Shown: positions 1-64,000 of the stretch, piece by piece
Numbering within the stretch: position 1 is the stretch's first letter
How the letters are laid out: each line of letters starts with the position of its first letter
Translations under genes and position numbers: made by a program
Assembly (NCBI GenBank): GCA_945876745.1
Contig: CAMCPL010000001.1
Location: 310,001 to 374,000, forward strand
Length of the DNA: 64,000 nucleotides
Direction: 5' to 3'
From: an uncultured Clostridia bacterium
Lineage (GTDB): Bacteria > Bacillota > Clostridia > Oscillospirales > Acutalibacteraceae
Notes under the pieces: generated by a model
What the model was told of the DNA's origin: nothing
Databases searched by the model: none
Seen by the model: the letters and a program-made list of their open reading frames with translations, nothing else

Positions 1-253
1 TGATGTTGCCGGTTACGAAGCCGAGATATGTTCCGCCCGTGCCTAAAAGCGGCGAATATGTCAGAACCTCAAGAACGGCTGTCGGATAAAAGACAACTGC
101 AACCGTTGCAAGTCCCTTGAACACCATTTCTGCTTTCGGAAAAACATCAAGGTGGTAGCATATCAGCGCAGGTATGCACAAAAAGAGTGCCAGCGTTACG
201 AATATCCACACTCTGCCGTAGGTGTGGGTTTTGTCTATGTATCTGCTGTTCAT
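1..253 (-). CDS. Membrane protein paired with DUF5058 (partial, N-terminal part)
   Basis: Reading leftward from an ATG at 253, an open frame of 84 codons runs off the window edge, so only the N-terminus is present. The start MNSRYIDKTHTYGRVW is followed by one clear hydrophobic segment (about residues 16-33) and a second (about 47-65). The ATG lies one base after the stop of the DUF5058 gene, so the two are almost certainly translated together. I infer that it is the second membrane component of the same, probably transport-related, system. The family cannot be named from this fragment. It is absent from the ORF track because it is open at the edge. Confidence 0.7.
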   Translation of the reverse strand, partial: MNSRYIDKTHTYGRVWIFVTLALFLCIPALICYHLDVFPKAEMVFKGLATVAVVFYPTAVLEVLTYSPLLGTGGTYLGFVTGNI

Positions 254-254
254 A

Positions 255-1025
255 CTAACCCCTCCATTCCAAAAACGCAATTGATTCAGGCAGAAGCTGT
301 GCAAGCAGCATAACGAGTGCCATTGCGCCTATCATTGAAAACGGCATTGCAAACGAGTCGAGCCATTTTAGATTTTTTGCGCTCGCGATTTTTTGAATTA
401 TCAGCATAAGCACTACCGAGAAAATCAGCGCCGCAACCGACAAAACGCCTGCACCGTCGCCGATTATATCGGGTTCGCCCTTGCCTGCGATAGCCCTTGC
501 AACAAATGCGGCAATAAGTCCGATAAACGCCGCCGCACTCATAACCGACGACCATTTTGAGTTTTTCGATACGGTTTTGCCTATTTTCTTTTGAACGGTT
601 TTGAGCAAAAACGGAATGAGAAGCAGGGGCATTATTGAGCCTAATGTCATTACCCACGCAACTGTGCCGAAAACCTCTTTGTCGGTTATGGCGTTTGCTA
701 TGCCGCCGCTTAGTCCGTACGCTTCGATAGCGTTCGTTGCCGCAGTTACCTCATACGAAATATTGCCGATAACCGTCAGCCTTATCCACGGCAATACATA
801 TCCCAAGCCTGCCGCAAGAGTAAGCACCGTTGCAACTATTCCGATAGCGGGAGCTACTGTAAATAATCCCGACGATACTATTGTGCTTTTTATTGTTGAT
901 TTTTCAATGCCGAGCTGTCTTGCTCTTTTTATTGCACGAACCAAAAAGAACATCGCCTGAACGATAACGAATGCAACTACAACAAGCGCCAAGGTCAGCA
1001 TAAAGCCGTCTTCCTTGAAATCCAC
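255..1025 (-). CDS. DUF5058 family integral membrane protein
   Basis: A 256-residue protein with about seven hydrophobic segments. It resembles the DUF5058 family: an N-terminal membrane helix, then a charged RAIKRARQLG stretch, then a small-residue-rich core (APAIGIVATVLTLAAGLG) and NAITDKEVFGTVAW. The ORF track starts 13 codons upstream, but a good Shine-Dalgarno (AGGAAG) sits 7 bases before a GTG giving VDFKEDGF, so I place the start at 1025. The function of DUF5058 proteins is unknown; a transport role is inferred from the topology and from the tightly coupled downstream membrane protein. Confidence 0.75.
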   Translation of the reverse strand: MDFKEDGFMLTLALVVVAFVIVQAMFFLVRAIKRARQLGIEKSTIKSTIVSSGLFTVAPAIGIVATVLTLAAGLGYVLPWIRLTVIGNISYEVTAATNAIEAYGLSGGIANAITDKEVFGTVAWVMTLGSIMPLLLIPFLLKTVQKKIGKTVSKNSKWSSVMSAAAFIGLIAAFVARAIAGKGEPDIIGDGAGVLSVAALIFSVVLMLIIQKIASAKNLKWLDSFAMPFSMIGAMALVMLLAQLLPESIAFLEWRG

Positions 1026-1080
1026 TTCATCACTTCCTAAATTTTTTCTAAATAAATACATCATACCATAAAACTAAATA

Positions 1081-1107
1081 AAAATAAACCCCTGCTTTTG
1101 ACAGGGG
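1081..1107 (-). terminator. Rho-independent terminator after the cysteine-rich gene
   Basis: On the minus strand a GC-rich stem (CCCCTG/CAGGGG) with a seven-base loop is followed by a T-rich tract. It sits just past the stop codon of the gene at 1114-1941 and separates it from the DUF5058 gene. Confidence 0.6.
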
Positions 1108-1113
1108 CAAAAA

Positions 1114-1941
1114 TCATTCGTTTTCATTATCCGACGGTGTTGCTTCGTTACAGCATGACGGGCAATCGCTGTCGCGTTCCGGAGGGAAGAATTGCTCAAC
1201 AGGGAAGTCGATGCCTTGAAACGCAGTGCAGGGGTCTTGCGTTGAGCAGGTACATTCACGTTCAGGTATGCAAAAATCGTATGCGCCGACTGTCATCTGA
1301 ACATCACGCTCCATTTGGACTATCGAAAACAGACCGAGCGTTACCAAAACCGCCTTGTCGTGATGTGGCGGCATTGACGGTTGAGTGATGTTCGTCAGCA
1401 CTCCCTGCGGAAAGCTTGTGCAAAACGGCACTCGGCAATCGCAAGCCTTTACGACGTCGCACGAAAGTACTATCGGGTCAACCGCCTGTACCTTTGCCGT
1501 CGGGTTTGCGTACTGCGGTGCTTCGGGGCAGTCGCCCTTTTTGTCGCAAACGCTTGAGGTAAAGATTTTTACATTACCCTGCGAGCCGTAGAGTATGCAA
1601 CGCTTTGTAAAGGTTGCAAAGCCGACCGCTGTTTGCGGCGGAGTGCACGGTGCGGTAAAGCAATCGAATTTCAGCATAAAATAATACTGCACGTCAACGC
1701 TGTAATATCCCTTGTTAAACGGTACCTCGTCGACGTCAATGCTGACCGCCTTAATCATACAGTCCCTGCATTTAACCGTGCTTGCTTCGTCAATGAGTGC
1801 TTGGCTTTCGCCGAAAAATGTAACTCTTAAATCCTCCAAGCAGTCCTTGCTTACACAACTGTCGTAAATTCTTTTTGTGTCAATGCAAACTGCTTCCTTA
1901 ATTTTTGAACAACCGTTTTGAATAATAGGCTTATCGGGCAT
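1114..1941 (-). CDS. Cysteine-rich conserved clostridial protein of unknown function
   Basis: A 275-residue soluble protein with about 24 cysteines, no signal peptide and no membrane span. Conserved-looking blocks include IYDSCVSKDCLEDLRVTF near the N-terminus and CxC or CxxC pairs (KCRDC, CDCRVPFC, CTCSTQDPC, CPSCC) throughout. I recognise the N-terminal DSC..KDCLEDLRV block as typical of an uncharacterised family widespread in Clostridia, but I cannot assign a function. The cysteine content would suit metal binding or disulfide cross-linking, for example in a spore surface layer; this is inference only. The start at 1941 (MPDKP) is chosen over the track's TTG because AAGGAG lies 8 bases upstream. 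That ribosome site is buried in a long hairpin. Confidence 0.75.
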   Translation of the reverse strand: MPDKPIIQNGCSKIKEAVCIDTKRIYDSCVSKDCLEDLRVTFFGESQALIDEASTVKCRDCMIKAVSIDVDEVPFNKGYYSVDVQYYFMLKFDCFTAPCTPPQTAVGFATFTKRCILYGSQGNVKIFTSSVCDKKGDCPEAPQYANPTAKVQAVDPIVLSCDVVKACDCRVPFCTSFPQGVLTNITQPSMPPHHDKAVLVTLGLFSIVQMERDVQMTVGAYDFCIPERECTCSTQDPCTAFQGIDFPVEQFFPPERDSDCPSCCNEATPSDNENE

Positions 1942-1949
1942 AAACAAAA

Positions 1950-2003
1950 CTCCTTCATAAGTATAAAATCGGCTAAGAACCGTTACCCTATACTATGAAG
2001 GAG
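1950..2003 (-). promoter_or_regulatory. Hairpin sequestering the ribosome site of the cysteine-rich gene
   Basis: CTCCTTCATAGTATA on the minus strand pairs with a downstream complement ending TATGAAGGAG: 15 base pairs with a single bulged base and a 23-nt loop. The 3' arm contains the AAGGAG Shine-Dalgarno of the gene starting at 1941. The loop can form a smaller CGGTT/AGCCG stem. There is no T-run after it, so it is not a normal terminator. The structure should block translation unless opened by temperature, a ligand, a protein or ribosomes arriving from galM. Confidence 0.65.
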
Positions 2004-2018
2004 CTTATATTATGTTAC

Positions 2019-3071
2019 TTATTCTGCAAAAAATCTAAATTCCGTTACTGTCTTGAACGGCTCGCCCGCCTTTACGAATTTAACCGGGAAGCAGTCTGCG
2101 TGGTGAAGTGAATCCGGATAGAACTGCGTTTCAAGAGCCGCGCCTCTGCGATATTTTACTGCGCCGTTTTCCTTGCCTGCGGTGTAGTCCTTCGAAAGCC
2201 AGCCGCCGCAGTAAAGCTGAATACCCGGCAGGTCGGTGTAAACCTCCATTTTTCGTCCGCTTTCCCTGTGCTCCAAAATTGCCGCCTGCTGTAAGGTGAA
2301 GTCCTTACTGCGAAGACAGTAGTTGTTATCGTAGCCGATACCGTCAATAATAGCTCTGAAGGGCTCGTCGATTTTGTCGCCGATTTTGTGAAGCGATGAG
2401 AAGTCCATCATTGTGCCCTTTAGTTCGCCGAGCTCACCCGTTGTAAGCTGGTCGTCGTCTGTTTCGGTAAAGTAATCTGCGTTAATTTGGAGATAATGTC
2501 CCTCAACTGTTTCGTCGGGATTGCCCGAAAGATTGAAATATGCGTGGTTAGTCGGGTTTGCAACCGTGTCCTCGTCAGAAAGCACGGTGTATTCTACTCT
2601 CAAAACATTATCGTCGGTAAGCGTATATTTTACCCACATAGTGAAATTTCCGCCGAAGCCGTCCTCACCGTCGGGGCTGAAACGCTTGAAGGTTACGAAA
2701 TCGTCGCCCTCTTCGTCAACCTCCCAAGCGGTAAAGCTGAAGCGACCGCCTGAATGAAGCGTCCATTGTCCCTGATTCATAGGGGTAGTGTACTGCTTGC
2801 CGTTAAAGGTGAATTTTGCGTCACGAATACGGTTTGCCCATCTGCCGACAACCAAGCCCTGATAGCCGAGGTCGGGATTTGTATAGTCCTGCGGATTGTC
2901 AAAGCCGAGAACAACGTCGGATAATTTGCCGTTTCTGTCGGGCATATAGAGTGACTGAATACCTGCGCCGAGCGTTTGCAGAGTAACGTAAGCACCGTTT
3001 TTGTTGGTTATTTTATAAAGGTCAATTTTTGTTCCGTCGGCAAGTGTGCCGAATATTGATTTTTCTGCCAT
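2019..3071 (-). CDS. galM: Aldose 1-epimerase (galactose mutarotase)
   Basis: A 350-residue cytosolic enzyme interconverting alpha and beta anomers of galactose/glucose, feeding the Leloir pathway. The full-length family pattern is visible: an LHSGG block near residue 105, the catalytic histidine in TNHAYFNLSG (about 175) and a catalytic glutamate in ALETQFYPDS near the C-terminus. The length matches the family. The start is the ATG at 3071, preceded by AAGGAG. It has its own promoter, back to back with that of the FHA-rodA operon. No other galactose genes are adjacent. The next minus-strand gene is the cysteine-rich one, reached through a 77-nt gap that contains a ribosome-site hairpin. Confidence 0.93.
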   Translation of the reverse strand: MAEKSIFGTLADGTKIDLYKITNKNGAYVTLQTLGAGIQSLYMPDRNGKLSDVVLGFDNPQDYTNPDLGYQGLVVGRWANRIRDAKFTFNGKQYTTPMNQGQWTLHSGGRFSFTAWEVDEEGDDFVTFKRFSPDGEDGFGGNFTMWVKYTLTDDNVLRVEYTVLSDEDTVANPTNHAYFNLSGNPDETVEGHYLQINADYFTETDDDQLTTGELGELKGTMMDFSSLHKIGDKIDEPFRAIIDGIGYDNNYCLRSKDFTLQQAAILEHRESGRKMEVYTDLPGIQLYCGGWLSKDYTAGKENGAVKYRRGAALETQFYPDSLHHADCFPVKFVKAGEPFKTVTEFRFFAE

Positions 3072-3103
3072 AACAGTCTCCTTTTGATATTATTTATGTA
3101 TAT

Positions 3104-3132
3104 ATTATAGAATAAATGTAAACTAATTTCAA
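3104..3132 (-). promoter_or_regulatory. SigmaA-type promoter for galM
   Basis: On the minus strand TTGAAA, 17 bp, TATAAT, about 30 bp upstream of the galM start. Its -35 element lies only about 5 bp from the -35 of the divergent promoter at 3138. Confidence 0.65.
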
Positions 3133-3137
3133 GTGAC

Positions 3138-3166
3138 TTGACAATTATGCCCAAAATAATTAAACT
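3138..3166 (+). promoter_or_regulatory. SigmaA-type promoter for the FHA-rodA-pbp operon
   Basis: TTGACA, 17 bp, TAAACT, about 55 bp upstream of the FHA gene start, divergent from the galM promoter. Confidence 0.6.
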
Positions 3167-3219
3167 GAATATGGAATAGTTTATAGTGTTATGTGTTAAA
3201 TAATGAAAGGAACACGGCT

Positions 3220-3954
3220 ATGGAATATATTATAAGTATTATGAGATTTGTCGCACCTGCGGCGGCGTTGATAATTTTGGCGACTTGCGTGATTTCACTG
3301 TTTCGCAACAGACCGAGAGTTCATAAGCTCGCAAAATTAGTTGACGAGACTGACGGCACGATAATCGACATCACTCATTGGGAAACCTCAATAGGAAAAA
3401 GTAAGGCAAACGATATTGTTTTGCCGCTTCCTACCGTTGCCCGTTTTCACGCCGTTATTGCAAAAAAACGCAAGGAATGGGTTGTTACCGACACCTCGGC
3501 AAGAACGATAGGCATTCTTGTAAACGGTCAAAAGGTGCAGGGAAGCGCGGTTATCGAAAACGAGGATATTATCACAATAGGTAATGTTCCGCTTAAATTC
3601 ATATGTGAGGAAGCGCTTTCCTCAAACAGTAAGCAGGAAATAAGAAATCAGGTCAAGTCGGATAATATTGCTTACGGCGTGCTTGTTGATATTAAGACGA
3701 AGCGACCTGTTTACCTGAAAAAAACGGATGTTCTTATCGGCAGGGGTGATGACGCGGATATACAGATTATGTCGCAGACGGTAAGCTGGCATCACGCAAG
3801 AATACATCAAACCTCACGTGGCTGGGCGTTGTCGGATTTAGACAGTCATAACGGCACGAAGCTAAACGGCAGATTTATTAATCAGCCCCAGCTCATATTT
3901 GACGAGGATATGATAACCTTTGGCGACAAGGTGTTTATTTTCTACGAAAGGTAG
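3220..3954 (+). CDS. Membrane-anchored protein with two FHA domains
   Basis: A 244-residue protein. An N-terminal membrane helix (about residues 5-27) is followed by a cytoplasmic part with two forkhead-associated domains. The first (about 50-125) is degenerate: SIGKSKANDIVLP and ARFHAVI. The second (about 160-240) is canonical, with LIGRGDDADI, VSWHHARI and DLDSHNGTKLNG. FHA domains bind phosphothreonine, so this is probably a phospho-dependent regulator or scaffold of cell-wall synthesis, given rodA and pbp directly behind it. The start at 3220 is preferred over the track's GTG because GAAAGGA lies 8 bases upstream. No Ser/Thr kinase or phosphatase is encoded in this cluster. Confidence 0.88.
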   Translation: MEYIISIMRFVAPAAALIILATCVISLFRNRPRVHKLAKLVDETDGTIIDITHWETSIGKSKANDIVLPLPTVARFHAVIAKKRKEWVVTDTSARTIGILVNGQKVQGSAVIENEDIITIGNVPLKFICEEALSSNSKQEIRNQVKSDNIAYGVLVDIKTKRPVYLKKTDVLIGRGDDADIQIMSQTVSWHHARIHQTSRGWALSDLDSHNGTKLNGRFINQPQLIFDEDMITFGDKVFIFYER

Positions 3955-3963
3955 GTGACGGCA

Positions 3964-5226
3964 ATGGGTAAAAAATTGAAAAAGCAGCCGAAAATTAAGC
4001 CGATAAATAACTTTTTGCTTATGGCGTTTTTGTCGGTGTTTCAGCTCGTAACAGGCTTTATCGGTGCGACGGTTGACGGCGAATTTGAAATCAAGGTGTT
4101 GCTTTCGTCGGTGATATTCCTTGTTGTTGAGTGGATATATCTTTTTGTATTTTACTACGGCTTTCACCGCAGAAATTTTGAGCTTGAAATAATTGCGTTC
4201 TTTTTGACGGGCGTAGGTCTTGTTGCAGTAGGAAGCCAAAATTCTTCGCAGGGCTTTAAGCAATGCTTAATGGCTATCGGCGGTCTTTGCGTTTTCATAT
4301 TTATGGTATTCTTGCTCGGACACGTCGACTTTTGTATGAAAATGCGAATTGTAGTCGCAGTCGGTGCGCTTGCGCTTTTGCTTGTAAATTTGGTTATTGC
4401 AAAAACATATATGGGCGCAAGAAACTGGATTGAAATCGGCGGAATAACCGTTCAGCCGTCGGAGTTCGTCAAGATTGCGTTTATTTTCGTGGGCTCGGCA
4501 ACGCTTGAAAAAATACAGACATCAAAAAATATTATTGCTTTTATCGGATTCTCGCTTGCGGTTGTAGGCTCGCTGATTATCATCAAGGATTTCGGAACGG
4601 CGCTGATATTCTTTGTTACCTTTTTGATTATCGCATTTATGAATTCGGGCGATATAAAAACAATCGGACTTGCTCTTGCCTCGGCGGTTATGGGCGGCGG
4701 TATCGTGCTTAAATACAAAAGCTATGTTGCACGCCGTTTTGCCGTTTACCGTCATATTTGGGAGGGAGACAACTACAATAATTCGGGCTATCAGCAGTCG
4801 AGAGTGCTTGTCGGTATGGCAAGCGGCGGTCTGCTCGGCTTGGGCATCGGCAACGGAAAAATCAGATATATCGGCGAAAGCACGAACGACCTTATTTTCG
4901 GTGTAATATGCGAGGAATGGGGATATCTTTTCGGTATACTCGTTGTGCTCAGCTTTGTTTGTATAGCTGTCAGCGCACTTGTTAACAGTATTGCTTCACG
5001 CTCAACCTTTTATTCGATAGCGTCTGTTGCGGGAGCAGGTATGCTTCTTTTCCAGACTGCGCTTAATATTTTCGGAATTACGGATATTCTTCCGCTTACG
5101 GGTGTTACCTTGCCGTTTATCAGTCAGGGCGGCTCAAGTATGATTTCGTGCTGGGCGGTGCTTGCGTTTATTAAGGCGTCGGATGTTCGTACCTACAATT
5201 ATCTGGGAGGTACAAGGAAGAAATGA
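3964..5226 (+). CDS. rodA: RodA/FtsW/SpoVE family peptidoglycan glycosyltransferase
   Basis: A 420-residue polytopic SEDS protein that polymerises lipid II. Signatures: GARNWIEIGGITVQPSEFVK, KDFGTALIFF, YQQSRVLVGMASGG, FGVICEEWG and the terminal TLPFISQGGSSM. About ten hydrophobic segments are seen. The start at 3964 (MGKKLKK) follows AGGTAGG and lies 9 bp after the FHA stop. The downstream penicillin-binding protein overlaps by 4 bp, giving the usual SEDS plus class B PBP pair. RodA (elongation) is favoured over FtsW by its partner and context, but SpoVE-like use in sporulation cannot be excluded. Confidence 0.9.
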   Translation: MGKKLKKQPKIKPINNFLLMAFLSVFQLVTGFIGATVDGEFEIKVLLSSVIFLVVEWIYLFVFYYGFHRRNFELEIIAFFLTGVGLVAVGSQNSSQGFKQCLMAIGGLCVFIFMVFLLGHVDFCMKMRIVVAVGALALLLVNLVIAKTYMGARNWIEIGGITVQPSEFVKIAFIFVGSATLEKIQTSKNIIAFIGFSLAVVGSLIIIKDFGTALIFFVTFLIIAFMNSGDIKTIGLALASAVMGGGIVLKYKSYVARRFAVYRHIWEGDNYNNSGYQQSRVLVGMASGGLLGLGIGNGKIRYIGESTNDLIFGVICEEWGYLFGILVVLSFVCIAVSALVNSIASRSTFYSIASVAGAGMLLFQTALNIFGITDILPLTGVTLPFISQGGSSMISCWAVLAFIKASDVRTYNYLGGTRKK

Positions 5227-6623
5227 AAATGATTACCAAACGAGGAATTTTCCTCTGGATACTTTCGGGATTGTTTATTGTGGGTCTTGTGTTTATGACC
5301 GTATCTCTCGTTGTAAACTGTGACGACTGGGTTATGAAACGCTTTAATTCCCACGTTTACAGCGACGGCGAGCTTATCGGAGCAGGTACGATTTATGACC
5401 GTGACGGCGAGATTTTGGTAAAAACCGAGGATGGCGACAGAGTTTACGCAGATACCGCCGTAACGAGAAAATCAACTCTTCACGTTGTCGGCGACCCTAA
5501 AAACTTTATTTCAACAGGCGTTCAGTCGGTTTACAGCGCAAAGCTGACGGGCTACGATTTGCTTTTCGGCGTTTATAACATTCAGCGTTACGGCAGAGGA
5601 AATGACCTCACTCTGACAATCGACAGGGATATTTGCGATATAGCTTATGAAGCGCTTGACGGCAGAAAGGGCACTATCGGAGTTGTGAATTACAAAACAG
5701 GCGAGATTATTTGCAGCGTTTCCTCGCCGAGCTATGACGTTGAAAATGTGCCCGACTCACTTGATACTAACCCGAAATACGAGGGTGTTTATATCAATCG
5801 TCTTCTTGACGCACATTATGTTCCCGGCTCAACCTTTAAGCTCGTTACTGCAATTTGTGCAATTCAAAATATTCCCGATATAGACAGTAGAACGTGGGAG
5901 TGTAACGGTGAGTATCAGCCTGAGAAGGGCGTTGCAATTGAGTGTAACGCAAACCACGGAAGTTCAATTAATTTTAAGGACGCACTTGCAAAATCGTGTA
6001 ACGCCGCCTTTGCGCAAATAGCTATTGAGCTCGGTCAGGAAAAACTGAGCAAAACCGCAAAGGAGCTCGGCATAGGTACGCCGATTTCCGTCAGCGGCAC
6101 GATAAATTCTTATGAGGGCGTTTTCGATTTTGAGGAAAATGTCACAATGAGCACCGACCTTTTGGGCTGGACAGGTATAGGTCAGGGCGACACGAGAATT
6201 GCGCCGATTACTATGCTTCGTATCGTATCGTCAATAGCAAACGGCGGTAATGCCGTTTCGTTCAATATCGTAAATTCGCTTGCAAATCAGGCAGGTAAGG
6301 CACTCAATTTGAGCCTGCCGTTTAACCAAACAACGCTTATGGACGAGGCGGTTGCAAACAAAATGAAGGAAATGATGCGCTATAACGTTACCGAATGGTA
6401 CGGCGAAAACAAATACAAGGGACTGAATCTTTGTGCAAAGTCGGGTACGGCGCAGATTGACGAGGTCGACAGCCACAATATTGCGTGGTTTACAGGCTTT
6501 ATGGATGATGACGAACATCCTTACGCCTTTGTTGTTGTTATAGAAAACGGAAATTCAGGCTCGCAGACTGCCGGACCTGTTGCAAAAAAGGTGCTTAATG
6601 CGATTGTTGAACAGGAGCAGTAA
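5223..6623 (+). CDS. pbpA: Penicillin-binding transpeptidase, short PbpA-like class B
   Basis: A 466-residue protein with one N-terminal membrane helix (about 9-31), a short dimerisation region and a transpeptidase domain. Active-site motifs: SxxK as STFK (about residue 203), SxN as SCN (about 258) and KTG-type KSG in AKSGTAQI (about 406). It cross-links glycan made by the partner RodA. The length and lack of a large N-terminal pedestal resemble actinobacterial PbpA more than typical FtsI. The ATG overlaps the rodA stop by 4 bp; a second ATG two codons later is an equally possible start. It is the beta-lactam target of this pair. Confidence 0.9.
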   Translation: MKMITKRGIFLWILSGLFIVGLVFMTVSLVVNCDDWVMKRFNSHVYSDGELIGAGTIYDRDGEILVKTEDGDRVYADTAVTRKSTLHVVGDPKNFISTGVQSVYSAKLTGYDLLFGVYNIQRYGRGNDLTLTIDRDICDIAYEALDGRKGTIGVVNYKTGEIICSVSSPSYDVENVPDSLDTNPKYEGVYINRLLDAHYVPGSTFKLVTAICAIQNIPDIDSRTWECNGEYQPEKGVAIECNANHGSSINFKDALAKSCNAAFAQIAIELGQEKLSKTAKELGIGTPISVSGTINSYEGVFDFEENVTMSTDLLGWTGIGQGDTRIAPITMLRIVSSIANGGNAVSFNIVNSLANQAGKALNLSLPFNQTTLMDEAVANKMKEMMRYNVTEWYGENKYKGLNLCAKSGTAQIDEVDSHNIAWFTGFMDDDEHPYAFVVVIENGNSGSQTAGPVAKKVLNAIVEQEQ

Positions 6624-6663
6624 TATTCGTTAAAAGGTGTGCATATATTTTATCGGTGATAAA

Positions 6664-7128
6664 ATGCGAATGTTTACTTTTAAGCTCAAGCCGAAGCAGA
6701 TTTTCGGCGGAATATTACTGCTGACGGGAATTGTTGTAATTCTCATAACCTTTTTGAGCAATCATCCTGCGAGTCCGACATCGGCAAAAACAGTCGTTAA
6801 TTGCGAAACATATGAGCAACGCTTGGAATATCTTGCGTCTCTCGGATGGGAAACGGACGGTGAGGAGGGCTCAAAGGAGATACTTATTCCGTCACAATTT
6901 AACGACGTATATAACAAGTATAACGAAATTCAAAAGCAGCAGTCCTTTGATTTGTCCGAATATAAGGGTACGACTGCCGTTATGTATACCTATAATATTA
7001 CTAACTACGAAAATAATGAAAATGTAATTGCAAATTTGATTGTCCAAAACGGTGTTCTCATAGGCGCAGACCTTTGCGACACCTCGGCGGACAGCGGATT
7101 TTTGGTAGCGCTTAATGACAAGAATTGA
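6664..7128 (+). CDS. DUF4830 domain protein, membrane-anchored
   Basis: A small protein (154 residues from the chosen ATG) with an N-terminal membrane helix (about 12-34) and an extracytoplasmic domain carrying the DUF4830 pattern: YLASLGWETD, then IPSQFNDVYNKYNEIQKQQ and a short C-terminal beta part. Function unknown; it is common in Clostridia. The ribosome site is weak: the track starts at a GTG (6637), while ATGs at 6664 and 6670 follow GGTGA, so the start is uncertain by a few codons. It lies 40 bp after pbpA and overlaps the next gene by 14 bp, so it belongs to the same operon. Confidence 0.8.
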   Translation: MRMFTFKLKPKQIFGGILLLTGIVVILITFLSNHPASPTSAKTVVNCETYEQRLEYLASLGWETDGEEGSKEILIPSQFNDVYNKYNEIQKQQSFDLSEYKGTTAVMYTYNITNYENNENVIANLIVQNGVLIGADLCDTSADSGFLVALNDKN

Positions 7129-7822
7129 CAAAATTTTAGCCCGTGAGCTGAATATTTCACGCACACAGGCAAAGCAGATAATTAAACAGGGCAGGGTTAC
7201 GGCTGATTCTCAAACGGTAAAAACAGCCGATTTCAAATGCTCCGACGACGCTCAAATTTTTGTTGACGGTGAGAAAATCGGCAACAGCGAGTTCGTTTAT
7301 ATTATGCTCAATAAACCAAAGGGCGTTATATCCGCGTCCGACGGCAAGGGCGAAAAAACTGTTGTTGACCTCGTACCGGACGGTATGAAACGAAAAGGGC
7401 TTTTTCCGGCAGGCCGTCTTGATAAGGATACGACGGGCTTCGTTTTGCTGACAGATGACGGCGAGCTTGCTCATAATATTCTGTCGCCGTCGCATCATAT
7501 CGACAAGACTTATATTGCCGTGCTTGATAAACCGTTTGACGATAACGTAGTTCAGGATTTTGAAAACGGAATGAGCCTTGACGACGAAAAGCTATTGAAC
7601 GCCGAAATTACACCCCTGAATGACGAAAAAACCGTTGCGCAGGTTGTACTCAGACAGGGGCTTTATCATCAGGTGAAGCGTATGTTCAAAAAGCACGGCA
7701 TTACCGTTGTTGAGCTCAAGCGAACGAAAATGGGCGGACTTTGTCTTGACCTGTCCCTCGGTGAGGGCGAATGTCGGTATCTTACGAACGACGAAATTGA
7801 AATGCTTTTTTGTGTTGACTGA
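7115..7822 (+). CDS. rsuA: RsuA-family rRNA pseudouridine synthase
   Basis: A 235-residue enzyme isomerising a uridine in rRNA to pseudouridine. It has an N-terminal S4 RNA-binding domain (about 1-55: RIDKILARELNISRTQAKQ) and a catalytic domain with the family motif GRLDKDTTGFVLLT containing the catalytic aspartate, plus KTYIAVLDKP and GLYHQVKRMF. The length fits RsuA (16S, position 516 type), although RluB/E specificity cannot be told apart by eye. The start overlaps the end of the DUF4830 gene. Confidence 0.9.
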   Translation: MTRIDKILARELNISRTQAKQIIKQGRVTADSQTVKTADFKCSDDAQIFVDGEKIGNSEFVYIMLNKPKGVISASDGKGEKTVVDLVPDGMKRKGLFPAGRLDKDTTGFVLLTDDGELAHNILSPSHHIDKTYIAVLDKPFDDNVVQDFENGMSLDDEKLLNAEITPLNDEKTVAQVVLRQGLYHQVKRMFKKHGITVVELKRTKMGGLCLDLSLGEGECRYLTNDEIEMLFCVD

Positions 7823-7903
7823 ATATTTAATGCACAATATCTTGTGGTATTTTTAACGCTTATGCAATTAGCACAAAAAATATAAAAAAATTTTGTAAAA
7901 AGG

Positions 7904-7932
7904 TTGCAAAATTGTCAAATTGATTGTATAAT
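7904..7932 (+). promoter_or_regulatory. SigmaA-type promoter for the CdaR-type regulator
   Basis: TTGCAA, 17 bp, TATAAT, followed by a leader of about 70 nt and AGGGAGGAG before the ATG at 8011. Confidence 0.6.
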
Positions 7933-8010
7933 ATATACAATGAGTTTGACATTTTTTTGTGCAACTTTATTTTCTGTATTGTAATTTCTACAATTTAGGG
8001 AGGAGCATTT

Positions 8011-9096
8011 ATGCCTAACAGATTGTTTCAGGGTATAATTAATCAAATGCGCGAGGCTACCGACAGAATTATCGGCGTTGTCGACGAAAGCGGAGCCGTT
8101 ATTTCGTGCAGCGAGCTTGGCTTAATCGGAGAAATACGCAAGGGTATTATTGCGGCAGGTGTTTTCAGCGGAGCACAGGTCTGCGTTGATACCTGCACCT
8201 ACAAGGCTTTCGGCGACAGTATTCATCCGGAGTATGCTGTTTTTGTTGACGGTACGGACGAAACGAGCCGCAGATATGTTTCGATTATCGCTATTGCGCT
8301 TGACCAAATAAAAAAGAATAATGACGAAAAATTTGACCGTTCAAATTTCATCAAAAATGTAATACTCGACAATATTCTCCCCGGTGATATCTATATTAAA
8401 TCCCGTGAGCTTCGCTTTAATAACGACGCTTCGAGAGTTGTGTTTATTATCCGTGTTGACGAGGCTGCCGATATTTCCTCGTTTGATGTTATTCAAAACT
8501 TCTTCCCCGATAAGACGAAGGACTTTGTTATCAACATTAACGAAACGGATATTGCCCTTGTAAAAGAGGTTCGTCCTAATGTTGAGTCGAAGGATTTGGA
8601 GAAGCTTGCACAGTCGATTTGCGACACACTTTCAACCGAGTTTTACTGTCACGCCGTTGTCGGAATAGGCACGTGCGTAACGGGAATTAAGGAGCTTCCT
8701 AAAAGCTTTAAGGAGGCGCAGGTTGCTTTGGAGGTCGGCAAGGTATTCGACAATGAGCGCCCGATTATTAATTACGATAATTTGGGTATCGCAAGACTTA
8801 TCTATCAGCTTCCTACCACTCTTTGCGAAATGTTTTTGCGTGAGGTTTTCAAGCGTGGAAGCATCGAAAGTCTCGACCAGGAAACGCTTTTCACTATTCA
8901 AAAGTTTTTTGAAAATAACCTTAATGTTTCCGAAACGTCACGTAAGCTCTTTGTTCATCGTAACACGCTTGTTTACCGTCTTGAAAAAATTAAAAAGCTC
9001 ACAGGTCTTGACCTGAGAGAATTTGACGACGCTATTGTATTCAAAGTAGCGCTTATGGTTAACAAGTATCTTGAAAGCACACCTATCAAATACTAA
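8011..9096 (+). CDS. CdaR/PucR family transcriptional regulator
   Basis: A 361-residue regulator. The N-terminal sensory part (about 1-110: FQGIINQMREATDRIIGVVDE) is of the sugar-diacid-recognition type. A central GGDEF-like/PucR linker region follows. The C-terminus is the PucR helix-turn-helix: QKFFENNLNVSETSRKLFVH then RNTLVYRLEKIKKLTGLDLR. Such proteins activate catabolic genes in response to small metabolites. The target here is unknown, as no obvious cognate catabolic genes adjoin; the gene stands alone between its own promoter and a terminator, so autoregulation or distant targets are likely. Confidence 0.87.
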   Translation: MPNRLFQGIINQMREATDRIIGVVDESGAVISCSELGLIGEIRKGIIAAGVFSGAQVCVDTCTYKAFGDSIHPEYAVFVDGTDETSRRYVSIIAIALDQIKKNNDEKFDRSNFIKNVILDNILPGDIYIKSRELRFNNDASRVVFIIRVDEAADISSFDVIQNFFPDKTKDFVININETDIALVKEVRPNVESKDLEKLAQSICDTLSTEFYCHAVVGIGTCVTGIKELPKSFKEAQVALEVGKVFDNERPIINYDNLGIARLIYQLPTTLCEMFLREVFKRGSIESLDQETLFTIQKFFENNLNVSETSRKLFVHRNTLVYRLEKIKKLTGLDLREFDDAIVFKVALMVNKYLESTPIKY

Positions 9097-9102
9097 AAAT
9101 GA

Positions 9103-9140
9103 AGAACATTCGTTGATTTTTTCAATGAATGTTCTTTTTG
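9103..9140 (+). terminator. Rho-independent terminator after the CdaR-type gene
   Basis: A 14-bp stem (AGAACATTCGTTGA with its complement, one G-U pair) and a T-rich loop are followed by TTTTTG. It abuts the thrH promoter. Confidence 0.85.
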
Positions 9141-9169
9141 TTTACAATGCAGATTATTTGTGGTATACT
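9141..9169 (+). promoter_or_regulatory. SigmaA-type promoter for thrH-crcB
   Basis: TTTACA, 17 bp, TATACT, ending 30 bp before the thrH start, immediately after the preceding terminator. Confidence 0.7.
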
Positions 9170-9199
9170 ATTGCTATATTTTTGAGGAGGTATGGTTTT

Positions 9200-9799
9200 A
9201 TGAATATTGTATGCTTGGATATGGAGGGTGTTCTCGTTCCTGAAATTTGGATTGCTTTTGCCGAGGAAACAGGTATTCCGGAGTTGAAGCTTACAACTCG
9301 CGACGAGCCCGACTACGATAAGCTGATGAATTACAGAATTAAGATTTTGAAGGAGCACAATCTCGGCTTGAAGGAAATTCAAGAGGTTATCTCGAAGATT
9401 GACCTTATGCCCGGCGCAAAGGAATTTTTGGACGAGCTTAGGACTATCACACAGGTTATCATTCTTTCCGATACCTTTGAGCAGTTTGCCGCTCCGCTTA
9501 TGAAAAAGCTTGATTGGCCGACTATTTTCTGCAACAGTCTTGAGGTTGCAGAGAACGGCGAAATCACAGGCTTCAAAATGCGTTGCCCTAAGTCGAAGCT
9601 CACAACAGTTAAGGCGTTGCAGTCCTGCGGCTTTGAGACTATCGCAAGCGGCGATAGCTTTAATGACCTTGGTATGATTCAGGCGAGCAAGGCAGGCTTT
9701 TTGTTCAAGTCCACCGAGGCTATCAAAAGGGATTATCCCGATATTCCCGCTTTTGAGGAATATGACGAGCTTTTGGACGCTATCAAAAAGGCACTTTAA
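9200..9799 (+). CDS. thrH: ThrH: phosphoserine phosphatase / homoserine phosphotransferase
   Basis: A 199-residue HAD-superfamily enzyme. HAD motif I has the ThrH-specific form CLDMEGVLVPE (Asp-x-Glu), motif II lies in ILSDTFEQF, and motif IV in SGDSFNDLGMI. ThrH removes phosphate from phosphoserine and can transfer it to homoserine, linking serine and threonine synthesis. The track extends the frame far upstream through the terminator; the ATG at 9200 is chosen because GAGGAGG precedes it and it gives the family's usual length of about 200. It is probably cotranscribed with crcB 4 bp downstream. Confidence 0.9.
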   Translation: MNIVCLDMEGVLVPEIWIAFAEETGIPELKLTTRDEPDYDKLMNYRIKILKEHNLGLKEIQEVISKIDLMPGAKEFLDELRTITQVIILSDTFEQFAAPLMKKLDWPTIFCNSLEVAENGEITGFKMRCPKSKLTTVKALQSCGFETIASGDSFNDLGMIQASKAGFLFKSTEAIKRDYPDIPAFEEYDELLDAIKKAL

Positions 9800-9803
9800 T
9801 ACT

Positions 9804-10169
9804 ATGCTGAATTGTTTGCTTGTAGGTCTTGGCGGCTTCATCGGTGCAGTTATGAGGTATCTTATTGGACTGCTGCCGCTGAAAAATCCCGACGGCTTTC
9901 CGCTTGCAACATTTATCGTGAATGTTGTCGGAGCACTCGCAATCGGTTGTATTGCCCTCACCGTTTCAAAATACGCAAATCTTGACCAAAGGCTGATTTT
10001 GTTTTTGAAAGTCGGAATTTGTGGCGGCTTTACTACATTTTCAACCTTTTCACTCGAAACGGCACAGCTCATCAAAAACGGCTCGATAGGCGTCGCCGTT
10101 TTGTATGTCGCATTGAGCATTCTCCTCGGCGTCACCGCCGCAATGCTCCCCGAAATTTTGGCAAAATAA
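9804..10169 (+). CDS. crcB: CrcB/Fluc fluoride ion channel
   Basis: A 121-residue four-helix membrane protein exporting fluoride as a dual-topology dimer. Family signatures: GGFIGAVMRYLIG at the N-terminus, FIVNVVGALAIG, and GGFTTFSTFSLE with the conserved phenylalanines and the Na-site threonines. A single complete copy is present. No fluoride riboswitch was recognised upstream. The frame at 9753 in the track is an artificial extension into thrH. Confidence 0.93.
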   Translation: MLNCLLVGLGGFIGAVMRYLIGLLPLKNPDGFPLATFIVNVVGALAIGCIALTVSKYANLDQRLILFLKVGICGGFTTFSTFSLETAQLIKNGSIGVAVLYVALSILLGVTAAMLPEILAK

Positions 10170-10170
10170 T

Positions 10171-10212
10171 AAAAAACAAGACGGTCTTGCGAAATGCAGG
10201 ACCGTCTGTGTT
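10171..10212. terminator. Bidirectional terminator between crcB and the acyl-CoA ligase gene
   Basis: A 12-bp stem (AGACGGTCTTGC with GCAGGACCGTCT) is flanked by an A-rich tract on the left and a T-rich tract on the right, so it can stop both convergent genes. Confidence 0.85.
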
Positions 10213-10219
10213 TTATGAA

Positions 10220-11953
10220 TTATTCTGTTTTTGCTTGTTCGTACTTTGCGGCTTCTTCTTCCTCTAACTGGCGGTAAGCGACCTTGCCGACGAGGGTTTT
10301 CGGAAGAGCGTCACGGAATTCGATTTCCTTTGGAACGCCGTATTTTGAAATATTCTTCTTACAATTTTCGATAATTTCTTCTTTAATTTTATCGCTTGGC
10401 TCAACGCCCTGACGAAGAACAACGAACGCCTTTACAACGTGCATTTTGTACGGGTCGGGAATGCCGATTGCACAAGAGAGAAGTACATCCGGATGAGCGT
10501 CGATACAGTTTTCAACCTGCGACGGATAAACATTGATACCCGATACAATGATTAATCTCTTCATTCTCTGCTTGTAGTAGACGAAGCCGTCCTCGTCCAT
10601 TACACCGAGGTCGCCTGTATGTAACCAAAGATTGCCGTCCTTGTGACGTCTTAAAGTAGAAGCGGTTTCCTCTGCGTTGTTGAGATAGCCTTTCATAACT
10701 GTCGGACCACAGATACAGATTTCACCCTCTTCACCGTATGGAAGCTCGGTGTCGTTATGCGGATTTACGATAGCGTAATATGTATCCGAAAGCGGAATAC
10801 CGATACTGCCCTCGCGGTATGTATCAAACGGAGTAAGGCACGAAGCGGTTACACATTCGGTAGTGCCGTAGCCCTCGCGCACCTGAATTGTTGCGTTGTG
10901 CTCTTTAAGAAATGTATCAACCTTTTTCTTAAGCTCAACCGAAAGCGAGTCGCCGCCGCAGAACATACCTCTGAGGAATGACAAATCGAAATCAAAGCCC
11001 TCGCTTCTGAGAAGCGCCTCAAACAATGTAGGCACGCCTACGATTACGTTCGGCTTGTATTTCTTAACATCCTGTGCGTAAGTCTTTATTGTAAATTGCG
11101 GAATGATGATACACGTACCGCTTGCCATAAGGCTGGTATGTATGCCGACGCCCAAGCCGAAGCCGTGGAAAAGCGGCATAACCGAGAACATACGAAGTCC
11201 CTCCATAGTAAAGCCGGCATTTGTGGCAACCTGCGCTGCAAGTGCGTTCATATTGAGGTTTGTAAGCTCGATACCCTTTGAGGTACCGGTTGTACCGCCC
11301 GAAAACAGGATAACTGCCGTATCCTCTTTCTTCGGTAATGTAGCGGGAAGCTCCTTGATTTTTCTGCCACCTGCGATAAAGTCTGCCCAGTCGATAACGT
11401 CCTTATTATCTTTTGGAAGCGGAGCGGGCTTCTTTTTCAAAGTCAGAGGATAGAGCATATTAAGCGGGAAAGGAAGCTCGTCCTTGATGTGAGCAACGAT
11501 AACTTTAACAGGATAATCAACCTGCTCAAGTGCTTCTAACACCTTTTCGTAGAATAAATCAACAACCAAAACAGCCTTACTGCTCGAAGCCTTTACGTAA
11601 AAAGCAATTTCGCCGACTGCCGAAAGCGGATGAATCATAGCCGGAATAGCACCGATTCTGTTAAGCGCATAAAAAGTGTCAACGCCCTGCGGAGTGTTTG
11701 GCATACAAACGGTAACGCAGTCGCCCTTTTCAATTCCGATACTCATATATGCCTTTCCAAGAACGTCAATCTTGTTGAAAAAGGTTTTATAATTAGTTTT
11801 CTTGCCCTTAAATTCGTAGGCAACGCTGTTCATCTTTTTCTTTTCCTCGGCACTTTTTCTGACTGCCTCGTACATTGAACCCTGAGGATAGTCGAGGTGC
11901 TCCGGAATATCGCCGAAATACTTTAACCACGGAGCGTTCGGTGTGTTACTCAT
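10220..11953 (-). CDS. fadD: Long-chain acyl-CoA ligase (AMP-forming)
   Basis: A 577-residue ANL-superfamily enzyme activating a carboxylic acid with ATP and CoA. Motifs: P-loop-like ILFSGGTTGTSKGIEL (about 215), YGTTE (about 370), HTGDLGVMDEDGFVYY (about 460), the hinge KRLIIVSGINVYPSQVE, and the C-terminal catalytic lysine in LPKTLVGKVAYR. Fatty acid is the likeliest substrate, but beta-oxidation genes are not nearby, so membrane-lipid or exogenous fatty acid use is an inference. The start at 11953 follows AAGGAGA by 9 bases. Transcription probably begins near 11985, downstream of a tandem 11-bp repeat. Confidence 0.88.
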   Translation of the reverse strand: MSNTPNAPWLKYFGDIPEHLDYPQGSMYEAVRKSAEEKKKMNSVAYEFKGKKTNYKTFFNKIDVLGKAYMSIGIEKGDCVTVCMPNTPQGVDTFYALNRIGAIPAMIHPLSAVGEIAFYVKASSSKAVLVVDLFYEKVLEALEQVDYPVKVIVAHIKDELPFPLNMLYPLTLKKKPAPLPKDNKDVIDWADFIAGGRKIKELPATLPKKEDTAVILFSGGTTGTSKGIELTNLNMNALAAQVATNAGFTMEGLRMFSVMPLFHGFGLGVGIHTSLMASGTCIIIPQFTIKTYAQDVKKYKPNVIVGVPTLFEALLRSEGFDFDLSFLRGMFCGGDSLSVELKKKVDTFLKEHNATIQVREGYGTTECVTASCLTPFDTYREGSIGIPLSDTYYAIVNPHNDTELPYGEEGEICICGPTVMKGYLNNAEETASTLRRHKDGNLWLHTGDLGVMDEDGFVYYKQRMKRLIIVSGINVYPSQVENCIDAHPDVLLSCAIGIPDPYKMHVVKAFVVLRQGVEPSDKIKEEIIENCKKNISKYGVPKEIEFRDALPKTLVGKVAYRQLEEEEAAKYEQAKTE

Positions 11954-12031
11954 AAGAGACTATCTCCTTATTATAATATTACAGATTATTATACAAAATT
12001 ATTTCGTATAAGTCCACTTTTTCACTGCGAA

Positions 12032-12057
12032 GTTAATAAAACGTTAATAAAACGTTA
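12032..12057. repeat. Tandem 11-bp direct repeat upstream of fadD
   Basis: GTTAATAAAAC occurs twice in tandem and is followed by GTTA. It lies about 80 bp upstream of the fadD start, between fadD and the divergent cation transporter. The 11-bp period, one helical turn, is what a cooperatively binding regulator would need. Confidence 0.5.
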
Positions 12058-12100
12058 TCGGATTTGTCTTATGTTTGCCGGTTTTTGGAAATGCGACGTT

Positions 12101-12136
12101 ATTATTACTTGAAAAAAAGTAATAATGTGATATACT
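12101..12136 (+). promoter_or_regulatory. Promoter with overlapping palindromic operator for the cation transporter
   Basis: A perfect inverted repeat ATTATTACTT-gaaaaa-AAGTAATAAT (12101-12126) covers the -35 hexamer of the promoter TTGAAA, 16 bp, TATACT (12109-12136). Binding there would occlude RNA polymerase. The regulator is unknown; a metal-responsive repressor is the natural guess from the downstream gene. Confidence 0.65.
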
Positions 12137-12181
12137 GAAAATATATTATTTATACAGATTTATATGACAGAGGGGATAAAT

Positions 12182-13330
12182 ATGTCCAAACTATTGATAA
12201 ATATTCTCAAGAAGCGAGGCAATTCGCGCGAAAGCTACGGCGTGTTAAGCGGAATAGTGGGAATTGTGTGCAATCTCGTTTTGTGCGTTTTTAAGTTTGT
12301 TGTCGGAACGATGTCAAGCTCGATTTCGATTACTGCCGACGCTATTAACAATCTTTCAGATATGGCTTCAAGCACCGTTACGATTGCAGGAGCAAAGTTG
12401 TCTGCAAAGCCGGTTGACAAGGAGCACCCGTTCGGTCACGGCAGACTTGAATATATTTCGGCGCTTGCCGTTTCGGGACTTATTTTGCTTATGGGCTTTG
12501 AGCTTGCAAAAAGCTCGTTAGAAAAGATTATCAATCCCGAACCGCTGAAATTCAGCATTGTATATATTGTAGTGCTTTCGGCTTCGATTTTGGTTAAGCT
12601 GTGGATGGCATATTTCAACGGCAGGCTATACAGGGAAACGAAAAATATTAATTTGAAAACGGTTCGTCAGGATAGCTTAAACGACTGCATTGCTACGCTT
12701 GCGACCATTGTTTCGCTTGTTGTTTCGCACTTTTTCGGTCTTGAGTGGATTGACGGCGCAATCGGTCTCGGAGTAAGCGTTGTTATTCTTATCGGCGGTA
12801 TCGGAATAGTTAAGGATATTATCGGTCCGCTTTTGGGTCAGGCACCCGACAAGCAGTTTGTCGAGGATTTGGAAAAGACTATTATGGAGCCCGAAATGAT
12901 TGTCGGCGTTCACGATTTGATTGTTCACGATTACGGTCCGGGCAGAGTTATTGCTTCGGCTCACGCAGAGGTGCCCAGCGACGTGGACATTATGGAAATT
13001 CACGACGTTATCGACAATGTTGAAAAGGAGATAATGAAGCGGTTTAATACGATTATCTGCATACATATGGATCCTATTGTTGTTGATGACGAAGAGGTTG
13101 AGCGTTACAGACAAATGGTGACGCAGGTTCTTAACGAATACAACAGCGAGTATTCGTTCCACGATTTCAGAATGGTTAAGGGACCGACTCATACTAATTT
13201 GATTTTTGATTTGATAGTGCCGTTTTCCGACACGGAATTCAAAAAAATCAGCGAGGAAATTAAGTCGTTGTTCAAGAAGCAGGACGATACAATTGAGCTT
13301 GTTATGACGCTTGAGCATCCGTTTGTGTAA
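12182..13330 (+). CDS. Cation diffusion facilitator (CDF) family metal transporter
   Basis: A 382-residue protein with six predicted membrane helices and a long cytoplasmic tail. The transport-site aspartates are in ADAINNLSDMASS (helix 2) and RQDSLNDCIAT (helix 5), and HPFGHGRLEYI is the family loop. The C-terminal domain (about 205-382) holds VHDLIVHDYGPG and is longer than in FieF, as in MMT1/YdfM-type clostridial members. It exports a divalent metal (Zn, Fe or Mn) with proton antiport. The start at 12182 follows AGAGGGG by 6 bases. A palindrome overlaps its promoter. Confidence 0.9.
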   Translation: MSKLLINILKKRGNSRESYGVLSGIVGIVCNLVLCVFKFVVGTMSSSISITADAINNLSDMASSTVTIAGAKLSAKPVDKEHPFGHGRLEYISALAVSGLILLMGFELAKSSLEKIINPEPLKFSIVYIVVLSASILVKLWMAYFNGRLYRETKNINLKTVRQDSLNDCIATLATIVSLVVSHFFGLEWIDGAIGLGVSVVILIGGIGIVKDIIGPLLGQAPDKQFVEDLEKTIMEPEMIVGVHDLIVHDYGPGRVIASAHAEVPSDVDIMEIHDVIDNVEKEIMKRFNTIICIHMDPIVVDDEEVERYRQMVTQVLNEYNSEYSFHDFRMVKGPTHTNLIFDLIVPFSDTEFKKISEEIKSLFKKQDDTIELVMTLEHPFV

Positions 13331-13356
13331 AATATTATATTTAGAGAGGGAATAAT

Positions 13357-14373
13357 ATGAGTTCAAATGAAAAAAAGCGCTTCGGCGCAGGGAAAATTAT
13401 ACTTTGCGTGTTGGCAGGAATTTTACTAATTTTTATATTAAGCAAGGTCGTTTTTGTAAATTGGCATTCAAGTCCGAATAATATCGAAGTGTTTGAAACG
13501 GACAACAAATACATAAATAATTCCTCAACACCGTATGTCAGCGCTCACAGAAGCGGCGGCGGAATTGAGCCTGAGGAATCAATGATTGCATTTGAAAACT
13601 GTATTGAAAATCCGGATTTCAATGTTGATGTTTTTGAATTTGATTTGCATATTACAAAGGACGACGTTCTTGTTTTGCTTCATGACGATACGCTTGAACG
13701 AACAACCGACTGTGAGAGTGTTTTGGGAGTTGCCGACGCCGCACCCGAAAACTATACATATGACGAGCTTCGACAGCTTAATATCGGCGCAAAGTTTGAA
13801 AACGAAAACGGCGAAACGCCTTATGCCGACATTACAGGCTCTCAATTACCAGACGAGCTGAAAATTTTGAGAGTTGAGGATATCCTCGATTATCTTATGG
13901 CACACGGCGATTTTGACTATATTATCGAAATCAAAAACAGCGGCGAGCTCGGTTGCAGGGGAGTAGATATTCTTTACGGAATTTTGCAGGAGAGAAATCT
14001 GCTTGATGATGTGATTTTCGGAACATTCCACGAGGAGGTTTCGCTTTATGTGGACGAGAACTATCCCGATTTGAAGCGAAGCGCAACGATAAAAGAGGTT
14101 TTGAGCTTCTTTACTGCGGCTATCAAAAATGATGAGGATTTTCAAGCAAATTATATCGCACTTCAAGTCCCGTACAATATGCCGTGGAGAATAGCCGCTA
14201 ATCTCGGCACGGCACGAATGATTAACTATGCACACGAGCATAATATCGCCGTTCAGTATTGGACAATAAACGACGAAAAACAGCTTGAATACCTCGCTTC
14301 AATCGGCGCAGATTGTATTATGAGCGACTACCCCGACAAGTTATATGAAATAATACACGAAAATAATGAATAG
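13357..14373 (+). CDS. Membrane-anchored glycerophosphodiester phosphodiesterase
   Basis: A 338-residue protein with an N-terminal membrane helix (about 13-31) and an external GDPD TIM barrel. Catalytic features: AHRSGGGIEPEES (HR and metal-binding E), FEFDLHITKDDVLVLLHDDT (E-x-D and general-base H), the conserved IIEIKNS lysine strand, and QYWTIND near the end. It hydrolyses glycerophosphodiesters, from phospholipid or teichoic-acid turnover, to glycerol-3-phosphate and an alcohol. ATG follows AGAGAGGGA by 5 bases, 26 bp after the CDF gene, so the two may form one transcript ended by the terminator at 14380. Confidence 0.88.
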   Translation: MSSNEKKRFGAGKIILCVLAGILLIFILSKVVFVNWHSSPNNIEVFETDNKYINNSSTPYVSAHRSGGGIEPEESMIAFENCIENPDFNVDVFEFDLHITKDDVLVLLHDDTLERTTDCESVLGVADAAPENYTYDELRQLNIGAKFENENGETPYADITGSQLPDELKILRVEDILDYLMAHGDFDYIIEIKNSGELGCRGVDILYGILQERNLLDDVIFGTFHEEVSLYVDENYPDLKRSATIKEVLSFFTAAIKNDEDFQANYIALQVPYNMPWRIAANLGTARMINYAHEHNIAVQYWTINDEKQLEYLASIGADCIMSDYPDKLYEIIHENNE

Positions 14374-14379
14374 TAAGAT

Positions 14380-14416
14380 AAAAACAGCTTCTCGTTTTTC
14401 AGGAAGCTGTTTTTAT
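14380..14416 (+). terminator. Rho-independent terminator after the GDPD gene (AACAGCTTC family)
   Basis: The stem AAAAACAGCTTC/GAAGCTGTTTTT has a T-rich loop and tail. The first ~26 nt, including the upstream TAAGATA, are repeated at 15036-15071. Confidence 0.85.
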
Positions 14417-14466
14417 TATTTGGCAATATTAAAAATTTTTAATATTTTTTTATAACAATGACTTTT

Positions 14467-14495
14467 TTCGACAAAAAATATGGTCTATATATGAT
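14467..14495 (+). promoter_or_regulatory. Spo0A-box promoter for the 60-residue gene
   Basis: TTCGACAAAA (14467-14476) is a perfect complement of the Spo0A box TTTTGTCGAA. It occupies the -35 position of a promoter whose -10 is TATGAT at 14490, 16 bp downstream. Spo0A-activated sigmaA promoters characteristically have the box over a poor -35. Confidence 0.5.
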
Positions 14496-14521
14496 ACAAT
14501 CATTGTGAAAGGAGGAATATT

Positions 14522-14704
14522 GTGAAATATCAAGAATTGCTAAAAAAGATTGCAGAAAATGAAGGTGCTTCTCTTGAAAATGTAGATGCAGAAATAAAAA
14601 AAGCCATAAAGGCAACAGGAATAACTGTTGAGCCTATGGAGTTTATTACACTTGTTCTTGCTCAAGTTATTATGGAAAATGAAAACAACAAAATGCCTCA
14701 CTAA
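14522..14704 (+). CDS. Small acidic helical protein of unknown function
   Basis: A 60-residue soluble protein rich in Glu, Lys and Ala (MKYQELLKKIAENEGASL...), predicted mainly alpha-helical. It starts at a GTG preceded by an excellent AAAGGAGG 6 bases upstream, which with the promoter supports it being real. I have an impression of similar small proteins in clostridial accessory regions but cannot name a family. It lies 95 bp before an XRE regulator with palindromes in between, an arrangement suggesting joint control. A Spo0A box overlaps its -35. Confidence 0.7.
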   Translation: MKYQELLKKIAENEGASLENVDAEIKKAIKATGITVEPMEFITLVLAQVIMENENNKMPH

Positions 14705-14728
14705 TAGTCTATTTATAGACTATTAGTG
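14699..14728. promoter_or_regulatory. Perfect 13-bp palindrome overlapping the stop of the small gene
   Basis: CACTAATAGTCTA-ttta-TAGACTATTAGTG. There is no T-run on either side, so an operator or an mRNA structure is more likely than a terminator. Confidence 0.6.
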
Positions 14729-14752
14729 TCATATATAGCCTGCTTTTTGATT

Positions 14753-14781
14753 ATGCTTTATTTAGAATATAAATAAAGCAT
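14753..14781. promoter_or_regulatory. Perfect 11-bp palindrome just upstream of the XRE regulator
   Basis: ATGCTTTATTT-agaatat-AAATAAAGCAT ends 17 bp before the XRE start codon, right before its ribosome site. This is a suitable operator for autorepression. Confidence 0.6.
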
Positions 14782-14798
14782 ATATTAGGAGCAAGGCT

Positions 14799-15041
14799 AT
14801 GGATATGTACACTGCGGTAAAAGAAAGATTGCTAATGTTGTGTGAGCAGAGAAAAATGTCGATACACAGACTTTCTATCGAATCTGCTGTTCCTGCCTCA
14901 ACAATAAAGAATATTCTATATGGCAAAAGTAAAAATCCCGGCGTGGTAACGATAAAAATGCTTTGCGACGGTCTTGGAGTGTCAGTTACGGAATTTTTTG
15001 ATACACCGGTATTTAAGGAATTAGAGCAGGAGATAAGATAA
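14799..15041 (+). CDS. XRE-family helix-turn-helix regulator
   Basis: An 80-residue DNA-binding protein consisting of a single Cro/C1-type HTH: LSIESAVPASTIKNILYGKS is the recognition region, followed by VTIKMLCDGLGVSVTEFFD. There is no effector domain. AGGAG precedes the ATG. Two palindromes lie in the 95-bp gap to the upstream small gene and are likely its operators. Together with the flanking duplicated terminators this looks like a small self-contained accessory locus. Confidence 0.85.
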   Translation: MDMYTAVKERLLMLCEQRKMSIHRLSIESAVPASTIKNILYGKSKNPGVVTIKMLCDGLGVSVTEFFDTPVFKELEQEIR

Positions 15042-15079
15042 AAACAGCTTCTCGTTTTTCGGGAAGCTGTTAAATTTTT
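15036..15079 (+). terminator. Rho-independent terminator after the XRE gene (duplicate of 14380)
   Basis: AACAGCTTCTCG-ttttt-CGGGAAGCTGTT is followed by a T-rich tail. It begins at the stop codon and repeats the 14380 terminator almost exactly, including upstream bases. Confidence 0.8.
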
Positions 15080-15131
15080 CAAATAATATTACAAACCGCT
15101 CGCAATGCATAGTGCAGCTCGTCGTGGGAAC

Positions 15132-15158
15132 AAAAAAGCACCCCGTATGGAGTGCTTT
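15132..15158 (-). terminator. Terminator of the rplM-rpsI operon
   Basis: On the minus strand AAAGCACTCC-atac-GGGGTGCTTT is followed by TTTTG, 14 bp past the rpsI stop. Confidence 0.85.
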
Positions 15159-15171
15159 GATTGTAAAGAAA

Positions 15172-15570
15172 TTATCTCTTGCTGAACTGTGGAGCACGAC
15201 GAGCTGCCTTGAGACCGAACTTCTTTCTTTCCTTCATACGTGGGTCACGAGTGAGGAAGCCTGCCTTCTTGAGAACAGGGCGAAGATTCTCGTCATACTG
15301 AAGAAGTGCTCTGGAAAGACCGTGACGGATAGCACCTGCCTGACCTGAAACACCGCCGCCGTTTACGCGGCAGATGATGTCGAACTTCTCGGTTGTTTCT
15401 GTAAGAGTAAGAGGCTGACGAACGATGAGCTTGAGAGTGTCAAGACCGAAATAATCGTCGATGTCTCTGCCGTTGATGATGATTTTACCTGTACCTGCAT
15501 AAACACGTACACGAGCAACAGACTCCTTGCGTCTGCCGGTTCCGTAGAAATAAGGATTTGATTCGTACAT
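15172..15570 (-). CDS. rpsI: 30S ribosomal protein S9
   Basis: A 132-residue S9 with the hallmark start [37 protein letters not shown] in the middle and a basic C-terminal tail ending APQFSKR that reaches the P-site tRNA. Full length. It lies 15 bp after rplM, the usual L13-S9 operon. The ribosome site is GGAGG. Confidence 0.98.
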
Positions 15571-15585
15571 TCTGTATTACCTCCC

Positions 15586-16014
15586 TTATGCTTCGTAAGC
15601 AACCGGCTTTTGAGCCTCGTGCTTGTGATCGGCGTTCTTATAAATCTTGCATCTTGTGAGCTGCTTTCTGCCGAGGGTTGTATCAGGAATCATACCCTTA
15701 ACAGCGAGCTGCATAGCGAAGTCGCTCTTTTCCTTCATAAGAGTGCCGTACTTAACTTCCTTGAGATTACCGATGTAGCCTGTGTGGTGCTGATAAAGCT
15801 TCTTGTTGAGCTTATCGCCTGTAAGAACAGCCTTGTCGGTGTTGATGATGATTACGAAATCGCCGCAATCTACGTTTGGCATAAAGATTGGCTTGTGCTT
15901 GCCTCTGAGAAGAACAGCAGCCTCTGCTGCAACTCTACCAAGCGGCTTGTCGGCAGCATCAATGATATACCATGTGCGCTGGATTTCGTCAGCTTTTGGC
16001 ATAAATGTTGACAT
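15586..16014 (-). CDS. rplM: 50S ribosomal protein L13
   Basis: A 142-residue L13: TWYIIDAADKPLGRVAAEAA at the N-terminus, GDFVIIINTDKAVLTGDK, and KGMIPDTTLGRKQ. The track's start lies 18 codons upstream, but GGAGG lies 8 bases before the ATG at 16014 (MSTFMPK), which is the family start. The transcript leader is only about 40 nt, too short for a long L13 leader motif. Confidence 0.97.
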   Translation of the reverse strand: MSTFMPKADEIQRTWYIIDAADKPLGRVAAEAAVLLRGKHKPIFMPNVDCGDFVIIINTDKAVLTGDKLNKKLYQHHTGYIGNLKEVKYGTLMKEKSDFAMQLAVKGMIPDTTLGRKQLTRCKIYKNADHKHEAQKPVAYEA

Positions 16015-16058
16015 AGTCTTTTCCTCCGAATTTATATAATCTTTTTGATTGCCTGCAT

Positions 16059-16087
16059 ATGATATCATAATAGCTAAAAATAGTCAA
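16059..16087 (-). promoter_or_regulatory. SigmaA-type promoter for rplM-rpsI
   Basis: On the minus strand TTGACT, 17 bp, TATCAT, about 45 bp upstream of the rplM start. Confidence 0.7.
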
Positions 16088-16230
16088 CACCTAATTTCAA
16101 ATAATTCTTGATATCTCTTTATTTCTCTTGTTTTCTCGCTTTTTCATAGCAAAATCTAATTTATTATTTACAAAAATATTTAGCAAAAGCAGGACGAAAA
16201 TAAATTTTTTGAATAATTCTATAAAACCTA

Positions 16231-16259
16231 TTGACATACTGGGTATTATGTGGTAATAT
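16231..16259 (+). promoter_or_regulatory. SigmaA-type promoter for cysK
   Basis: TTGACA, 17 bp, TAATAT, ending 33 bp before the cysK start. Confidence 0.75.
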
Positions 16260-16292
16260 GTAGCCATAACAAATATGAAAGAAGGCATTTAT

Positions 16293-17222
16293 ATGGCACT
16301 TTATGAATCTGTCGCACAGACAGTCGGCAATACGCCGTTAGTAAGAATTAAGAATTTTGAAAAGGAAAATGAGCTTGAGGCAAGGGTTTATGCAAAGCTC
16401 GAATACTTCAATCCGGCAGGCTCGGTTAAGGACAGGATAGCAAAGGCGATAATCGACGACGCTGTTGCAACCGGAAGAATTAAGGACGGCTCAACAATTA
16501 TCGAGCCTACATCGGGCAACACGGGTATAGGTATTGCTTCATATGCGGCGGCAAAGGGCTTTAAGGTAATTATCACAATGCCCGAATCGATGAGCGTCGA
16601 GCGTAGAAATCTTATGAAGGCTTATGGTGCGGAGCTTGTTTTGACCGACGCAAGCCTCGGTATGAAGGGCGCAATAGCAAAGGCTCAGGAGCTTCAAAAG
16701 GAAATTCCCGATTCAATTATCGCAGGTCAGTTTGAAAATCCCGTTAACCCGAAGGCACATTACGAAACTACGGGACCGGAGATTTGGAACGACCTTGACG
16801 GACAGGTTGACATATTTATTGCGGGTGTAGGTACAGGCGGAACCGTTTCGGGCGTCGGTAAATACTTAAAGGAAAAGAATCCTAATGTAAAGGTAATTGC
16901 GCTTGAGCCCGAAACATCTCCTGTTTTGACAACAGGTAAGGGCGGAGCGCACAAAATTCAGGGTATCGGCGCAGGCTTTGTTCCGGCAACGCTTGATACA
17001 ACTGTTTACGACGAGGTTTTGACAGTGCCGAACGAAGCGGCATTTGAGTTCGGCGCAAAATTCCCAAGTCAGGAGGGCGCTCTTGTAGGCATCAGCTCGG
17101 GCGCGGCTTTGTATGCGGCAAGCGTTGTTGCAAAGCGAGAGGAAAGCAAGGGCAAAAACATTGTTGTTATCCTCCCCGACAGCGGCGACAGATACCTTTC
17201 GACCCCGATGTTGAGTAAATAA
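16293..17222 (+). CDS. cysK: Cysteine synthase A (O-acetylserine sulfhydrylase)
   Basis: A 309-residue PLP enzyme making cysteine from O-acetylserine and sulfide. The PLP lysine is in NPAGSVKDRIA (about residue 42), with substrate loop PTSGNTGIGIA, phosphate-binding GVGTGGTVSGVG and SSGAALYA near the C-terminus. ATG 16293 (MALYESV) is chosen over the track's earlier ATG because GAAGG sits 7 bases upstream. It is a single-gene unit with its own promoter and terminator. Confidence 0.95.
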   Translation: MALYESVAQTVGNTPLVRIKNFEKENELEARVYAKLEYFNPAGSVKDRIAKAIIDDAVATGRIKDGSTIIEPTSGNTGIGIASYAAAKGFKVIITMPESMSVERRNLMKAYGAELVLTDASLGMKGAIAKAQELQKEIPDSIIAGQFENPVNPKAHYETTGPEIWNDLDGQVDIFIAGVGTGGTVSGVGKYLKEKNPNVKVIALEPETSPVLTTGKGGAHKIQGIGAGFVPATLDTTVYDEVLTVPNEAAFEFGAKFPSQEGALVGISSGAALYAASVVAKREESKGKNIVVILPDSGDRYLSTPMLSK

Positions 17223-17243
17223 AACAAAATAATAAATGTATTC

Positions 17244-17283
17244 AGGCTGTCTTATCGTAACAGGTAGGACAGTCTGTTTTTTT
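17244..17283 (+). terminator. Terminator after cysK
   Basis: A 12-bp stem (AGGCTGTCTTAT with GTAGGACAGTCT, some G-U pairs) followed by seven T. Confidence 0.85.
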
Positions 17284-17301
17284 GCAGGAAAATAAAAGTT
17301 G

Positions 17302-17330
17302 TTGAAATAATATGAAATTCGTTATATAAT
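17302..17330 (+). promoter_or_regulatory. SigmaA-type promoter for the phosphofructokinase operon
   Basis: TTGAAA, 17 bp, TATAAT, about 55 bp upstream of the chosen GTG start. Confidence 0.7.
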
Positions 17331-17384
17331 ACATAAATATTGCGGATTATATTATTGAAAATAAAAAACGAAGGACAGGGTATT

Positions 17385-18641
17385 GTGGCGAAAAATATGA
17401 TCATCGGGCAGTCGGGCGGACCTACTGCCGTAATAAATGCAAGTCTTGCAGGTGCGCTTGAATATGCGTTTGGGTGTGATGAAATAGATACCGTGTACGG
17501 TATGGTGCACGGAATACAGGGCTTGCTTGAAGACAATGTTATTAATCTTACCGAGCATTTTGCTCATAAACCGTCGAGGCTTAACCGTTTGAGCCTTACG
17601 CCTGCGATGTTTCTCGGCTCGTGCCGCTTTAAGCTTTCGCAAAAAGAGGACGAGTATGAGCAGATTATCAAAGAACTGAAAAAGTATGACATTTCGTATT
17701 TCTTTTATATCGGCGGTAACGACTCGATGGACACCGTTGAAAAGCTGTCGCAATATGTTGCGCAGAATAATATTGATATCAAGGTTGTCGGAATACCGAA
17801 AACTATCGACAACGATTTAATGGGGATTGACCATTCTCCCGGATTTGCTTCGGCGGCGAAATATGTTGCGCTTGCTGTCAGAAATGTCGCATATGATACT
17901 GCGATTTACAACATTAAATCCGTTCATATCATCGAAGCTATGGGCAGGGACGCCGGCTGGCTTGCGGCGGCAAGCGTGCTTGCAAGAGACAGCGAAAACG
18001 AATCACCTCATCTTATCTATCTTCCCGAAGTGCCGTTTAGTATTGAAAAATTTATAAGCGATATTCAGCGTAAATTAAAGGAATACAACTCCGTTATTGT
18101 TGTTGTCAGCGAGGGTATACGTGATGAAAACGGCGAATATATTTCGGCACGAAGCGACAATGTTGACAAATTCGGACACAAAAGATTAAGCGGCGTCGGT
18201 GCATATCTTCAAGGTGTTGTTGAGGAAAAAATCGGCTGCAAGGTACGTTCGCTTGAGCTTTCCGTTTTGCAGAGAAGCGCAGGGCATACCGCCTCACTTA
18301 CCGATATTACCGAAGCGCAAAATCTGGGAATGATTGCCGTAAAGGCGGCGCTGAACGGCGAAAGCGGCGTGTTTTCTACCTTGAGAAGAACGTCGAACTC
18401 TCCGTATTCGGTTGAATACTATACCGAGAGAGTGGGCGTTGTTGCAAATGCCGAGAAGACAGTTCCACGTCATTGGATAAATGCCGACGGAAATGACGTT
18501 ACAAAAGAAATGCTTGAATATCTAAAACCGCTTGTCAGAGGCGTTGCACAAATTCCTTACCGTGACGGCTTGCCGGATTACGTGAATATTTCGCATCTTG
18601 ATAACCGCAACCAAAGATATACGGAAGACGAAAAAATTTGA
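17385..18641 (+). CDS. 6-phosphofructokinase, probably pyrophosphate-dependent
   Basis: A 418-residue glycolytic enzyme phosphorylating fructose-6-phosphate. IIGQSGGPTAVINASLAGAL is the phosphoryl-donor loop, YIGGNDSMDT the donor-specificity loop and GIPKTIDNDL the catalytic loop, with EAMGRDAGWLAA and LQRSAGHTA for substrate binding. The Asp in GGND and the Lys in PKTIDND are the residues known to select PPi over ATP. The usual form is GGDD, so the Asn is a variation worth noting. GTG 17385 follows AGGACAGGG. It heads an apparent operon with the following membrane protein and larE. Confidence 0.88.
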   Translation: MAKNMIIGQSGGPTAVINASLAGALEYAFGCDEIDTVYGMVHGIQGLLEDNVINLTEHFAHKPSRLNRLSLTPAMFLGSCRFKLSQKEDEYEQIIKELKKYDISYFFYIGGNDSMDTVEKLSQYVAQNNIDIKVVGIPKTIDNDLMGIDHSPGFASAAKYVALAVRNVAYDTAIYNIKSVHIIEAMGRDAGWLAAASVLARDSENESPHLIYLPEVPFSIEKFISDIQRKLKEYNSVIVVVSEGIRDENGEYISARSDNVDKFGHKRLSGVGAYLQGVVEEKIGCKVRSLELSVLQRSAGHTASLTDITEAQNLGMIAVKAALNGESGVFSTLRRTSNSPYSVEYYTERVGVVANAEKTVPRHWINADGNDVTKEMLEYLKPLVRGVAQIPYRDGLPDYVNISHLDNRNQRYTEDEKI

Positions 18642-18654
18642 AAGGCTAAAACAT

Positions 18655-19353
18655 ATGGCGTACAAACTAAGAAAAGACCCGATTAACGAAATACCCAAGG
18701 CACAGTTCATTTTTTGGATAATAGTGCGTGTCAGTATGCTTATTTGCGCAGGATATAGTTTTATAAAAGGCGACGTTGTAATGGGCTTTGAAAGCGTTTT
18801 TTGCTTTATCTTTGCACATCTTTGGGATATGTTCCAGGTTTTCGGACACACGAGCTTTATTATCGAGGTGCCGCCTCTCAGTCAGACGATGCTTAACTTG
18901 ATTATCTTTATCGGAATTGTTATCGGCTCATATTTTGGTTTGTTCGACAGCGTAAGCTGGTTTGATAATTTTATGCATATTATGTCGGGTATTGTTTGCG
19001 CTGTTTTCGGATATGATTTTGCCGTGATTATTCAGCGAAAAAAAGGACAATGTGCGGCAACTCTTGCGGCACTTTTCAGCATTATGTTTGCGCTTTCGAT
19101 TGCCGTGGGCTGGGAATTTTATGAGTTTTTGATGGATACGCTTCACTCAACAAATTTGCAGCTTGCAAAGTACGGACAGGAAACCGCAATGATTGATATT
19201 TCAAAATACCGTGGAGAGTACGGTTATCTGGGTCTTGTCGATACAATGACGGATATGATGATGAACGCCTGCGGCGGTCTGTGCGGTATGGTGTTTATGA
19301 TAGTTTTGAGAAACAGGAAAAAGAAACACAATGAAAACAAACAAAAAGTGTGA
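18655..19353 (+). CDS. DUF2238/YjdF-like integral membrane protein
   Basis: A 232-residue protein with about six hydrophobic segments. Motifs WFDNFMHIMSGIV, VGWEFYEFLMD and LGLVDTMTDMMMNACGG fit the HD...H...G, WEF..E and DT..DM..N pattern of the DUF2238/YjdF (VanZ-like) membrane proteins, whose function is unknown. The assignment is by pattern only. The start at 18655 follows GAAAGG, 13 bp after the phosphofructokinase stop; the gene's end overlaps larE by 23 bp. Confidence 0.72.
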   Translation: MAYKLRKDPINEIPKAQFIFWIIVRVSMLICAGYSFIKGDVVMGFESVFCFIFAHLWDMFQVFGHTSFIIEVPPLSQTMLNLIIFIGIVIGSYFGLFDSVSWFDNFMHIMSGIVCAVFGYDFAVIIQRKKGQCAATLAALFSIMFALSIAVGWEFYEFLMDTLHSTNLQLAKYGQETAMIDISKYRGEYGYLGLVDTMTDMMMNACGGLCGMVFMIVLRNRKKKHNENKQKV

Positions 19354-20125
19354 AAAATTAATACAAAATATCAAAGGCTATGGCGCTGTTGCCGTAGCCT
19401 TTTCGGGCGGTGTTGACAGTACGTTGCTTCTCGATTTGTGCATTGAAGCACTCGGAAAAGAAAATGTGCTCGCCGTCACGGTGACAAATGAGTCGTTTCC
19501 TAAGAGAGAAATATCCGAAGCAGTTGAGCTTTGCAAAAAATTCGGCGTAAAGCAGGAAATTATTGAGTTCAGCCAGCTTGAAATCGACGGCTTTGCCGAA
19601 AATACAAGGGACAGGTGCTATATCTGCAAAAAGAAAATGTTTTCACTCATCAATGCCGAGGCTCAAAAAAGCGGAATTAATACTGTTTTGGAGGGTAGCA
19701 ATCTTGACGATACGAACGATTATCGACCGGGTATGAGAGCTGTGAGTGAGCTTGGAGTAAAAAGTCCGTTTATTGAATTTGAGCTTACAAAGGACGAAAT
19801 AAAACGCCTTTCGGCTGACAGAAGACTGCCTACGAGTAGTAAGCCGTCCTTTGCCTGCCTGTCCACGAGAATACCCTACGGCGAAAAAATCACGCCGCAA
19901 AAGCTGCGCACTATTGACCTTGCAGAACAAAAATTATTTGATTTGGGCTTCTCTCAAGTCAGAGTTCGTTGCCACGGCAATATGGCAAGAATTGAACTTG
20001 AAAAATCCGAAATGCTCCGTGCCGTCGAATTGAAGGATATTATTTGTCAAAGCCTCGAAGTATGCGGCTTCGACTACATTTCCCTCGACCTCGCCGGCTA
20101 CAAAACAGGCAGTATGAACAAATAG
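19331..20125 (+). CDS. larE: LarE-type ATP-dependent sacrificial sulfur transferase
   Basis: A 264-residue PP-loop ATPase: AFSGGVDSTLLLD is the ATP loop, RCYICKKKMF and LEGSNLDDTNDYRPG follow the family, and the cysteine in FACLSTRIPYG is residue 176 by my count, the position of the sacrificial cysteine of the Lactobacillus enzyme. LarE inserts sulfur into the nickel-pincer cofactor of lactate racemase and related enzymes. LarB, LarC and LarA are not in the window, so the apo-enzyme served is unknown. ATG overlaps the end of the upstream gene. Confidence 0.87.
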   Translation: MKTNKKCEKLIQNIKGYGAVAVAFSGGVDSTLLLDLCIEALGKENVLAVTVTNESFPKREISEAVELCKKFGVKQEIIEFSQLEIDGFAENTRDRCYICKKKMFSLINAEAQKSGINTVLEGSNLDDTNDYRPGMRAVSELGVKSPFIEFELTKDEIKRLSADRRLPTSSKPSFACLSTRIPYGEKITPQKLRTIDLAEQKLFDLGFSQVRVRCHGNMARIELEKSEMLRAVELKDIICQSLEVCGFDYISLDLAGYKTGSMNK

Positions 20126-20143
20126 AAAATTTTACCTTTTTTG

Positions 20144-20172
20144 TTGACAAAATGCGCAATATGTGGTATCAT
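20144..20172 (+). promoter_or_regulatory. SigmaA-type promoter for a candidate small RNA
   Basis: TTGACA, 17 bp, TATCAT, in the larE-putP gap, far from any start codon and followed 90 bp later by a terminator. Confidence 0.65.
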
Positions 20173-20178
20173 ATTTTT

Positions 20179-20262
20179 GCTTGTTAATGCGTTAGCGTAT
20201 TAAAGTGTCTGTCTAAAACAAACTATGGGGGAAAACGGCAGTGCGGCTGTCGTTTTTTTCTT
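20179..20262 (+). ncRNA. Candidate small RNA between larE and putP
   Basis: About 80 nt between a promoter and a strong terminator (AACGGCAG/CTGTCGTT stem plus seven T). The 5' part can fold AATGCG-tta-GCGTATT with one G-U pair, and a GGGGG run precedes the terminator. No ORF with a ribosome site lies in it. I do not recognise a riboswitch class. The putP promoter is separate and downstream, so this looks like an independent transcript rather than a leader. Confidence 0.5.
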
Positions 20263-20299
20263 TGTATGGTATTTGTAGGGACGGTGTTATTTCTTTTTG

Positions 20300-20328
20300 T
20301 TGCATTATTTTAGGATATGTGATAGAAT
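20300..20328 (+). promoter_or_regulatory. SigmaA-type promoter for putP
   Basis: TTGCAT, 17 bp, TAGAAT, 31 bp before the putP start. Confidence 0.55.
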
Positions 20329-20358
20329 GACTCTATATTTATATCAGGAGGAGAATTT

Positions 20359-21915
20359 ATGACTCAGGCACAAATCTGTATTATGATTTCGATAGTGGCA
20401 TATTTGGCTGTTGTGCTGTTAATCGGTATCGGATTTTCAAAAAAGACGAAGAATGTCGGCGACTTTTATTTAGGCGGCAGAAAGTTAGGACCGCTTGTTA
20501 CGGCAATGAGCGCAGAGGCTTCGGATATGAGCAGCTGGCTTCTTATGGGACTTCCGGGTCTTGCATTGCTTACAGGTGTTGCAGACGTAAGCTGGACTGT
20601 TATCGGTCTTGCTGTCGGAACATATCTTAACTGGCTGATAGTTGCGAAAAGGCTTCGTAACTATTCCGCAAAAATCGGAGCAATTACAATACCCGATTAT
20701 TTCTCTCTTCGCTATAAGGACGAAAAGAGAATTTTGATGGCAGTATCGGCGCTTATAATTATTATTTTCTTCGTGCCGTATACCGCATCCGGCTTTTCGG
20801 CTTGCGGAAAGTTATTCTCAACGCTTTTCGGAGTTGATTATCATCTCGCTATGATTGTTTCGGCTATTGTTATCGTGGGCTATACGACGCTCGGCGGCTT
20901 TAATGCGGCTTCGACTACAGACTTTATTCAATCGATAATTATGACGATTGCATTGTTTATCGTTGTCGGCTTCGGCGTGTCGAAGGCAGGCGGTATGGAA
21001 GCCGTTATTGAGAATGCAAGAAGACTTGACGGATATTTCGAGCTGTTCAGCTCGTATTCGAGAGCAGCGGTGACAGACGTCGGAGCACGCTCGCCTTACG
21101 GATTCTTGACTATTGTTTCGACTCTTGCTTGGGGTCTCGGATATTTCGGTATGCCGCATATTCTTCTTCGATTTATGGCTATTGAAGACCCGAACAAGAT
21201 TAAGACTTCACGCAGAGTAGCAACTGTTTGGGTTGTTATTTCAATGGCTGTTGCAATTCTTATCGGCGTTGTCGGAAATGCTCTTATGGCAAACGGTACT
21301 CTTTCAACTCTCACTCAGTCGGGTGACGCAGTTGACAAAGAAACTATTATTATTCAAATTGCGAATTTCCTTGCTTCTCACGGAATTTTGCCTGCATTAA
21401 CTGCCGGTGTAATCCTTGCAGGTATTCTTGCTTCAACTATGTCGACATCGGACAGTCAGCTCCTTGCGGCGTCGTCGTCGGCAAGTGAAAATATTTTAGG
21501 CGGACTGTTTAGAGTTAACCTCAGCGAAACCGCAAAAATGATTGTCGCAAGAGTTACGCTTATTACTATTGCGGTTATCGGTGTGGTTGTTGCGTGGGAT
21601 GAAAACAGCTCGGTATTTAAGATTGTATCCTTTGCTTGGGCAGGCTTCGGTGCGGCATTCGGACCGGTTATGCTTTTGTCGCTGTTTTGGAGAAGAAGCA
21701 ACAAGTACGGTGCGCTTGCAGGAATTATCGTAGGCGGCGCTATGGTATTTGTTTGGAAATTCTGTATTGCGAAGCTTTCACCGGTGCTTAACATTTATGA
21801 GCTTTTGCCGGCATTCCTTATCGGATTGGCAGTAAATATTATTGTATCTCTTTGTACCTCAAAGCCGTCAAAGGAAATTACAGACAGCTTTGACGAAGTC
21901 AAGATGATGAAATAA
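20359..21915 (+). CDS. putP: Sodium/proline symporter (SSS family)
   Basis: A 518-residue protein with about 13 membrane helices. PutP features: GDFYLGGRKLGPLVTAMSAE then ASDMSSWLLMGLPG (sodium and substrate site, helix 2), GYTTLGGFNAAS, FGMPHILLRFMAI and AGILASTMSTSDSQLLAASS (helix 9). It takes up proline with sodium, as nutrient, osmoprotectant or Stickland substrate. ATG follows AGGAGGAG. The DtxR-type regulator starts 14 bp after the stop and is probably cotranscribed, which is an unusual pairing. Confidence 0.92.
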   Translation: MTQAQICIMISIVAYLAVVLLIGIGFSKKTKNVGDFYLGGRKLGPLVTAMSAEASDMSSWLLMGLPGLALLTGVADVSWTVIGLAVGTYLNWLIVAKRLRNYSAKIGAITIPDYFSLRYKDEKRILMAVSALIIIIFFVPYTASGFSACGKLFSTLFGVDYHLAMIVSAIVIVGYTTLGGFNAASTTDFIQSIIMTIALFIVVGFGVSKAGGMEAVIENARRLDGYFELFSSYSRAAVTDVGARSPYGFLTIVSTLAWGLGYFGMPHILLRFMAIEDPNKIKTSRRVATVWVVISMAVAILIGVVGNALMANGTLSTLTQSGDAVDKETIIIQIANFLASHGILPALTAGVILAGILASTMSTSDSQLLAASSSASENILGGLFRVNLSETAKMIVARVTLITIAVIGVVVAWDENSSVFKIVSFAWAGFGAAFGPVMLLSLFWRRSNKYGALAGIIVGGAMVFVWKFCIAKLSPVLNIYELLPAFLIGLAVNIIVSLCTSKPSKEITDSFDEVKMMK

Positions 21916-21929
21916 CAGAGGTTTTTCTT

Positions 21930-22286
21930 ATGCAGGAATCGGGAGAAATGTATATTGAAACGATATACATTCTTTGTAAAGAACAAAGCAATGTAAGGTC
22001 GATTGATGTCGCTGAAAAAATGGGATTTTCAAAGCCGAGCGTTAGCCGAGGCGTGAGCATTTTGAAGCGTGACGGATATTTGACAATGGACGAGAACGGC
22101 TTTTTGAAGCTGACAAAAAGCGGACTTGAGCTTGCAGAAAAGATTTATGAGCGCCATACGATTTTGACCGAGGCGTTGACAAAATTGGGCGTAAGCAGTG
22201 ATGTTGCACAACAGGACGCCTGCAAAATGGAGCATATCATCAGCGATGAAACCTTTGAAGCGTTCAAAAAGCATATGGCAAAATAA
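21930..22286 (+). CDS. DtxR/MntR-family metal-dependent repressor, iron-type ligands
   Basis: A 118-residue two-domain regulator: winged helix (SIDVAEKMGFSKPSVSRGVS, wing GYLTMDENGF) and metal-binding dimerisation domain; no SH3-like third domain. Read against the known metal ligands of DtxR, GEMYIE supplies the methionine (M10 position) and DACKMEHIISDE the cysteine, glutamate and histidine (C102, E105, H106), with YERH giving a further histidine. MntR has Asp and Glu instead of Met and Cys, so iron sensing is predicted. It should repress iron-uptake genes elsewhere. Confidence 0.85.
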   Translation: MQESGEMYIETIYILCKEQSNVRSIDVAEKMGFSKPSVSRGVSILKRDGYLTMDENGFLKLTKSGLELAEKIYERHTILTEALTKLGVSSDVAQQDACKMEHIISDETFEAFKKHMAK

Positions 22287-22301
22287 AGTGTACAACAAAT
22301 G

Positions 22302-22341
22302 AAAAATCGGGATTCACGAAAAAGTGAACCCCGATTTTTTT
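22302..22341 (+). terminator. Terminator after the DtxR-type gene
   Basis: AAAAATCGGGATTCAC pairs with GTGAACCCCGATTTTT (one mismatch), followed by a T-run, 15 bp past the stop. Confidence 0.88.
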
Positions 22342-22372
22342 GTATAAAACCTTTTTAATGATTATTGTTCTT

Positions 22373-22514
22373 TTATCCCCTCAGTCACTGTGTGACAGCT
22401 CCCCTTGATTTTCAAAACAAGGGGAGCCTTAATCACTTAAAACGGCGTTTCGTCTTGAACAATAAGGCTCCACTTATTGTAAGGGGAGCTGTCACGCAGT
22501 GACTGAGGGGATAA
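22373..22514. mobile_element. MITE-like inverted-repeat element
   Basis: About 142 bp bounded by 34-bp inverted repeats (TTATCCCCTCAGTCACTG... and its complement) with one mismatch. Internal second-level repeats (CCCCTTG/CAAGGGG, GGAGCCTTA/TAAGGCTCC) allow a branched fold. It encodes nothing. I recognise the CCTCAGTCAC...GACAGCTCCCCTT ends as a dispersed repeat of gut Clostridia. It lies between convergent transcription units. A target-site duplication is not obvious. Confidence 0.8.
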
Positions 22515-22545
22515 GATATTGTATGCGGATTTAACTAACAACGTG

Positions 22546-23949
22546 TTATTCTCTGGATTTTTCGAGCTTGGAGCGTAGCTTTTCAAGCTCGGATTTTGAC
22601 AGCTTATAGCCGAAGAAAAGCAAAACGAACAGCGCAATCAAAATTATTGACGGCACGAGAGTTGATATTCCGTACAGTTTTTCGACAACCTGCGCCGGTT
22701 GCTCGGCGAGTGTGCCGTCATAACCGATTATTCCGAGTACGGCAGGAACGCCCGCACCTGCAATAGTCTGACCGAGCTTTCGTGCAAAGGAATAAACAGA
22801 ATACGCCGTGCCTTCCTCACGCCTGCCCGACAAAAGCTCGTGGTAGTCGATAACGTCCATAACCATTGCCCAAATTTCAAGTACAAGAAATGTTTGACCT
22901 GCGCCCGAAAGGAATGTCATAGCCAAAAACAGATACGGATTTTTTGATAGCGCAGTAAAGCCTATCAGGTACATTGCGATATTTATTGTTGCGGCAAAAG
23001 CGATACCGACAGTGCAGATTTCTTTTTTGCCGTATTTTGCTACGAGCTTGCCCATAACCGGTATGAACATCGCCATAGGAAGATAGGTGCAAACCGTGAC
23101 AATACTGTAAAGTCCCGGCTGTTCAAAATAGTTCTTGAACAGATAGTTGTATACCGTTTGAGTGTACATCTGGAAGCATATCAAAAGCATCGAAACGCCG
23201 CAGAGAGCCAAAAACGGCTTGTTCTTTATGAGAAGTCCCATACTGCGAAGCGGATTATAGGAGCTTTGAGATTGATTTTTTGTTACTCCCACTCTTTCCT
23301 TTGTCAGCTTGAAGTGGACAAAAAATGTGATTATAGTGAGAATTGAAAGACAGCCAACGGCAATGCTTAGTTTTTTACCGTCAAGCACCTTGATACTGCC
23401 GCTTGCGGTTGTAACTGTTGAATAAACGACAAGCGGAAGCAGTATTTGAGCAGGAAGTCCGCCTACACCGGCACCGACCGAACGCCACATTGACAGCGAG
23501 GAACGCTCGATATTGTCGTCTGTAATAACGCTTGCAAGCGAGCCGTAGGGAATGTTAACGCCGGTATACATCATACCGTAAATAATGTAGGTTATGTAAG
23601 CGTAAACGAGATACTGACCCTGTGTAAGATTCGGCACCTTAAAGAACATAAAAAACGCAGAAACGGCAAGCGGCACGGAGCAGGCGAGAATGTAAGGTCT
23701 GAATCTGCCGTGCTTTGTCGGTTTTCGGGAGTCGATAAATGCTCCCCACATCGGGTCGTTTACAGCGTCCCATATTCTTGCAACGAGCATAAGAACCACA
23801 ATTGAAGCGTTTGCTATGCCGAGAATATCGGTATAAAACATTGTCAAAAACGAATTGACGAGCGAAAAGGTCAGTATTCCGCCCATATCACCTAAAGCGT
23901 AGCCGAAACGGTCAACCGCCCTTATTGAACCTGTATTTTTGTTACTCAT
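22546..23949 (-). CDS. GPH-family glycoside:cation symporter (MFS)
   Basis: A 467-residue transporter of the glycoside-pentoside-hexuronide family, about 12 membrane helices. Family signatures: RFGYALGDMGGILTFSLVN at the start, ARIWDAVNDPMWGAFIDSRK then HGRFRPYIL in loop 2-3, NIPYGSLASVITDD, and SGRREEGTAYSVYSFARKLG in the central to C-terminal half. It imports a mono- or oligosaccharide, presumably the substrate of the upstream GH31 enzyme, whose stop is 3 bp away. It is the last gene of the esterase-GH31-transporter operon. Confidence 0.92.
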   Translation of the reverse strand: MSNKNTGSIRAVDRFGYALGDMGGILTFSLVNSFLTMFYTDILGIANASIVVLMLVARIWDAVNDPMWGAFIDSRKPTKHGRFRPYILACSVPLAVSAFFMFFKVPNLTQGQYLVYAYITYIIYGMMYTGVNIPYGSLASVITDDNIERSSLSMWRSVGAGVGGLPAQILLPLVVYSTVTTASGSIKVLDGKKLSIAVGCLSILTIITFFVHFKLTKERVGVTKNQSQSSYNPLRSMGLLIKNKPFLALCGVSMLLICFQMYTQTVYNYLFKNYFEQPGLYSIVTVCTYLPMAMFIPVMGKLVAKYGKKEICTVGIAFAATINIAMYLIGFTALSKNPYLFLAMTFLSGAGQTFLVLEIWAMVMDVIDYHELLSGRREEGTAYSVYSFARKLGQTIAGAGVPAVLGIIGYDGTLAEQPAQVVEKLYGISTLVPSIILIALFVLLFFGYKLSKSELEKLRSKLEKSRE

Positions 23950-23952
23950 AGT

Positions 23953-26235
23953 TTACTCCTTGTTTTCAATGATGAGCCGTCTTTTGTCCGCCTTGCAAAG
24001 ACGTATATTCGGACAAAACGGCATATTTCCCGAATTGTGATAAGTTACATTTACTGTTTGACTGTCGCATTTAACGCTGAATTTCAGCATTACGCAGTCG
24101 CCGTTTCGGTAGTTGAAGGTCACCCCGTCGTCTGTGAAAAAGCTGTCCTCAAACTCGCCGTTTTCAACGGGATAAACCGTGAACACCGTTTCGTCCTCCT
24201 GAATGGGTAAAACGCTTCCTGCCTTGACAAAATACGGCATAGGTCTGTCGGTCGGGATTTTAAGCACAATCCATTGACCGCCGTTATAATACCTGTCGGC
24301 AAGATACCAATTGTCGGCCTTCGGAAGATATACGCTTGTGCTTTGCTTATCCTCGTCGAATATGAATGAAACGAGAATATTCCTACCGACGAGCATACAG
24401 TCGTTTTGGGCATAAAGCTCCTCGTCGTCATAGTACAAAATGAGAGGTGCGTTAATCGGTATTTCGTTTTCTACCGAATTGTAGGCGCAATTATAAAGAT
24501 ATGGAATGAGCTGACGTCTTTGCTCAAATAACGCCTTTACGCTCGGCATAATGTCCTCGTAGCTCCACGGCATTGTTGCAGAGCCGTCCTCGTTCCAGCT
24601 GTGAATAGTGAAGCGAGGCTCAAAAATTCCGTGCTCAAGCCAGCGTAAAAGAAGCTGTCTTGACGGCATTTTTCCGTGAAAGCCGCCTAAATCGTGACCG
24701 TAAAAGCCGAAGCCCGAAAGCGACATTGTAAGTCCGATATTGTGGCAATATCTCAAATCCTCAAAGCTCGTTTTATTGTCGCCCGACCACGTTTGAGACA
24801 AACGGCGAACGGCAATATTTCCGCTTCTTGTCGAAAGAAACGGACGGTTGTTCGGGCTTTGCTTTTTCTGTGCAAGGTATGAGGCTGCAACCATAAGATA
24901 GGTCAGGGTACTTCGTATTCTGCTTGCCTTGACCTCTCCGCTTGAAAAGCCGGAGCAAAGCGCCTCGGTGTCCTTGATATCAAATTCGTTGTTGTCGTTC
25001 CAAGTAGAAGTAATACCTAAATCAAGCAGGGAGGACGTCACCTTTTCGCTCCAATAATCAAAAGCGTCCCTGTTTGTAAAATCAAGATAGCTTCCGAGAC
25101 CGTCCCAAAACTCGGTAACAAACGGCGTGCCGTCCGGATTTTTTACGAAATATCCCTTTTCTTTAAGCTCGCCGTAAAGAGGGTGAGAGTTTAGAAAAGC
25201 GGGCTTGATATTCGGGATAATGTTTATTTTGCGTTGTGAAAACCTTTCTACAAATTCTTTCGGATTTGGAAATTTGTCGTAATTCCAGTTGAAGACATAC
25301 CGCCTTTCGCCGATTGAGGTGTAGCCCGATGAAAGATAGAAGCCCTGACACGGCAAATCGTATTTTTCGAGCTTATCCAAAAAGGCATACATCTGCTTTT
25401 CGGAATCCGGCGCGTCCGTGTATGCCATGGTGCTTGCGCAGTAATCAAAAGACCATTTCGGCGGAAATGCCTGCTTGCCGCACAGCCTGCAAAATTGCTG
25501 CAAAACGGACAGCTTACTGCCGAAAAATACGTAATAAACGAGGCAGTCGTCATCGGTTTTGAAGTATTTATAGGCAGGGTAGTAGTTGTTTATTTCCTTG
25601 CCGAAATCGAAGTACGAGGTGTCGGTTGTGTCATAAAAAATACCGTAGCAAAGCGCCTCGTTTTCGCAGATATAAAACGGCAGATGCTTGTATAACGGGT
25701 CGCTGTTCTTTGCGCTGTAGCCCATACAGTCAACCGTTTCGATACGAAACGACCTGCCGGATTTATCAAGTGCACCGCCCTTGTCGCCCAAGCCGTAAAT
25801 ATGCTCGTTCTCACTTCGTGTTATGTAGTGATACAAGCCGTCGCCGAACTCCTTTTGAAAATTATAGGCAAGCGGCTTTCTGTCGGCAAAAACAGCTTTT
25901 CCGGCGTATGCATAGCTTAAAAGAAAATTCCTTTTGTCAAGCGTAATATCAACTCCGCAGGGAAGAGAGAAGAAATCCTCACTTTCCCGATTTTCGGCTT
26001 TTATCCTGCATAAATCAAAGCCGTCGGTGCTCAATCTCTCCCTGCCGTCAAGCAAAAGCTTGTTTGTCGGATTGATGCAAAAGGTCGGCAAAAGCTCGGC
26101 GTTCTTTTTGTATATCGCAACTCGAATACTGCTTTGACTTATGAAATCAATTTGTGCAATATTGTCGTCACATTCGTAAATTCTACTGCTTTCGTCTGCG
26201 GCAGTAAGTGTGAAGCAATGGTTGAATTTCGGCAT
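23953..26235 (-). CDS. Glycoside hydrolase family 31 (alpha-glucosidase/alpha-xylosidase type)
   Basis: A 760-residue cytosolic enzyme without signal peptide. It has an N-terminal beta-sandwich (to about 240), a TIM barrel with WSFDYCASTMAY, the nucleophile in STWNDNNEF (family WNDMNE, about 413), the acid/base region SQTWSGDNKTSF (about 483), HDLGGFHGKMP and PRFTIHSWNEDG, then C-terminal beta domains. It cleaves terminal alpha-linked sugars; alpha-xyloside or alpha-glucoside cannot be decided by eye. The stop of the upstream esterase overlaps its ATG by one base (TAATG). Confidence 0.92.
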   Translation of the reverse strand: MPKFNHCFTLTAADESSRIYECDDNIAQIDFISQSSIRVAIYKKNAELLPTFCINPTNKLLLDGRERLSTDGFDLCRIKAENRESEDFFSLPCGVDITLDKRNFLLSYAYAGKAVFADRKPLAYNFQKEFGDGLYHYITRSENEHIYGLGDKGGALDKSGRSFRIETVDCMGYSAKNSDPLYKHLPFYICENEALCYGIFYDTTDTSYFDFGKEINNYYPAYKYFKTDDDCLVYYVFFGSKLSVLQQFCRLCGKQAFPPKWSFDYCASTMAYTDAPDSEKQMYAFLDKLEKYDLPCQGFYLSSGYTSIGERRYVFNWNYDKFPNPKEFVERFSQRKINIIPNIKPAFLNSHPLYGELKEKGYFVKNPDGTPFVTEFWDGLGSYLDFTNRDAFDYWSEKVTSSLLDLGITSTWNDNNEFDIKDTEALCSGFSSGEVKASRIRSTLTYLMVAASYLAQKKQSPNNRPFLSTRSGNIAVRRLSQTWSGDNKTSFEDLRYCHNIGLTMSLSGFGFYGHDLGGFHGKMPSRQLLLRWLEHGIFEPRFTIHSWNEDGSATMPWSYEDIMPSVKALFEQRRQLIPYLYNCAYNSVENEIPINAPLILYYDDEELYAQNDCMLVGRNILVSFIFDEDKQSTSVYLPKADNWYLADRYYNGGQWIVLKIPTDRPMPYFVKAGSVLPIQEDETVFTVYPVENGEFEDSFFTDDGVTFNYRNGDCVMLKFSVKCDSQTVNVTYHNSGNMPFCPNIRLCKADKRRLIIENKE

Positions 26236-27569
26236 TATACTGTTTTTCCTTTACCTGTAAATGTGTATTTTATGTTGTCCCATGTGTGCCAGCTGTCACA
26301 TTCTGTTTTTTCGCAAAACGACATCGGCTTTTTGTAGTTAATTTCCCAAGTCGGTATTGACTTGCAATTCGGGTTTTGCGTTTTTGCAAATTGTGCAATA
26401 GCGTCGCTTAACTGTTCGGATATTTTGTAGTCAACCTCTTCAAACGGTCGCCAGTTGAAATCGAGAGTTGAAAAGGCATAGAGCAAATCGGCAGAATGCC
26501 ACGCTCCCATATCGTCGCCGGGTAGGAAACGGTTGAAGTTGTAAAGCCAGCATTTTCCGTTTTTGCTTTGAATATGGCGAGCATATTTTTTCGTTACCGC
26601 TTCGAGCACAATCGGAATCATATCCGTACAGGTTGAGCCGATAATGCAGGGAATATCCGGTAGGGATTTTAAGGTGAAATCGTTTTTGCAGATGATTTTT
26701 TCATCGTAGACGGGGAAGGTGTAGGGCATACTGAATTTGCTTTCCTTACACGCCTTGAGCCAAGCGTAATAAAGCTTTTTTGCATCGACGTTCTTCAGCT
26801 CGTTAATAGATTTAACACCTGCGTTTTCGATGATTTTGTCCCAAAACGGTGTGATTTTTTCAATACTCAACGGTTTTAGAAGACATCTTTGAAGTCCTGC
26901 GCCGCTTTGCATAATCGCACCCTTGATTTTGTTTTTAAGCAGGGGATTGCTCAGGTGAATATCAACGCTCATTGCGCCTGCGCTTTGTCCCATAAGAGTA
27001 ATATTTTCGGGATTTCCGCCGAATGACGAGATGTTTTTGATTACCCATTTTATAGCGGCTGTTTGGTCATACAGTCCGAAGTTTGCAAGAATTTCGCCGT
27101 CCTTTTTCAAATCCTTGTGAGCGCAAAAGCCGTAGGGACCGAGACGGTAGTTCATTGCAACGGTGATAATTCCTTTTTCGGCAAGGCGTTCGCCCTTTAT
27201 ATGACCCTCGTCGGTGCTTCCGCCCGTGAAGCTTCCGCCGTGAATGAATATCAAAACAGGGCAGTTTTCGGCATTCTTCGGAGCCCAGATATTCAGAAAA
27301 TGGCAGTCCTCGCTGTATGTAAAATGAAGCCCTTTTCTAAATTCGATATGATAAAACGGATTGACCTTTGCATCGTCATCAAAGGCTCTGTGCTGATAAC
27401 AGCACGCCTTGTATTCGGTTGCGTCGTACACGCCGTCCCATTTTTTCTGTTCAACAGGCATTTCGTATCTTTCGGCTCTTGCGTAACGCACGCCTCGAAA
27501 TTCGTAACATTTTTCGCCGTTTATTCCTTTGATTTCGCCGCAGGGCGTTGATTTTGTAATATATCCCAT
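26235..27569 (-). CDS. Carboxylesterase, type B
   Basis: A 444-residue alpha/beta hydrolase without signal peptide. Features: EFRGVRYARAERYE and EDCHFLNIWAP (family blocks), oxyanion loop FIHGGSFTGGST, nucleophile serine in MGQSAGAMS (about 195), and the histidine in GAWHSADLLYAF late in the chain. As first gene of the GH31-transporter operon it probably removes acyl groups (acetyl or feruloyl) from an imported oligosaccharide; this is inference from context. AAGGTAGG precedes the ATG. Confidence 0.88.
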   Translation of the reverse strand: MGYITKSTPCGEIKGINGEKCYEFRGVRYARAERYEMPVEQKKWDGVYDATEYKACCYQHRAFDDDAKVNPFYHIEFRKGLHFTYSEDCHFLNIWAPKNAENCPVLIFIHGGSFTGGSTDEGHIKGERLAEKGIITVAMNYRLGPYGFCAHKDLKKDGEILANFGLYDQTAAIKWVIKNISSFGGNPENITLMGQSAGAMSVDIHLSNPLLKNKIKGAIMQSGAGLQRCLLKPLSIEKITPFWDKIIENAGVKSINELKNVDAKKLYYAWLKACKESKFSMPYTFPVYDEKIICKNDFTLKSLPDIPCIIGSTCTDMIPIVLEAVTKKYARHIQSKNGKCWLYNFNRFLPGDDMGAWHSADLLYAFSTLDFNWRPFEEVDYKISEQLSDAIAQFAKTQNPNCKSIPTWEINYKKPMSFCEKTECDSWHTWDNIKYTFTGKGKTV

Positions 27570-27593
27570 AGTAAAACCTACCTTTTCAGATTT

Positions 27594-27622
27594 ATTTTAC
27601 CAAATTTTTTCAGTAATATCAA
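27594..27622 (-). promoter_or_regulatory. SigmaA-type promoter for the esterase-GH31-GPH operon
   Basis: On the minus strand TTGATA, 17 bp, TAAAAT, 25 bp upstream of the esterase start. Confidence 0.6.
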
Positions 27623-27644
27623 TGTTGTATGAAAAAATAAAATA

Positions 27645-27667
27645 CTGCAAGCCGTGACAGCTTGCAG
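27645..27667 (-). terminator. Terminator after the MATE gene
   Basis: On the minus strand CTGCAAGC-tgtcacg-GCTTGCAG followed by a T-rich tract, just past the stop at 27681. Confidence 0.8.
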
Positions 27668-27680
27668 CAGAAAACGATTA

Positions 27681-29027
27681 TTATTGCTTTTGCGAAAAGC
27701 ATTTTTTGAAATTTCTTCGGTAAACAAGTGCGCTGACTGCGGCGGTCAAAAGCTCCGTTACGGGAAAAGCAACGAACACGCCGTTTGCTCCGATTATTCT
27801 GCCGAACAAAAACGCAAGCGGAATTATTACGGCGGTGTAGCGCATAAACGAAATTATGAGAGACTGCACTCCTTTTCCGAGAGCCTCCAACACTCCGCAG
27901 CAGGTGACGGATACTGCCGAAAAAATGAAGCCTATGCAGATTACTCTCAATGCAGCTGCACCGATATTGACTGTTTCGGGACTTGATGTGAAAATTCCCA
28001 TAAGCTGCTTCGGTATGACGAGTGAAAGCAGAACACCGAGCGCCATTACCGATGATATAAGAATAACGGTTGTTTTGAAAATCTGCTTTACTCTCTCGCG
28101 CTCGCGTGCGCCGTAATTGAAGCTGACAAGAGGTCTAACACCCTGAATAATGCCGTTTGCCGAAAGATAAATAAATGTTTGAAGCTTGTAGTATGCGCCG
28201 AGAACGAGAACATATTTATCGCCGAAAACTGCTAAAATTCCGTTGAGTGAGGATATCAAAAGCGACGGCAGAGCCATATTGAGCGTTGCCGGAATACCGA
28301 CGGAATAAAGACTTTTGAGCATATTTTTGTCAAATGAAATATGCTTGATTTTGAGCTTTATGGGAATGGGGGACATGAATAGACAAATTATGTAAACCAG
28401 AAGCGTTACGCTTTGTCCGATACCCGTTGCCCAAGCCGCGCCCGACATTCCCATTTCGGGGAAAAAGCCTATTCCGAATATCATCAGCGGGTCGAGAATG
28501 ATGTTTGTTACAAATCCGCAAATCATACTTATCATTGAGATATTCATTTTTCCGACAGACTGAAATATTTTTTCAAGGGAAATGCCGAGCATAATTACAA
28601 CGCTGAACAAAAATGCCCTGTTTGAGTATTCGAGCCCCATATTGATTATACTCTCGCTTTCGGTGTACATCATCAAAAAACGCTTCATACCCAAAAGGCA
28701 TACGACCATAAGTATGATCCCGTGAACGGCGCTTAACAAAAGACCTGTCACAGCCGCAGAATTTGCGCCCTTTTGCTTGTTTGCGCCGAGGCAATATGCA
28801 ATTCTTGCGTTCATTCCCACTCCGAAGCCGACGGCGAGCGCGGTCATAAGATTTTGAACGGGATAAACGAGCGAAAGCGCCGTCATTGCGTCCTCGCTGA
28901 TTTTTGCAACAAAGTAGCTGTCTACGATATTATAAAGCGAATTTACCGCCATCGAAATCACCATCGGCAGCGACATAGAAACAACAAGCGGAAAAATTTT
29001 CTTTTCTTTCATAAAATTCCTGTCCAT
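27681..29027 (-). CDS. MATE-family multidrug/sodium antiporter
   Basis: A protein of about 448 residues with 12 predicted membrane helices in two MATE repeats: PLVVSMSLPMVISMAVNSLYNI then VDSYFVAKISEDAMTALSLV, and the later ANGIIQGVRPLVSFNYGA. It exports cationic drugs or metabolites. Two starts are possible: 29027 (GAGGTGG very close) or 29012 (MKEKKIFP, after CAGGA); the track's start 9 codons upstream is unlikely. The leader contains a terminator-type hairpin directly in front of the gene, implying attenuation control. Confidence 0.88.
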   Translation of the reverse strand: MDRNFMKEKKIFPLVVSMSLPMVISMAVNSLYNIVDSYFVAKISEDAMTALSLVYPVQNLMTALAVGFGVGMNARIAYCLGANKQKGANSAAVTGLLLSAVHGIILMVVCLLGMKRFLMMYTESESIINMGLEYSNRAFLFSVVIMLGISLEKIFQSVGKMNISMISMICGFVTNIILDPLMIFGIGFFPEMGMSGAAWATGIGQSVTLLVYIICLFMSPIPIKLKIKHISFDKNMLKSLYSVGIPATLNMALPSLLISSLNGILAVFGDKYVLVLGAYYKLQTFIYLSANGIIQGVRPLVSFNYGARERERVKQIFKTTVILISSVMALGVLLSLVIPKQLMGIFTSSPETVNIGAAALRVICIGFIFSAVSVTCCGVLEALGKGVQSLIISFMRYTAVIIPLAFLFGRIIGANGVFVAFPVTELLTAAVSALVYRRNFKKCFSQKQ

Positions 29028-29040
29028 ATTCCACCTCAAC

Positions 29041-29073
29041 AAAAAACGCCGCACAGCTTATTACTGTGCGGCG
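29041..29073 (-). promoter_or_regulatory. Terminator-type attenuator in the MATE leader
   Basis: Minus strand: perfect 10-bp stem CGCCGCACAG-taataag-CTGTGCGGCG followed by six T, placed between the promoter at 29125 and the MATE ribosome site. Nothing but the MATE leader enters it, so it must be a conditional terminator. Upstream leader bases include a small CCC-tttt-GGG hairpin that could compete. Confidence 0.7.
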
Positions 29074-29124
29074 AAAAAAGATTACTCTTCAAAAATCCAC
29101 TCCCAAAAGGGTTTTGCTATGAGC

Positions 29125-29153
29125 AATATATCATATTCTTCATAGTTAGTCAA
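29125..29153 (-). promoter_or_regulatory. SigmaA-type promoter for the MATE gene
   Basis: On the minus strand TTGACT, 17 bp, TATATT; the transcript leader is about 95 nt and includes the attenuator hairpin. Confidence 0.65.
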
Positions 29154-29183
29154 TATGAAATTCACATTATAGAAATGATAAGG

Positions 29184-29211
29184 TTGACAAATATGGTTTT
29201 TGTGGTATAAT
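29184..29211 (+). promoter_or_regulatory. Antisense-RNA promoter, type I TA-like module copy 1
   Basis: TTGACA, 16 bp, TATAAT. The same spacing occurs for the corresponding promoter in copy 2. Confidence 0.75.
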
Positions 29212-29217
29212 AAAAGC

Positions 29218-29310
29218 AGATAAGGAGCTTGCCGATAGACGGTTAGCCCCTGATTGGATTATTTAGAAATAATCGCTAACTTTCTCAGGGTCAGGCGATT
29301 ATTTCTTTTT
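29218..29310 (+). ncRNA. Candidate antitoxin RNA, module copy 1
   Basis: An RNA of about 90 nt from the promoter at 29184 to a terminator (AGAAATAATCGC pairing with GCGATTATTTCT, then T-run). Its 5' end AGATAAGGAGCTTGCCGATA is part of a 33-nt stretch identical in copy 2. Its 3' end is antisense to the end of the peptide gene on the other strand. The conserved TTAGCCCC segment can pair for about five bases with the peptide gene's ribosome site. Confidence 0.7.
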
Positions 29311-29379
29311 GTTATCGGTTGCCTTTATGTAACCTGTGGCTACAATAATAAAAATTATCGCCAATATCAAGTATTCCAT
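29299..29379 (-). CDS. 26-residue membrane peptide, putative type I toxin (copy 1)
   Basis: ATG at 29379 after AAGGGGG (7-base spacing); 26 codons ending in AAK-type basic tail. It starts MEYLILAIIFIIVATGYI, a single membrane helix, then a short charged tail. It is 21/26 identical to copy 2, all five differences are conservative, and eight further codons differ silently, which is evidence that the peptide is selected. Its 3' end lies inside the terminator stem shared with the antisense RNA. No named toxin family is recognised; the architecture resembles type I toxins. Confidence 0.75.
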   Translation of the reverse strand: MEYLILAIIFIIVATGYIKATDNKKK

Positions 29380-29460
29380 AGCAACACCCCCTTAAACCTA
29401 TAAAGGCTTGGGGCAAGATTTAACCGCCTACCGTTATGGTAGTTTTCCTTATCCTACAAA

Positions 29461-29489
29461 ATTATACATAATTCGATTAATGTTGTCAA
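29461..29489 (-). promoter_or_regulatory. Peptide-gene promoter, module copy 1
   Basis: On the minus strand TTGACA, 17 bp, TATAAT, a consensus promoter. The leader is about 75 nt, with GATAAGGAAAACTACCATAA at its 5' end as in copy 2. Confidence 0.8.
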
Positions 29490-29599
29490 TGTTTTACAGC
29501 ATTAACCGGTAAAAATTGTAAATGAAATAATCATCGTTATTTGAATCACGGTTGATTATTTCTTTTTTATTTCCTCTTTGTAAATTTGATAATCAAATC

Positions 29600-29628
29600 T
29601 TGTATTTTGGTCGGATATAATATATAAT
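29600..29628 (+). promoter_or_regulatory. SigmaA-type promoter for ymdB and downstream genes
   Basis: TTGTAT, 17 bp, TATAAT, 36 bp upstream of the TTG start of ymdB; a further AT-rich TATAAT lies closer to the gene. Confidence 0.5.
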
Positions 29629-29663
29629 AAAATAGACTATAATATTTAAGAAACGGTGAAGCT

Positions 29664-30437
29664 TTGAAATTTTTGGCTATCGGCGATGTTGTATCGTCGC
29701 AGGGGTGCGAATATCTGCGTGATGTTCTGCCGAAATTAAAAAGAGAATACGGTGCCGATTTCGTTATTGTCAACGGCGAAAACAGCGCAGTCGGAAACGG
29801 CGTTACTCCCAAGAGCGCTCAGCATATTTTCAACAGCGGCGCAGACGTGATTACTCTGGGCAATCATGCACTCAAGCGTCCTGAAATTTATGATTATCTC
29901 GACAGTAACGAGTTTATTATTCGTCCGTGTAATTTTCATTCCTCGGCTCCGGGAAACGGCTCGGTTATTCTTGACAAGGGCGCAAGCCGAATTGCAATAA
30001 TCAATTTGCAGGGTACGGTTTATCTCGACAATAACCGCAATGCGTTTGATGCTGTTGACGAGGAAATCGAAAAGGTGAAACGCGAGGGTGCAAATATAAT
30101 CATTGTTGATTTTCACGCAGAGGCAACGAGCGAAAAGCGGGCAATGGGATTTTATCTTGACGGCAGAGTATCGGCGGTTTTCGGAACTCATACTCATACT
30201 CAAACCTCGGATGAACAGATTTTGCCGCTCGGTACGGGATATATTACCGACCTCGGAATGACGGGACCGTATTATTCGGTGCTCGGAATTGAGCCGAAAA
30301 TTGCAATACAAAAGCTGAAAACGAATATGCCTGTCAGGTTTTCGAATCCCGACGGACCGTGCACCTTGGAGGGAATATTCTTCGAGGTCGACAACAAAAG
30401 CGCAAAAACCGTTCACATAGAAAGGTTTAGAAAATGA
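29664..30437 (+). CDS. ymdB: YmdB-family metallophosphodiesterase (TIGR00282)
   Basis: A 257-residue binuclear metal phosphodiesterase. Motifs: GDVVSSQG, VNGENSAVGNGVTPK, TLGNHALKRPEIYDY, DFHAEATSEKRAMGFYLDGR and FGTHTHTQTSDE. The Bacillus homologue hydrolyses 2',3'- or 3',5'-cyclic nucleotides and influences biofilm and RNA turnover. It starts at a TTG (MKFLAIGDV) after GGTGA. It overlaps the next gene by 4 bp (ATGA). In many Firmicutes ymdB follows rny (RNase Y); no rny is seen here. Confidence 0.92.
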   Translation: MKFLAIGDVVSSQGCEYLRDVLPKLKREYGADFVIVNGENSAVGNGVTPKSAQHIFNSGADVITLGNHALKRPEIYDYLDSNEFIIRPCNFHSSAPGNGSVILDKGASRIAIINLQGTVYLDNNRNAFDAVDEEIEKVKREGANIIIVDFHAEATSEKRAMGFYLDGRVSAVFGTHTHTQTSDEQILPLGTGYITDLGMTGPYYSVLGIEPKIAIQKLKTNMPVRFSNPDGPCTLEGIFFEVDNKSAKTVHIERFRK

Positions 30438-31921
30438 CGAAAAGAATAATCGCCGTGCTTTGCTCGCTTGTTATTATTGCCGCAACTATGTGCGCCTGCA
30501 GTAAGGAAAACGTGCAAAGTCAACGCCCGATAATAAATGAGCAGTCGGCTCAAATCGTCACCGATACAACCGGCTTTAAGCTGAGCTATACTCAATCCGA
30601 CTCGCTTTCGCCGTATGAGTCCGACTCGCTGAACAATCATATTGTGCAGGATTTAGTGTTTGAATCACTGTTTAGAATAGACGAGGAGCTTGATGTTCAA
30701 CCCGAAATAGCAACCTCCTATTCGTATTCCGACCCTACTACGTTGAATGTAACGATAATAAGCGGTCTGAAATTTTCAGACGACAGCGTTCTTGATGCCG
30801 ACAGCGTTGTTGAAGCGTTCAATCTCGCCAAGGAGTCGCCGTATTGGCAAAGCTCGCTGGAAGCAATACGAAATGCAAGAGTGTTGAGTGCAACCGAAAT
30901 TGCCTTCGATTTGAACTATCCCGATAAATATGCCCACAGATTGCTGACATTTTATATCGCAAGGTCAACTCAGGGCGACAGTAAGTTCCCGATAGGAAGC
31001 GGAAGATATGCTTTTACAGAGGGTGACGGAAAGCTGTATGTTGAGGTTAATCCTCTTTACCGTGAGGAATTTACTCCGAGATTTACAAAAATTCAGCTCG
31101 TGAACGTTCCTGCAACCGACTCGATAAATAACGCACTTAATATCGGAAATATCAGCTATGCCTACCGTGATGCGGCAACCGACGAGATTTCAAGGCTCAA
31201 ATGCAGCAAAAAAAAGGTAAGTCAAAACAATCTTGTTTATCTCGGCGTTAACTCAAAAAGCGGCATAACCGCAAACGCAGATATACGCCGTGCAATATCG
31301 CTTGCACTGGACAGAGCAACTATCGTAAAAAGCGCATATCAGGGATATGCAAAGGCGGCGACATCAATTTATCACCCGAACTCAAGCCTCGGCAGACAAA
31401 CGCAGATGTTTTCGTCTGCTTCGGATACGGCAGCGGCAAAGCAGGCAATATCTCAAAGCGAAGTGTCGGGCAGGTCAATCAGCATACTTGTTAACGAAAA
31501 CACAAACAGAAAATCAGCCGCAACGCTTATTAAGCAACAGCTTGAGGCGGTCGGATTTTATGTCGACATAAAATCGCTGTCCAACGACGCTTATGTTCAG
31601 GCACTTGAAAGCGAGAGCTTCGACCTTTATATAGGCGAAACGAAGCTGCCGTTTGATATGCGCCTTACGGGCTTTTTCACCGAGGGCGCAAGCACAAGCT
31701 ACGGTATTGACCAAGAGTGCAACGCTGCATTGGAATACAATAGTTTTTTGGGCGGCGGTGCCGAAATAGGAAAATTCACTCTCGCTTTTTCGGTTGATAT
31801 GCCGTTTATTCCGATACTCTACCGTGACGCCGTAATATGCTATTCTAAGGCAATGCGCGGAGATATGCAGGGTTATTTCGGAAATTATTTTTCAAATATT
31901 CAAGATTGGTATTATAATTAA
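30434..31921 (+). CDS. Peptide/nickel-type ABC transporter substrate-binding lipoprotein (SBP family 5)
   Basis: A 495-residue secreted lipoprotein: signal peptide with cleavage before Cys22 (IIAATMCAC), then an SBP_bac_5 domain with NNHIVQDLVFESLFRID near the N-terminus, SDDSVLDADSVVEAFNLAKE, and DIRRAISLALDRATIVKSAY in the middle. It binds oligopeptides or similar ligands outside the membrane. No permease or ATPase genes adjoin, so it is an orphan that must borrow a transporter or act as a sensor. It is translationally coupled to ymdB. Confidence 0.88.
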   Translation: MTKRIIAVLCSLVIIAATMCACSKENVQSQRPIINEQSAQIVTDTTGFKLSYTQSDSLSPYESDSLNNHIVQDLVFESLFRIDEELDVQPEIATSYSYSDPTTLNVTIISGLKFSDDSVLDADSVVEAFNLAKESPYWQSSLEAIRNARVLSATEIAFDLNYPDKYAHRLLTFYIARSTQGDSKFPIGSGRYAFTEGDGKLYVEVNPLYREEFTPRFTKIQLVNVPATDSINNALNIGNISYAYRDAATDEISRLKCSKKKVSQNNLVYLGVNSKSGITANADIRRAISLALDRATIVKSAYQGYAKAATSIYHPNSSLGRQTQMFSSASDTAAAKQAISQSEVSGRSISILVNENTNRKSAATLIKQQLEAVGFYVDIKSLSNDAYVQALESESFDLYIGETKLPFDMRLTGFFTEGASTSYGIDQECNAALEYNSFLGGGAEIGKFTLAFSVDMPFIPILYRDAVICYSKAMRGDMQGYFGNYFSNIQDWYYN

Positions 31922-31943
31922 TTCGCTCAATAGGAGGTAATGT

Positions 31944-32321
31944 ATGATTAAATATGAAAACCAAAACGGTTATATTGAAATAACTAACAGCTATTTTGCA
32001 AAATTAGTGGGCAATGCCGCACAAAGCTGCTTTGGCGTAACGAGAATGGTAAATTCAAATCCGGTGCAGAGCATCAAGTCGGCTATTATTAACCGCGTTG
32101 AAAGAGCTTCCGAGCTTGACAACTCAAATCAGGGCGTTGTTATAAAAAGTGTAAACGGCGCGCTTGTTGTCGACCTCTCAATTGCCGTTTCTTACGGTGT
32201 AAATATCAATGCGATTGCCGACAGTATTGTCAATAAGGTGCGCTATACAATCGAAAGCGCAACCGACCTTAAGGTGTCGGAGGTAAATGTGCACATAGAG
32301 GGAATTGACAGTATTAACTAA
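31944..32321 (+). CDS. yloU: Asp23/Gls24 family envelope protein (YloU)
   Basis: A 125-residue Asp23 domain protein: GYIEITNSYFAKLVGNAA at the start and VVDLSIAVSYGVNINAIADS in the middle, with the typical VEVNVHI-like end (SEVNVHIEGI). Members associate with membrane partners and the cell envelope; YloU is nearly always encoded before YloV as here (20-bp gap). Ribosome site AGGAGG. Confidence 0.92.
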   Translation: MIKYENQNGYIEITNSYFAKLVGNAAQSCFGVTRMVNSNPVQSIKSAIINRVERASELDNSNQGVVIKSVNGALVVDLSIAVSYGVNINAIADSIVNKVRYTIESATDLKVSEVNVHIEGIDSIN

Positions 32322-32341
32322 CCGGAGGAATTGGAAATATT

Positions 32342-33976
32342 ATGATTACAGGAAAAATGTTTCGTGACGGTGTTATCTCCGGTGCGAACAATATTGCAAA
32401 CAGCAGACAGGCGGTTGACGCGTTAAATATTTTCCCGGTGCCCGACGGCGATACGGGAACAAATATGTCTATGACAATTGCTTCTGCGGCAGAGGATATA
32501 AAGAATTTAAGCGATGACGTAACGATAGGCGAGGTGTCGAAAAAGGTTGCTTCGGGACTTTTAAGAGGCGCAAGAGGAAATTCGGGCGTTATTCTTTCGC
32601 TTATTTTCCGTGGCTTTTCAAAGGTGTTTAAGGGCTTGGATGTCGCAGGCGGCAAGGATATTGCAAGGGCTTTTCGTGCAGGAAGCGACGCGGCTTATAA
32701 GGCAGTTATGAAGCCTACCGAGGGTACGATTCTTACTGTTGTAAGATGTGCGGCGGAGGCGGCGGAGCAGATGGCAGAGATTAACGACGAGCCTATCGAG
32801 GTTTGCGTTGCCGCACTTGAAGCGGCAAAGGAAGCGCTTGCCTCTACTCCCGATTTACTTCCCGTGCTGAAAAAGGCAGGCGTTGTCGATGCAGGCGGTC
32901 AGGGCTTTTTGCTCATACTCAAGGGTATGGAAAGCGTTCTCGGAAACGACGTTATTATCCGCCCGATAGGTGACGAAGCACTTGCTGACGAAACCGACGG
33001 CAAGGCACAGTCTTCACAGGAAAATCTAAAATATAACTATGCCGTTGAGTTTGTTATTCATAAGAAAAACGGCGCAAAGGAAAGCAGCATTGAAAAGCTT
33101 CTCGCATATTTAGAGGCGCTCGGTGACGGTGTAAAGGTCAGCGAGGACAACGGTGTTATTTGCGTTAAGGTGAATACCGACGCACCGGGTACAGTTTTGA
33201 CAACAGGTGCAAAATACGGCGAAATGTACGACCTTTCGATTGTTAATATGAAAGCCCCTGAAAAGCAGGAAGCTGTTGAAAAAGAGGAAAGTGTACCTGT
33301 CGAGCCCGAAAAGGATTACGGCTTTGTATGTGTTTGCGCAGGTGACGGACTGACGGAGCTTTTCTCCGATTTGGGTGCGGATGTCGTTGTAAGCGGCGGA
33401 CAGACTATGAATCCGTCAACCGATGATATTTCAAGAGCTGTTTTGAGCGTAGGCGCAAAAACCGTTTTCGTTCTTCCTAACAACAAAAATATTATTATGG
33501 CGGCGCAAATGGCTCGTGATGAAATTAAGGACAGAGAGGTTGTAGTGCTCGAAACGAAGACAATTCCGCAGGGTATTGCGGCTATGCTGACCTTTGACGA
33601 ATCCGAGGAAGCTCAGGCGAATGCCGAGAATATGATGCAGGTCGCACTCAAAACTCAAACGGCAAGTGTAACCTTTGCCGCACGTGACAGCGAGTTCGAC
33701 GGAAAGCCGATACAAAAGGGACAGATTATGGGACTTTGTAACGGCGCAATTAAATTCATCGGTGAGGATAAGGAGCAAATTGCTCTTGACTCCTGTTGTG
33801 AAATGTTCAATCCCGACGAAAACAGTCTTATTACCGTTATATACGGCGAGGGTATGACCGAGGACGACGCTTCGAGACTTGAAGCAATGCTGGGTGAAAA
33901 GCTTGGCGACTCGGCTGAAATCAGCGTTGTTAACGGCGGTCAGCCTGTATATTACTATATTATTTCGGTGGAGTAA
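32342..33976 (+). CDS. yloV: DAK2 domain kinase, FakA/YloV
   Basis: A 544-residue protein. An N-terminal DAK2 kinase domain (about 1-200: NFPVPDGDTGTNMSMT-like block, GARGNSGVILS) is followed by a middle domain and a C-terminal DegV-like part (VVVSGGQTMNPSTDDI, GLCNGAIKFIGED). FakA phosphorylates fatty acids held by FakB (DegV proteins) to feed phospholipid synthesis. No FakB gene is in this cluster. It abuts recG directly. Confidence 0.92.
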   Translation: MITGKMFRDGVISGANNIANSRQAVDALNIFPVPDGDTGTNMSMTIASAAEDIKNLSDDVTIGEVSKKVASGLLRGARGNSGVILSLIFRGFSKVFKGLDVAGGKDIARAFRAGSDAAYKAVMKPTEGTILTVVRCAAEAAEQMAEINDEPIEVCVAALEAAKEALASTPDLLPVLKKAGVVDAGGQGFLLILKGMESVLGNDVIIRPIGDEALADETDGKAQSSQENLKYNYAVEFVIHKKNGAKESSIEKLLAYLEALGDGVKVSEDNGVICVKVNTDAPGTVLTTGAKYGEMYDLSIVNMKAPEKQEAVEKEESVPVEPEKDYGFVCVCAGDGLTELFSDLGADVVVSGGQTMNPSTDDISRAVLSVGAKTVFVLPNNKNIIMAAQMARDEIKDREVVVLETKTIPQGIAAMLTFDESEEAQANAENMMQVALKTQTASVTFAARDSEFDGKPIQKGQIMGLCNGAIKFIGEDKEQIALDSCCEMFNPDENSLITVIYGEGMTEDDASRLEAMLGEKLGDSAEISVVNGGQPVYYYIISVE

Positions 33977-35995
33977 ATGAAGCTAAACGAATATGATATT
34001 CAGTTCGTAAAAGGTGTTGGAGAAAAGAAAGCCCGGCTTTTTAATAAGCTGGGCGTTTACTCATTGGAAAATCTTGTTCATTACTATCCGAGAAAGTATC
34101 TTGACCAAAGCAGTACCGTAAGCGTTGTTGACGCACCGACCGACCAAGCGGTTTCGATTCGTGCAACGATGATTACGCCTGTTCGAGAAAACAGAATACG
34201 AAAGGGCTTAACGCTTTACAAATGCAACTTCTCCGACGGCGAAACCGTTATTCATGTTACGATTTTTAATAACGAATATCTTGCAAAAGCGCTTCGTACC
34301 TATGACGAATACATACTTTACGGCAAGGTTGAAAAGCGTTTTACCGACGCTGTTATGTCCTCGCCGCAAATCGAGAGTATAAAAACGGGAATGGCAATTC
34401 ACCCGATTTATCCTGCTACTCAAAATCTAAATTCAAAGGCTATTGCAAAGGCGGTGCGTGGCGCATTTGATAAAATCGGCGTTTTTGAGGATACGTTAAG
34501 TGATGAGATACGCAAAAAATATGACCTTTGCACGCTTGATTTTGCACTTAAGGAAATTCATTTTCCGTCTTGCGGGGAAAATATAGAAATTGCAAGAAAG
34601 CGCTTGATTTTTGAAGAGCTTCTAACCTTGCAATTAGGTCTTATGCTGCTTAAAGGCAAAAGAAGTGAACGCAACAATCATTTGATAAAAGCGGACTATA
34701 CCGACGAATTTTATTCGCTTTTGCCGTTTGAACCCACGCACGCACAGAAAAGGTGCATAAATGATTGCATTTGCGATATGCGTTCGTCCCATACAATGAA
34801 CAGGCTTATTCAGGGCGATGTCGGTTCGGGTAAAACAGCCGTTGCCGGTGCTGTTATCCATACCGTAATTAAAAACGGCTATCAGGCGGCTATGATGGCG
34901 CCGACGGAAATACTCGCCACACAGCATTATGAGAGCTTCAAAAGGCTTTTCTACGGCACGCCGATAAATCTTGCCTTGCTGACCGGCTCAACAAAGGCGA
35001 GCGAAAAAAAGAAAATCAAGTCACAGCTTATTGACGGTGAAATTGACTTTGTTATAGGAACTCACGCGCTTATTCAAAATGATGTCGAATTTGCAAATTT
35101 AGGCTTGGTTTGTACCGACGAACAGCACCGCTTCGGCGTTGAACAACGTGCCGATTTGGCAATGAAGGGTAATCATCCTCACCTGCTTGTTATGTCGGCA
35201 ACGCCGATACCGAGGACGCTCGGACTTATAATATACGGCGAGCTTGATATAAGCGTGCTTGACGAGCTTCCGCCAAACAGACAGGAAATTCGCACCGATT
35301 ATGTAAATTCGTCATATCACGAGCGAATATACAGATTTATCAAAAAAGCGCTTGATAACGGTAGGCAGGCGTATATCGTTTGCTCACTTATCGACGAGGG
35401 TGAAGGCGAGCTTTTAGCAGCAGAGGAATACGCAAAAACGCTTTGTGAAAACGAGTTTTGCGATTATACGCTCGGACTTCTTCACGGCAAAATGAAGCCG
35501 AAGCAAAAGGACGAGATTATGCACCGTTTTGCAAGCGGCGAAATTCAAATTCTTGTTTCGACAACCGTTATCGAGGTTGGCGTTGACGTGCCTAATGCCA
35601 CAATAATGCTTATTGAAAATGCCGACCGCTTCGGACTTTCACAGCTTCACCAGCTTCGTGGACGAGTAGGTAGGGGAAAAGAAAAAAGCTATTGTATATT
35701 AGTCAGCGATAATCAAAGTGAGCAGACTAAGGAACGTCTCGGTGTTATGAAATCAACCTCAAACGGCTTTAAGATTGCCGAATACGATTTGAAAACAAGA
35801 GGACCCGGTGACTTTTTCGGCAAAAAACAGCACGGTCTTCCGAATCTTAAGATTGCCGATATGGTTGAGGATATTCAAACGCTCAATTTATGCAGGAAAT
35901 GTGCAGAGGAAATGCTCAAGACTGACAGACGGCTTGACAATTATCCGCTTTTGTGCGACAAAATAAACGATATGTTCAAAAGGACCGATTATTGA
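33977..35995 (+). CDS. recG: ATP-dependent DNA helicase RecG
   Basis: A 672-residue SF2 helicase rescuing stalled replication forks and branched recombination intermediates. It has an N-terminal wedge domain (FVKGVGEKKARLFNKLG, VHYYPRKYLD), Walker A in QGDVGSGKTAVAGA, motif II DEQHRFGVEQR, SATPIPRTL, and motif VI QLRGRVGRG. The length is normal. The ATG directly follows the yloV stop; the stop shares one base with the next start. yloU-yloV-recG is the conserved Firmicutes order. Confidence 0.97.
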   Translation: MKLNEYDIQFVKGVGEKKARLFNKLGVYSLENLVHYYPRKYLDQSSTVSVVDAPTDQAVSIRATMITPVRENRIRKGLTLYKCNFSDGETVIHVTIFNNEYLAKALRTYDEYILYGKVEKRFTDAVMSSPQIESIKTGMAIHPIYPATQNLNSKAIAKAVRGAFDKIGVFEDTLSDEIRKKYDLCTLDFALKEIHFPSCGENIEIARKRLIFEELLTLQLGLMLLKGKRSERNNHLIKADYTDEFYSLLPFEPTHAQKRCINDCICDMRSSHTMNRLIQGDVGSGKTAVAGAVIHTVIKNGYQAAMMAPTEILATQHYESFKRLFYGTPINLALLTGSTKASEKKKIKSQLIDGEIDFVIGTHALIQNDVEFANLGLVCTDEQHRFGVEQRADLAMKGNHPHLLVMSATPIPRTLGLIIYGELDISVLDELPPNRQEIRTDYVNSSYHERIYRFIKKALDNGRQAYIVCSLIDEGEGELLAAEEYAKTLCENEFCDYTLGLLHGKMKPKQKDEIMHRFASGEIQILVSTTVIEVGVDVPNATIMLIENADRFGLSQLHQLRGRVGRGKEKSYCILVSDNQSEQTKERLGVMKSTSNGFKIAEYDLKTRGPGDFFGKKQHGLPNLKIADMVEDIQTLNLCRKCAEEMLKTDRRLDNYPLLCDKINDMFKRTDY

Positions 35996-36660
35996 TGGAA
36001 TATAAATATGAAATGCATACACATACCGGACCTGTGTCGCAATGCGGCAGAGTGTCGCCGAGGGATATACTTAAAAGCTATCTTGAACAGGGCTTTTCGG
36101 GAATTGTGCTTACCGACCATTACAGTCCGCTTACGTGGTATAATCATAATTTGATTGCGCCGCAGAAGAAAATTGATTTTTATCTTCAGTCTTACAGGGA
36201 AATGAAAAGGCTTGCGCCGTCTGATTTTACCGTTATGCTCGGCATAGAGCTTCGTCATTACGGCACGGCAAACGATTATCTCATTTACGGCGTTGAGGAG
36301 GATTGGCTCAAAAAGCAGGGCAATCTTATGGCAATATGGGAGGAAAAGGTTTACCGTCTTATGCATTCCGAGGGCTATCTCGTTTATCAGGCGCATCCGT
36401 TTCGTACAGGAATACGCCGCTGCAATCCCGATTTTATCGACGGTGTTGAAATCTACAACGGAAAAACGAGCAGGGAATGTAACGAAAAGGCGGAGGCTTG
36501 GGCAAAGGAAAATAATAAGCTGATGGTTTCGGGCTCGGATTTTCATGTTCCTCGCCAGCTTGCAAGGGGCGGTATTATAACAAAAAAGCCTATTAGCAAT
36601 AACGCCGACCTTCTCGATATGCTAAAATCAATGGATTTTGAAATGATTAAAACGTATTGA
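35995..36660 (+). CDS. PHP-domain phosphoesterase
   Basis: A 221-residue protein with the PHP metal-binding motifs: YEMHTHTGPVSQCG (HxH), VLTDHYSP (DH), GIELRHYG (E), YQAHPFRTG (H) and GSDFHVPRQ (DxH). Such stand-alone PHP proteins hydrolyse phosphate mono- or diesters (histidinol phosphatase-like or RNase AM-like); the substrate is unknown. The start at 35995 overlaps the recG stop by one base (TGATG); the track's earlier ATG lies inside recG. Confidence 0.88.
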   Translation: MEYKYEMHTHTGPVSQCGRVSPRDILKSYLEQGFSGIVLTDHYSPLTWYNHNLIAPQKKIDFYLQSYREMKRLAPSDFTVMLGIELRHYGTANDYLIYGVEEDWLKKQGNLMAIWEEKVYRLMHSEGYLVYQAHPFRTGIRRCNPDFIDGVEIYNGKTSRECNEKAEAWAKENNKLMVSGSDFHVPRQLARGGIITKKPISNNADLLDMLKSMDFEMIKTY

Positions 36661-36684
36661 TGTGCTTATCTGTATCTTAAAATA

Positions 36685-36804
36685 ATGAACAATAAGGTAA
36701 AAAAGATTTGCCTTGCGGGATTAATGGCGGCATTGATTACCGTGTGCACCGCAATTTCTGTAATCAACAAAAACAGCTTCCCAACGAGAAGCTGTTTTTT
36801 GTAA
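36685..36804 (+). pseudogene. N-terminal remnant of a membrane protein, possibly ECF transporter S component
   Basis: A 39-codon frame beginning MNNKVKKICLAGLMAALITV, which looks like the first membrane helix of an ECF-type S component (the K..I.LAGL.AAL pattern). Its reading continues straight into an AACAGCTTC-family terminator hairpin, so the rest of the gene is gone. No convincing ribosome site. This fits a deletion or an insertion of the neighbouring TA-like module next to the terminator repeat. Confidence 0.5.
36766..36800 (+). terminator. AACAGCTTC-family terminator, left of module copy 2
   Basis: AAAAACAGCTTC-ccaacga-GAAGCTGTTTTT with T-run. A near copy lies at 37118-37152, so module copy 2 is flanked by direct copies of this hairpin. 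Confidence 0.75.
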
Positions 36805-36807
36805 ATA

Positions 36808-36836
36808 TTGACAAAAAAGTGATAATTCTGTATACT
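36808..36836 (+). promoter_or_regulatory. Peptide-gene promoter, TA-like module copy 2
   Basis: TTGACA, 17 bp, TATACT, about 80 bp upstream of the peptide start. The leader contains 39 nt identical to copy 1 and a CTACC-ataac-GGTAG hairpin. Confidence 0.8.
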
Positions 36837-36919
36837 TTTATCAGATAAGGAAAACTACCATAACGGTAGGCGGTTAAATCTTTCCCCGACCTTGTAAAAG
36901 GTGTAAGGGGGGTGTTGTT

Positions 36920-37000
36920 ATGGATTACTTGATTGTCGCAATAATATTTATTGTTGTAGCTACGGGATACATAAAAGCAACAGAAAACAAAAAGAGATAA
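36920..37000 (+). CDS. 26-residue membrane peptide, putative type I toxin (copy 2)
   Basis: ATG at 36920 after AAGGGGGG (about 7-base spacing). It begins MDYLIVAIIFIVVATGYI, a single membrane helix, followed by a short Lys/Arg-rich tail. Its stop codon lies inside the left arm of a hairpin that terminates both this mRNA and the convergent antisense RNA. Only silent or conservative differences from copy 1. Too short for the ORF track. Confidence 0.75.
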   Translation: MDYLIVAIIFIVVATGYIKATENKKR

Positions 37001-37077
37001 TCGCCTCATAACCACACGAAAGATTATCTCTTTTTAATCATAGTGGGGCTAACCGTCTATCGGCAAGCTCCTTATCT
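36985..37077 (-). ncRNA. Candidate antitoxin RNA, module copy 2
   Basis: An RNA of about 90 nt on the minus strand from the promoter at 37084-37111 to the shared terminator. The 5' end AGATAAGGAGCTTGCCGATA matches copy 1. It overlaps the last codons and 3' end of the peptide mRNA on the opposite strand. Confidence 0.7.
36989..37036. terminator. Bidirectional terminator shared by peptide mRNA and antisense RNA (copy 2)
   Basis: AAAGAGATAATC pairs with GATTATCTCTTT; A/T runs on both sides make it work in both directions. The peptide stop codon is within the left arm. Confidence 0.8.
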
Positions 37078-37083
37078 ATTTTT

Positions 37084-37111
37084 ATTATACAACATTTTTG
37101 AGATTTGTCAA
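37084..37111 (-). promoter_or_regulatory. Antisense-RNA promoter, module copy 2
   Basis: On the minus strand TTGACA, 16 bp, TATAAT. Confidence 0.75.
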
Positions 37112-37117
37112 GTGTGC

Positions 37118-37152
37118 AAAAACAGCTTCCCAAAACGAGAAGCTGTTTTTGT
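37118..37152. terminator. AACAGCTTC-family terminator, right of module copy 2
   Basis: AAAAACAGCTTC-ccaaaacga-GAAGCTGTTTTT. Near-identical to 36766-36800. Confidence 0.7.
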
Positions 37153-37271
37153 AACAATGAGAGGGCGATTTTCATATTATGTCACTGAAAGGTAACGGGC
37201 TGTTTTAGGGTTTTCGGTGGTGTTATGCCCGCAGAATAGCCGTCAATCCTTGCCTGATGACATAATTGAGT

Positions 37272-37595
37272 TTAGTTTGACAGTCTCTCGTATTCGTCTA
37301 TTGCCTTTGTCAGCGCTATGTAGCAATATTGAAGCGAGTTGTTCATTATCTCCTTTGCGGTGCTGATATGACGTGAAACAGTTGGCTGGGACAGCTGTAA
37401 TATTTCGGCAATCTCAGCCTGATTTTTGTTGTTTATGTACTTATATCTCAGGCAAACGCTTTGCTTTTGAGTAAGCTCGTTATTCATAATAAGCGGAACA
37501 ACAGCCTGAAATGCTTTTTGCTTCGCCTTTTCTCTGTCGTAGCCGTCAAGCTGTGAATAATCCGTGCAGTAAAAGCTTTCCATAAAATCAATCAT
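37272..37595 (-). CDS. Sigma-70 region 4-like helix-turn-helix protein
   Basis: A 107-residue protein whose second half is a sigma region 4-type HTH: LTQKQSVCLRYKYINNKNQA then EIAEILQLSQPTVSRHISTA. There is no region 2, so it is either a short sigma-like regulator or an anti-/co-factor. The start at 37595 (MIDFMESFY) overlaps the end of the upstream 71-residue gene and shares its strong AAGGAGG; the track's start lies inside that gene. The operon promoter carries two perfect Spo0A boxes, suggesting a role at the onset of sporulation or stationary phase. Confidence 0.78.
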   Translation of the reverse strand: MIDFMESFYCTDYSQLDGYDREKAKQKAFQAVVPLIMNNELTQKQSVCLRYKYINNKNQAEIAEILQLSQPTVSRHISTAKEIMNNSLQYCYIALTKAIDEYERLSN

Positions 37596-37803
37596 ACATC
37601 GAATCCTCCTTGTAGTATCCAAAAAGCAGTGATGCGGTTCTTTTGCATTCACAAGCCATATCGTAGTATATTTTCATTTTTCTTCTTAGCAAAACAAGGT
37701 CGTTTCCTCTGTAAATGCAAAGAAGCGGCTTCATAGCATCTAACTTTGCGTTGAGGATATTGTATTGCTGCTCATATTCGTGAGCCAATTCATTAATTGT
37801 CAT
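37588..37803 (-). CDS. Small helical protein preceding the sigma-like gene
   Basis: A 71-residue soluble protein, starting MTINELAHEYEQQYNILNAK, predicted as a helical hairpin with heptad-like spacing and a basic LLRRKMKIYYDM segment. The family is unknown, but a small helical partner before a region 4-like HTH is an arrangement I have seen in Clostridia; it may modulate its neighbour. AAAGGAGG lies 7 bases before the ATG. It overlaps the downstream gene by 8 bp, so the two are coupled. Confidence 0.72.
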   Translation of the reverse strand: MTINELAHEYEQQYNILNAKLDAMKPLLCIYRGNDLVLLRRKMKIYYDMACECKRTASLLFGYYKEDSMYD

Positions 37804-37823
37804 CTTCTGCCTCCTTTTGAAAA

Positions 37824-37871
37824 TTCGATTAACTTGAGTGGTTCGCTAATCTATAATAGATATTAATCGAA
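37824..37871. repeat. Three copies of a TTCGATTAA-type motif around the transcription start
   Basis: TTCGATTAA (37824), TTCGCTAAT (37842) and, inverted, TTAATCGAA (37863). The last two form an imperfect palindrome over the -10 and start site, a plausible second operator. Confidence 0.4.
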
Positions 37872-37939
37872 CATTTGTATTATGTCAATAGATTCGACAA
37901 AAATAGTCCAATTTTTTTCTCTGTCAAAATTCGACAAAA
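37860..37939 (-). promoter_or_regulatory. Promoter with two Spo0A boxes for the sigma-like operon
   Basis: On the minus strand TTGACA (37883-37888), 17 bp, TAATAT (37860-37865). TTTTGTCGAA occurs twice upstream, at 37893-37902 (5 bp from the -35) and 37930-37939, both perfect matches to the Spo0A box. This is the position from which Spo0A contacts polymerase. Confidence 0.65.
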
Positions 37940-37999
37940 TTATTAAACGGCAAGAAAAACCGATTTGTGAAATTTGCAAAAAAATATTCAACTTTAACC

Positions 38000-38028
38000 T
38001 TGACATATTGTAAAATATATACTATAAT
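38000..38028 (+). promoter_or_regulatory. Full-consensus promoter of a candidate small RNA
   Basis: TTGACA, 17 bp, TATAAT: perfect hexamers and spacing, with no gene downstream on this strand. Confidence 0.85.
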
Positions 38029-38034
38029 GAATAC

Positions 38035-38136
38035 ATAACCAAGACGGAGCCGCAACCGTCTTGGTTAACCTGTCCTCCTATAGTTTGTTATAGACAGAGA
38101 GGGAAAAGGATGAGTGTTACGCTCATCCTTTTTTCT
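38035..38136 (+). ncRNA. Candidate small regulatory RNA
   Basis: About 100 nt from a consensus promoter to a strong terminator (AAAAGGATGAG/CTCATCCTTTT plus T-run). The 5' half folds a perfect 11-bp hairpin (AACCAAGACGG/CCGTCTTGGTT). A middle segment CTGTCCTCCTATAG leaves a CCUCC sequence, complementary to ribosome sites, in or near a loop. No ORF has a ribosome site. This is the layout of a trans-acting sRNA blocking translation. No known family is recognised. Confidence 0.65.
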
Positions 38137-38253
38137 TGTGCGAACCTTTTGATTGTGCGTGTTTTTAAGAAAAATTCCGAAATGAGAATTTTTTTCGAAA
38201 ATTCGCAGAAAAATTCTCAAATGAATAAAAAATTTGGATAATTCAGATAGAAT

Positions 38254-38294
38254 AAAAAGAAGCATAATCTTTCTTTTTGAAATGATTATGCTTC
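38254..38294 (-). terminator. Terminator after the lipase-like gene
   Basis: On the minus strand GAAGCATAATC/GATTATGCTTC, a perfect 11-bp stem, followed by a T-rich tract. The remaining 38137-38253 stretch is AT-rich with nothing recognisable. Confidence 0.85.
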
Positions 38295-38316
38295 CTACAG
38301 TTGATATATTAGGTTG

Positions 38317-39966
38317 TTAGCCGACGTTCTTTTCCCTGCGAGCTGTCAGGAGAATTGTACCCAAACCTAACGTAATTGCAAAAATCGGAATTGCAAGGCT
38401 GTCGCTGTGAGTGTCGGGCGACTTCGTTTGATTTTTTGCGCTGAGCGAAGTATCGACTTCGGCATAGCTTTTTATACTGTCTGTGCCGCAGTCGAGAACG
38501 CTGACAATTTTTTGCTCGTTGTCGGTTCCCAAAAACTGATTATATCCGAATTCCTTTTTAACATTCTTGACGCTCAAGGTTTCGTCGGTAGTAATCAAGT
38601 CTGCCAAGAACTTATTTGCCTCGGTGTCGTACCAAAAGTTCATATGCTGAACGCCTTTTACAAACCAAGTGTTGTCGGGAAGTACGCAGGTGGACGCGTC
38701 GATTATTTTGTCTTCGGAAACGTATTTGCCTGTTGAATTGAGCTTTGTGCCGTAGTCGGCAACCGTTGCTCCTGCCGAAGCGTATTTTGTATCAATAAGT
38801 ATATCGGTTTGGTTCTTGTAGCCCGATGTTATGGGAATACCCGGAGTGCCGTAGTTTGCAATAATAGCTATTTGAACACCCTTGTTTTTGAGTTCTTTAA
38901 GATTGCTTTCGACTCTGCCCTGAACGCCGTGATATCTTACGATTTTATCATAAAGTCCGCTGCTTTTGTCCAAAAATCCGATTTCGCTCATTTTGTTCAC
39001 AGCGCTGTAAAAGCTGTCGTACGGTATAAATTCCCATAAAACAGGAATATTGCCAAGCGGCTTCAAGACGTCGTTATATACGCTTGTCAGCATAGCTTCG
39101 TCATCTATAACGTCGTTGAGATAATTGCACAAACTATCTACAACGCCGGGCAGTAATCCGATGAGCAACGAAAGAAATCCTGTATTGATATCGGAGCCGC
39201 TGTATGTTTGACAAAATTCGTCAACATAGCTCATAAGCACGTCCTTATCTATGTAAAGGTCTTGCTTAAATGCGTTTGCAACTCCGACGCCGCAGAATGC
39301 GCCGTCAATCAAAACGAGCTTTTCAAGGTCATTTTTGTTTTTGTATTTGTCAATGTATGCGCTTGCAACGACTGTACCCTCGGAGCCGCCGACAAGAGTA
39401 ACCTTGCTTTTTCCGGTTTTCGATTTTACCAAATCAATAAAGTCGTTGAGCCTGTCGGCATTTTCGCACGCGTCAAGTCGCCAGTCGTAGTTAAAGGCGT
39501 AGACGTTGTCGGCGCCGACCTTGTCGCATACCTGACGGTAAATCGCAGGCTCGTTGGCGTCATAACCTTCAAGCCAATCTCTGTGATTGGCAAGGCTGTC
39601 CTCCCAATAGCTTGCAATACCGATATTGTCAATGGAATTTCCGTTGTCGTCACAGGCAATATCGGCATACGGACTCATAAAGTATTTCAGCGAATTAATA
39701 ATTTCCTGCGCGTCAACATCATTTCCGATTGCTACTCTGAGAAGCTGTCGCAGCAGTCCGCTGTCGCCTAAAAGCGACGCAATGTCGAAGTCGGCAAGCT
39801 TTTGTTCGGAAGGTGTATTCGGATTTTTGTACAGAGCGAAGGCTCCCATTCCGTGCACCATAACAACCGGCGTGACATTAGTTGCTGCGAATACAGTCGA
39901 AGTATGACTGAATGTCATAATAATAGTAAGAGCAATGCACAAAATTGAAGTTAATCTCTTTTTCAT
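38317..39966 (-). CDS. Secreted, wall-anchored lipase/acyltransferase-like alpha/beta hydrolase
   Basis: A 549-residue exported protein: signal peptide (1-27, ending VFAA), then an alpha/beta hydrolase of the lipase/LCAT type with TPVVMVHGMGAFA (oxyanion region), YAFNYDWRLDA and nucleophile serine in TLVGGSEGTVVAS (about 192). The C-terminus has SPDTHSD, a hydrophobic stretch and a RRE tail, resembling a variant sortase signal (SPxT/NPxT types of gut Clostridia). It presumably hydrolyses esters outside the cell. The ribosome site is distant (AAAGG about 14 bases upstream). Confidence 0.8.
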   Translation of the reverse strand: MKKRLTSILCIALTIIMTFSHTSTVFAATNVTPVVMVHGMGAFALYKNPNTPSEQKLADFDIASLLGDSGLLRQLLRVAIGNDVDAQEIINSLKYFMSPYADIACDDNGNSIDNIGIASYWEDSLANHRDWLEGYDANEPAIYRQVCDKVGADNVYAFNYDWRLDACENADRLNDFIDLVKSKTGKSKVTLVGGSEGTVVASAYIDKYKNKNDLEKLVLIDGAFCGVGVANAFKQDLYIDKDVLMSYVDEFCQTYSGSDINTGFLSLLIGLLPGVVDSLCNYLNDVIDDEAMLTSVYNDVLKPLGNIPVLWEFIPYDSFYSAVNKMSEIGFLDKSSGLYDKIVRYHGVQGRVESNLKELKNKGVQIAIIANYGTPGIPITSGYKNQTDILIDTKYASAGATVADYGTKLNSTGKYVSEDKIIDASTCVLPDNTWFVKGVQHMNFWYDTEANKFLADLITTDETLSVKNVKKEFGYNQFLGTDNEQKIVSVLDCGTDSIKSYAEVDTSLSAKNQTKSPDTHSDSLAIPIFAITLGLGTILLTARREKNVG

Positions 39967-39999
39967 ATTAGCATCATAGCCTTTCAGTAGTATGCATTC

Positions 40000-40028
40000 A
40001 TTATAACATAGTGAATAACGAAAAACAA
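40000..40028 (-). promoter_or_regulatory. SigmaA-type promoter for the lipase-like gene
   Basis: On the minus strand TTGTTT, 17 bp, TATAAT. Confidence 0.55.
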
Positions 40029-40055
40029 TAGCATACTTTTACCTGTGCAGGTAAT

Positions 40056-40088
40056 GAAAAACAGCCCTCGCATATTTGCGAAGGCTGT
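40056..40088 (-). terminator. Terminator downstream of the GNAT remnant
   Basis: ACAGCCTTCGCA pairs with TGCGAGGGCTGT on the minus strand, followed by TTTTT. Between it and the GNAT remnant (40093-40160, minus) lies a frame ending GEHITITLD* that resembles the C-terminal tail of a lost gene. Confidence 0.75.
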
Positions 40089-40162
40089 CTGTTATCAGTC
40101 AAGCGTAATCGTTATATGCTCACCGTTGGTTGAATATCCTCTCAACTGTCGGTTGATTTCGG

Positions 40163-40477
40163 CTATTTCAGTGATTTTATAAATCTAATCTGTTCTTTTT
40201 CGTTATCAAAGCCTAATTTTCTGTAAAATTCGTGGGCTTCTTTTCTTGATGAACCTGAATTAAGCCGTATCATTTTGACACCGTTATCCTTTGCCCAACG
40301 CTCAACACGATTAATAAGTGCCGTTGCAACACCCTGTCTGCGATAATCCTTCGCAACCGCCAAGCCGAGCAGATTTACAAGCTCCTTCAAAACATCCATA
40401 TCTGTCAACTCGCTTTGATTATATAGGAAAGCAAAATTCCTTACACAGAATTTTCTGTTTGAAATATTCTTTATCCT
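40163..40477 (-). pseudogene. GNAT N-acetyltransferase, N-terminally truncated
   Basis: The C-terminal half of a GNAT enzyme: the acetyl-CoA loop LGLAVAKDYRRQGVATALI is intact, followed by RLNSGSSRKEAHEFYRKLGF. The track starts at a TTG, but homology-like sequence continues upstream (NFAFLYNQSEL) without any start codon until a stop at about 40478. The N-terminal beta strands are missing, so the gene is decayed. Flanking DNA is repeat-rich. Confidence 0.75.
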
Positions 40478-40526
40478 TTAAGCTGATTTTATCATAAAAA
40501 ATGATTTTGTACAATCTTTTGAAACA

Positions 40527-40870
40527 TATTATAACGGATTGTCGAGGGTGCGAGTGTCCGGTGGACACCTTTGCATTTTAATGCAGAAGCACCGACCGAG
40601 CCGGCAGGCGAGAATTGGGACCGTAAGCGGTGGAGGGATTCCACATCGGAACACCTCGGACGGTGTTCCCTACGAAACGATGAAATAACACACCGTAGGG
40701 AACGCCATCCTTGGCGTTCAAAGTTCACTTCGTTCGCAGTGAAGAGAGAAGTGAGAAAAGATAAGAGAATCGGTTTTTTGATTATATTTTCTTACGGGTT
40801 GTCGGGGACGCCAACCCCTACGATTGCGTTATTGTAACGGACTTGTAGGGAACGCCGTCCTCGGCGTTCC
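40527..40870. repeat. Cluster of GGAACRCC/GGYGTTCC hairpin repeats
   Basis: Three short palindromes of one type (GGAACACC/GGTGTTCC at 40648, GAACGCC/GGCGTTC at 40700, GGAACGCC/GGCGTTCC at 40849), the last two preceded by GTAGG, plus related GTAGGGG/CCCCTAC pieces. Non-coding; it looks like accumulated intergenic repeat units. ORF-track frames here are artefacts. Confidence 0.65.
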
Positions 40871-40891
40871 AAAAACTACAATCAAACAAAC

Positions 40892-40989
40892 CTCAACACG
40901 TCGCAAGACGTATATCACTTTGCGATTATAATCGCAAAATATCACATTCTCGTAGGGAATATATCACACGGCGTAAGCCGTATATCATT
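40892..40989 (+). repeat. 98-bp multi-hairpin repeat, copy A
   Basis: A chain of small hairpins separated by ATATCAC: ACGTCGCAAGACGT, TTGCGATTATAATCGCAA, TTCTCGTAGGGAA and ACGGCGTAAGCCGT. A diverged copy lies inverted at 46009-46104. Confidence 0.75.
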
Positions 40990-41019
40990 GAACACAGGGC
41001 ATTGTCCTGTGTTCTTTTG
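40990..41019 (+). terminator. Isolated terminator-like hairpin
   Basis: GAACACAGG-gcattgt-CCTGTGTTC followed by TTTTG. No gene on this strand leads into it; it may be part of the neighbouring repeat. Confidence 0.5.
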
Positions 41020-41050
41020 TACAATGATTTGAGAACACGACATTTTATAT

Positions 41051-41079
41051 TTGATATAGCGGGCATAATATGTTATAAT
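41051..41079 (+). promoter_or_regulatory. SigmaA-type promoter for the thioesterase-iscS-thiI operon
   Basis: TTGATA, 17 bp, TATAAT, 31 bp before the thioesterase start. Confidence 0.7.
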
Positions 41080-41109
41080 ATATAGGATTTGTATTTACGG
41101 AGGGACAAT

Positions 41110-41493
41110 ATGAAGGATATTCAATCAAAGGCATATGCCGAGGTGAGTGTTGAGGTCGGCGAGGACAATACTGCCGTTGCGGTAGGAAGCGGCTCGCTTG
41201 AGGTGTTCGGCACGCCGTGTATGATTGCGCTTATGGAAAAGGCGACTGTTAATGCCGTTGCTCCTTTTTTGGAGAATGACGAAACGACTGTCGGAACGCA
41301 GATTAACGTCAATCATTGCAAGGCGAGTGCCGTCGGTGCCTCGATAACGGCAAGGGCAGAGCTAAGCGAAGTACAGGGCAGGAAGCTCGTTTTTGATGTC
41401 AGCGCCGTTGACGACAAGGGCGATGTTATAGGCGAGGGCAGAATTGAACGCTTTGTTGTTTTTGCCGAGAGGTTTATGAGTAAGCTTTCCTAA
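41110..41493 (+). CDS. Hotdog-fold thioesterase, FlK-like
   Basis: A 127-residue single hotdog domain: SLEVFGTPCMIALMEKATV (helix with catalytic Glu and Thr positions), VGTQINVNHCKASAVG (catalytic His) and DDKGDVIGEGRIERFVV. The pattern matches the fluoroacetyl-CoA thioesterase (FlK)/YbgC-like group, so it hydrolyses an acyl-CoA of unknown identity. GGAGGG precedes the ATG at 41110. It is the first gene of a five-gene plus-strand run. Confidence 0.85.
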   Translation: MKDIQSKAYAEVSVEVGEDNTAVAVGSGSLEVFGTPCMIALMEKATVNAVAPFLENDETTVGTQINVNHCKASAVGASITARAELSEVQGRKLVFDVSAVDDKGDVIGEGRIERFVVFAERFMSKLS

Positions 41494-41507
41494 AAGGGGT
41501 GGTACTA

Positions 41508-42680
41508 ATGAAAAAAGCAGTAATATTCGACTTTGACGGAACGTTGTGCGACACGGGCGTCGGTGTAAAAAAGAGTGCAAAATATGCGCTTGACGCCTTC
41601 AACATTTCTGCGCCCGAATGGGAGGAGCTTGACTTTTTTATCGGTCCGCCGCTTCTTGTAACATTTCAGGAAAGGTTTGAGCAAAGCGCCGCAGACGCCG
41701 AGAAGCTCGTGAAAAAATACCGTGAAAGATATACAAATATCGGACTTTATGAAAGTGAGTTCTACGACGGCATTGCACAGCTTCTTCAAAGGCTGAAGAA
41801 TGACGGAATACTGCTCGGCATTGCTTCGTCAAAGCCGATTAACTACGTTGAAGAGCTGCTTATTAAGGCTGATTTGAGGGATATGTTCGACTGCGTGAGC
41901 GCCGTGAGCTTTAATGCCGACTGCGAATCAAAGCAGAATATTATCGACCGTTGCCTCGGCGAGCTTGGCGTTGAGCCGAGCGAGGCGCTTATGGTGGGCG
42001 ACAGGTTTTATGATATCGACGGAGCGAGAGAGTGCGGCGTTGACAGCGTCGGCGTGCTTTGGGGCTTCGGCACGAAGTTTGAGCTTATCGAAAGCGGTGC
42101 AAAATATATTATTGACAAGATTGACGATGTTGAAAATATTGCACTCGGACTTTACGAGGCAACGGAAAATGTTCAGGGTATTTTCAGCGGTAAGGTCATT
42201 ACCGTGCATTTGGACGATATCACTCTTTGCAACGATTTACCGGCTCAAAGGGAGTGCGTTGACCACCCCGGCGGAGTAGGCGTTATCTGCGTTAATGAGG
42301 ATGACGAGGTCGTTTTGGTACGTCAGTTCAGATATCCGTACAAGGAAACGATTTATGAAATTCCGGCGGGCAAACTTGAAAAGGACGAGGATCCGCTTGA
42401 CGCCGCAATGAGAGAGCTTCGTGAGGAATGCGGCGCAGTGTGCGACGAGCTAAAGCCGCTGGGAGAGATTTATCCGTCACCCGGTTATACAAACGAGATT
42501 ATTCGTCTTTATGCCTGTGTAAATCCGACCTTTGTTGAGCAGGAGCTTGACGTGGACGAGTTTTTGCAGGTTTGCAAAATGAAGCTTTCAACCTTGCTGG
42601 CGAAGATTATGTCGGGTGAAATCAAGGACGCAAAAACCATCGTTGCGGCAATGAAATTAAAGGAATTAAGAAATAAGTAA
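41508..42680 (+). CDS. HAD phosphatase-NUDIX hydrolase fusion protein
   Basis: A 390-residue two-domain enzyme. Residues 1-215 are a Gph-like HAD phosphatase: VIFDFDGTLCDTG, GIASSKP and ALMVGDRFYDIDGARE. Residues about 220-390 are an ADP-ribose-pyrophosphatase-like NUDIX domain: VRQFRYPYKETIYEIPAGKL then a complete NUDIX box ending AAMRELREECGA. It may clean ADP-sugars and their phosphorylated products in sequence. The two are usually separate genes. The start at 41508 follows GGGGTGG. The stop overlaps iscS by one base. Confidence 0.9.
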   Translation: MKKAVIFDFDGTLCDTGVGVKKSAKYALDAFNISAPEWEELDFFIGPPLLVTFQERFEQSAADAEKLVKKYRERYTNIGLYESEFYDGIAQLLQRLKNDGILLGIASSKPINYVEELLIKADLRDMFDCVSAVSFNADCESKQNIIDRCLGELGVEPSEALMVGDRFYDIDGARECGVDSVGVLWGFGTKFELIESGAKYIIDKIDDVENIALGLYEATENVQGIFSGKVITVHLDDITLCNDLPAQRECVDHPGGVGVICVNEDDEVVLVRQFRYPYKETIYEIPAGKLEKDEDPLDAAMRELREECGAVCDELKPLGEIYPSPGYTNEIIRLYACVNPTFVEQELDVDEFLQVCKMKLSTLLAKIMSGEIKDAKTIVAAMKLKELRNK

Positions 42681-43813
42681 TGAGTGTTTATTTAGATAAC
42701 AGTGCAACGACAAAGCCGACAAAGGAGGTTGCCGACAAGGTTTACGAAATGCTTGTTGATAAGTTCGGCAATCCGTCCTCGTTTCACAAGGAGGGCTTGG
42801 CGGCTAATGATGAAATGCGCATGGCAAGACAGGCTGTTGCAAGGGCGATTTCCTGTCAAGAGGAGGAAATATATTTTACTTCGGGTGCGACGGAGGCGAA
42901 TAATCTTGCAATTTTCGGTGCGGCTTATGCCAACAGACGAAAGGGCAGGAGAATAGTCACAACCGCTATTGAACACGAAAGCGTGCTTGAAGCAACGGCA
43001 CAGCTTGAAAAAGAGGGCTTTGAGGTTGTTCGTCTTATGCCCGATAAACAGGGAAATATAACAGCCGAGCAAATATTTGACGCGGTAAACAGCGACACAA
43101 TATTAGTCACTATGATGTATATCAACAACGAGGTCGGCTCGGTTTTGCCCGTTAAGACAATAAAAAAAGCGGTTGAAAAAGCGAAAGCACCTGCGCTTAT
43201 TCATATCGACTGCGTTCAGGCGTTCGGCAAGGTTGAGGTTAAACCTGCGAAGTTGGGTGCGGATATGATAAGCGTTACGGCACATAAAATCCACGGTCCC
43301 AAGGGCGTGGGCGCATTGTATTTGAAAAAGGGTGCAAGGATTATTCCACGTACATTCGGCGGCGAGCAGGAAAAGAAAATTCGTCCCGGCACGCAGTCAA
43401 GTCCGCTTATCGCAGGCTTCGGAGTTGCGGTGGGTCAAATTCCCGATTTTAACGAAAGCAGCGAAAAAATAAGCGAGCTTAATGCTTACGCAAGGCAGGA
43501 GCTTTCAAAAATTGACGGCTTGAGCTTCAATAATTCAACGGATTCCTCCGACTATATCTTGAATGTTTATGTGCCTACCTTTATGACGAGCCAGACTATT
43601 GTTCAGCATTTGTCGTCGCAGTACGGCGTTTACGTCAGCAACGGTTCTGCTTGTGCAAAGGGCAAAAAAAGTCACGTGCTTACGGCTATGAAATTGAGTG
43701 ATAAAGTGATAGAAAAGTCAATTCGCATAAGTTTTTGCAGATTTACAACAAAGGAAGAAATTGACGCTTTGGTTGATGCACTCAAAGAAACAGTAAAAAA
43801 TTATCCTATATAA
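42680..43813 (+). CDS. iscS: Cysteine desulfurase (NifS/IscS family)
   Basis: A 377-residue PLP enzyme releasing sulfur from cysteine: YLDNSATTKPTKEV, FTSGATEANNLA, PLP lysine in SVTAHKIHGPKGVGAL (about 203) and active-site cysteine in SNGSACAKGKKSH (about 325). Next to thiI it most likely supplies sulfur for tRNA 4-thiouridine and thiamine, as the NifZ-type desulfurases do in Firmicutes. ATG overlaps the previous stop (TAATG). Confidence 0.95.
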   Translation: MSVYLDNSATTKPTKEVADKVYEMLVDKFGNPSSFHKEGLAANDEMRMARQAVARAISCQEEEIYFTSGATEANNLAIFGAAYANRRKGRRIVTTAIEHESVLEATAQLEKEGFEVVRLMPDKQGNITAEQIFDAVNSDTILVTMMYINNEVGSVLPVKTIKKAVEKAKAPALIHIDCVQAFGKVEVKPAKLGADMISVTAHKIHGPKGVGALYLKKGARIIPRTFGGEQEKKIRPGTQSSPLIAGFGVAVGQIPDFNESSEKISELNAYARQELSKIDGLSFNNSTDSSDYILNVYVPTFMTSQTIVQHLSSQYGVYVSNGSACAKGKKSHVLTAMKLSDKVIEKSIRISFCRFTTKEEIDALVDALKETVKNYPI

Positions 43814-43822
43814 AGGAGCATT

Positions 43823-44992
43823 ATGAAAGAAATTATACTTGTAAAAAACGGCGAGCTTGTTCTTAAGGGACTGAACAGAAACACCTTTGAGGACATACTT
43901 ATTAAGAATATGAGAAAGGCTCTCAAGCAGATAGGGGAGTTTAGCTTTACAAAAAGTCAGTCAACCATTATGATTGAGCCTGTTGAAGAAAATGTTGATA
44001 TGGACGAGTGCACCGAGATTTTGAGCAAGGTGTTCGGAATTGCGGCGTTGTCACGCGCGGTAGTTGCCGAAAAGGATTTTGAGGATATAAAGGAAAAGAC
44101 TCTTGAATATCTCGGCGAAAGACTCGGCGAGGTTGAAACCTTTAAGGTTAACGCAAAGAGAAGCGACAAGAAATTTCCTATGAAGTCGCCTGAAATTTGC
44201 CGTGAAATCGGCGGCTTAATTCTTTCAAAATTCAACAGCTTAAAGGTTGACGTTCATAATCCCGAGCTTACGGTGACGGTTGAAATAAGAGACAGATATG
44301 CCTTTATTCACGGCGACAGTATTAAGGGCGCAGGCGGTATGCCCGTCAGTACAAGCGGCAGGGGAGCCGTGCTGATAAGCGGCGGTATTGATTCTCCGGT
44401 TGCGGCGTATATGATGGCGAAGCGAGGTATTGAGCTTGTCAGCGTTCACTTCGCATCTCCGCCGTTTACAACCGAGCTTGCAGAACAAAAGGTTATGGAT
44501 TTGCTTCACAGAGTTGCAAAGTACAGCGGACCTATTACTACTTATGTTGTTCACTTTACGGAGATTCAGGAGGAAATCCGCAAGCGTTGTCCCGAACAGT
44601 ATTTTACGATAATTATGCGCAGATATATGATGAGAATTGCCGAGGCACTTGCGAAAAAGCAAAGATGCTCTGCACTCATTACAGGCGAAAGCGTAGGTCA
44701 GGTTGCAAGCCAGACTATTTATGCTCTCGGTTGCACGGACGCGGCTACAACTCTTCCTGTTTTCCGCCCGTGCATCGGTATGGACAAGGAGGAAATTATT
44801 CGTATTTCAAGGAAGATTGACACCTTTGAAACGTCGATTTTGCCGTATGAGGATTGTTGTACCGTGTTCACTCCGAAGCACCCTAAAACAAGACCTAATC
44901 TCGAAGAAATAATTGAGGCGGAAAAAGCGCTTGACAGCGAAGCGCTTGTCTTACGCGCAATAAAAAATGTTAGAAAGACGGTTGTTCACTAA
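43823..44992 (+). CDS. thiI: tRNA 4-thiouridine synthase ThiI (no rhodanese domain)
   Basis: A 389-residue enzyme thiolating tRNA uridine 8 and serving thiamine thiazole synthesis. NFLD/THUMP domains (1-170: LVKNGELVLKGLNRNTFED) precede a PP-loop domain with LISGGIDSPVAAYMMAKRG and ITGESVGQVASQT. The C-terminal rhodanese domain of the E. coli protein is absent, as in Bacillus, where the adjacent desulfurase donates sulfur directly. AAAGGAGC precedes the ATG; 9 bp after iscS. Confidence 0.95.
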   Translation: MKEIILVKNGELVLKGLNRNTFEDILIKNMRKALKQIGEFSFTKSQSTIMIEPVEENVDMDECTEILSKVFGIAALSRAVVAEKDFEDIKEKTLEYLGERLGEVETFKVNAKRSDKKFPMKSPEICREIGGLILSKFNSLKVDVHNPELTVTVEIRDRYAFIHGDSIKGAGGMPVSTSGRGAVLISGGIDSPVAAYMMAKRGIELVSVHFASPPFTTELAEQKVMDLLHRVAKYSGPITTYVVHFTEIQEEIRKRCPEQYFTIIMRRYMMRIAEALAKKQRCSALITGESVGQVASQTIYALGCTDAATTLPVFRPCIGMDKEEIIRISRKIDTFETSILPYEDCCTVFTPKHPKTRPNLEEIIEAEKALDSEALVLRAIKNVRKTVVH

Positions 44993-45972
44993 TGAAGGAA
45001 TTTGACGATAAGCTCGATAAGGCGCTCAAGGACGCCGAGCTTGACGATATTTTGGATTCAATCAAAAATGAAAATGCAAAAAAGACTCAAAACGTTTCTT
45101 ATATTGATGAAATTGAGCCTGCAAAAAAATCGGAGCCTTGCGAAGATAAAACAGAAAAGACGTTGACGAAAAAGAAAAAACCGCCGATAAAGGCGATTGT
45201 AATAGTCTGCGTTGCGGTGCTTGCTGTTATCGGCATTGTCTTCGGTGTTATTCAATACACCTCGACCGCGTACCTAAAGCCGTATAAGGAAAAGTACGGA
45301 ATTGATTTTCCAAAGGGCATAGCCGAGGATTTTTGCGATGCCTACGGAGAAAACCAAAGAGTTGTCGGAAAGCTCGAAATACCGGATTCAAACGCAGAAT
45401 TTTTTGTTTCTTCAGAAAAAGATTCGCTCAGTCCACATTTTGAAAACGGAAGTAGAGCGAATGAAACGCCTCAGTTTCGTTCAATCACGATTTATTCAAA
45501 AAATGCCGATATTGAAAGCGTATATTCAACTGCCGAAAAATACAATAACGCAAAGCAAGAGGTTACGTTTACCGACATTTACGGAAATTCGGTTAAGTAT
45601 CAGGTTGTCTGCGCTTATTATGTAAACACAAATCCGAATGACGACAACGGCTACGCTTTTCCGTATAATTTAAGCGGAACGCTGACAGAGGACAGCTTCG
45701 ACGATTTTGAAGACAGAGTGCTTACGAGAAGTCTTTTTGATGCGGTGGAAAATCTTTCGTATACCTCGCAGTATCTCACGATAAGCGCCGACAGCGATTT
45801 TATGGAGCAGTTCAGATTTGTCATTCTCTGCGAAAGAGTTGACGGCAAAATAGCACCGATTACCGACGCCGTACCTAACGAGAAGGTTCATTATCCGCAG
45901 ATTTGGTACGACGAAAACAACGAGCATAATCCGTATTGGCTCTCGTCGAAATGGCAACCGACATACGAATAG
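44992..45972 (+). CDS. Membrane protein with degenerate class B sortase-like domain
   Basis: A 326-residue protein: acidic/lysine-rich cytoplasmic N-terminus (1-66), one membrane helix (about 68-92), external domain. The external part follows sortase B order: VVGKLEIPDSNAEFFV (SrtB VVGWI.IP...I.YPV), ITIYSKN where sortases have IYGHN, and YLTISADSDF...RFVILCER where they have TLSTC...RFVV..R. The catalytic His and Cys are thus missing and only the Arg region remains, so it is probably not a transpeptidase. It overlaps the thiI stop by one base and ends at a strong terminator. Confidence 0.7.
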   Translation: MKEFDDKLDKALKDAELDDILDSIKNENAKKTQNVSYIDEIEPAKKSEPCEDKTEKTLTKKKKPPIKAIVIVCVAVLAVIGIVFGVIQYTSTAYLKPYKEKYGIDFPKGIAEDFCDAYGENQRVVGKLEIPDSNAEFFVSSEKDSLSPHFENGSRANETPQFRSITIYSKNADIESVYSTAEKYNNAKQEVTFTDIYGNSVKYQVVCAYYVNTNPNDDNGYAFPYNLSGTLTEDSFDDFEDRVLTRSLFDAVENLSYTSQYLTISADSDFMEQFRFVILCERVDGKIAPITDAVPNEKVHYPQIWYDENNEHNPYWLSSKWQPTYE

Positions 45973-45974
45973 TT

Positions 45975-46006
45975 AAAAAAGGAACTGTTTTTTCAGTTCC
46001 TTTTTT
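45975..46006. terminator. Terminator of the thioesterase-iscS-thiI operon
   Basis: AAAAAAGGAACTG-tttttt-CAGTTCCTTTTTT. Confidence 0.9.
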
Positions 46007-46008
46007 AA

Positions 46009-46104
46009 GTGATATACGGCTACGCCGTGTGATATATTTCCAATGGAAATGTGATATTTTGCAACTGATATCGCAAAGTGAAATACGCCTTACGGCGTGT
46101 TGAG
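46009..46104 (-). repeat. 98-bp multi-hairpin repeat, copy B (inverted)
   Basis: Read on the minus strand it matches copy A at 40892 almost throughout (CAACACG, CGTAT, TCACTTTGCGAT, CAAAATATCACATT, ATATATCACACGGCGTA). A fragment of one unit recurs at 46500-46522. Confidence 0.75.
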
Positions 46105-46129
46105 ATTAGGAATATAAGCTAATTAAAGC

Positions 46130-46158
46130 TTTACAAGAATTGTCAAATATGGTACTAT
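46130..46158 (+). promoter_or_regulatory. Peptide-gene promoter, TA-like module copy 3
   Basis: TTTACA, 17 bp, TACTAT. The leader then carries TTACCATAACGGTAGGTGG, the same element as in copies 1 and 2, and an AGAGGGC/GCCCTCT hairpin before the ribosome site. Confidence 0.6.
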
Positions 46159-46271
46159 ATCGTTGAGCTTCGGCTCCGAGGAGTTACCATAACGGTAGGT
46201 GGTTTGCCCTTCTTTTTTGAGAGGGCGTATGTTTCTGCCCTCTTAGTTTTGTAACAAAGGAGGGCGATATG

Positions 46272-46361
46272 ATGTACATAACTGTAACAGAACTATTTTT
46301 GTTTACAAGTTTAATTGTATCAATCATCTCTCTTATTGTGTCTTTATACAACAGTAAGTAG
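46272..46361 (+). CDS. 29-residue holin-like membrane peptide, putative type I toxin (copy 3)
   Basis: ATG at 46272 with AGGAGGG 7 bases upstream (an in-frame ATG at 46269 is too close). It begins MYITVTELFLFTSLIVSIIS, a single hydrophobic helix with a short polar tail. The T..E.LFLF...IV.II pattern resembles the small holin-like toxin family of Firmicutes, unlike the peptides of copies 1 and 2, although the flanking regulatory RNA elements are the same. Confidence 0.72.
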   Translation: MYITVTELFLFTSLIVSIISLIVSLYNSK

Positions 46362-46364
46362 TTG

Positions 46365-46449
46365 AAAAAGAAACAACCACCCATATTGCACTTAGGGTGG
46401 TTGTTTTCTACCATCATTAGGGCAAACCGTCTATCGGTAGCTCCTTTGT
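46365..46449 (-). ncRNA. Candidate antitoxin RNA, module copy 3
   Basis: About 85 nt from the promoter at 46456 to a terminator (AACAACCACCC/GGGTGGTTGTT then CTTTTT). The 5' part AGCTACCGATAGACGGTTTG is the counterpart of the copy 1/2 element. TTTGCCCT can pair over seven bases (one G-U) with AGGGCGA at the peptide gene's ribosome site. Unlike copies 1 and 2 the terminator lies just past the peptide stop. Confidence 0.65.
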
Positions 46450-46455
46450 ATTATC

Positions 46456-46484
46456 ATTATACACTCATAATCTTTATTTGTCAA
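46456..46484 (-). promoter_or_regulatory. Antisense-RNA promoter, module copy 3
   Basis: On the minus strand TTGACA, 17 bp, TATAAT: full consensus. Confidence 0.8.
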
Positions 46485-46548
46485 TATTAATTCAATGCAG
46501 TGATATACGCTAAAGTGTGTTGTGGTTTGGGCGATTATATTTTTTTGC

Positions 46549-46590
46549 AAAATGTACAACCGGGGGACTGTCCCTGGTTGTACATTTTTG
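46549..46590. terminator. Terminator-like hairpin downstream of gdhA
   Basis: AAAATGTACAACC pairs with GGTTGTACATTTT, GC-rich loop, T-runs on both sides; it lies 70 bp past the gdhA stop. Confidence 0.7.
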
Positions 46591-46659
46591 TAATATTTTT
46601 TGAATAAAATGGCGAAATATTATACTAAAAGTTATATCTAATCACCAATGTCAAATATA

Positions 46660-48009
46660 TTAGTAAATACCCTGCTCCATCATTGCCTGTGCAACTTTTT
46701 CAAAGCCTGCGATGTTTGCTCCTGCAACAAGATTATAGCCGAGATTGTATTTTTCAGCCGCCTCAACAGAGTGCTTATGTATATCAATCATAGCCTGATG
46801 AAGTCGCTTGTCAACCTCCTCGGCAGTCCATGAAAGTCTCTGACTGTTCTGGCTCATTTCAAGACCCGAAACACAAACGCCGCCTGCGTTTACTGCCTTT
46901 GACGGTGCAACGATAACGCCCTCGGTATCAATGAAGAGATTGAGCGCGTCCTCGGTTGTCGGCATATTTGCAACCTCAATATAGTATTTCGTACCGTTTG
47001 CAATAATTTTCTTTGCTTGCTCAAGGTCAACCTCGTTTTGAGTTGCGCAAGGCATAGCGATATCAACCTTTACGCCCCACGGCTTTTCGCCCTTGAAGAA
47101 CGGAACACCGAATTTATCGGCATAATCCTCGCATCTGTCTCTGCCCGAAGCACGCATTTCCAAAAGATAATTGATTTTTTCTTCGGTAATAATGCCATCC
47201 TCGTCGTAAACATAACCGTCCGGACCTGAAATCGTAACAGGCTTTGCGCCTAATTCGGCGAGCTTTTTGCAAGCACCCCAAGCAACGTTGCCGAAGCCTG
47301 AAATTGCAACTGTTTTGCCCTCAATAGTGTCGTTTTCGTGCTTCAAAACCTCTTGAGTATAGTAAACGGCACCATAGCCTGTTGCCTCTGCACGAATAAG
47401 CGAGCCGCCGTATGACAGTCCCTTTCCGGTAATAACGCCGTTTTCAAAGGTGTCGCAAATGCGCTTGTACTGACCGAAGAGATAGCCTATCTCACGACCG
47501 CCAACGCCGATGTCACCTGCCGGAACGTCGATATTATGACCGATATGGCGGTAAAGCTCTGTCATAAACGCCTGGCAAAATCTCATAATTTCGCCCTTGC
47601 TTCTACCTCTTGGGTCGAAGTCCGAGCCGCCCTTTGCACCGCCCATAGGAAGACCTGTAAGCGAGTTCTTAAATGTTTGTTCAAAGCCTAAAAAGTACAT
47701 AATTGAGCCGTTTACACTCGGGTGGAAGCGCAAGCCACCCTTGTAAGGACCGATAGCCGAGTTGAACTGAACACGGTAGCCGCGGTTGATTTGAGTCTTT
47801 CCCTCGTCGTCAACCCAAGCAACACGGAAGGTAATCAGTCTGTCAGGCTCCGCCATTCTTGAAAGCAGGTCGTCTTCAACATATTCGGGATGCTCCTCAA
47901 TAACAGCCTCCAGCGATCTGTAAACCTCTTTTACGCACTGGATAAATTCGGGCTTTGCATTGTCTCTGCGTTCAACAGTCGCAATAACCCTTTCAATATA
48001 TTCGTTCAT
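46660..48009 (-). CDS. gdhA: NADP(H)-type glutamate dehydrogenase
   Basis: A 449-residue hexameric-type enzyme interconverting 2-oxoglutarate plus ammonia and glutamate. Signatures: GPYKGGLRFHPSVN, LPMGGAKGGSDFDPRGRS (catalytic lysine), VPAGDIGVGGREIGYLFGQY, dinucleotide fold VAISGFGNVAWGA and PSKAVNAGGVCVSGLEM. The length and the VGGREIG block fit class I enzymes used for ammonium assimilation. The start at 48009 (MNEYIERV) follows GAGAGGG; the track's 41 extra N-terminal codons are not part of it. No promoter was found in the 115-bp gap to radC, so cotranscription is possible. Confidence 0.95.
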   Translation of the reverse strand: MNEYIERVIATVERRDNAKPEFIQCVKEVYRSLEAVIEEHPEYVEDDLLSRMAEPDRLITFRVAWVDDEGKTQINRGYRVQFNSAIGPYKGGLRFHPSVNGSIMYFLGFEQTFKNSLTGLPMGGAKGGSDFDPRGRSKGEIMRFCQAFMTELYRHIGHNIDVPAGDIGVGGREIGYLFGQYKRICDTFENGVITGKGLSYGGSLIRAEATGYGAVYYTQEVLKHENDTIEGKTVAISGFGNVAWGACKKLAELGAKPVTISGPDGYVYDEDGIITEEKINYLLEMRASGRDRCEDYADKFGVPFFKGEKPWGVKVDIAMPCATQNEVDLEQAKKIIANGTKYYIEVANMPTTEDALNLFIDTEGVIVAPSKAVNAGGVCVSGLEMSQNSQRLSWTAEEVDKRLHQAMIDIHKHSVEAAEKYNLGYNLVAGANIAGFEKVAQAMMEQGIY

Positions 48010-48124
48010 ATTTTTCCCTCTCTTTTTGCCTAATCCTCGGACATTCTCTTTTATAAAGCCCCCTCTTTGTTTATTATCCGAACATTCGGCTGTTTTTATT
48101 ATTAAGCAATCAAGCCGTTTTAGG

Positions 48125-48799
48125 CTATGCAAGCATAAGCCGAAGCTTTTTGTTTTGTGATACGATTATATCGTTTGACTCGGTTAGAATAATATAGTCG
48201 ATAATTTCAATGTTCAGCTCTCGAAGCGCATATTTTATATCGCATAAAAAGTCAACGTCTTCGCTTATTGCAGAATTTTCATCAGGCGTGAAGTGGATTA
48301 AGTAAACGCAAGACGCATTATTTTGGACGGCGGCACTTGTAATTTGTGAAATGGTAGTCTTGCTTTTTAATGAAAAATCGGTCATAACCTGTGCGTCCTT
48401 TGCCGAAAGTGCACCTGTCATAAAAACTGCCGCGAGCGCCTCGTGTTTATTATCTTCAAAAAGCGAGCGTGCATATATCAGCCTTTTTATAGGCTTGTCG
48501 AGCTTGTTATCATTTTTTTCGCTTCTGTTTATTAATTCGTTAAGGGTGAGAATTGACATAGCTGTTGCGTTTTGCATATCCTTTACGCTCATAAGCTCGT
48601 CATAAGACGCATTGAAAAGCTCGTTTAAGGTAGGAAATCTGTTCATCACGGCATAAAGAAGCTCCTTAACATCCTTTCTCGGTACGGTTAGCGAAAGGAA
48701 AAGCTCAAGCATTGTTCTTGTGCTCATTTCTTCAGAGCCGCTGTCGTAATACTGCTGCCTAAGGCGTGCTCTGTGACCTTCTCTTCCGACTGTCGCCAT
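48125..48799 (-). CDS. radC: RadC-like protein with degenerate JAMM motif
   Basis: A 224-residue protein with RadC order: HRARLRQQYYDSGSEEMSTR and a helix-hairpin-helix-like N-terminus (LFNASYDELMSVKDM), then the JAB/MPN domain. The metal motif, normally HNHPSGDP...D, reads LIHFTPDENSAISEDVDFL, so most zinc ligands are lost. It may keep a structural or binding role only. The start at 48799 (MATVGREGHR) follows GGAGGGG. Its own promoter is at 48834. Confidence 0.8.
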   Translation of the reverse strand: MATVGREGHRARLRQQYYDSGSEEMSTRTMLELFLSLTVPRKDVKELLYAVMNRFPTLNELFNASYDELMSVKDMQNATAMSILTLNELINRSEKNDNKLDKPIKRLIYARSLFEDNKHEALAAVFMTGALSAKDAQVMTDFSLKSKTTISQITSAAVQNNASCVYLIHFTPDENSAISEDVDFLCDIKYALRELNIEIIDYIILTESNDIIVSQNKKLRLMLA

Positions 48800-48833
48800 T
48801 TGCTTCCCCTCCAAAAAATACTATCCTAACTTA

Positions 48834-48861
48834 ATTATAACATTAATAATCCTATTGTCAA
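48834..48861 (-). promoter_or_regulatory. SigmaA-type promoter for radC (and perhaps gdhA)
   Basis: On the minus strand TTGACA, 16 bp, TATAAT. Confidence 0.7.
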
Positions 48862-48989
48862 TGTTGTATTAAAATCAAAGCGAATTCATTGCAATTGCAA
48901 AAATATTCCATTTTGTTTTAGGTATATAAAATGACGCATTGAGCAAAATATTACAGTAAAGTTCAACAAAAATTTCAAGGAGTATGGAT

Positions 48990-49526
48990 ATGAAAGCAAC
49001 AGGAATTGTTAGAAGAATTGACGATTTGGGAAGAATAGTTATCCCAAAGGAGATACGCCGTTCGTTTAGAATTAAGGAGGGCGACCCGCTGGAGATTTAT
49101 ACCGATAGCGAGGGCGAGGTTATTTTCAAAAAATATTCGCCGATAGGGGAGCTGTCAAATTTTGCGCTTCAGTATGCGGACGTGCTGGGAAAGGACGCAG
49201 GACTGCCTGTTGCGATTATGGACAACGACCACGTAATCGCCGCGTCGGGAGTAAATAAACGAGAGGTGCTTGAACGCAGGGTGAGCAAAAATTTAGAGGA
49301 CCTTATGCAAAACAGAAAAATCCATATTAAAACAGATAAGGTTCCGTCGATAAACGCGGTTGAGGGCTACGATATGCCGGCTCAGGTAGTCTACCCGATA
49401 ATCTACGGCGGAGATGTAAGCGGAGCAGTCGTGCTTTTTGACGACGGAAAGCAAAACCTACCGAGTGAATCGGACATTAAGCTCGTTCAGGTTGCGGCTT
49501 CATTCCTCGGAAAACAAATGGAATAA
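48990..49526 (+). CDS. spoVT: Stage V sporulation protein T
   Basis: A 178-residue transcription factor for late forespore genes. An N-terminal AbrB swapped-hairpin domain (MKATGIVRRIDDLGRIVIPK then EIRRSFRIKEGDPLEIYTD) precedes a GAF domain (about 56-178: VLGKDAGLPVAIMDNDHVIA, VVYPIIYGGDVSGAV). The length and domains equal Bacillus SpoVT. The start at 48990 follows AAGGAG; the track's ATG two codons earlier is too close to it. In Bacillus it is transcribed by sigmaG; no confident sigmaG promoter was spotted here. It marks the organism as a spore former. Confidence 0.95.
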   Translation: MKATGIVRRIDDLGRIVIPKEIRRSFRIKEGDPLEIYTDSEGEVIFKKYSPIGELSNFALQYADVLGKDAGLPVAIMDNDHVIAASGVNKREVLERRVSKNLEDLMQNRKIHIKTDKVPSINAVEGYDMPAQVVYPIIYGGDVSGAVVLFDDGKQNLPSESDIKLVQVAASFLGKQME

Positions 49527-49601
49527 CTTGTGCAAGTTGCACAAAAAAGTTTTAACATTTTTGTGTAAACTATCCACAAGCGAAAATATGCAAAAAACCT
49601 C

Positions 49602-49629
49602 TTGATTTTTTTGTCGTCAAGTATATAAT
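49602..49629 (+). promoter_or_regulatory. SigmaA-type promoter for the YczE-like gene
   Basis: TTGATT, 16 bp, TATAAT, 53 bp before the start. Confidence 0.55.
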
Positions 49630-49682
49630 GGGTTGCAAGAGAGAGGAAAAAAGCAACTGATTGCGGAAAATGAGGCAATAAA

Positions 49683-50528
49683 ATGAAGAGTTTTGAGAAA
49701 GAAGCATACGGATATATCAAAGATATGTTTGTTCAGCACAATATGATAAAGCGTGTTGTAATGACAGTTATATCAATTGTTGTGATGGGCTTTGGTATTT
49801 CTCTCTTTTCGGTTTCAGGCTTTGGTGTTGACCCCTTTACATCAATGAATATGAACGTTGCCGGCGCATTGGGAATTGGGTACGGAACTTACCAACTGAT
49901 TGTCAACGCAATTATCATCGTGTTTGTAGTGATTGTGGCACACAGAGGACTAATCGGAGTCGGAACGGTGATAAATATGGTTGGAGTCGGATATTCGTGC
50001 GAGCTGTTTACGGGAATTACTACTTCCATCCTTAAATCTGCTTCTGAAAATATCGCAGTTCGCATTGCACTTCTTGCGGCAGGTATAATAGTTCTGTGCT
50101 TTTCCTGCTCTCTTTTCTTCGTTTCAAACATCGGCGTAGGTCCTTACGACAGTCTCGGCTTTATGATAAGCAGAGGCACGAAAATTCCGTATAAATGGGT
50201 AAGGGTTTTCACCGATATAACAGTTATATTAATCGGCTTGATTGTCAGCGGTGGACTTAAATATGTTTTCCAAGGCGACCTTTCTCATATTAATAATATC
50301 GGAATAGGTACAATTATAACGGCGTTTATGATGGGACCGCTTGTAAACTTCTTTTCAAAGAATGTTACGTCAAAAATTCTTGATGTTGACTATGCTCGAA
50401 TCAGTAAGGACGTTGCTTTCTTTATGATAAGCGGCGCAATGGTAAAAAACCGTGTGCCCAAGGATTACAATCCTGCCGAGCTTAATACAAGCTCCGATCC
50501 ATTTGTAGTGCTCAATAAATTGAATTGA
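49683..50528 (+). CDS. YczE/YyaS/YitT family membrane protein
   Basis: A 281-residue protein with about five or six membrane helices and a soluble C-terminal tail (about 225-281). The family pattern MGFGISLFSVSGFGVDPFTSMN and the later FFVSNIGVGPYDSLGFMIS are internal repeats typical of YczE. Function is unclear; some members affect antibiotic peptide production or membrane physiology. GAGG precedes the ATG. Convergent with the GH27 operon. Confidence 0.85.
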   Translation: MKSFEKEAYGYIKDMFVQHNMIKRVVMTVISIVVMGFGISLFSVSGFGVDPFTSMNMNVAGALGIGYGTYQLIVNAIIIVFVVIVAHRGLIGVGTVINMVGVGYSCELFTGITTSILKSASENIAVRIALLAAGIIVLCFSCSLFFVSNIGVGPYDSLGFMISRGTKIPYKWVRVFTDITVILIGLIVSGGLKYVFQGDLSHINNIGIGTIITAFMMGPLVNFFSKNVTSKILDVDYARISKDVAFFMISGAMVKNRVPKDYNPAELNTSSDPFVVLNKLN

Positions 50529-50651
50529 GCAAAAATTCAGGCTTTTGCAAGCCGGGTTGGCGGAAATTTTCCTCAACCTTTTATATATAGCCTTTTTAGA
50601 TTTTATATAAATTTACTCCTCGTGTCATTGTCGGTTACGGCAGGGCACAAT

Positions 50652-50686
50652 AAAAACGACCTGAAAGCTCAGGCCGTTTTTATTTT
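50652..50686. terminator. Bidirectional terminator between the YczE and GH27 genes
   Basis: AAAAACGACCTGA-aagc-TCAGGCCGTTTTT with one mismatch; A/T runs on both sides. Confidence 0.8.
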
Positions 50687-50721
50687 TATCAAGCGTAGTG
50701 CCAAGAATATTGTTTTTTGAA

Positions 50722-52437
50722 TTATTGCAAGGAAATGCGGTATGCCTTTACGCCGTGAGGCTTTATTTCAGCACGAATACTGTCCTTATGGAACACCTCG
50801 TCGGTCCACAAATCCTTGATTTGTGCGCTGTTTGTACGGGTGAGATTGAGATACTTGTCCTCCTTCAAGTCGTTGAGCTCGTATTCAACGGTCTTGGGAG
50901 ACTTGCTCTTGTTAAAGAAGCAAATTGCAACGTCGCCGTTTTCAAGCGGTCTTGCCATAATATCAACACTGCCGCGCTTTGCGATAATCTTTGCCGGCTT
51001 AACGAGAGAGTCTTGGTCGATTGCGATAAGCTCGCTGTTTGTTACGATATTGAGAATAACCTGACTCTTTTTTGAACCGTCTGTCAGAGTGCGAATATCA
51101 TTTCCCAAAACAAGCGGAGCCGCCATCATACACCATAAAGTAAAGTGAGATTTATTCTCGTCAACGCTCAAATTACCGTTGCCGACCTCAAGCATATCGG
51201 GGTCGTTGATATGACCGGGAGAAGCGTATTTATAAAGAGCGATTGTCTTCTTGTAGATATACAGAATACTAAACCATTTCGGCATAATATCGTGGGTTGT
51301 TCGCCACATATTGCCTGCCTTTGCGCCCCATTTCCAAGGTGCGCCCGTGCCCCATTCACAAATTGAATATGTTATCGGCTTAACAGGTGTGTTGTTGTAA
51401 ACTGCCCAAAGATTTGCACCGTTTTCGAGCGCCTTGCCCATTCTGCGGTACTGGATATATTCGGAGTCAGCCTTTGTTACAACAGGGTTTTGAAGAGTGA
51501 TGTTGTTTTCTCCCGCAAGCAGTCTGACAGTCAGCTGAACTCTTGCGTCAGCGGTAAAGGCTACTGACGGTGGGAAGAAAACCTCGTATATTTCGCCGTT
51601 TACATCAAGCTGCATATACTGTTTTTTCTTGCTTGAAAGCTTCTTGAAGTGGATGGTGAAAACGTATTCGCCCGATTGCTCAAGGTTAACAACAAACGAA
51701 GCCTTGCCGGCGTTGTGATTGAGAAAGGCAATGCCCTTTTTTGTAGGCAAGTCCTTAACGGTAACTGCCATTGCTCTGCCTGTGTACTTCGCCTTATCGG
51801 GAGTCAGTCGCAGACATTCACGCTCGCCCTTTGAGCTTATGGAAATGTATTCGATAATCGGCGTTTTGCCGATGATGTTCTCGTGGTGGCAAAAATCGTA
51901 TTTGAAAAATTCAACGCCCCAAGAAGCAAAGGTCTTTGCATCGAGCACTTCGTTGCCGAGAGACGCAGGCAAATCCTCGCAGGTCAGCGTGCCGTTTGAC
52001 GAATAAATTCCGAGCTTCAAGCCCATTGAGTTAACGACATTTGTGAGTGCCGGAATACCGCTTGGAAATGTTTCCAAATCGCCCTGTAACATTCCGTTTT
52101 CATCACGCATTGAGCTTTGCCAGCAGTCGTCAAGATTGACATATTTATAGCCTGCATCGGCAAGTCCCGTGCTGACCATAGCCCTCGCAACGTCAACAAT
52201 TGTGTCTTCGTCGATATGATTGCGCATAGTGTTCCAGCTTGACCAACCCATAATAGGCGTTTTGCTTCCGCCGATATAGTCCTCGTCGTGCTCATAATCA
52301 ATAGTAGTCTGTCTTAGCTTAATTGCCTTTAATGCACAAAGCGGACAGTTGCCGTCTGCCTTTGTCGAGAAAAACCATGTCAAAAATCCGACAACGGCAA
52401 GTCCGATTATGACAAGCAGAATAATCAAAAAAATCAT
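50722..52437 (-). CDS. Alpha-galactosidase-like glycoside hydrolase family 27 with an inserted module
   Basis: A 571-residue protein: N-terminal membrane anchor (1-23), GH27 barrel beginning TPIMGWSSWN, YKYVNLDDCWQ and LKLGIYSSNGTLTC, nucleophile in FFKYDFCHH (about 180) and acid/base in PGHINDPDMLEVG (about 409), then a C-terminal beta domain. Between about 195 and 330 a beta-rich carbohydrate-binding-like segment (GRAMAVTVKDLP, LEQSGEYVFTIHF) interrupts the barrel right after the nucleophile strand. It likely removes alpha-galactosyl groups at the cell surface. Its ATG overlaps the upstream stop by 4 bp. Confidence 0.88.
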   Translation of the reverse strand: MIFLIILLVIIGLAVVGFLTWFFSTKADGNCPLCALKAIKLRQTTIDYEHDEDYIGGSKTPIMGWSSWNTMRNHIDEDTIVDVARAMVSTGLADAGYKYVNLDDCWQSSMRDENGMLQGDLETFPSGIPALTNVVNSMGLKLGIYSSNGTLTCEDLPASLGNEVLDAKTFASWGVEFFKYDFCHHENIIGKTPIIEYISISSKGERECLRLTPDKAKYTGRAMAVTVKDLPTKKGIAFLNHNAGKASFVVNLEQSGEYVFTIHFKKLSSKKKQYMQLDVNGEIYEVFFPPSVAFTADARVQLTVRLLAGENNITLQNPVVTKADSEYIQYRRMGKALENGANLWAVYNNTPVKPITYSICEWGTGAPWKWGAKAGNMWRTTHDIMPKWFSILYIYKKTIALYKYASPGHINDPDMLEVGNGNLSVDENKSHFTLWCMMAAPLVLGNDIRTLTDGSKKSQVILNIVTNSELIAIDQDSLVKPAKIIAKRGSVDIMARPLENGDVAICFFNKSKSPKTVEYELNDLKEDKYLNLTRTNSAQIKDLWTDEVFHKDSIRAEIKPHGVKAYRISLQ

Positions 52438-53600
52438 AATAGTCCAATCTCCTTAAAATATTGCAGCTCGTCCTCTGCCTGCCGTAGCGTTTCGCCGTCG
52501 GAAAGGGAAGAGGTCGCCTGTGCAACAAATGATTTTCTGTATCTTAAATTATAATATATTCTGTATATCCAACCAAGTACGAGCAGATACGGTCTGCCCT
52601 GAATAAAGCGCATATACGGAATATCCTTTATTTTTTTGTATGACGGAAAGAGTAGGGAAAGCTTTGCCGAAAAACCGCTTTTTTTGCCCTCCTCAAGCGC
52701 TTTTCGTCGGACAACTGCCGCCTTGTTGCGCCCTGCGTTTCCGAATGCGCCGTAGCTTAAAAGAAATTCCTCGGTTTGCGAAACATCCGATTTATAATCC
52801 TTGCCGACGCCGTACCATTTATGACATAGAGTTAAAAGTACTCTTGCAAAATCATCAAGTCCAAGCTCGTCAAGATATGCGAATACCTTTGAATAATCAA
52901 GGCTTTTGCTCCTTTGAAAAACCGCTAAATCGAGTATCATTTTCACGCCTGCGCCGTAAAACCAAAAATGGTGCGCAATGTGTGTCAGCAGATAGCAAAA
53001 ATGGTATTCGTCCTCTAAATCACCGCAGTATTCGTCAAATTTCGCATATTCAATCGCATTTTCAAAATACTCCTCGGCGTTAACGCCTCCGACCTTGCCG
53101 CTTACGATTTTTGTGTGAACCTCAATGAGTGTGCCGTCCTTTTTGTAATCGTATACGGGACCGTTCGAGTTTATAAGCTCAAAGCCGTTAGTCATAAGCA
53201 GAGCCTTAACCCTGTCTCTGTCGCTTGCACCGATAAGTACATCAATGTCGCCCATACTGCGAAGCTCCGGCACAGGGTAATATTCCTTTATTACAGAGCC
53301 CTTAAAAAAGACGTGGCGTATTTTTTCACTCTCCAAGAGAGAACGTATTTCGTTTATTATTGCCGACTGAAAATCGTATCTCGTAATGCTGTCGAAAAAG
53401 CAATCCTCAAACATTTTGTATGCCTTGCTTTGCCTTGACGCTTCGTCATCCTTAATGACCGAGAAAACGATGCCGGCAAGATTTTGAGCCTTTGAGATTT
53501 CGTAAAGCCCGTCGATGCTTACATCAGACGGCACGACTGCTTTTTCGCCGTTGAAATACGCCCTTGTGCATTTTAGTAAAAATTTCTGTTCGTTTGTCAT
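52434..53600 (-). CDS. Nucleotidyltransferase family protein (NTP_transf_5)
   Basis: A 388-residue protein with the nucleotidyltransferase core FFKGSVIKEYYPVPELRSMG then DIDVLIGASDRD and IEVHTKI, and a helical C-terminal part with HIAHHFWFYGAGVK and a hydrophobic YLLVLGWIYRIYYNL stretch. Related genes often sit in polysaccharide or glycopeptide loci; the substrate is unknown. The start at 53600 (MTNEQKF) lies 1 bp from the stop of the upstream gene with a weak ribosome site, so translation is probably coupled. Confidence 0.82.
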   Translation of the reverse strand: MTNEQKFLLKCTRAYFNGEKAVVPSDVSIDGLYEISKAQNLAGIVFSVIKDDEASRQSKAYKMFEDCFFDSITRYDFQSAIINEIRSLLESEKIRHVFFKGSVIKEYYPVPELRSMGDIDVLIGASDRDRVKALLMTNGFELINSNGPVYDYKKDGTLIEVHTKIVSGKVGGVNAEEYFENAIEYAKFDEYCGDLEDEYHFCYLLTHIAHHFWFYGAGVKMILDLAVFQRSKSLDYSKVFAYLDELGLDDFARVLLTLCHKWYGVGKDYKSDVSQTEEFLLSYGAFGNAGRNKAAVVRRKALEEGKKSGFSAKLSLLFPSYKKIKDIPYMRFIQGRPYLLVLGWIYRIYYNLRYRKSFVAQATSSLSDGETLRQAEDELQYFKEIGLL

Positions 53601-53601
53601 A

Positions 53602-54105
53602 TCAGTACATTGCAACGTTAAATACGGCGCTTGCAATTGAAATAATCAAGCCTGCAATAAACACGCCGATACAGATTACGCCGAAGCTCTTTTTGCGGTC
53701 GAGATGCAGCAGTGCCGCAAGCAGCGACCCTGTCCACGCTCCTGTTCCCGGAAGCGGAATAGCAACGAACAAAAGCAAGCCCCAAATTCCGTACTTGTCG
53801 ATTTTGTCACGCTTTTTGAGCGTCTTTTCCTCAAGCCAGTAAATCGGCTTGTTGATTACCGGTATCTTTTTGAGCCATTCAAAGATTTGATTAATCAAAA
53901 GTAATATGAACGGTATTGGAATTATGTTACCCAAAAAGCTGATTGCAAAGCCCAAAAACGGGTTCATATTCAAAAGGCTGATTGCCGTGAACATACCGAG
54001 TCTGCATTCGAGTATCGGGCAAAGGGATATGATAAATACAACGAGCCAGTCGGGTATTCCGTGGGTCGTGAGAAATTCCTGAATAGTTCTGCAAACCTCT
54101 TGCAT
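53602..54105 (-). CDS. Small multidrug export-like membrane protein (COG2426)
   Basis: A 167-residue protein with about four membrane helices. Family motifs: LCPILECRLGMFTAI near the N-terminus and VAIPLPGTGAWTGSLLAALL in the middle. Despite the family name, a drug-export role is unproven. The start at 54105 is chosen because AGGAG lies 7 bases upstream; the track's ATG two codons earlier overlaps it. Confidence 0.85.
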   Translation of the reverse strand: MQEVCRTIQEFLTTHGIPDWLVVFIISLCPILECRLGMFTAISLLNMNPFLGFAISFLGNIIPIPFILLLINQIFEWLKKIPVINKPIYWLEEKTLKKRDKIDKYGIWGLLLFVAIPLPGTGAWTGSLLAALLHLDRKKSFGVICIGVFIAGLIISIASAVFNVAMY

Positions 54106-54128
54106 AATCATTCTCCTATATTAATAGT

Positions 54129-54845
54129 TTATATTATATTATTTTCATTAAGGAAATTATATGCGCTTTCCAAAATGTTTTTGTCATTTTCAAATTTCAA
54201 CAAATTCATAGCCTTATCATACGTCAGCCAAATGAAATCCTCAATTTCCTCACGCTGAATAACCGTCGAGGTGTCCGAGGTTGTGCCGACAAAAATAGTA
54301 ACCATTTTGTCAATCTTATCTCTGATTTTGTATTTTGAAACACAGTTGAAGCCGTCGATGATATTAATGTGAAGTCCTGTTTCCTCAAGTACTTCACGCA
54401 AGGCTGTTTGCTCAAGCGTTTCGCCCTGTTCAATATGACCCTTCGGAAAGCCCCAATGAGCCGAGCGTCTGTTTTTTATAAGCAGGTATTTTACCTCGCC
54501 CTTGATGTCTCTGAAAACAACAGCGCCGCAACTGCTCTCGTAAAGACATTCCAAACGGTAAGAGGGGAAATCCCTCTCAACATTAATGTATTGCTTGATA
54601 TCGTTGATTATGAAGCGTGTGCTTTTTGGGGCAACTATCCAAATAAAGTGATTGTTCTTTCGGTCGCTTAATATGGCGATAACTCTGCCGTCGAAGTTCT
54701 TCACAGGATGATGTATGCCCATAATAAAGGCGTCCTGATTTTCTTCGTTATATACGCTTCCGAAATTCAATGGATAGGTGAAGCCCGCTTCGTCAGTCGA
54801 GCCGATAGGTTTTTCTATTCGGACTCTAACATATTTTCCGAGCAT
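54129..54845 (-). CDS. Pyrophosphatase-like domain fused to NUDIX hydrolase
   Basis: A 238-residue protein. Residues 1-95 resemble soluble inorganic pyrophosphatase (RVRIEKPIGSTDEAGFTYPL, NQDAFIMGIHHPVKNFDGRV), though without a clear set of its acidic metal ligands. Residues about 100-238 are a NUDIX domain with WGFPKGHIEQGETLEQTALR then EVLEETGL, of the Ap4A-hydrolase type. The combination could couple nucleotide cleavage and pyrophosphate sensing or hydrolysis. First gene of a four-gene minus-strand run; GGTGGTG precedes the ATG. Confidence 0.82.
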   Translation of the reverse strand: MLGKYVRVRIEKPIGSTDEAGFTYPLNFGSVYNEENQDAFIMGIHHPVKNFDGRVIAILSDRKNNHFIWIVAPKSTRFIINDIKQYINVERDFPSYRLECLYESSCGAVVFRDIKGEVKYLLIKNRRSAHWGFPKGHIEQGETLEQTALREVLEETGLHINIIDGFNCVSKYKIRDKIDKMVTIFVGTTSDTSTVIQREEIEDFIWLTYDKAMNLLKFENDKNILESAYNFLNENNII

Positions 54846-54881
54846 TATTTCACCACCGAGTAAAAGAGTATATATGAAAAT

Positions 54882-54910
54882 ATTATACTATTTTTTATTA
54901 TAATATACAA
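54882..54910 (-). promoter_or_regulatory. SigmaA-type promoter for the NUDIX to GH27 run
   Basis: On the minus strand TTGTAT, 17 bp, TATAAT, about 37 bp upstream of the start at 54845. Confidence 0.6.
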
Positions 54911-54941
54911 TACCAAAAAGCAATATTTTCTCATTTATAAT

Positions 54942-54986
54942 AAAAGAAAAATCCTCTTCCTCAGGAAGCCCCAAGGAAGAGGATTT
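54942..54986 (-). terminator. Terminator of the giant secreted-protein gene
   Basis: On the minus strand AAATCCTCTTCC/GGAAGAGGATTT stem followed by a T-rich tract. Confidence 0.85.
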
Positions 54987-55023
54987 GTTATTTGTTTAAG
55001 ACTTCTTAACAAATTGTAGGTTA

Positions 55024-58000
55024 TTAGCCTGCAAGAGTTTGAAGAAGGTCAACCAAGTTTGCGATTACTGTATCGGCGTCGCCCTGAAGCATACCGAGTA
55101 CCTGGTCAACAACACCGCTTACAGTGTCGTTTGCACCACCGAGTAAGCCGCCTACGAGACCAACGATTGCGTTGTAGTTGTCTTTGTAATTGATTGTGTT
55201 AATCAAGAAACGAAGAACTGCAATCAAGGTTTCGTCCTGATCGGATTGAACCATAATTCTTTCGCCGTTGATAGCAGCCTGTGATGTTGTGCGAATTACA
55301 GTACCGTGGCTTGCAAGAGTGAACCAGTCAATTTCCGGAAGAACAATTCCGAGTGACTTGCCGCCAATCTTGATTGTGCTGAGGATACCGTTAAGGAGAG
55401 ATACAACATTGTCAGCCGAAATCAGCGGTGCAAGTGTTGCCTTAAGATTGTAAATGTCGAGATTTACATTTGTCTTAATGCCAATCTTTGCAAGAAGTGA
55501 GTTCAGGTTAAAGCCGAGAACCTTCAATACGCTGTTAACATTTACTATCGGCTTTAAAGCGTCGAGTAATGCGGAAACAGGAGTGAGAAGATTGTCGATA
55601 ATCTGAAGCAAACCGTCGTTTGCAAAGAAGAGTGAAAGGTTCGGAAGAATGTCTGCAAGCATCTGGACAGGTGCGTAGAGAACGTCTTCTACCTTGTCAA
55701 GAATAGGATTGAGAATATCAATGAGAATAGCGTCGTATTCCTTGCTCATATCCATTCTGTAATCGTACTGCGTCTTGATGTTGTAGCAACCGAATGCTTC
55801 AAGAAGCGGAACGATGAATGATGTGTAGCCGTCGGAGCCCTGAACCTTAACAACGTTGAAGAGGTTGAGTCTTGAGTTGTTGAGGATTACGTCAAGTACG
55901 CCGTAAAGCGGACGGAGAGCAGCAGCGATAGCGTGAACGAATGAATCTCTGTCTGTTACGCCCCAAGACAAGCTTGACTTGTTTACCTTCTTCCAGCTGC
56001 CTGCGCTCTTAATCTTGCTTGCAACTGAAGAATACTGCTTACCGTAAGACTTGTCTGTAAGGAGATTTGCAACATTTGTTGTGCTGAAATCAATACCGGT
56101 CTTTGCAAGAAGGCTTGAAAGCGAGCCCATATCACCGAGGCTTACGCCCTCGATTGCGCCGTAAAGACCAACTGCGATTGTGCTTACGATTTCATCGGTA
56201 TAAACCATACCGCCGAGAAGACCGTTTAATCCGCCCTTGTCAACAAGAAGACCGTTTACAAGACCGTCAAGCATCGGAGCGAGCTTTCTGCAGAAGTCTT
56301 CGTCCATTTCGCCGAAGGAGAAGTCATTTTCCTTTGTCTTGAAGTTTGAATAGTCGAAGAATGAGTCTTCGGCAACGTTAACCGAGCCTGTCTGTGCAAG
56401 GAGATAGAATACTGCACGTACGATATCGTCCTTTGATGCGGCTCTGATTGATGAGAATACACAGTCAAGAATGTTCTTAATTGTTGCGTTCTTCTTGATA
56501 GCGTCGATTCCCTGAAGAGCGTTATTAATGTATGATGCGTTTCTGATAAGAACGTCTGCAACGTATCTCAATACTGCAACGAGAACCTCGCCCTTGTTTG
56601 CAACAACTCTCTTTGTTGTGTACTGACCGTTTGAATTCTTTGCCTTGCTTGCTACGGTTTCGATTGTACCGTGAGAAGCAATCTCTGCAAATGTGAAATC
56701 AGGAATCTTGATGTCAATATTCTTCGAAGCAAGAATTGACTTAACAAGCGGAAGAATGATGTCCTGAATATTGCAGGTCGAAAGATCCGAAAGGTTCATT
56801 GTGAGCTTAACATTGATGCCCATAGCGTCGGTGATGATGTCGCCGAGAGGCTTGCCTGCAAGTGTTACGATAAGCTCGTCAATGTTGATACCAACGCTGT
56901 TGAGCTTGCCGACGATACCGTCCTGTGAAGTAATCGGAGCAAGAAGATTGCCGATTGCCTGAGCCAAACCGTTGCTGTCAATGAAGTATGCAATGTTCGG
57001 AAGAACTGATGTAAGTGTTGTAGCAGGTGCTTCGATAATATCGTTTACAAGATTGAATACAGGAGTAAGTACGTTGATGAGAAGGTTATCGGAAGCCTTC
57101 TTGTAGTCAGCAACATATTCATTATATGTCTTGATACCGTCGCACATAAATGCTTCGAGAATCGGAATGATTGCACTCTCGTAGCCGTTTGTTCCCATCT
57201 CGAAAAGATGTGAGCCGTCGAAGATTGCACCGAGGTCGATTGAGATGTTTGTATCCTCGCCTGCCTGTGTAAGAACAAGGTTGAATACGCCGCCGCTCAT
57301 ACCGATTGCGATGCTTCTCTGAGTATCCTCTTCGTAGAATACAGGAAGTGAGAAATCAAGACTGTTGATAATCTTGAGTACAGGAGCCTTGTCGTATGTA
57401 TCTGCGCCTACAAGGAACATTGAAAGAATGTCGTTGATAGGACGTAATACAGCGGCAATTGCACTGATGAAGCCCTGCTGAGCTTTAGCCGAGCCATCCT
57501 TGAAGCCCCAGTTAAGAGTAGTAACGTTATTCCAGCTTGATACACTCTTGAGTGTGCTTGCAGCAGATGAATATGTAGCGCCGTAGCGTGAATCCATAAG
57601 GTATGAAGCAATGCCCTTTGTGGAAAGGTCAAGGTCGGAATCAGCCAAAATACCTGCAAGGTCAACGCCTTCAATTCCGTTGAATGCGTCTTCGATTGCA
57701 CCGTAAAGACCCTTTGCAATGGTTGTTACCATAGCGTTTGTGTAAAGGTTGTCGTTTACGAGCTGCTCAAGACTGTCAACCTTAAGTACGCCGAAGCTCT
57801 TGAGAAGTGGGAAGAGATTTAGAACAAGCTCGTCGAGGTTGCTAACTGCTGTTTCAGCCTCGCTTGCTGTGATGTTGTTCGGATATTTGAAGGAATTTGT
57901 AATCTTGTTTGAATATTCCTTGAAGTTCCAGAACACCTCGGTTGTGCCCGACAATGAGCCGCCGATGCCGTTTACAACAGCCAAAATGCCGTCAACCCAG

Positions 58001-60882
58001 TTGCCGATTAATGCGCTGAGATACTGATATACCTTTGCAGGTGCTTCGTTCGGATTAACCTTGCTTGTATCTGCGCAGTCCTTGATGTTTTGGATATCTC
58101 TGTTAACCTGATGTGTATAATCGCGTGTAGAATCGCCGTCCTTGAACGTTCTTGTTTCGTCGAAGAACTTGCCTGCCGGAACAGCCGTCCAGTCGGAGGT
58201 GATATTGTACTTCTTTGCGAATGACTTGAAGATAGAATCTACAAGATAAGGAAGAGATACGGAAAGGTTGTTGAGTCCTCTCTGAACGGTTTCAACTTCG
58301 CTGTCCGGATTTTCTCTTGCATATCTCGGGTCGTCCTTATGCTGTGCAAGATAATCGTCAACTGCGTCGCCTGCGAAATCAACAACATTGTAGATAACCT
58401 CGCTTATCATTGCAGCAACTTCAGGACTTAAAGCATTTACTTCGTTGCCTTTTTCATCTTTCTTTTTGATGTTTGCAATTGCGTCTGCAATGTTAAGACC
58501 GCAAAGTGCCTTGTCGGCAACATAAATACCTGTTATTTTGAGAACTTTTGCAAAGCCTTCGTCTTCAACTGTATACTTGTCAGCTTCGGTAGTCTGTGCT
58601 GCATTGTAGCTGTCGATATATTCCTGATATGTAGGAACGATAGCGTGAGCTGCTTCGTATCCGCCGTCCTTTGAAAGGATTGTAAGGAGTGCAGGAAGAA
58701 GTGTGTTCAGGTCGAAGCTGAGTGTTGAAATACCTACATCGGTGTTTCCGTTCTTAAGTGCCAATGCACCCAAAAGTGTGTCGGGACTGCTGATGAGGAA
58801 GTTAAGTGACTCGTATTTTGCATCGCCCTCTTGGTTGAGAAGCATCGGAAGCAATACTTCGTCAACAAGCGCTACCAAAACAGGAACTAACTTGAGAACT
58901 GTTTCAATAGGAGCGTTGTAGAGATTGAGCCAAAGGTCATTGAGAACGCCCGAACCGTCAAGTGCATAAAGCGTTACCTTTGTCTCAAGAAGACCTTCGA
59001 TAATCGGGTTAACGATACCGCCGATTTCACCTTCTTCGTCGAACAACATTCCTACTGTGTCGTTGAGAAGATTGTTAACAACGATAACTGCGTATTCGTC
59101 AGGAATAGCATATTCGCTGTATGCATAGCTGTAATCAGCAGTTGCAGGAGCAATAGCGTTGTTGAACTTATTTACTTCCATCAAATCGAAACGAGGTGAT
59201 GAAACGATAGATGCACTTGGAATGGTATAGCCTGAATTGATTTCTGATTTAGCAATGATACCTGAAATAATACTGTTAATGAAATCAATTAACGGCATAT
59301 TTGTACCGTTATTTCTTGCGCAGGCAAGATCATGGAAGAATGTGCTCTTGTATTGCTTTGCTTCGTTTGTTCCTGTTGCGATTTCGTTACAGAAAATTGA
59401 AAAGTCGCTTCTTTCTGCATCGTACAGGTAGCTTAACAACGAAACAACATAAGGGCTCAATGTACATTCATCGGAATTAATATAGTTATACATTAAATCT
59501 GCATTACCGTACCAATTGCCTTCTTTTGCAGCTTTATGCAATGTATCAATGTCGGTATTGCTGATCTTTGCATCATTGATTGCCTGTGTAGCTTCGTTTA
59601 TGTCTGCATATGTGCCGTTTGTTACAAGGACTGCCTTGTTGATTGCTTCATATGAATTTGAACAAAAAGCGTCCAATGTCATACCGTTGAAGTTAACCTC
59701 AACACCATCAAACAAGCTTTCATAAACCTTTTCTGCAACGATACCGGGAACAAGCTCATTGCTTGAATTAATTGCACCGAGAACAGTTGCATAGTTGTCG
59801 AGAGTAAGAGCGGTACCGTTATACTTTAACGGAGTGCCGCCGTCGTTAGCAAGCTTGATGTACTGAAGCGCCTGAACGAATGAAAGACCGTTAGTGTATT
59901 CGTCAACACCGTTGTTGTTGTAAAGATAGCTTGTTGTGCTGATGAAATAGTAGAAAGCGGCCTCTGCAGCGTTAGTTGCTCTGAGGTTTACGCCCAAATT
60001 TTTGAGAGCGTCGTTACAAATATCTACGCCGTAGCCGTACGCAGTCTTGTTTCCGCTTGCGTCAGTTAACGGAAGATCCTTGAGTTTACCGTAAGAACCC
60101 TCAAGCTCGCCTGCCTGTGAAGCGGTAAGGTAGAGTGAATCGTCGCCTCTTGTGCTTGCTGCATATGCAAAAAGCTCACCGATGTATTCACTTGAGTCCT
60201 TGAATGAGGCTTCATCGTAAACAATATTGTTTTCGTATTCGTTGTTTGCAGCATTAACACGAGTATCATATGCTTTCTCGGCAGCAGAGCAAATGTTCAG
60301 AAGAACATTAAGCTTTTCGAGAGTGGTTTTGCAATACTCTGCAAATTCGGGATTTTCTGTGTCGTTTTTGTTGTTCTCGCACAATGTATACAGAGCATAG
60401 AATGAAAGACCGTCTTTCTCTGTGTTGTCAAGATAAGAGTAGTAATTGTAGTACTTATCTTTCCAAGTGTCTTCGGTTATGCCTGTGATTGATGAGTGAC
60501 TTGTGAGGAAAGACTGTGCGTCTGTTCCGCCGGAGGCAAGTAAATCCATAAGTATCGGAGTTACCGCTGCGATAACATCCTTGATTTTAGCAGTCTTTAC
60601 TTTTTCGGCGTCCATTCCGATCAAGTCGCCGAGAGTCTGCTTTGAGATAACTTCTCCGGTTACTTCATCAACCGTTTCTTTTACAGTAATTCCGAGCAAA
60701 GACGGAATTACGAAGTTGAGAATACTTTCAACTTTTTTGTAAGCTTCGGCATTCTCTTGGCTGCTATACGTACTCGCTGAACCGCCGTCTGCTGCAAATG
60801 CGGTAAAGCCGACAGAGCACGAAGTAACAACCATTACTACAGCTAAGAAGAAGCTGAGTAATTTCTTGCTTGTTCTTTTCAT
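55024..60882 (-). CDS. Giant secreted protein with internal repeats, unknown function
   Basis: About 1952 residues. A signal peptide (TSKKLLSFFLAVVMVVTSCS... ending FTAFAA) precedes a long Leu/Ile/Val/Asn-rich helical-looking extracellular chain. Two repeats of roughly 430-480 residues (about 1020-1500 and 1530-1954) share TTIAKGLYGAIE/STIAVGLYGAIE, SAASTLKSVSSW/SVASKIKSAGSW, AIAAVLRP/AIAAALRP, IIPILEAF/IVPLLEAF and ASHGT. No LPxTG signal, S-layer homology repeat or enzyme motif is visible, so retention at the surface is unexplained. Codon use is biased to GCA/AAG/CTT-type codons as in highly expressed genes, as far as I can judge by eye. Start: ATG at 60882 or, two codons earlier, 60888. Confidence 0.8.
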   Translation of the reverse strand: MKRTSKKLLSFFLAVVMVVTSCSVGFTAFAADGGSASTYSSQENAEAYKKVESILNFVIPSLLGITVKETVDEVTGEVISKQTLGDLIGMDAEKVKTAKIKDVIAAVTPILMDLLASGGTDAQSFLTSHSSITGITEDTWKDKYYNYYSYLDNTEKDGLSFYALYTLCENNKNDTENPEFAEYCKTTLEKLNVLLNICSAAEKAYDTRVNAANNEYENNIVYDEASFKDSSEYIGELFAYAASTRGDDSLYLTASQAGELEGSYGKLKDLPLTDASGNKTAYGYGVDICNDALKNLGVNLRATNAAEAAFYYFISTTSYLYNNNGVDEYTNGLSFVQALQYIKLANDGGTPLKYNGTALTLDNYATVLGAINSSNELVPGIVAEKVYESLFDGVEVNFNGMTLDAFCSNSYEAINKAVLVTNGTYADINEATQAINDAKISNTDIDTLHKAAKEGNWYGNADLMYNYINSDECTLSPYVVSLLSYLYDAERSDFSIFCNEIATGTNEAKQYKSTFFHDLACARNNGTNMPLIDFINSIISGIIAKSEINSGYTIPSASIVSSPRFDLMEVNKFNNAIAPATADYSYAYSEYAIPDEYAVIVVNNLLNDTVGMLFDEEGEIGGIVNPIIEGLLETKVTLYALDGSGVLNDLWLNLYNAPIETVLKLVPVLVALVDEVLLPMLLNQEGDAKYESLNFLISSPDTLLGALALKNGNTDVGISTLSFDLNTLLPALLTILSKDGGYEAAHAIVPTYQEYIDSYNAAQTTEADKYTVEDEGFAKVLKITGIYVADKALCGLNIADAIANIKKKDEKGNEVNALSPEVAAMISEVIYNVVDFAGDAVDDYLAQHKDDPRYARENPDSEVETVQRGLNNLSVSLPYLVDSIFKSFAKKYNITSDWTAVPAGKFFDETRTFKDGDSTRDYTHQVNRDIQNIKDCADTSKVNPNEAPAKVYQYLSALIGNWVDGILAVVNGIGGSLSGTTEVFWNFKEYSNKITNSFKYPNNITASEAETAVSNLDELVLNLFPLLKSFGVLKVDSLEQLVNDNLYTNAMVTTIAKGLYGAIEDAFNGIEGVDLAGILADSDLDLSTKGIASYLMDSRYGATYSSAASTLKSVSSWNNVTTLNWGFKDGSAKAQQGFISAIAAVLRPINDILSMFLVGADTYDKAPVLKIINSLDFSLPVFYEEDTQRSIAIGMSGGVFNLVLTQAGEDTNISIDLGAIFDGSHLFEMGTNGYESAIIPILEAFMCDGIKTYNEYVADYKKASDNLLINVLTPVFNLVNDIIEAPATTLTSVLPNIAYFIDSNGLAQAIGNLLAPITSQDGIVGKLNSVGINIDELIVTLAGKPLGDIITDAMGINVKLTMNLSDLSTCNIQDIILPLVKSILASKNIDIKIPDFTFAEIASHGTIETVASKAKNSNGQYTTKRVVANKGEVLVAVLRYVADVLIRNASYINNALQGIDAIKKNATIKNILDCVFSSIRAASKDDIVRAVFYLLAQTGSVNVAEDSFFDYSNFKTKENDFSFGEMDEDFCRKLAPMLDGLVNGLLVDKGGLNGLLGGMVYTDEIVSTIAVGLYGAIEGVSLGDMGSLSSLLAKTGIDFSTTNVANLLTDKSYGKQYSSVASKIKSAGSWKKVNKSSLSWGVTDRDSFVHAIAAALRPLYGVLDVILNNSRLNLFNVVKVQGSDGYTSFIVPLLEAFGCYNIKTQYDYRMDMSKEYDAILIDILNPILDKVEDVLYAPVQMLADILPNLSLFFANDGLLQIIDNLLTPVSALLDALKPIVNVNSVLKVLGFNLNSLLAKIGIKTNVNLDIYNLKATLAPLISADNVVSLLNGILSTIKIGGKSLGIVLPEIDWFTLASHGTVIRTTSQAAINGERIMVQSDQDETLIAVLRFLINTINYKDNYNAIVGLVGGLLGGANDTVSGVVDQVLGMLQGDADTVIANLVDLLQTLAG

Positions 60883-60995
60883 AATCATCTCTCTCCTTTT
60901 CTTAATGATTTACGGTTAAGGGGGTAGTTTTTGCCCCGCCGTATTTGCAATAGGGCAAAGTATGCCCTTTGCAATAAGAACAATGTCCAAGTTAA

Positions 60996-61024
60996 TTTAT
61001 ATCAAAAATACTTTATAATGTCAA
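60996..61024 (-). promoter_or_regulatory. SigmaA-type promoter for the giant secreted protein
   Basis: On the minus strand TTGACA, 17 bp, TATAAA. The leader of about 100 nt contains an AGGGCA/TGCCCT hairpin flanked by TTGCAA repeats. Confidence 0.7.
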
Positions 61025-61421
61025 CATTTTTTACTAATTTTATCAATTTTTTTGTATAAAATATAAACATTATAACCGAAAACACGCTCGCTGCGGTTAA
61101 AATCCGACGAAAAAACCGCAGTATTTTCGATACAAAATAAGTCGTAATTCGGCGAAAAAGAGCTTGCACAACAGTGAAAATATGCTTACAAAATCGGTGA
61201 ATTGTAACACGATATTTTTTTACTGAAATGTAAAAACTTTTTTAACAAATTATGAACTTTCATTGCTATGATACAACATTTGTTAATAAAAATCAATACC
61301 TTTTTCAAAAAATCACCTAAAATTCTGCCTGCTTTTTCGGGTGGATTTGACAGACCTGTTTCGGTTAGGTTAACTGTTTGTTAAATATGTATTAATACTT
61401 AAAAGATTTGTTCATTATTTC

Positions 61422-61450
61422 TTGACATATTATAACAATTGTGGTTAAAT
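61422..61450 (+). promoter_or_regulatory. SigmaA-type promoter for the second large secreted protein
   Basis: TTGACA, 17 bp, TTAAAT. The roughly 400 bp between the two divergent promoters (61025-61421) are AT-rich; I see no gene or repeat there. Confidence 0.6.
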
Positions 61451-61456
61451 AGTACT

Positions 61457-61610
61457 GCGTGGAGTGTCCCGTTGAAAAAAGTATTCATTATTTTGTCGGG
61501 TATTTCTACCCCTCTTTCTGCTGCGAAATATTGCAGTGAGGTCAGAGAAGGCGACAGACGGATAATCCTCGGAGCACTATCGTAAAAATTTATGGAGGAA
61601 ATTTAAGAAA
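61457..61610 (+). promoter_or_regulatory. Long structured 5' leader of the second large secreted-protein gene
   Basis: About 155 nt with several possible stems: CCCG/CGGG, GGGTA-tttc-TACCC, CTGC/GCAG, and an outer AGTGT/GCACT closing pair near the ends. No riboswitch consensus that I know matches. It may stabilise the mRNA or be regulatory. Confidence 0.35.
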
Positions 61611-64000
61611 GTGAAAAAATCTAAAATCTTTGCACGCAAGATAATTTCTGTCATCCTTGCAGCTTTGATGGCGGCTTCGACCTTCACAGGCGTTCTTACA
61701 GCCTATGCAAAGTCGACAGACGACAATCATGACTCCAAGCTGGCAGCAAACTTTATGGCATGGGCAGAGACGACCGATAACCAGACAGCCGAAGCTCTTC
61801 TTGACTGGCTTGACGATACGCTTCAAAAAGCAGGTATCGCTCCTATCAAGTTCTACGGCAACTACGTTGTAGTTAAAATCGACCTTAATATCTACATCGA
61901 CAGCGTTGATGGTTTATTGGACGCTGTAAGACAGATTAACGGCTTGCTTGACTCATACGGCGGACTTCTCGGCGGTGATATAAAGTACATCAACCTCAGT
62001 CCTGTCGCGAGTCTTAACTCAATTACAGCCGGCGACGGTATCGTTTCTCAGTGTAACAGGTCATATCGTGCAGTAAATGACGCAAAGGACATCATAATGG
62101 CCCTTGCAAAAGCTATTTATTGGAACTCAAACGACAACACGGCAAGTGGACATACAAACAATAACATTATCGGCCAGTTCCTCAAGGGCAAGCTTGATCT
62201 TGGCCCGATTTTGAGTGGTATTTTTGATGTATACGGCTTGATCGGTAATATGCTCGGTATGTGGTCCGGCTATCAGTCAAACCTTGTTTACAACCTTGTT
62301 GCAAACATCATTTTGACAATGACAGGCTGGTACACAGACGCTGAAATTGCTGATTATCAAAGCTATCTTCAGGGCAAAGGCGGTTCAACATGGAACTTCG
62401 ACCAGCAGCTCTTCGAGAAGCTTTGCGACGCATTCCTTAACAAGATTGCACTTAACATCACATATTCACATAAGAGAGTAGTCGACCCCGATACGGGCAA
62501 GGTTACTTACGAGACGACAGACTCTTCGGAGGCTCGCTTTACCGAAATTAAGGCTTGGCTTGAAAGTCACAGCTTGGATATAACCGACGACAATGTTGCA
62601 ACGGCATCTACAGCTCTCGGCTATGATCCTAACCTCAGATATGAGCCGACAACCGGTAAGATCTATCTCTTCAGATACGGTAACGAAAAGCTCACTCTTT
62701 CAACCGATACAAAGGTTTATGACGCAGTTAAAGAAGCGTTGAGACTTGTTTGGAATTCCGCATTGGTACCGACCATCAGCATCTTGCGTGTTAACAACAA
62801 TATGGATTGGTATGACGGTCACGGCGGAAACTTCGATAATCAGTTCTACTATTGGTTACAGTCCGAGGGCTTAATCAATGAAAGCGACTGGACAGCAGCA
62901 TACACTATGGAAAATCTTGATGCATACTGCCAAGCAAAGTACGTTGAGTACGGCTACAGCTATGCCGAGGACTTCAAGGCTGCTATCAGAAAGACATTCG
63001 ATTACGACAGAAATATTGTTGACGAGCCTACATATACTTGGGCAGACGTTGCAGAAAACAACAATGTTGTTACTGCCGAGGGCAGAACAGAAAGCATACT
63101 TTTCGGAAAGCTTAGATACAGCCCGATTGCTGACAAGATCTTCGATATGCAGACAGGTCCTATCAACCTCTACTTTATGCAGACAGGCTTTGATAACCTT
63201 GAAGCATTTATGGATAAGTTCTTCACCACAAACAGCTACACCAACCTTATCGCTGCAGTAAACGATCTTTTGGTTGCCGCTGTTTATGACTTCTTCCCGA
63301 ATTCAGATAATATCGGTTTGGGCGACGGCAAGAACACTGTTACAACAGACATTTCCCGTCCTGTTCTTACAACAACCTCAACAACAAATAACCTTACAAT
63401 TGCACAGACTATTTCCGGCAACCTTATGAAGATGCTTGAGTATGTCGCAAATGTTACAGACGAAAACATTTTGAGTGCTTTCTATCATTCAAACGGTATT
63501 TCGGACAAAACACAAAGCAATAACCTCAATGAAGTAAATATTGAGGGCGCAGTTGTTCCTCTCATTGTTGCTTGCATTCAGCTCATCGCTGATACAAAGT
63601 CAATCCATCAGCTTGACTGGTCTTATGCAAAGGATGCAGAGGGTGTTGCATTCGTAGCACTCAGAGAGTATCTCTCATACTCGCTTCCTAAAAAGGATTA
63701 CGATCAGCTTGTTTCAACAGCTAACGGTTACTATGAGGCTGTTAAGGATGTTGACGGCGACGGTAAGTATAACCTCTATCTTGACGTTATTCTTCCGATG
63801 TGCCGTGACGCTGTAGGATATCTTCTTAACTCGGTTGTTCCTTGCCGTGACAAGAACGGTAACATCTGGAACGTATACGAGTCCAATCCTGCAACAGACA
63901 AGACAACAATCTTCGATATTCTCAACTCCGTAATTTGCTACTATGCTTCTATGGATGAGTTCGCAGAGCCATCATGGAACACAACAGCAAGCAAGACATA
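61611..64000 (+). CDS. Large secreted protein, unknown function (partial, continues past window)
   Basis: An open frame of 796 codons from a GTG at 61611 to the window end with no stop, and missing from the ORF track for that reason. A signal peptide (SKIFARKIISVILAALMAAS ... ending LTAYA) precedes a long, hydrophobic-rich extracellular chain with aromatic and Asn-rich stretches. Style and composition match the divergent 1952-residue protein, and AFVALREYLSYSL resembles its VLVAVLRYVADVL region, so the two are probably distant paralogues. GGAGG lies about 12 bases before the GTG, rather far. No domain is recognised. Confidence 0.78.
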   Translation, partial: MKKSKIFARKIISVILAALMAASTFTGVLTAYAKSTDDNHDSKLAANFMAWAETTDNQTAEALLDWLDDTLQKAGIAPIKFYGNYVVVKIDLNIYIDSVDGLLDAVRQINGLLDSYGGLLGGDIKYINLSPVASLNSITAGDGIVSQCNRSYRAVNDAKDIIMALAKAIYWNSNDNTASGHTNNNIIGQFLKGKLDLGPILSGIFDVYGLIGNMLGMWSGYQSNLVYNLVANIILTMTGWYTDAEIADYQSYLQGKGGSTWNFDQQLFEKLCDAFLNKIALNITYSHKRVVDPDTGKVTYETTDSSEARFTEIKAWLESHSLDITDDNVATASTALGYDPNLRYEPTTGKIYLFRYGNEKLTLSTDTKVYDAVKEALRLVWNSALVPTISILRVNNNMDWYDGHGGNFDNQFYYWLQSEGLINESDWTAAYTMENLDAYCQAKYVEYGYSYAEDFKAAIRKTFDYDRNIVDEPTYTWADVAENNNVVTAEGRTESILFGKLRYSPIADKIFDMQTGPINLYFMQTGFDNLEAFMDKFFTTNSYTNLIAAVNDLLVAAVYDFFPNSDNIGLGDGKNTVTTDISRPVLTTTSTTNNLTIAQTISGNLMKMLEYVANVTDENILSAFYHSNGISDKTQSNNLNEVNIEGAVVPLIVACIQLIADTKSIHQLDWSYAKDAEGVAFVALREYLSYSLPKKDYDQLVSTANGYYEAVKDVDGDGKYNLYLDVILPMCRDAVGYLLNSVVPCRDKNGNIWNVYESNPATDKTTIFDILNSVICYYASMDEFAEPSWNTTASKT

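Follow-up and report, generated by a model that had tools for sequence, protein, structure and literature searches.

The SOS regulon of Firmicutes has been described for DinR of Bacillus subtilis and LexA of C. difficile, and to our knowledge no two-gene SOS operon of the kind reported here is known from either species. UviA of C. perfringens, a sigma-like regulator linked to DNA damage, is a complete group 5 sigma factor. Xpf of B. subtilis PBSX is also a sigma-like regulator linked to DNA damage, and has both region 2 and region 4 (PMC10141391). In B. subtilis SigO-RsoA, region 4 is carried on a separate chain and a small partner protein is involved (PMC10028694), and YlxM/UPF0122 proteins are small, stand-alone helix-turn-helix (HTH) proteins that resemble sigma region 4. 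The type I toxin-antitoxin system tisB-istR-1 of Escherichia coli combines an SOS-type promoter with an adjoining divergent small RNA.

The locus analysed here lies in a window of 64,000 nucleotides (the whole stretch of DNA examined) from an uncultured Clostridia bacterium. It resembles the Firmicutes LexA/SOS regulon in box sequence and promoter placement, and in that its box type recurs at dinB, and in variant form at lexA, within the window's genome, but there is no gene for a repair or mutagenesis enzyme in the operon. Like UviA and Xpf, it would connect a sigma-like regulator to DNA damage; unlike them, the window protein has region 4 only, sits in chromosomal contigs and has no viral relatives found. 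The separate region 4 chain and small partner recall SigO-RsoA, whereas the partner encoded in the window has no detectable region 2. YlxM/UPF0122 proteins appear among the fold matches of the 107-residue protein, yet this protein falls below the family cut-offs and has a different partner. The adjoining divergent small RNA and SOS-type promoter are as in tisB-istR-1, although the window proteins look soluble and helical, and the small RNA persists where the operon is missing.

A first-pass annotation of this DNA had described two Spo0A boxes, a promoter, and overlapping genes for proteins of 71 and 107 residues. All of these were borne out by re-reading the window sequence, with the two TTGTCGAA boxes at 37893 and 37930 on the minus strand. 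Two features had been overlooked: the LexA-type box that lies between the -35 and -10 and, on the opposite strand, the gene for a small RNA (38039-38137). The features of the locus, in window coordinates, are as follows.

37272..37595, minus strand: gene 2, a 107-codon ORF whose only domain is a region-4-type HTH; it shares 8 nt with gene 1
37588..37803, minus strand: gene 1, a 71-codon ORF with its ATG start at 37803
37860..37888, minus strand: operon promoter of sigma-A type, TTGACA-N17-TAATAT, the same type being found in most orthologues
37868..37881, minus strand: LexA/DinR-type box AATACAAATGTTCG in the -35/-10 spacer, matching 6/8 core positions
37893..37900, minus strand: proximal Spo0A-box-like TTGTCGAA, 4 nt upstream of the -35
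37922..37937, minus strand: distal TTGTCGAA (37930-37937) continuing into TTTTGACA, and including the 15-mer TGTCGAATTTTGACA
38000..38028, plus strand: small-RNA promoter TTGACA-17-TATAAT, divergent from the operon
38039..38137, plus strand: conserved small RNA with a covarying hairpin with a AGCCGCAA loop, a CUGUCCUCCUAUAGUUUGUUAUAGACAG element and a covarying terminator hairpin

Strong matches to the 107-residue protein were found in 49 of 60 genomes of the Eubacterium coprostanoligenes group (one genus), and weak matches confined to the HTH part were found in G038 and in two genomes from other genera of the order; no clear orthologue of the operon was found outside the genus. Of the 50 loci examined, 49 have a gene 1 orthologue just upstream of gene 2, a second G040 contig being the exception. 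The 71-residue gene is the better conserved of the pair (approximately 51-84% identity to the window copy). Scanning the 71-residue alignment against the genomes of 85,462 species gave 62 loci, among them Eubacterium coprostanoligenes ATCC 51222, with the others being mostly metagenome-assembled Clostridia; this set overlaps the 60-genome genus set, with many genomes present in both. A viral origin was rejected, since the search patterns applied picked up no relatives among viral contigs; the operon sits in chromosomal contigs.

The element that is conserved in the operon promoters lies between the -35 and -10. At least 7/8 core matches to GAACNNNNGTTC were present in the promoter spacer of 42 of 48 orthologous promoters, compared with 1/48 for a control motif, and 34 of those 42 carry a perfect 8/8 match. 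In a second, overlapping set of promoters, a LexA-type box was found within 240 nt in 56/61, compared with 2/61 for the control. Genome-wide, there was no enrichment of GAACNNNNGTTC. Six of the 48 promoters failed the spacer test (L083, L084, L118, L025, L107 and L110): L118 has a LexA-type box outside the scored promoter pattern, and no convincing LexA-type box was seen in the promoters of L025, L107 and L110. The remaining two, L083 and L084 (genomes G005 and G045), have a degenerate spacer box, ATACAAATGTTCG, in common with the window, and a second LexA-type box farther downstream (8/8 and 7/8, respectively). The box agrees with the B. subtilis operator GAACN4GTTC and with the C. difficile LexA operators of recA (GAGAACAAATGTTTGT) and uvrB (AGGAACTAATGTTCGA) (PMC4234289), as well as with the operator CGAACN4GTTCG (PMC4551915). 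Judged by its sequence, the conserved control element of the operon promoters is a LexA box of the Firmicutes type.

Related boxes were found at other genes of the same genomes. The dinB promoter in the window's genome (TTGACA-tcgaacaaatgttctgt-TAAAAT) is identical in architecture to the operon promoter. Across the genus, 15 of 16 dinB upstream regions score at least 7/8 for a LexA-type box; four of these matches (AGAAC....TTCTTCA type, -18) fall at the gene start and were discounted, which leaves credible boxes upstream of 11/16 dinB genes. The lexA promoters carry a weaker variant box adjoining the -35, the ATAC left half being common to the G000 lexA box and the window's operon box, and no clear LexA-type box was seen in the recA promoters sampled. 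The LexA protein itself scores strongly in 54 of 60 genus genomes. Since the spacer LexA/DinR box is conserved, and since dinB has a box of this type and lexA a variant of it, the two genes most likely form an SOS operon, and it is considered probable that this is a genus-conserved SOS operon encoding a 107-residue regulator and its 71-residue partner. LexA would be expected to bind at the operon promoter, and the operon to be induced in the SOS response. LexA control is the better-founded half of this reading; the regulator half is drawn from the HTH domain and the operon structure.

The first-pass annotation had instead placed the operon under direct Spo0A control, in which case phosphorylated Spo0A would be recruited by tandem 0A boxes and the 107-residue protein would be a stationary-phase or sporulation regulator. 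The TGTCGAA core is recognised by Spo0A of C. difficile (PMC3485338), and spo0A and spoIIGA are found in most of the genus, so that sporulation control is possible in principle. The window contains seven copies of TTGTCGAA against 3.9 expected, which is not an enrichment (14/100 shuffles were equally high), and a same-strand pair no more than 45 nt apart, as is seen for the two perfect boxes upstream of the operon, turned up in just one of 150 simulated windows. Conservation of the boxes upstream of orthologues, which had been named as a check, was not observed: TTGTCGAA is absent from all other orthologous promoters in both sets (0/48 and 0/61), and Spo0A was rejected as a genus-wide control because the orthologue promoters lack the boxes. 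The proximal box is intact in none of the relatives compared. The 15-mer TGTCGAATTTTGACA of the distal element is matched perfectly at just two sites of the 1.93-Mb genome, in the operon promoter (window 37922-37936, minus strand) and upstream of spo0A (G000 C2:115392-115406), although this likeness between the two promoters was spotted after the fact. A related tandem element, TGTCGATTTT(T/C)GTCGA, is kept at the equivalent site in three near relatives, namely G005 and G045 (also L158 and L161, respectively) and the L159 genome. TGTCGAA is present upstream of spo0A in G000, G005 and G045, but is missing from most of the other genus spo0A and spoIIGA upstream regions sampled, for which gene starts were assigned roughly. 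Direct Spo0A control is, overall, an unlikely explanation for the operon. What stands of the earlier claim concerns the window's subclade, in which a Spo0A input atop LexA control is plausible because of the 15-mer in common with the spo0A promoter and the tandem element in the three relatives.

The 107-residue protein matches Pfam Sigma70_r4_2 (5.6e-08) and Sigma70_r4, both above the cut-offs, with the HTH at residues 39-82, and no region 2 model of Pfam or NCBIfam matched it. The earlier description of this protein as sigma-like is therefore upheld for region 4 and does not extend to a complete sigma factor, as region 2 is missing. The protein is also below the cut-offs of the YlxM/UPF0122 family, in Pfam (18.0 versus 22.7 bits) and in NCBIfam (23.2 versus a cut-off of 80). 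An AlphaFold model (pLDDT 88) has a terminal helix from residue 70 to 106. Fold comparison brought up solved sigma region 4 domains along with UPF0122 proteins and KorA, all with E above 0.001. Residues Q59, I62, Q70, V73 and H76 of the HTH are invariant among 19 sequences, and cysteines C48 and C91 are invariant in the aligned set. The one HTH domain suggests that the protein is a regulator. The 71-residue protein is modelled by AlphaFold with a mean pLDDT of 92 as a two-helix hairpin (helices 3-29 and 33-61), and cysteine C53 is invariant in its aligned set. It has no family match in Pfam or NCBIfam and no homologue of known function. We infer that the 71- and 107-residue proteins act as partners. 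A region-4-only protein beside a small, overlapping partner gene could also be a two-subunit sigma factor similar to B. subtilis SigO-RsoA, with the 107-residue protein supplying region 4 and the 71-residue protein the core-binding part. However, 20 relatives of the 71-residue protein were searched for region 2 with no match, and the hairpin model of this protein matches no solved structure at E <= 0.001. This arrangement is very improbable, and a split sigma factor was rejected on the ground that the partner lacks region 2.

The neighbouring small RNA is approximately 100 nt long, and is found by profile search approximately 130-480 bp from the operon in 47/49 loci, divergent from it in 43 and inverted in four. 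Of the 60 genus genomes, 53 carry a single full-length copy, and 38 other genomes carry none. No family match was found by a search of Rfam; the RNA is thus conserved through most of the genus and has no family in the release searched. Pair counts over 24 sequences gave 97.4% paired cells and 17 pairs changed on both sides. No shuffle reached the observed value, and slid structures gave at most 58%. By the profile used, L108 (G041) and L113 (G008) have the operon without an adjacent small RNA; in G008 the small RNA is located approximately 1.8 kb from the operon.

The position of the small RNA and its consensus, constitutive-type promoter would also suit a system similar to E. coli tisB-istR, in which a LexA-controlled message stays silent until the SOS response because a divergent small RNA, made constitutively, pairs with its ribosome-binding site. 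In many species CUGUCC of the small RNA can pair with GGGCAG, and CUUGUCC with GGACAAG, at the start of gene 1. One RNA class pairs well and the second poorly, and cognate combinations of RNA and gene 1 are no better than swapped ones (mean of -9.87 versus -9.83 kcal/mol). Beyond a single class, the start of gene 1 is unremarkable among those of other genes. Furthermore, the gene 1 product is no hydrophobic peptide, and five genomes (G002, G007, G038, G049 and G051) keep the small RNA with no operon beside it. Silencing of this type appears quite unlikely, and a dedicated antisense role of the RNA at the gene 1 ribosome-binding site is unsupported overall, the RNA having outlived loss of the operon.

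Under the LexA-controlled reading of the operon, LexA bound between the -35 and -10 would keep the promoter shut, and RecA-stimulated cleavage of LexA following DNA damage would release it, after which the 71- and 107-residue proteins would be produced jointly. The 107-residue protein would then bind DNA and regulate transcription by means of its sigma-region-4 HTH and its long C-terminal helix, the latter possibly serving in dimer formation or polymerase contact, and the 71-residue helical hairpin would partner it. A Spo0A input may be added by the upstream tandem element in the window's subclade. A further step can be proposed only tentatively, and is in our opinion doubtful: that an SOS-induced, sigma-like regulator consisting of region 4 only, together with a dedicated helical partner, reprograms the polymerase, as part of a genus-specific module with a new small-RNA family. 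If this is true, DNA damage in a gut genus would be coupled to a half-sigma-factor transcription switch, beyond repair genes. The sporulation reading of the operon is corrected here to an SOS reading, and the link between damage and the operon is open to testing in cultured species.

The window also contains a 26-codon ORF, MDYLIVAIIFIVVATGYIKATENKKR, at 36920-37000 on the plus strand, which likely encodes one membrane helix. Inverted repeats are located around the end and downstream of this ORF (36989-37153), and there is a weak match to SpF25_sRNA (Rfam) nearby, at 37057-37153. Together, the ORF, the inverted repeats and the weak SpF25_sRNA match resemble a type I toxin-antitoxin locus.
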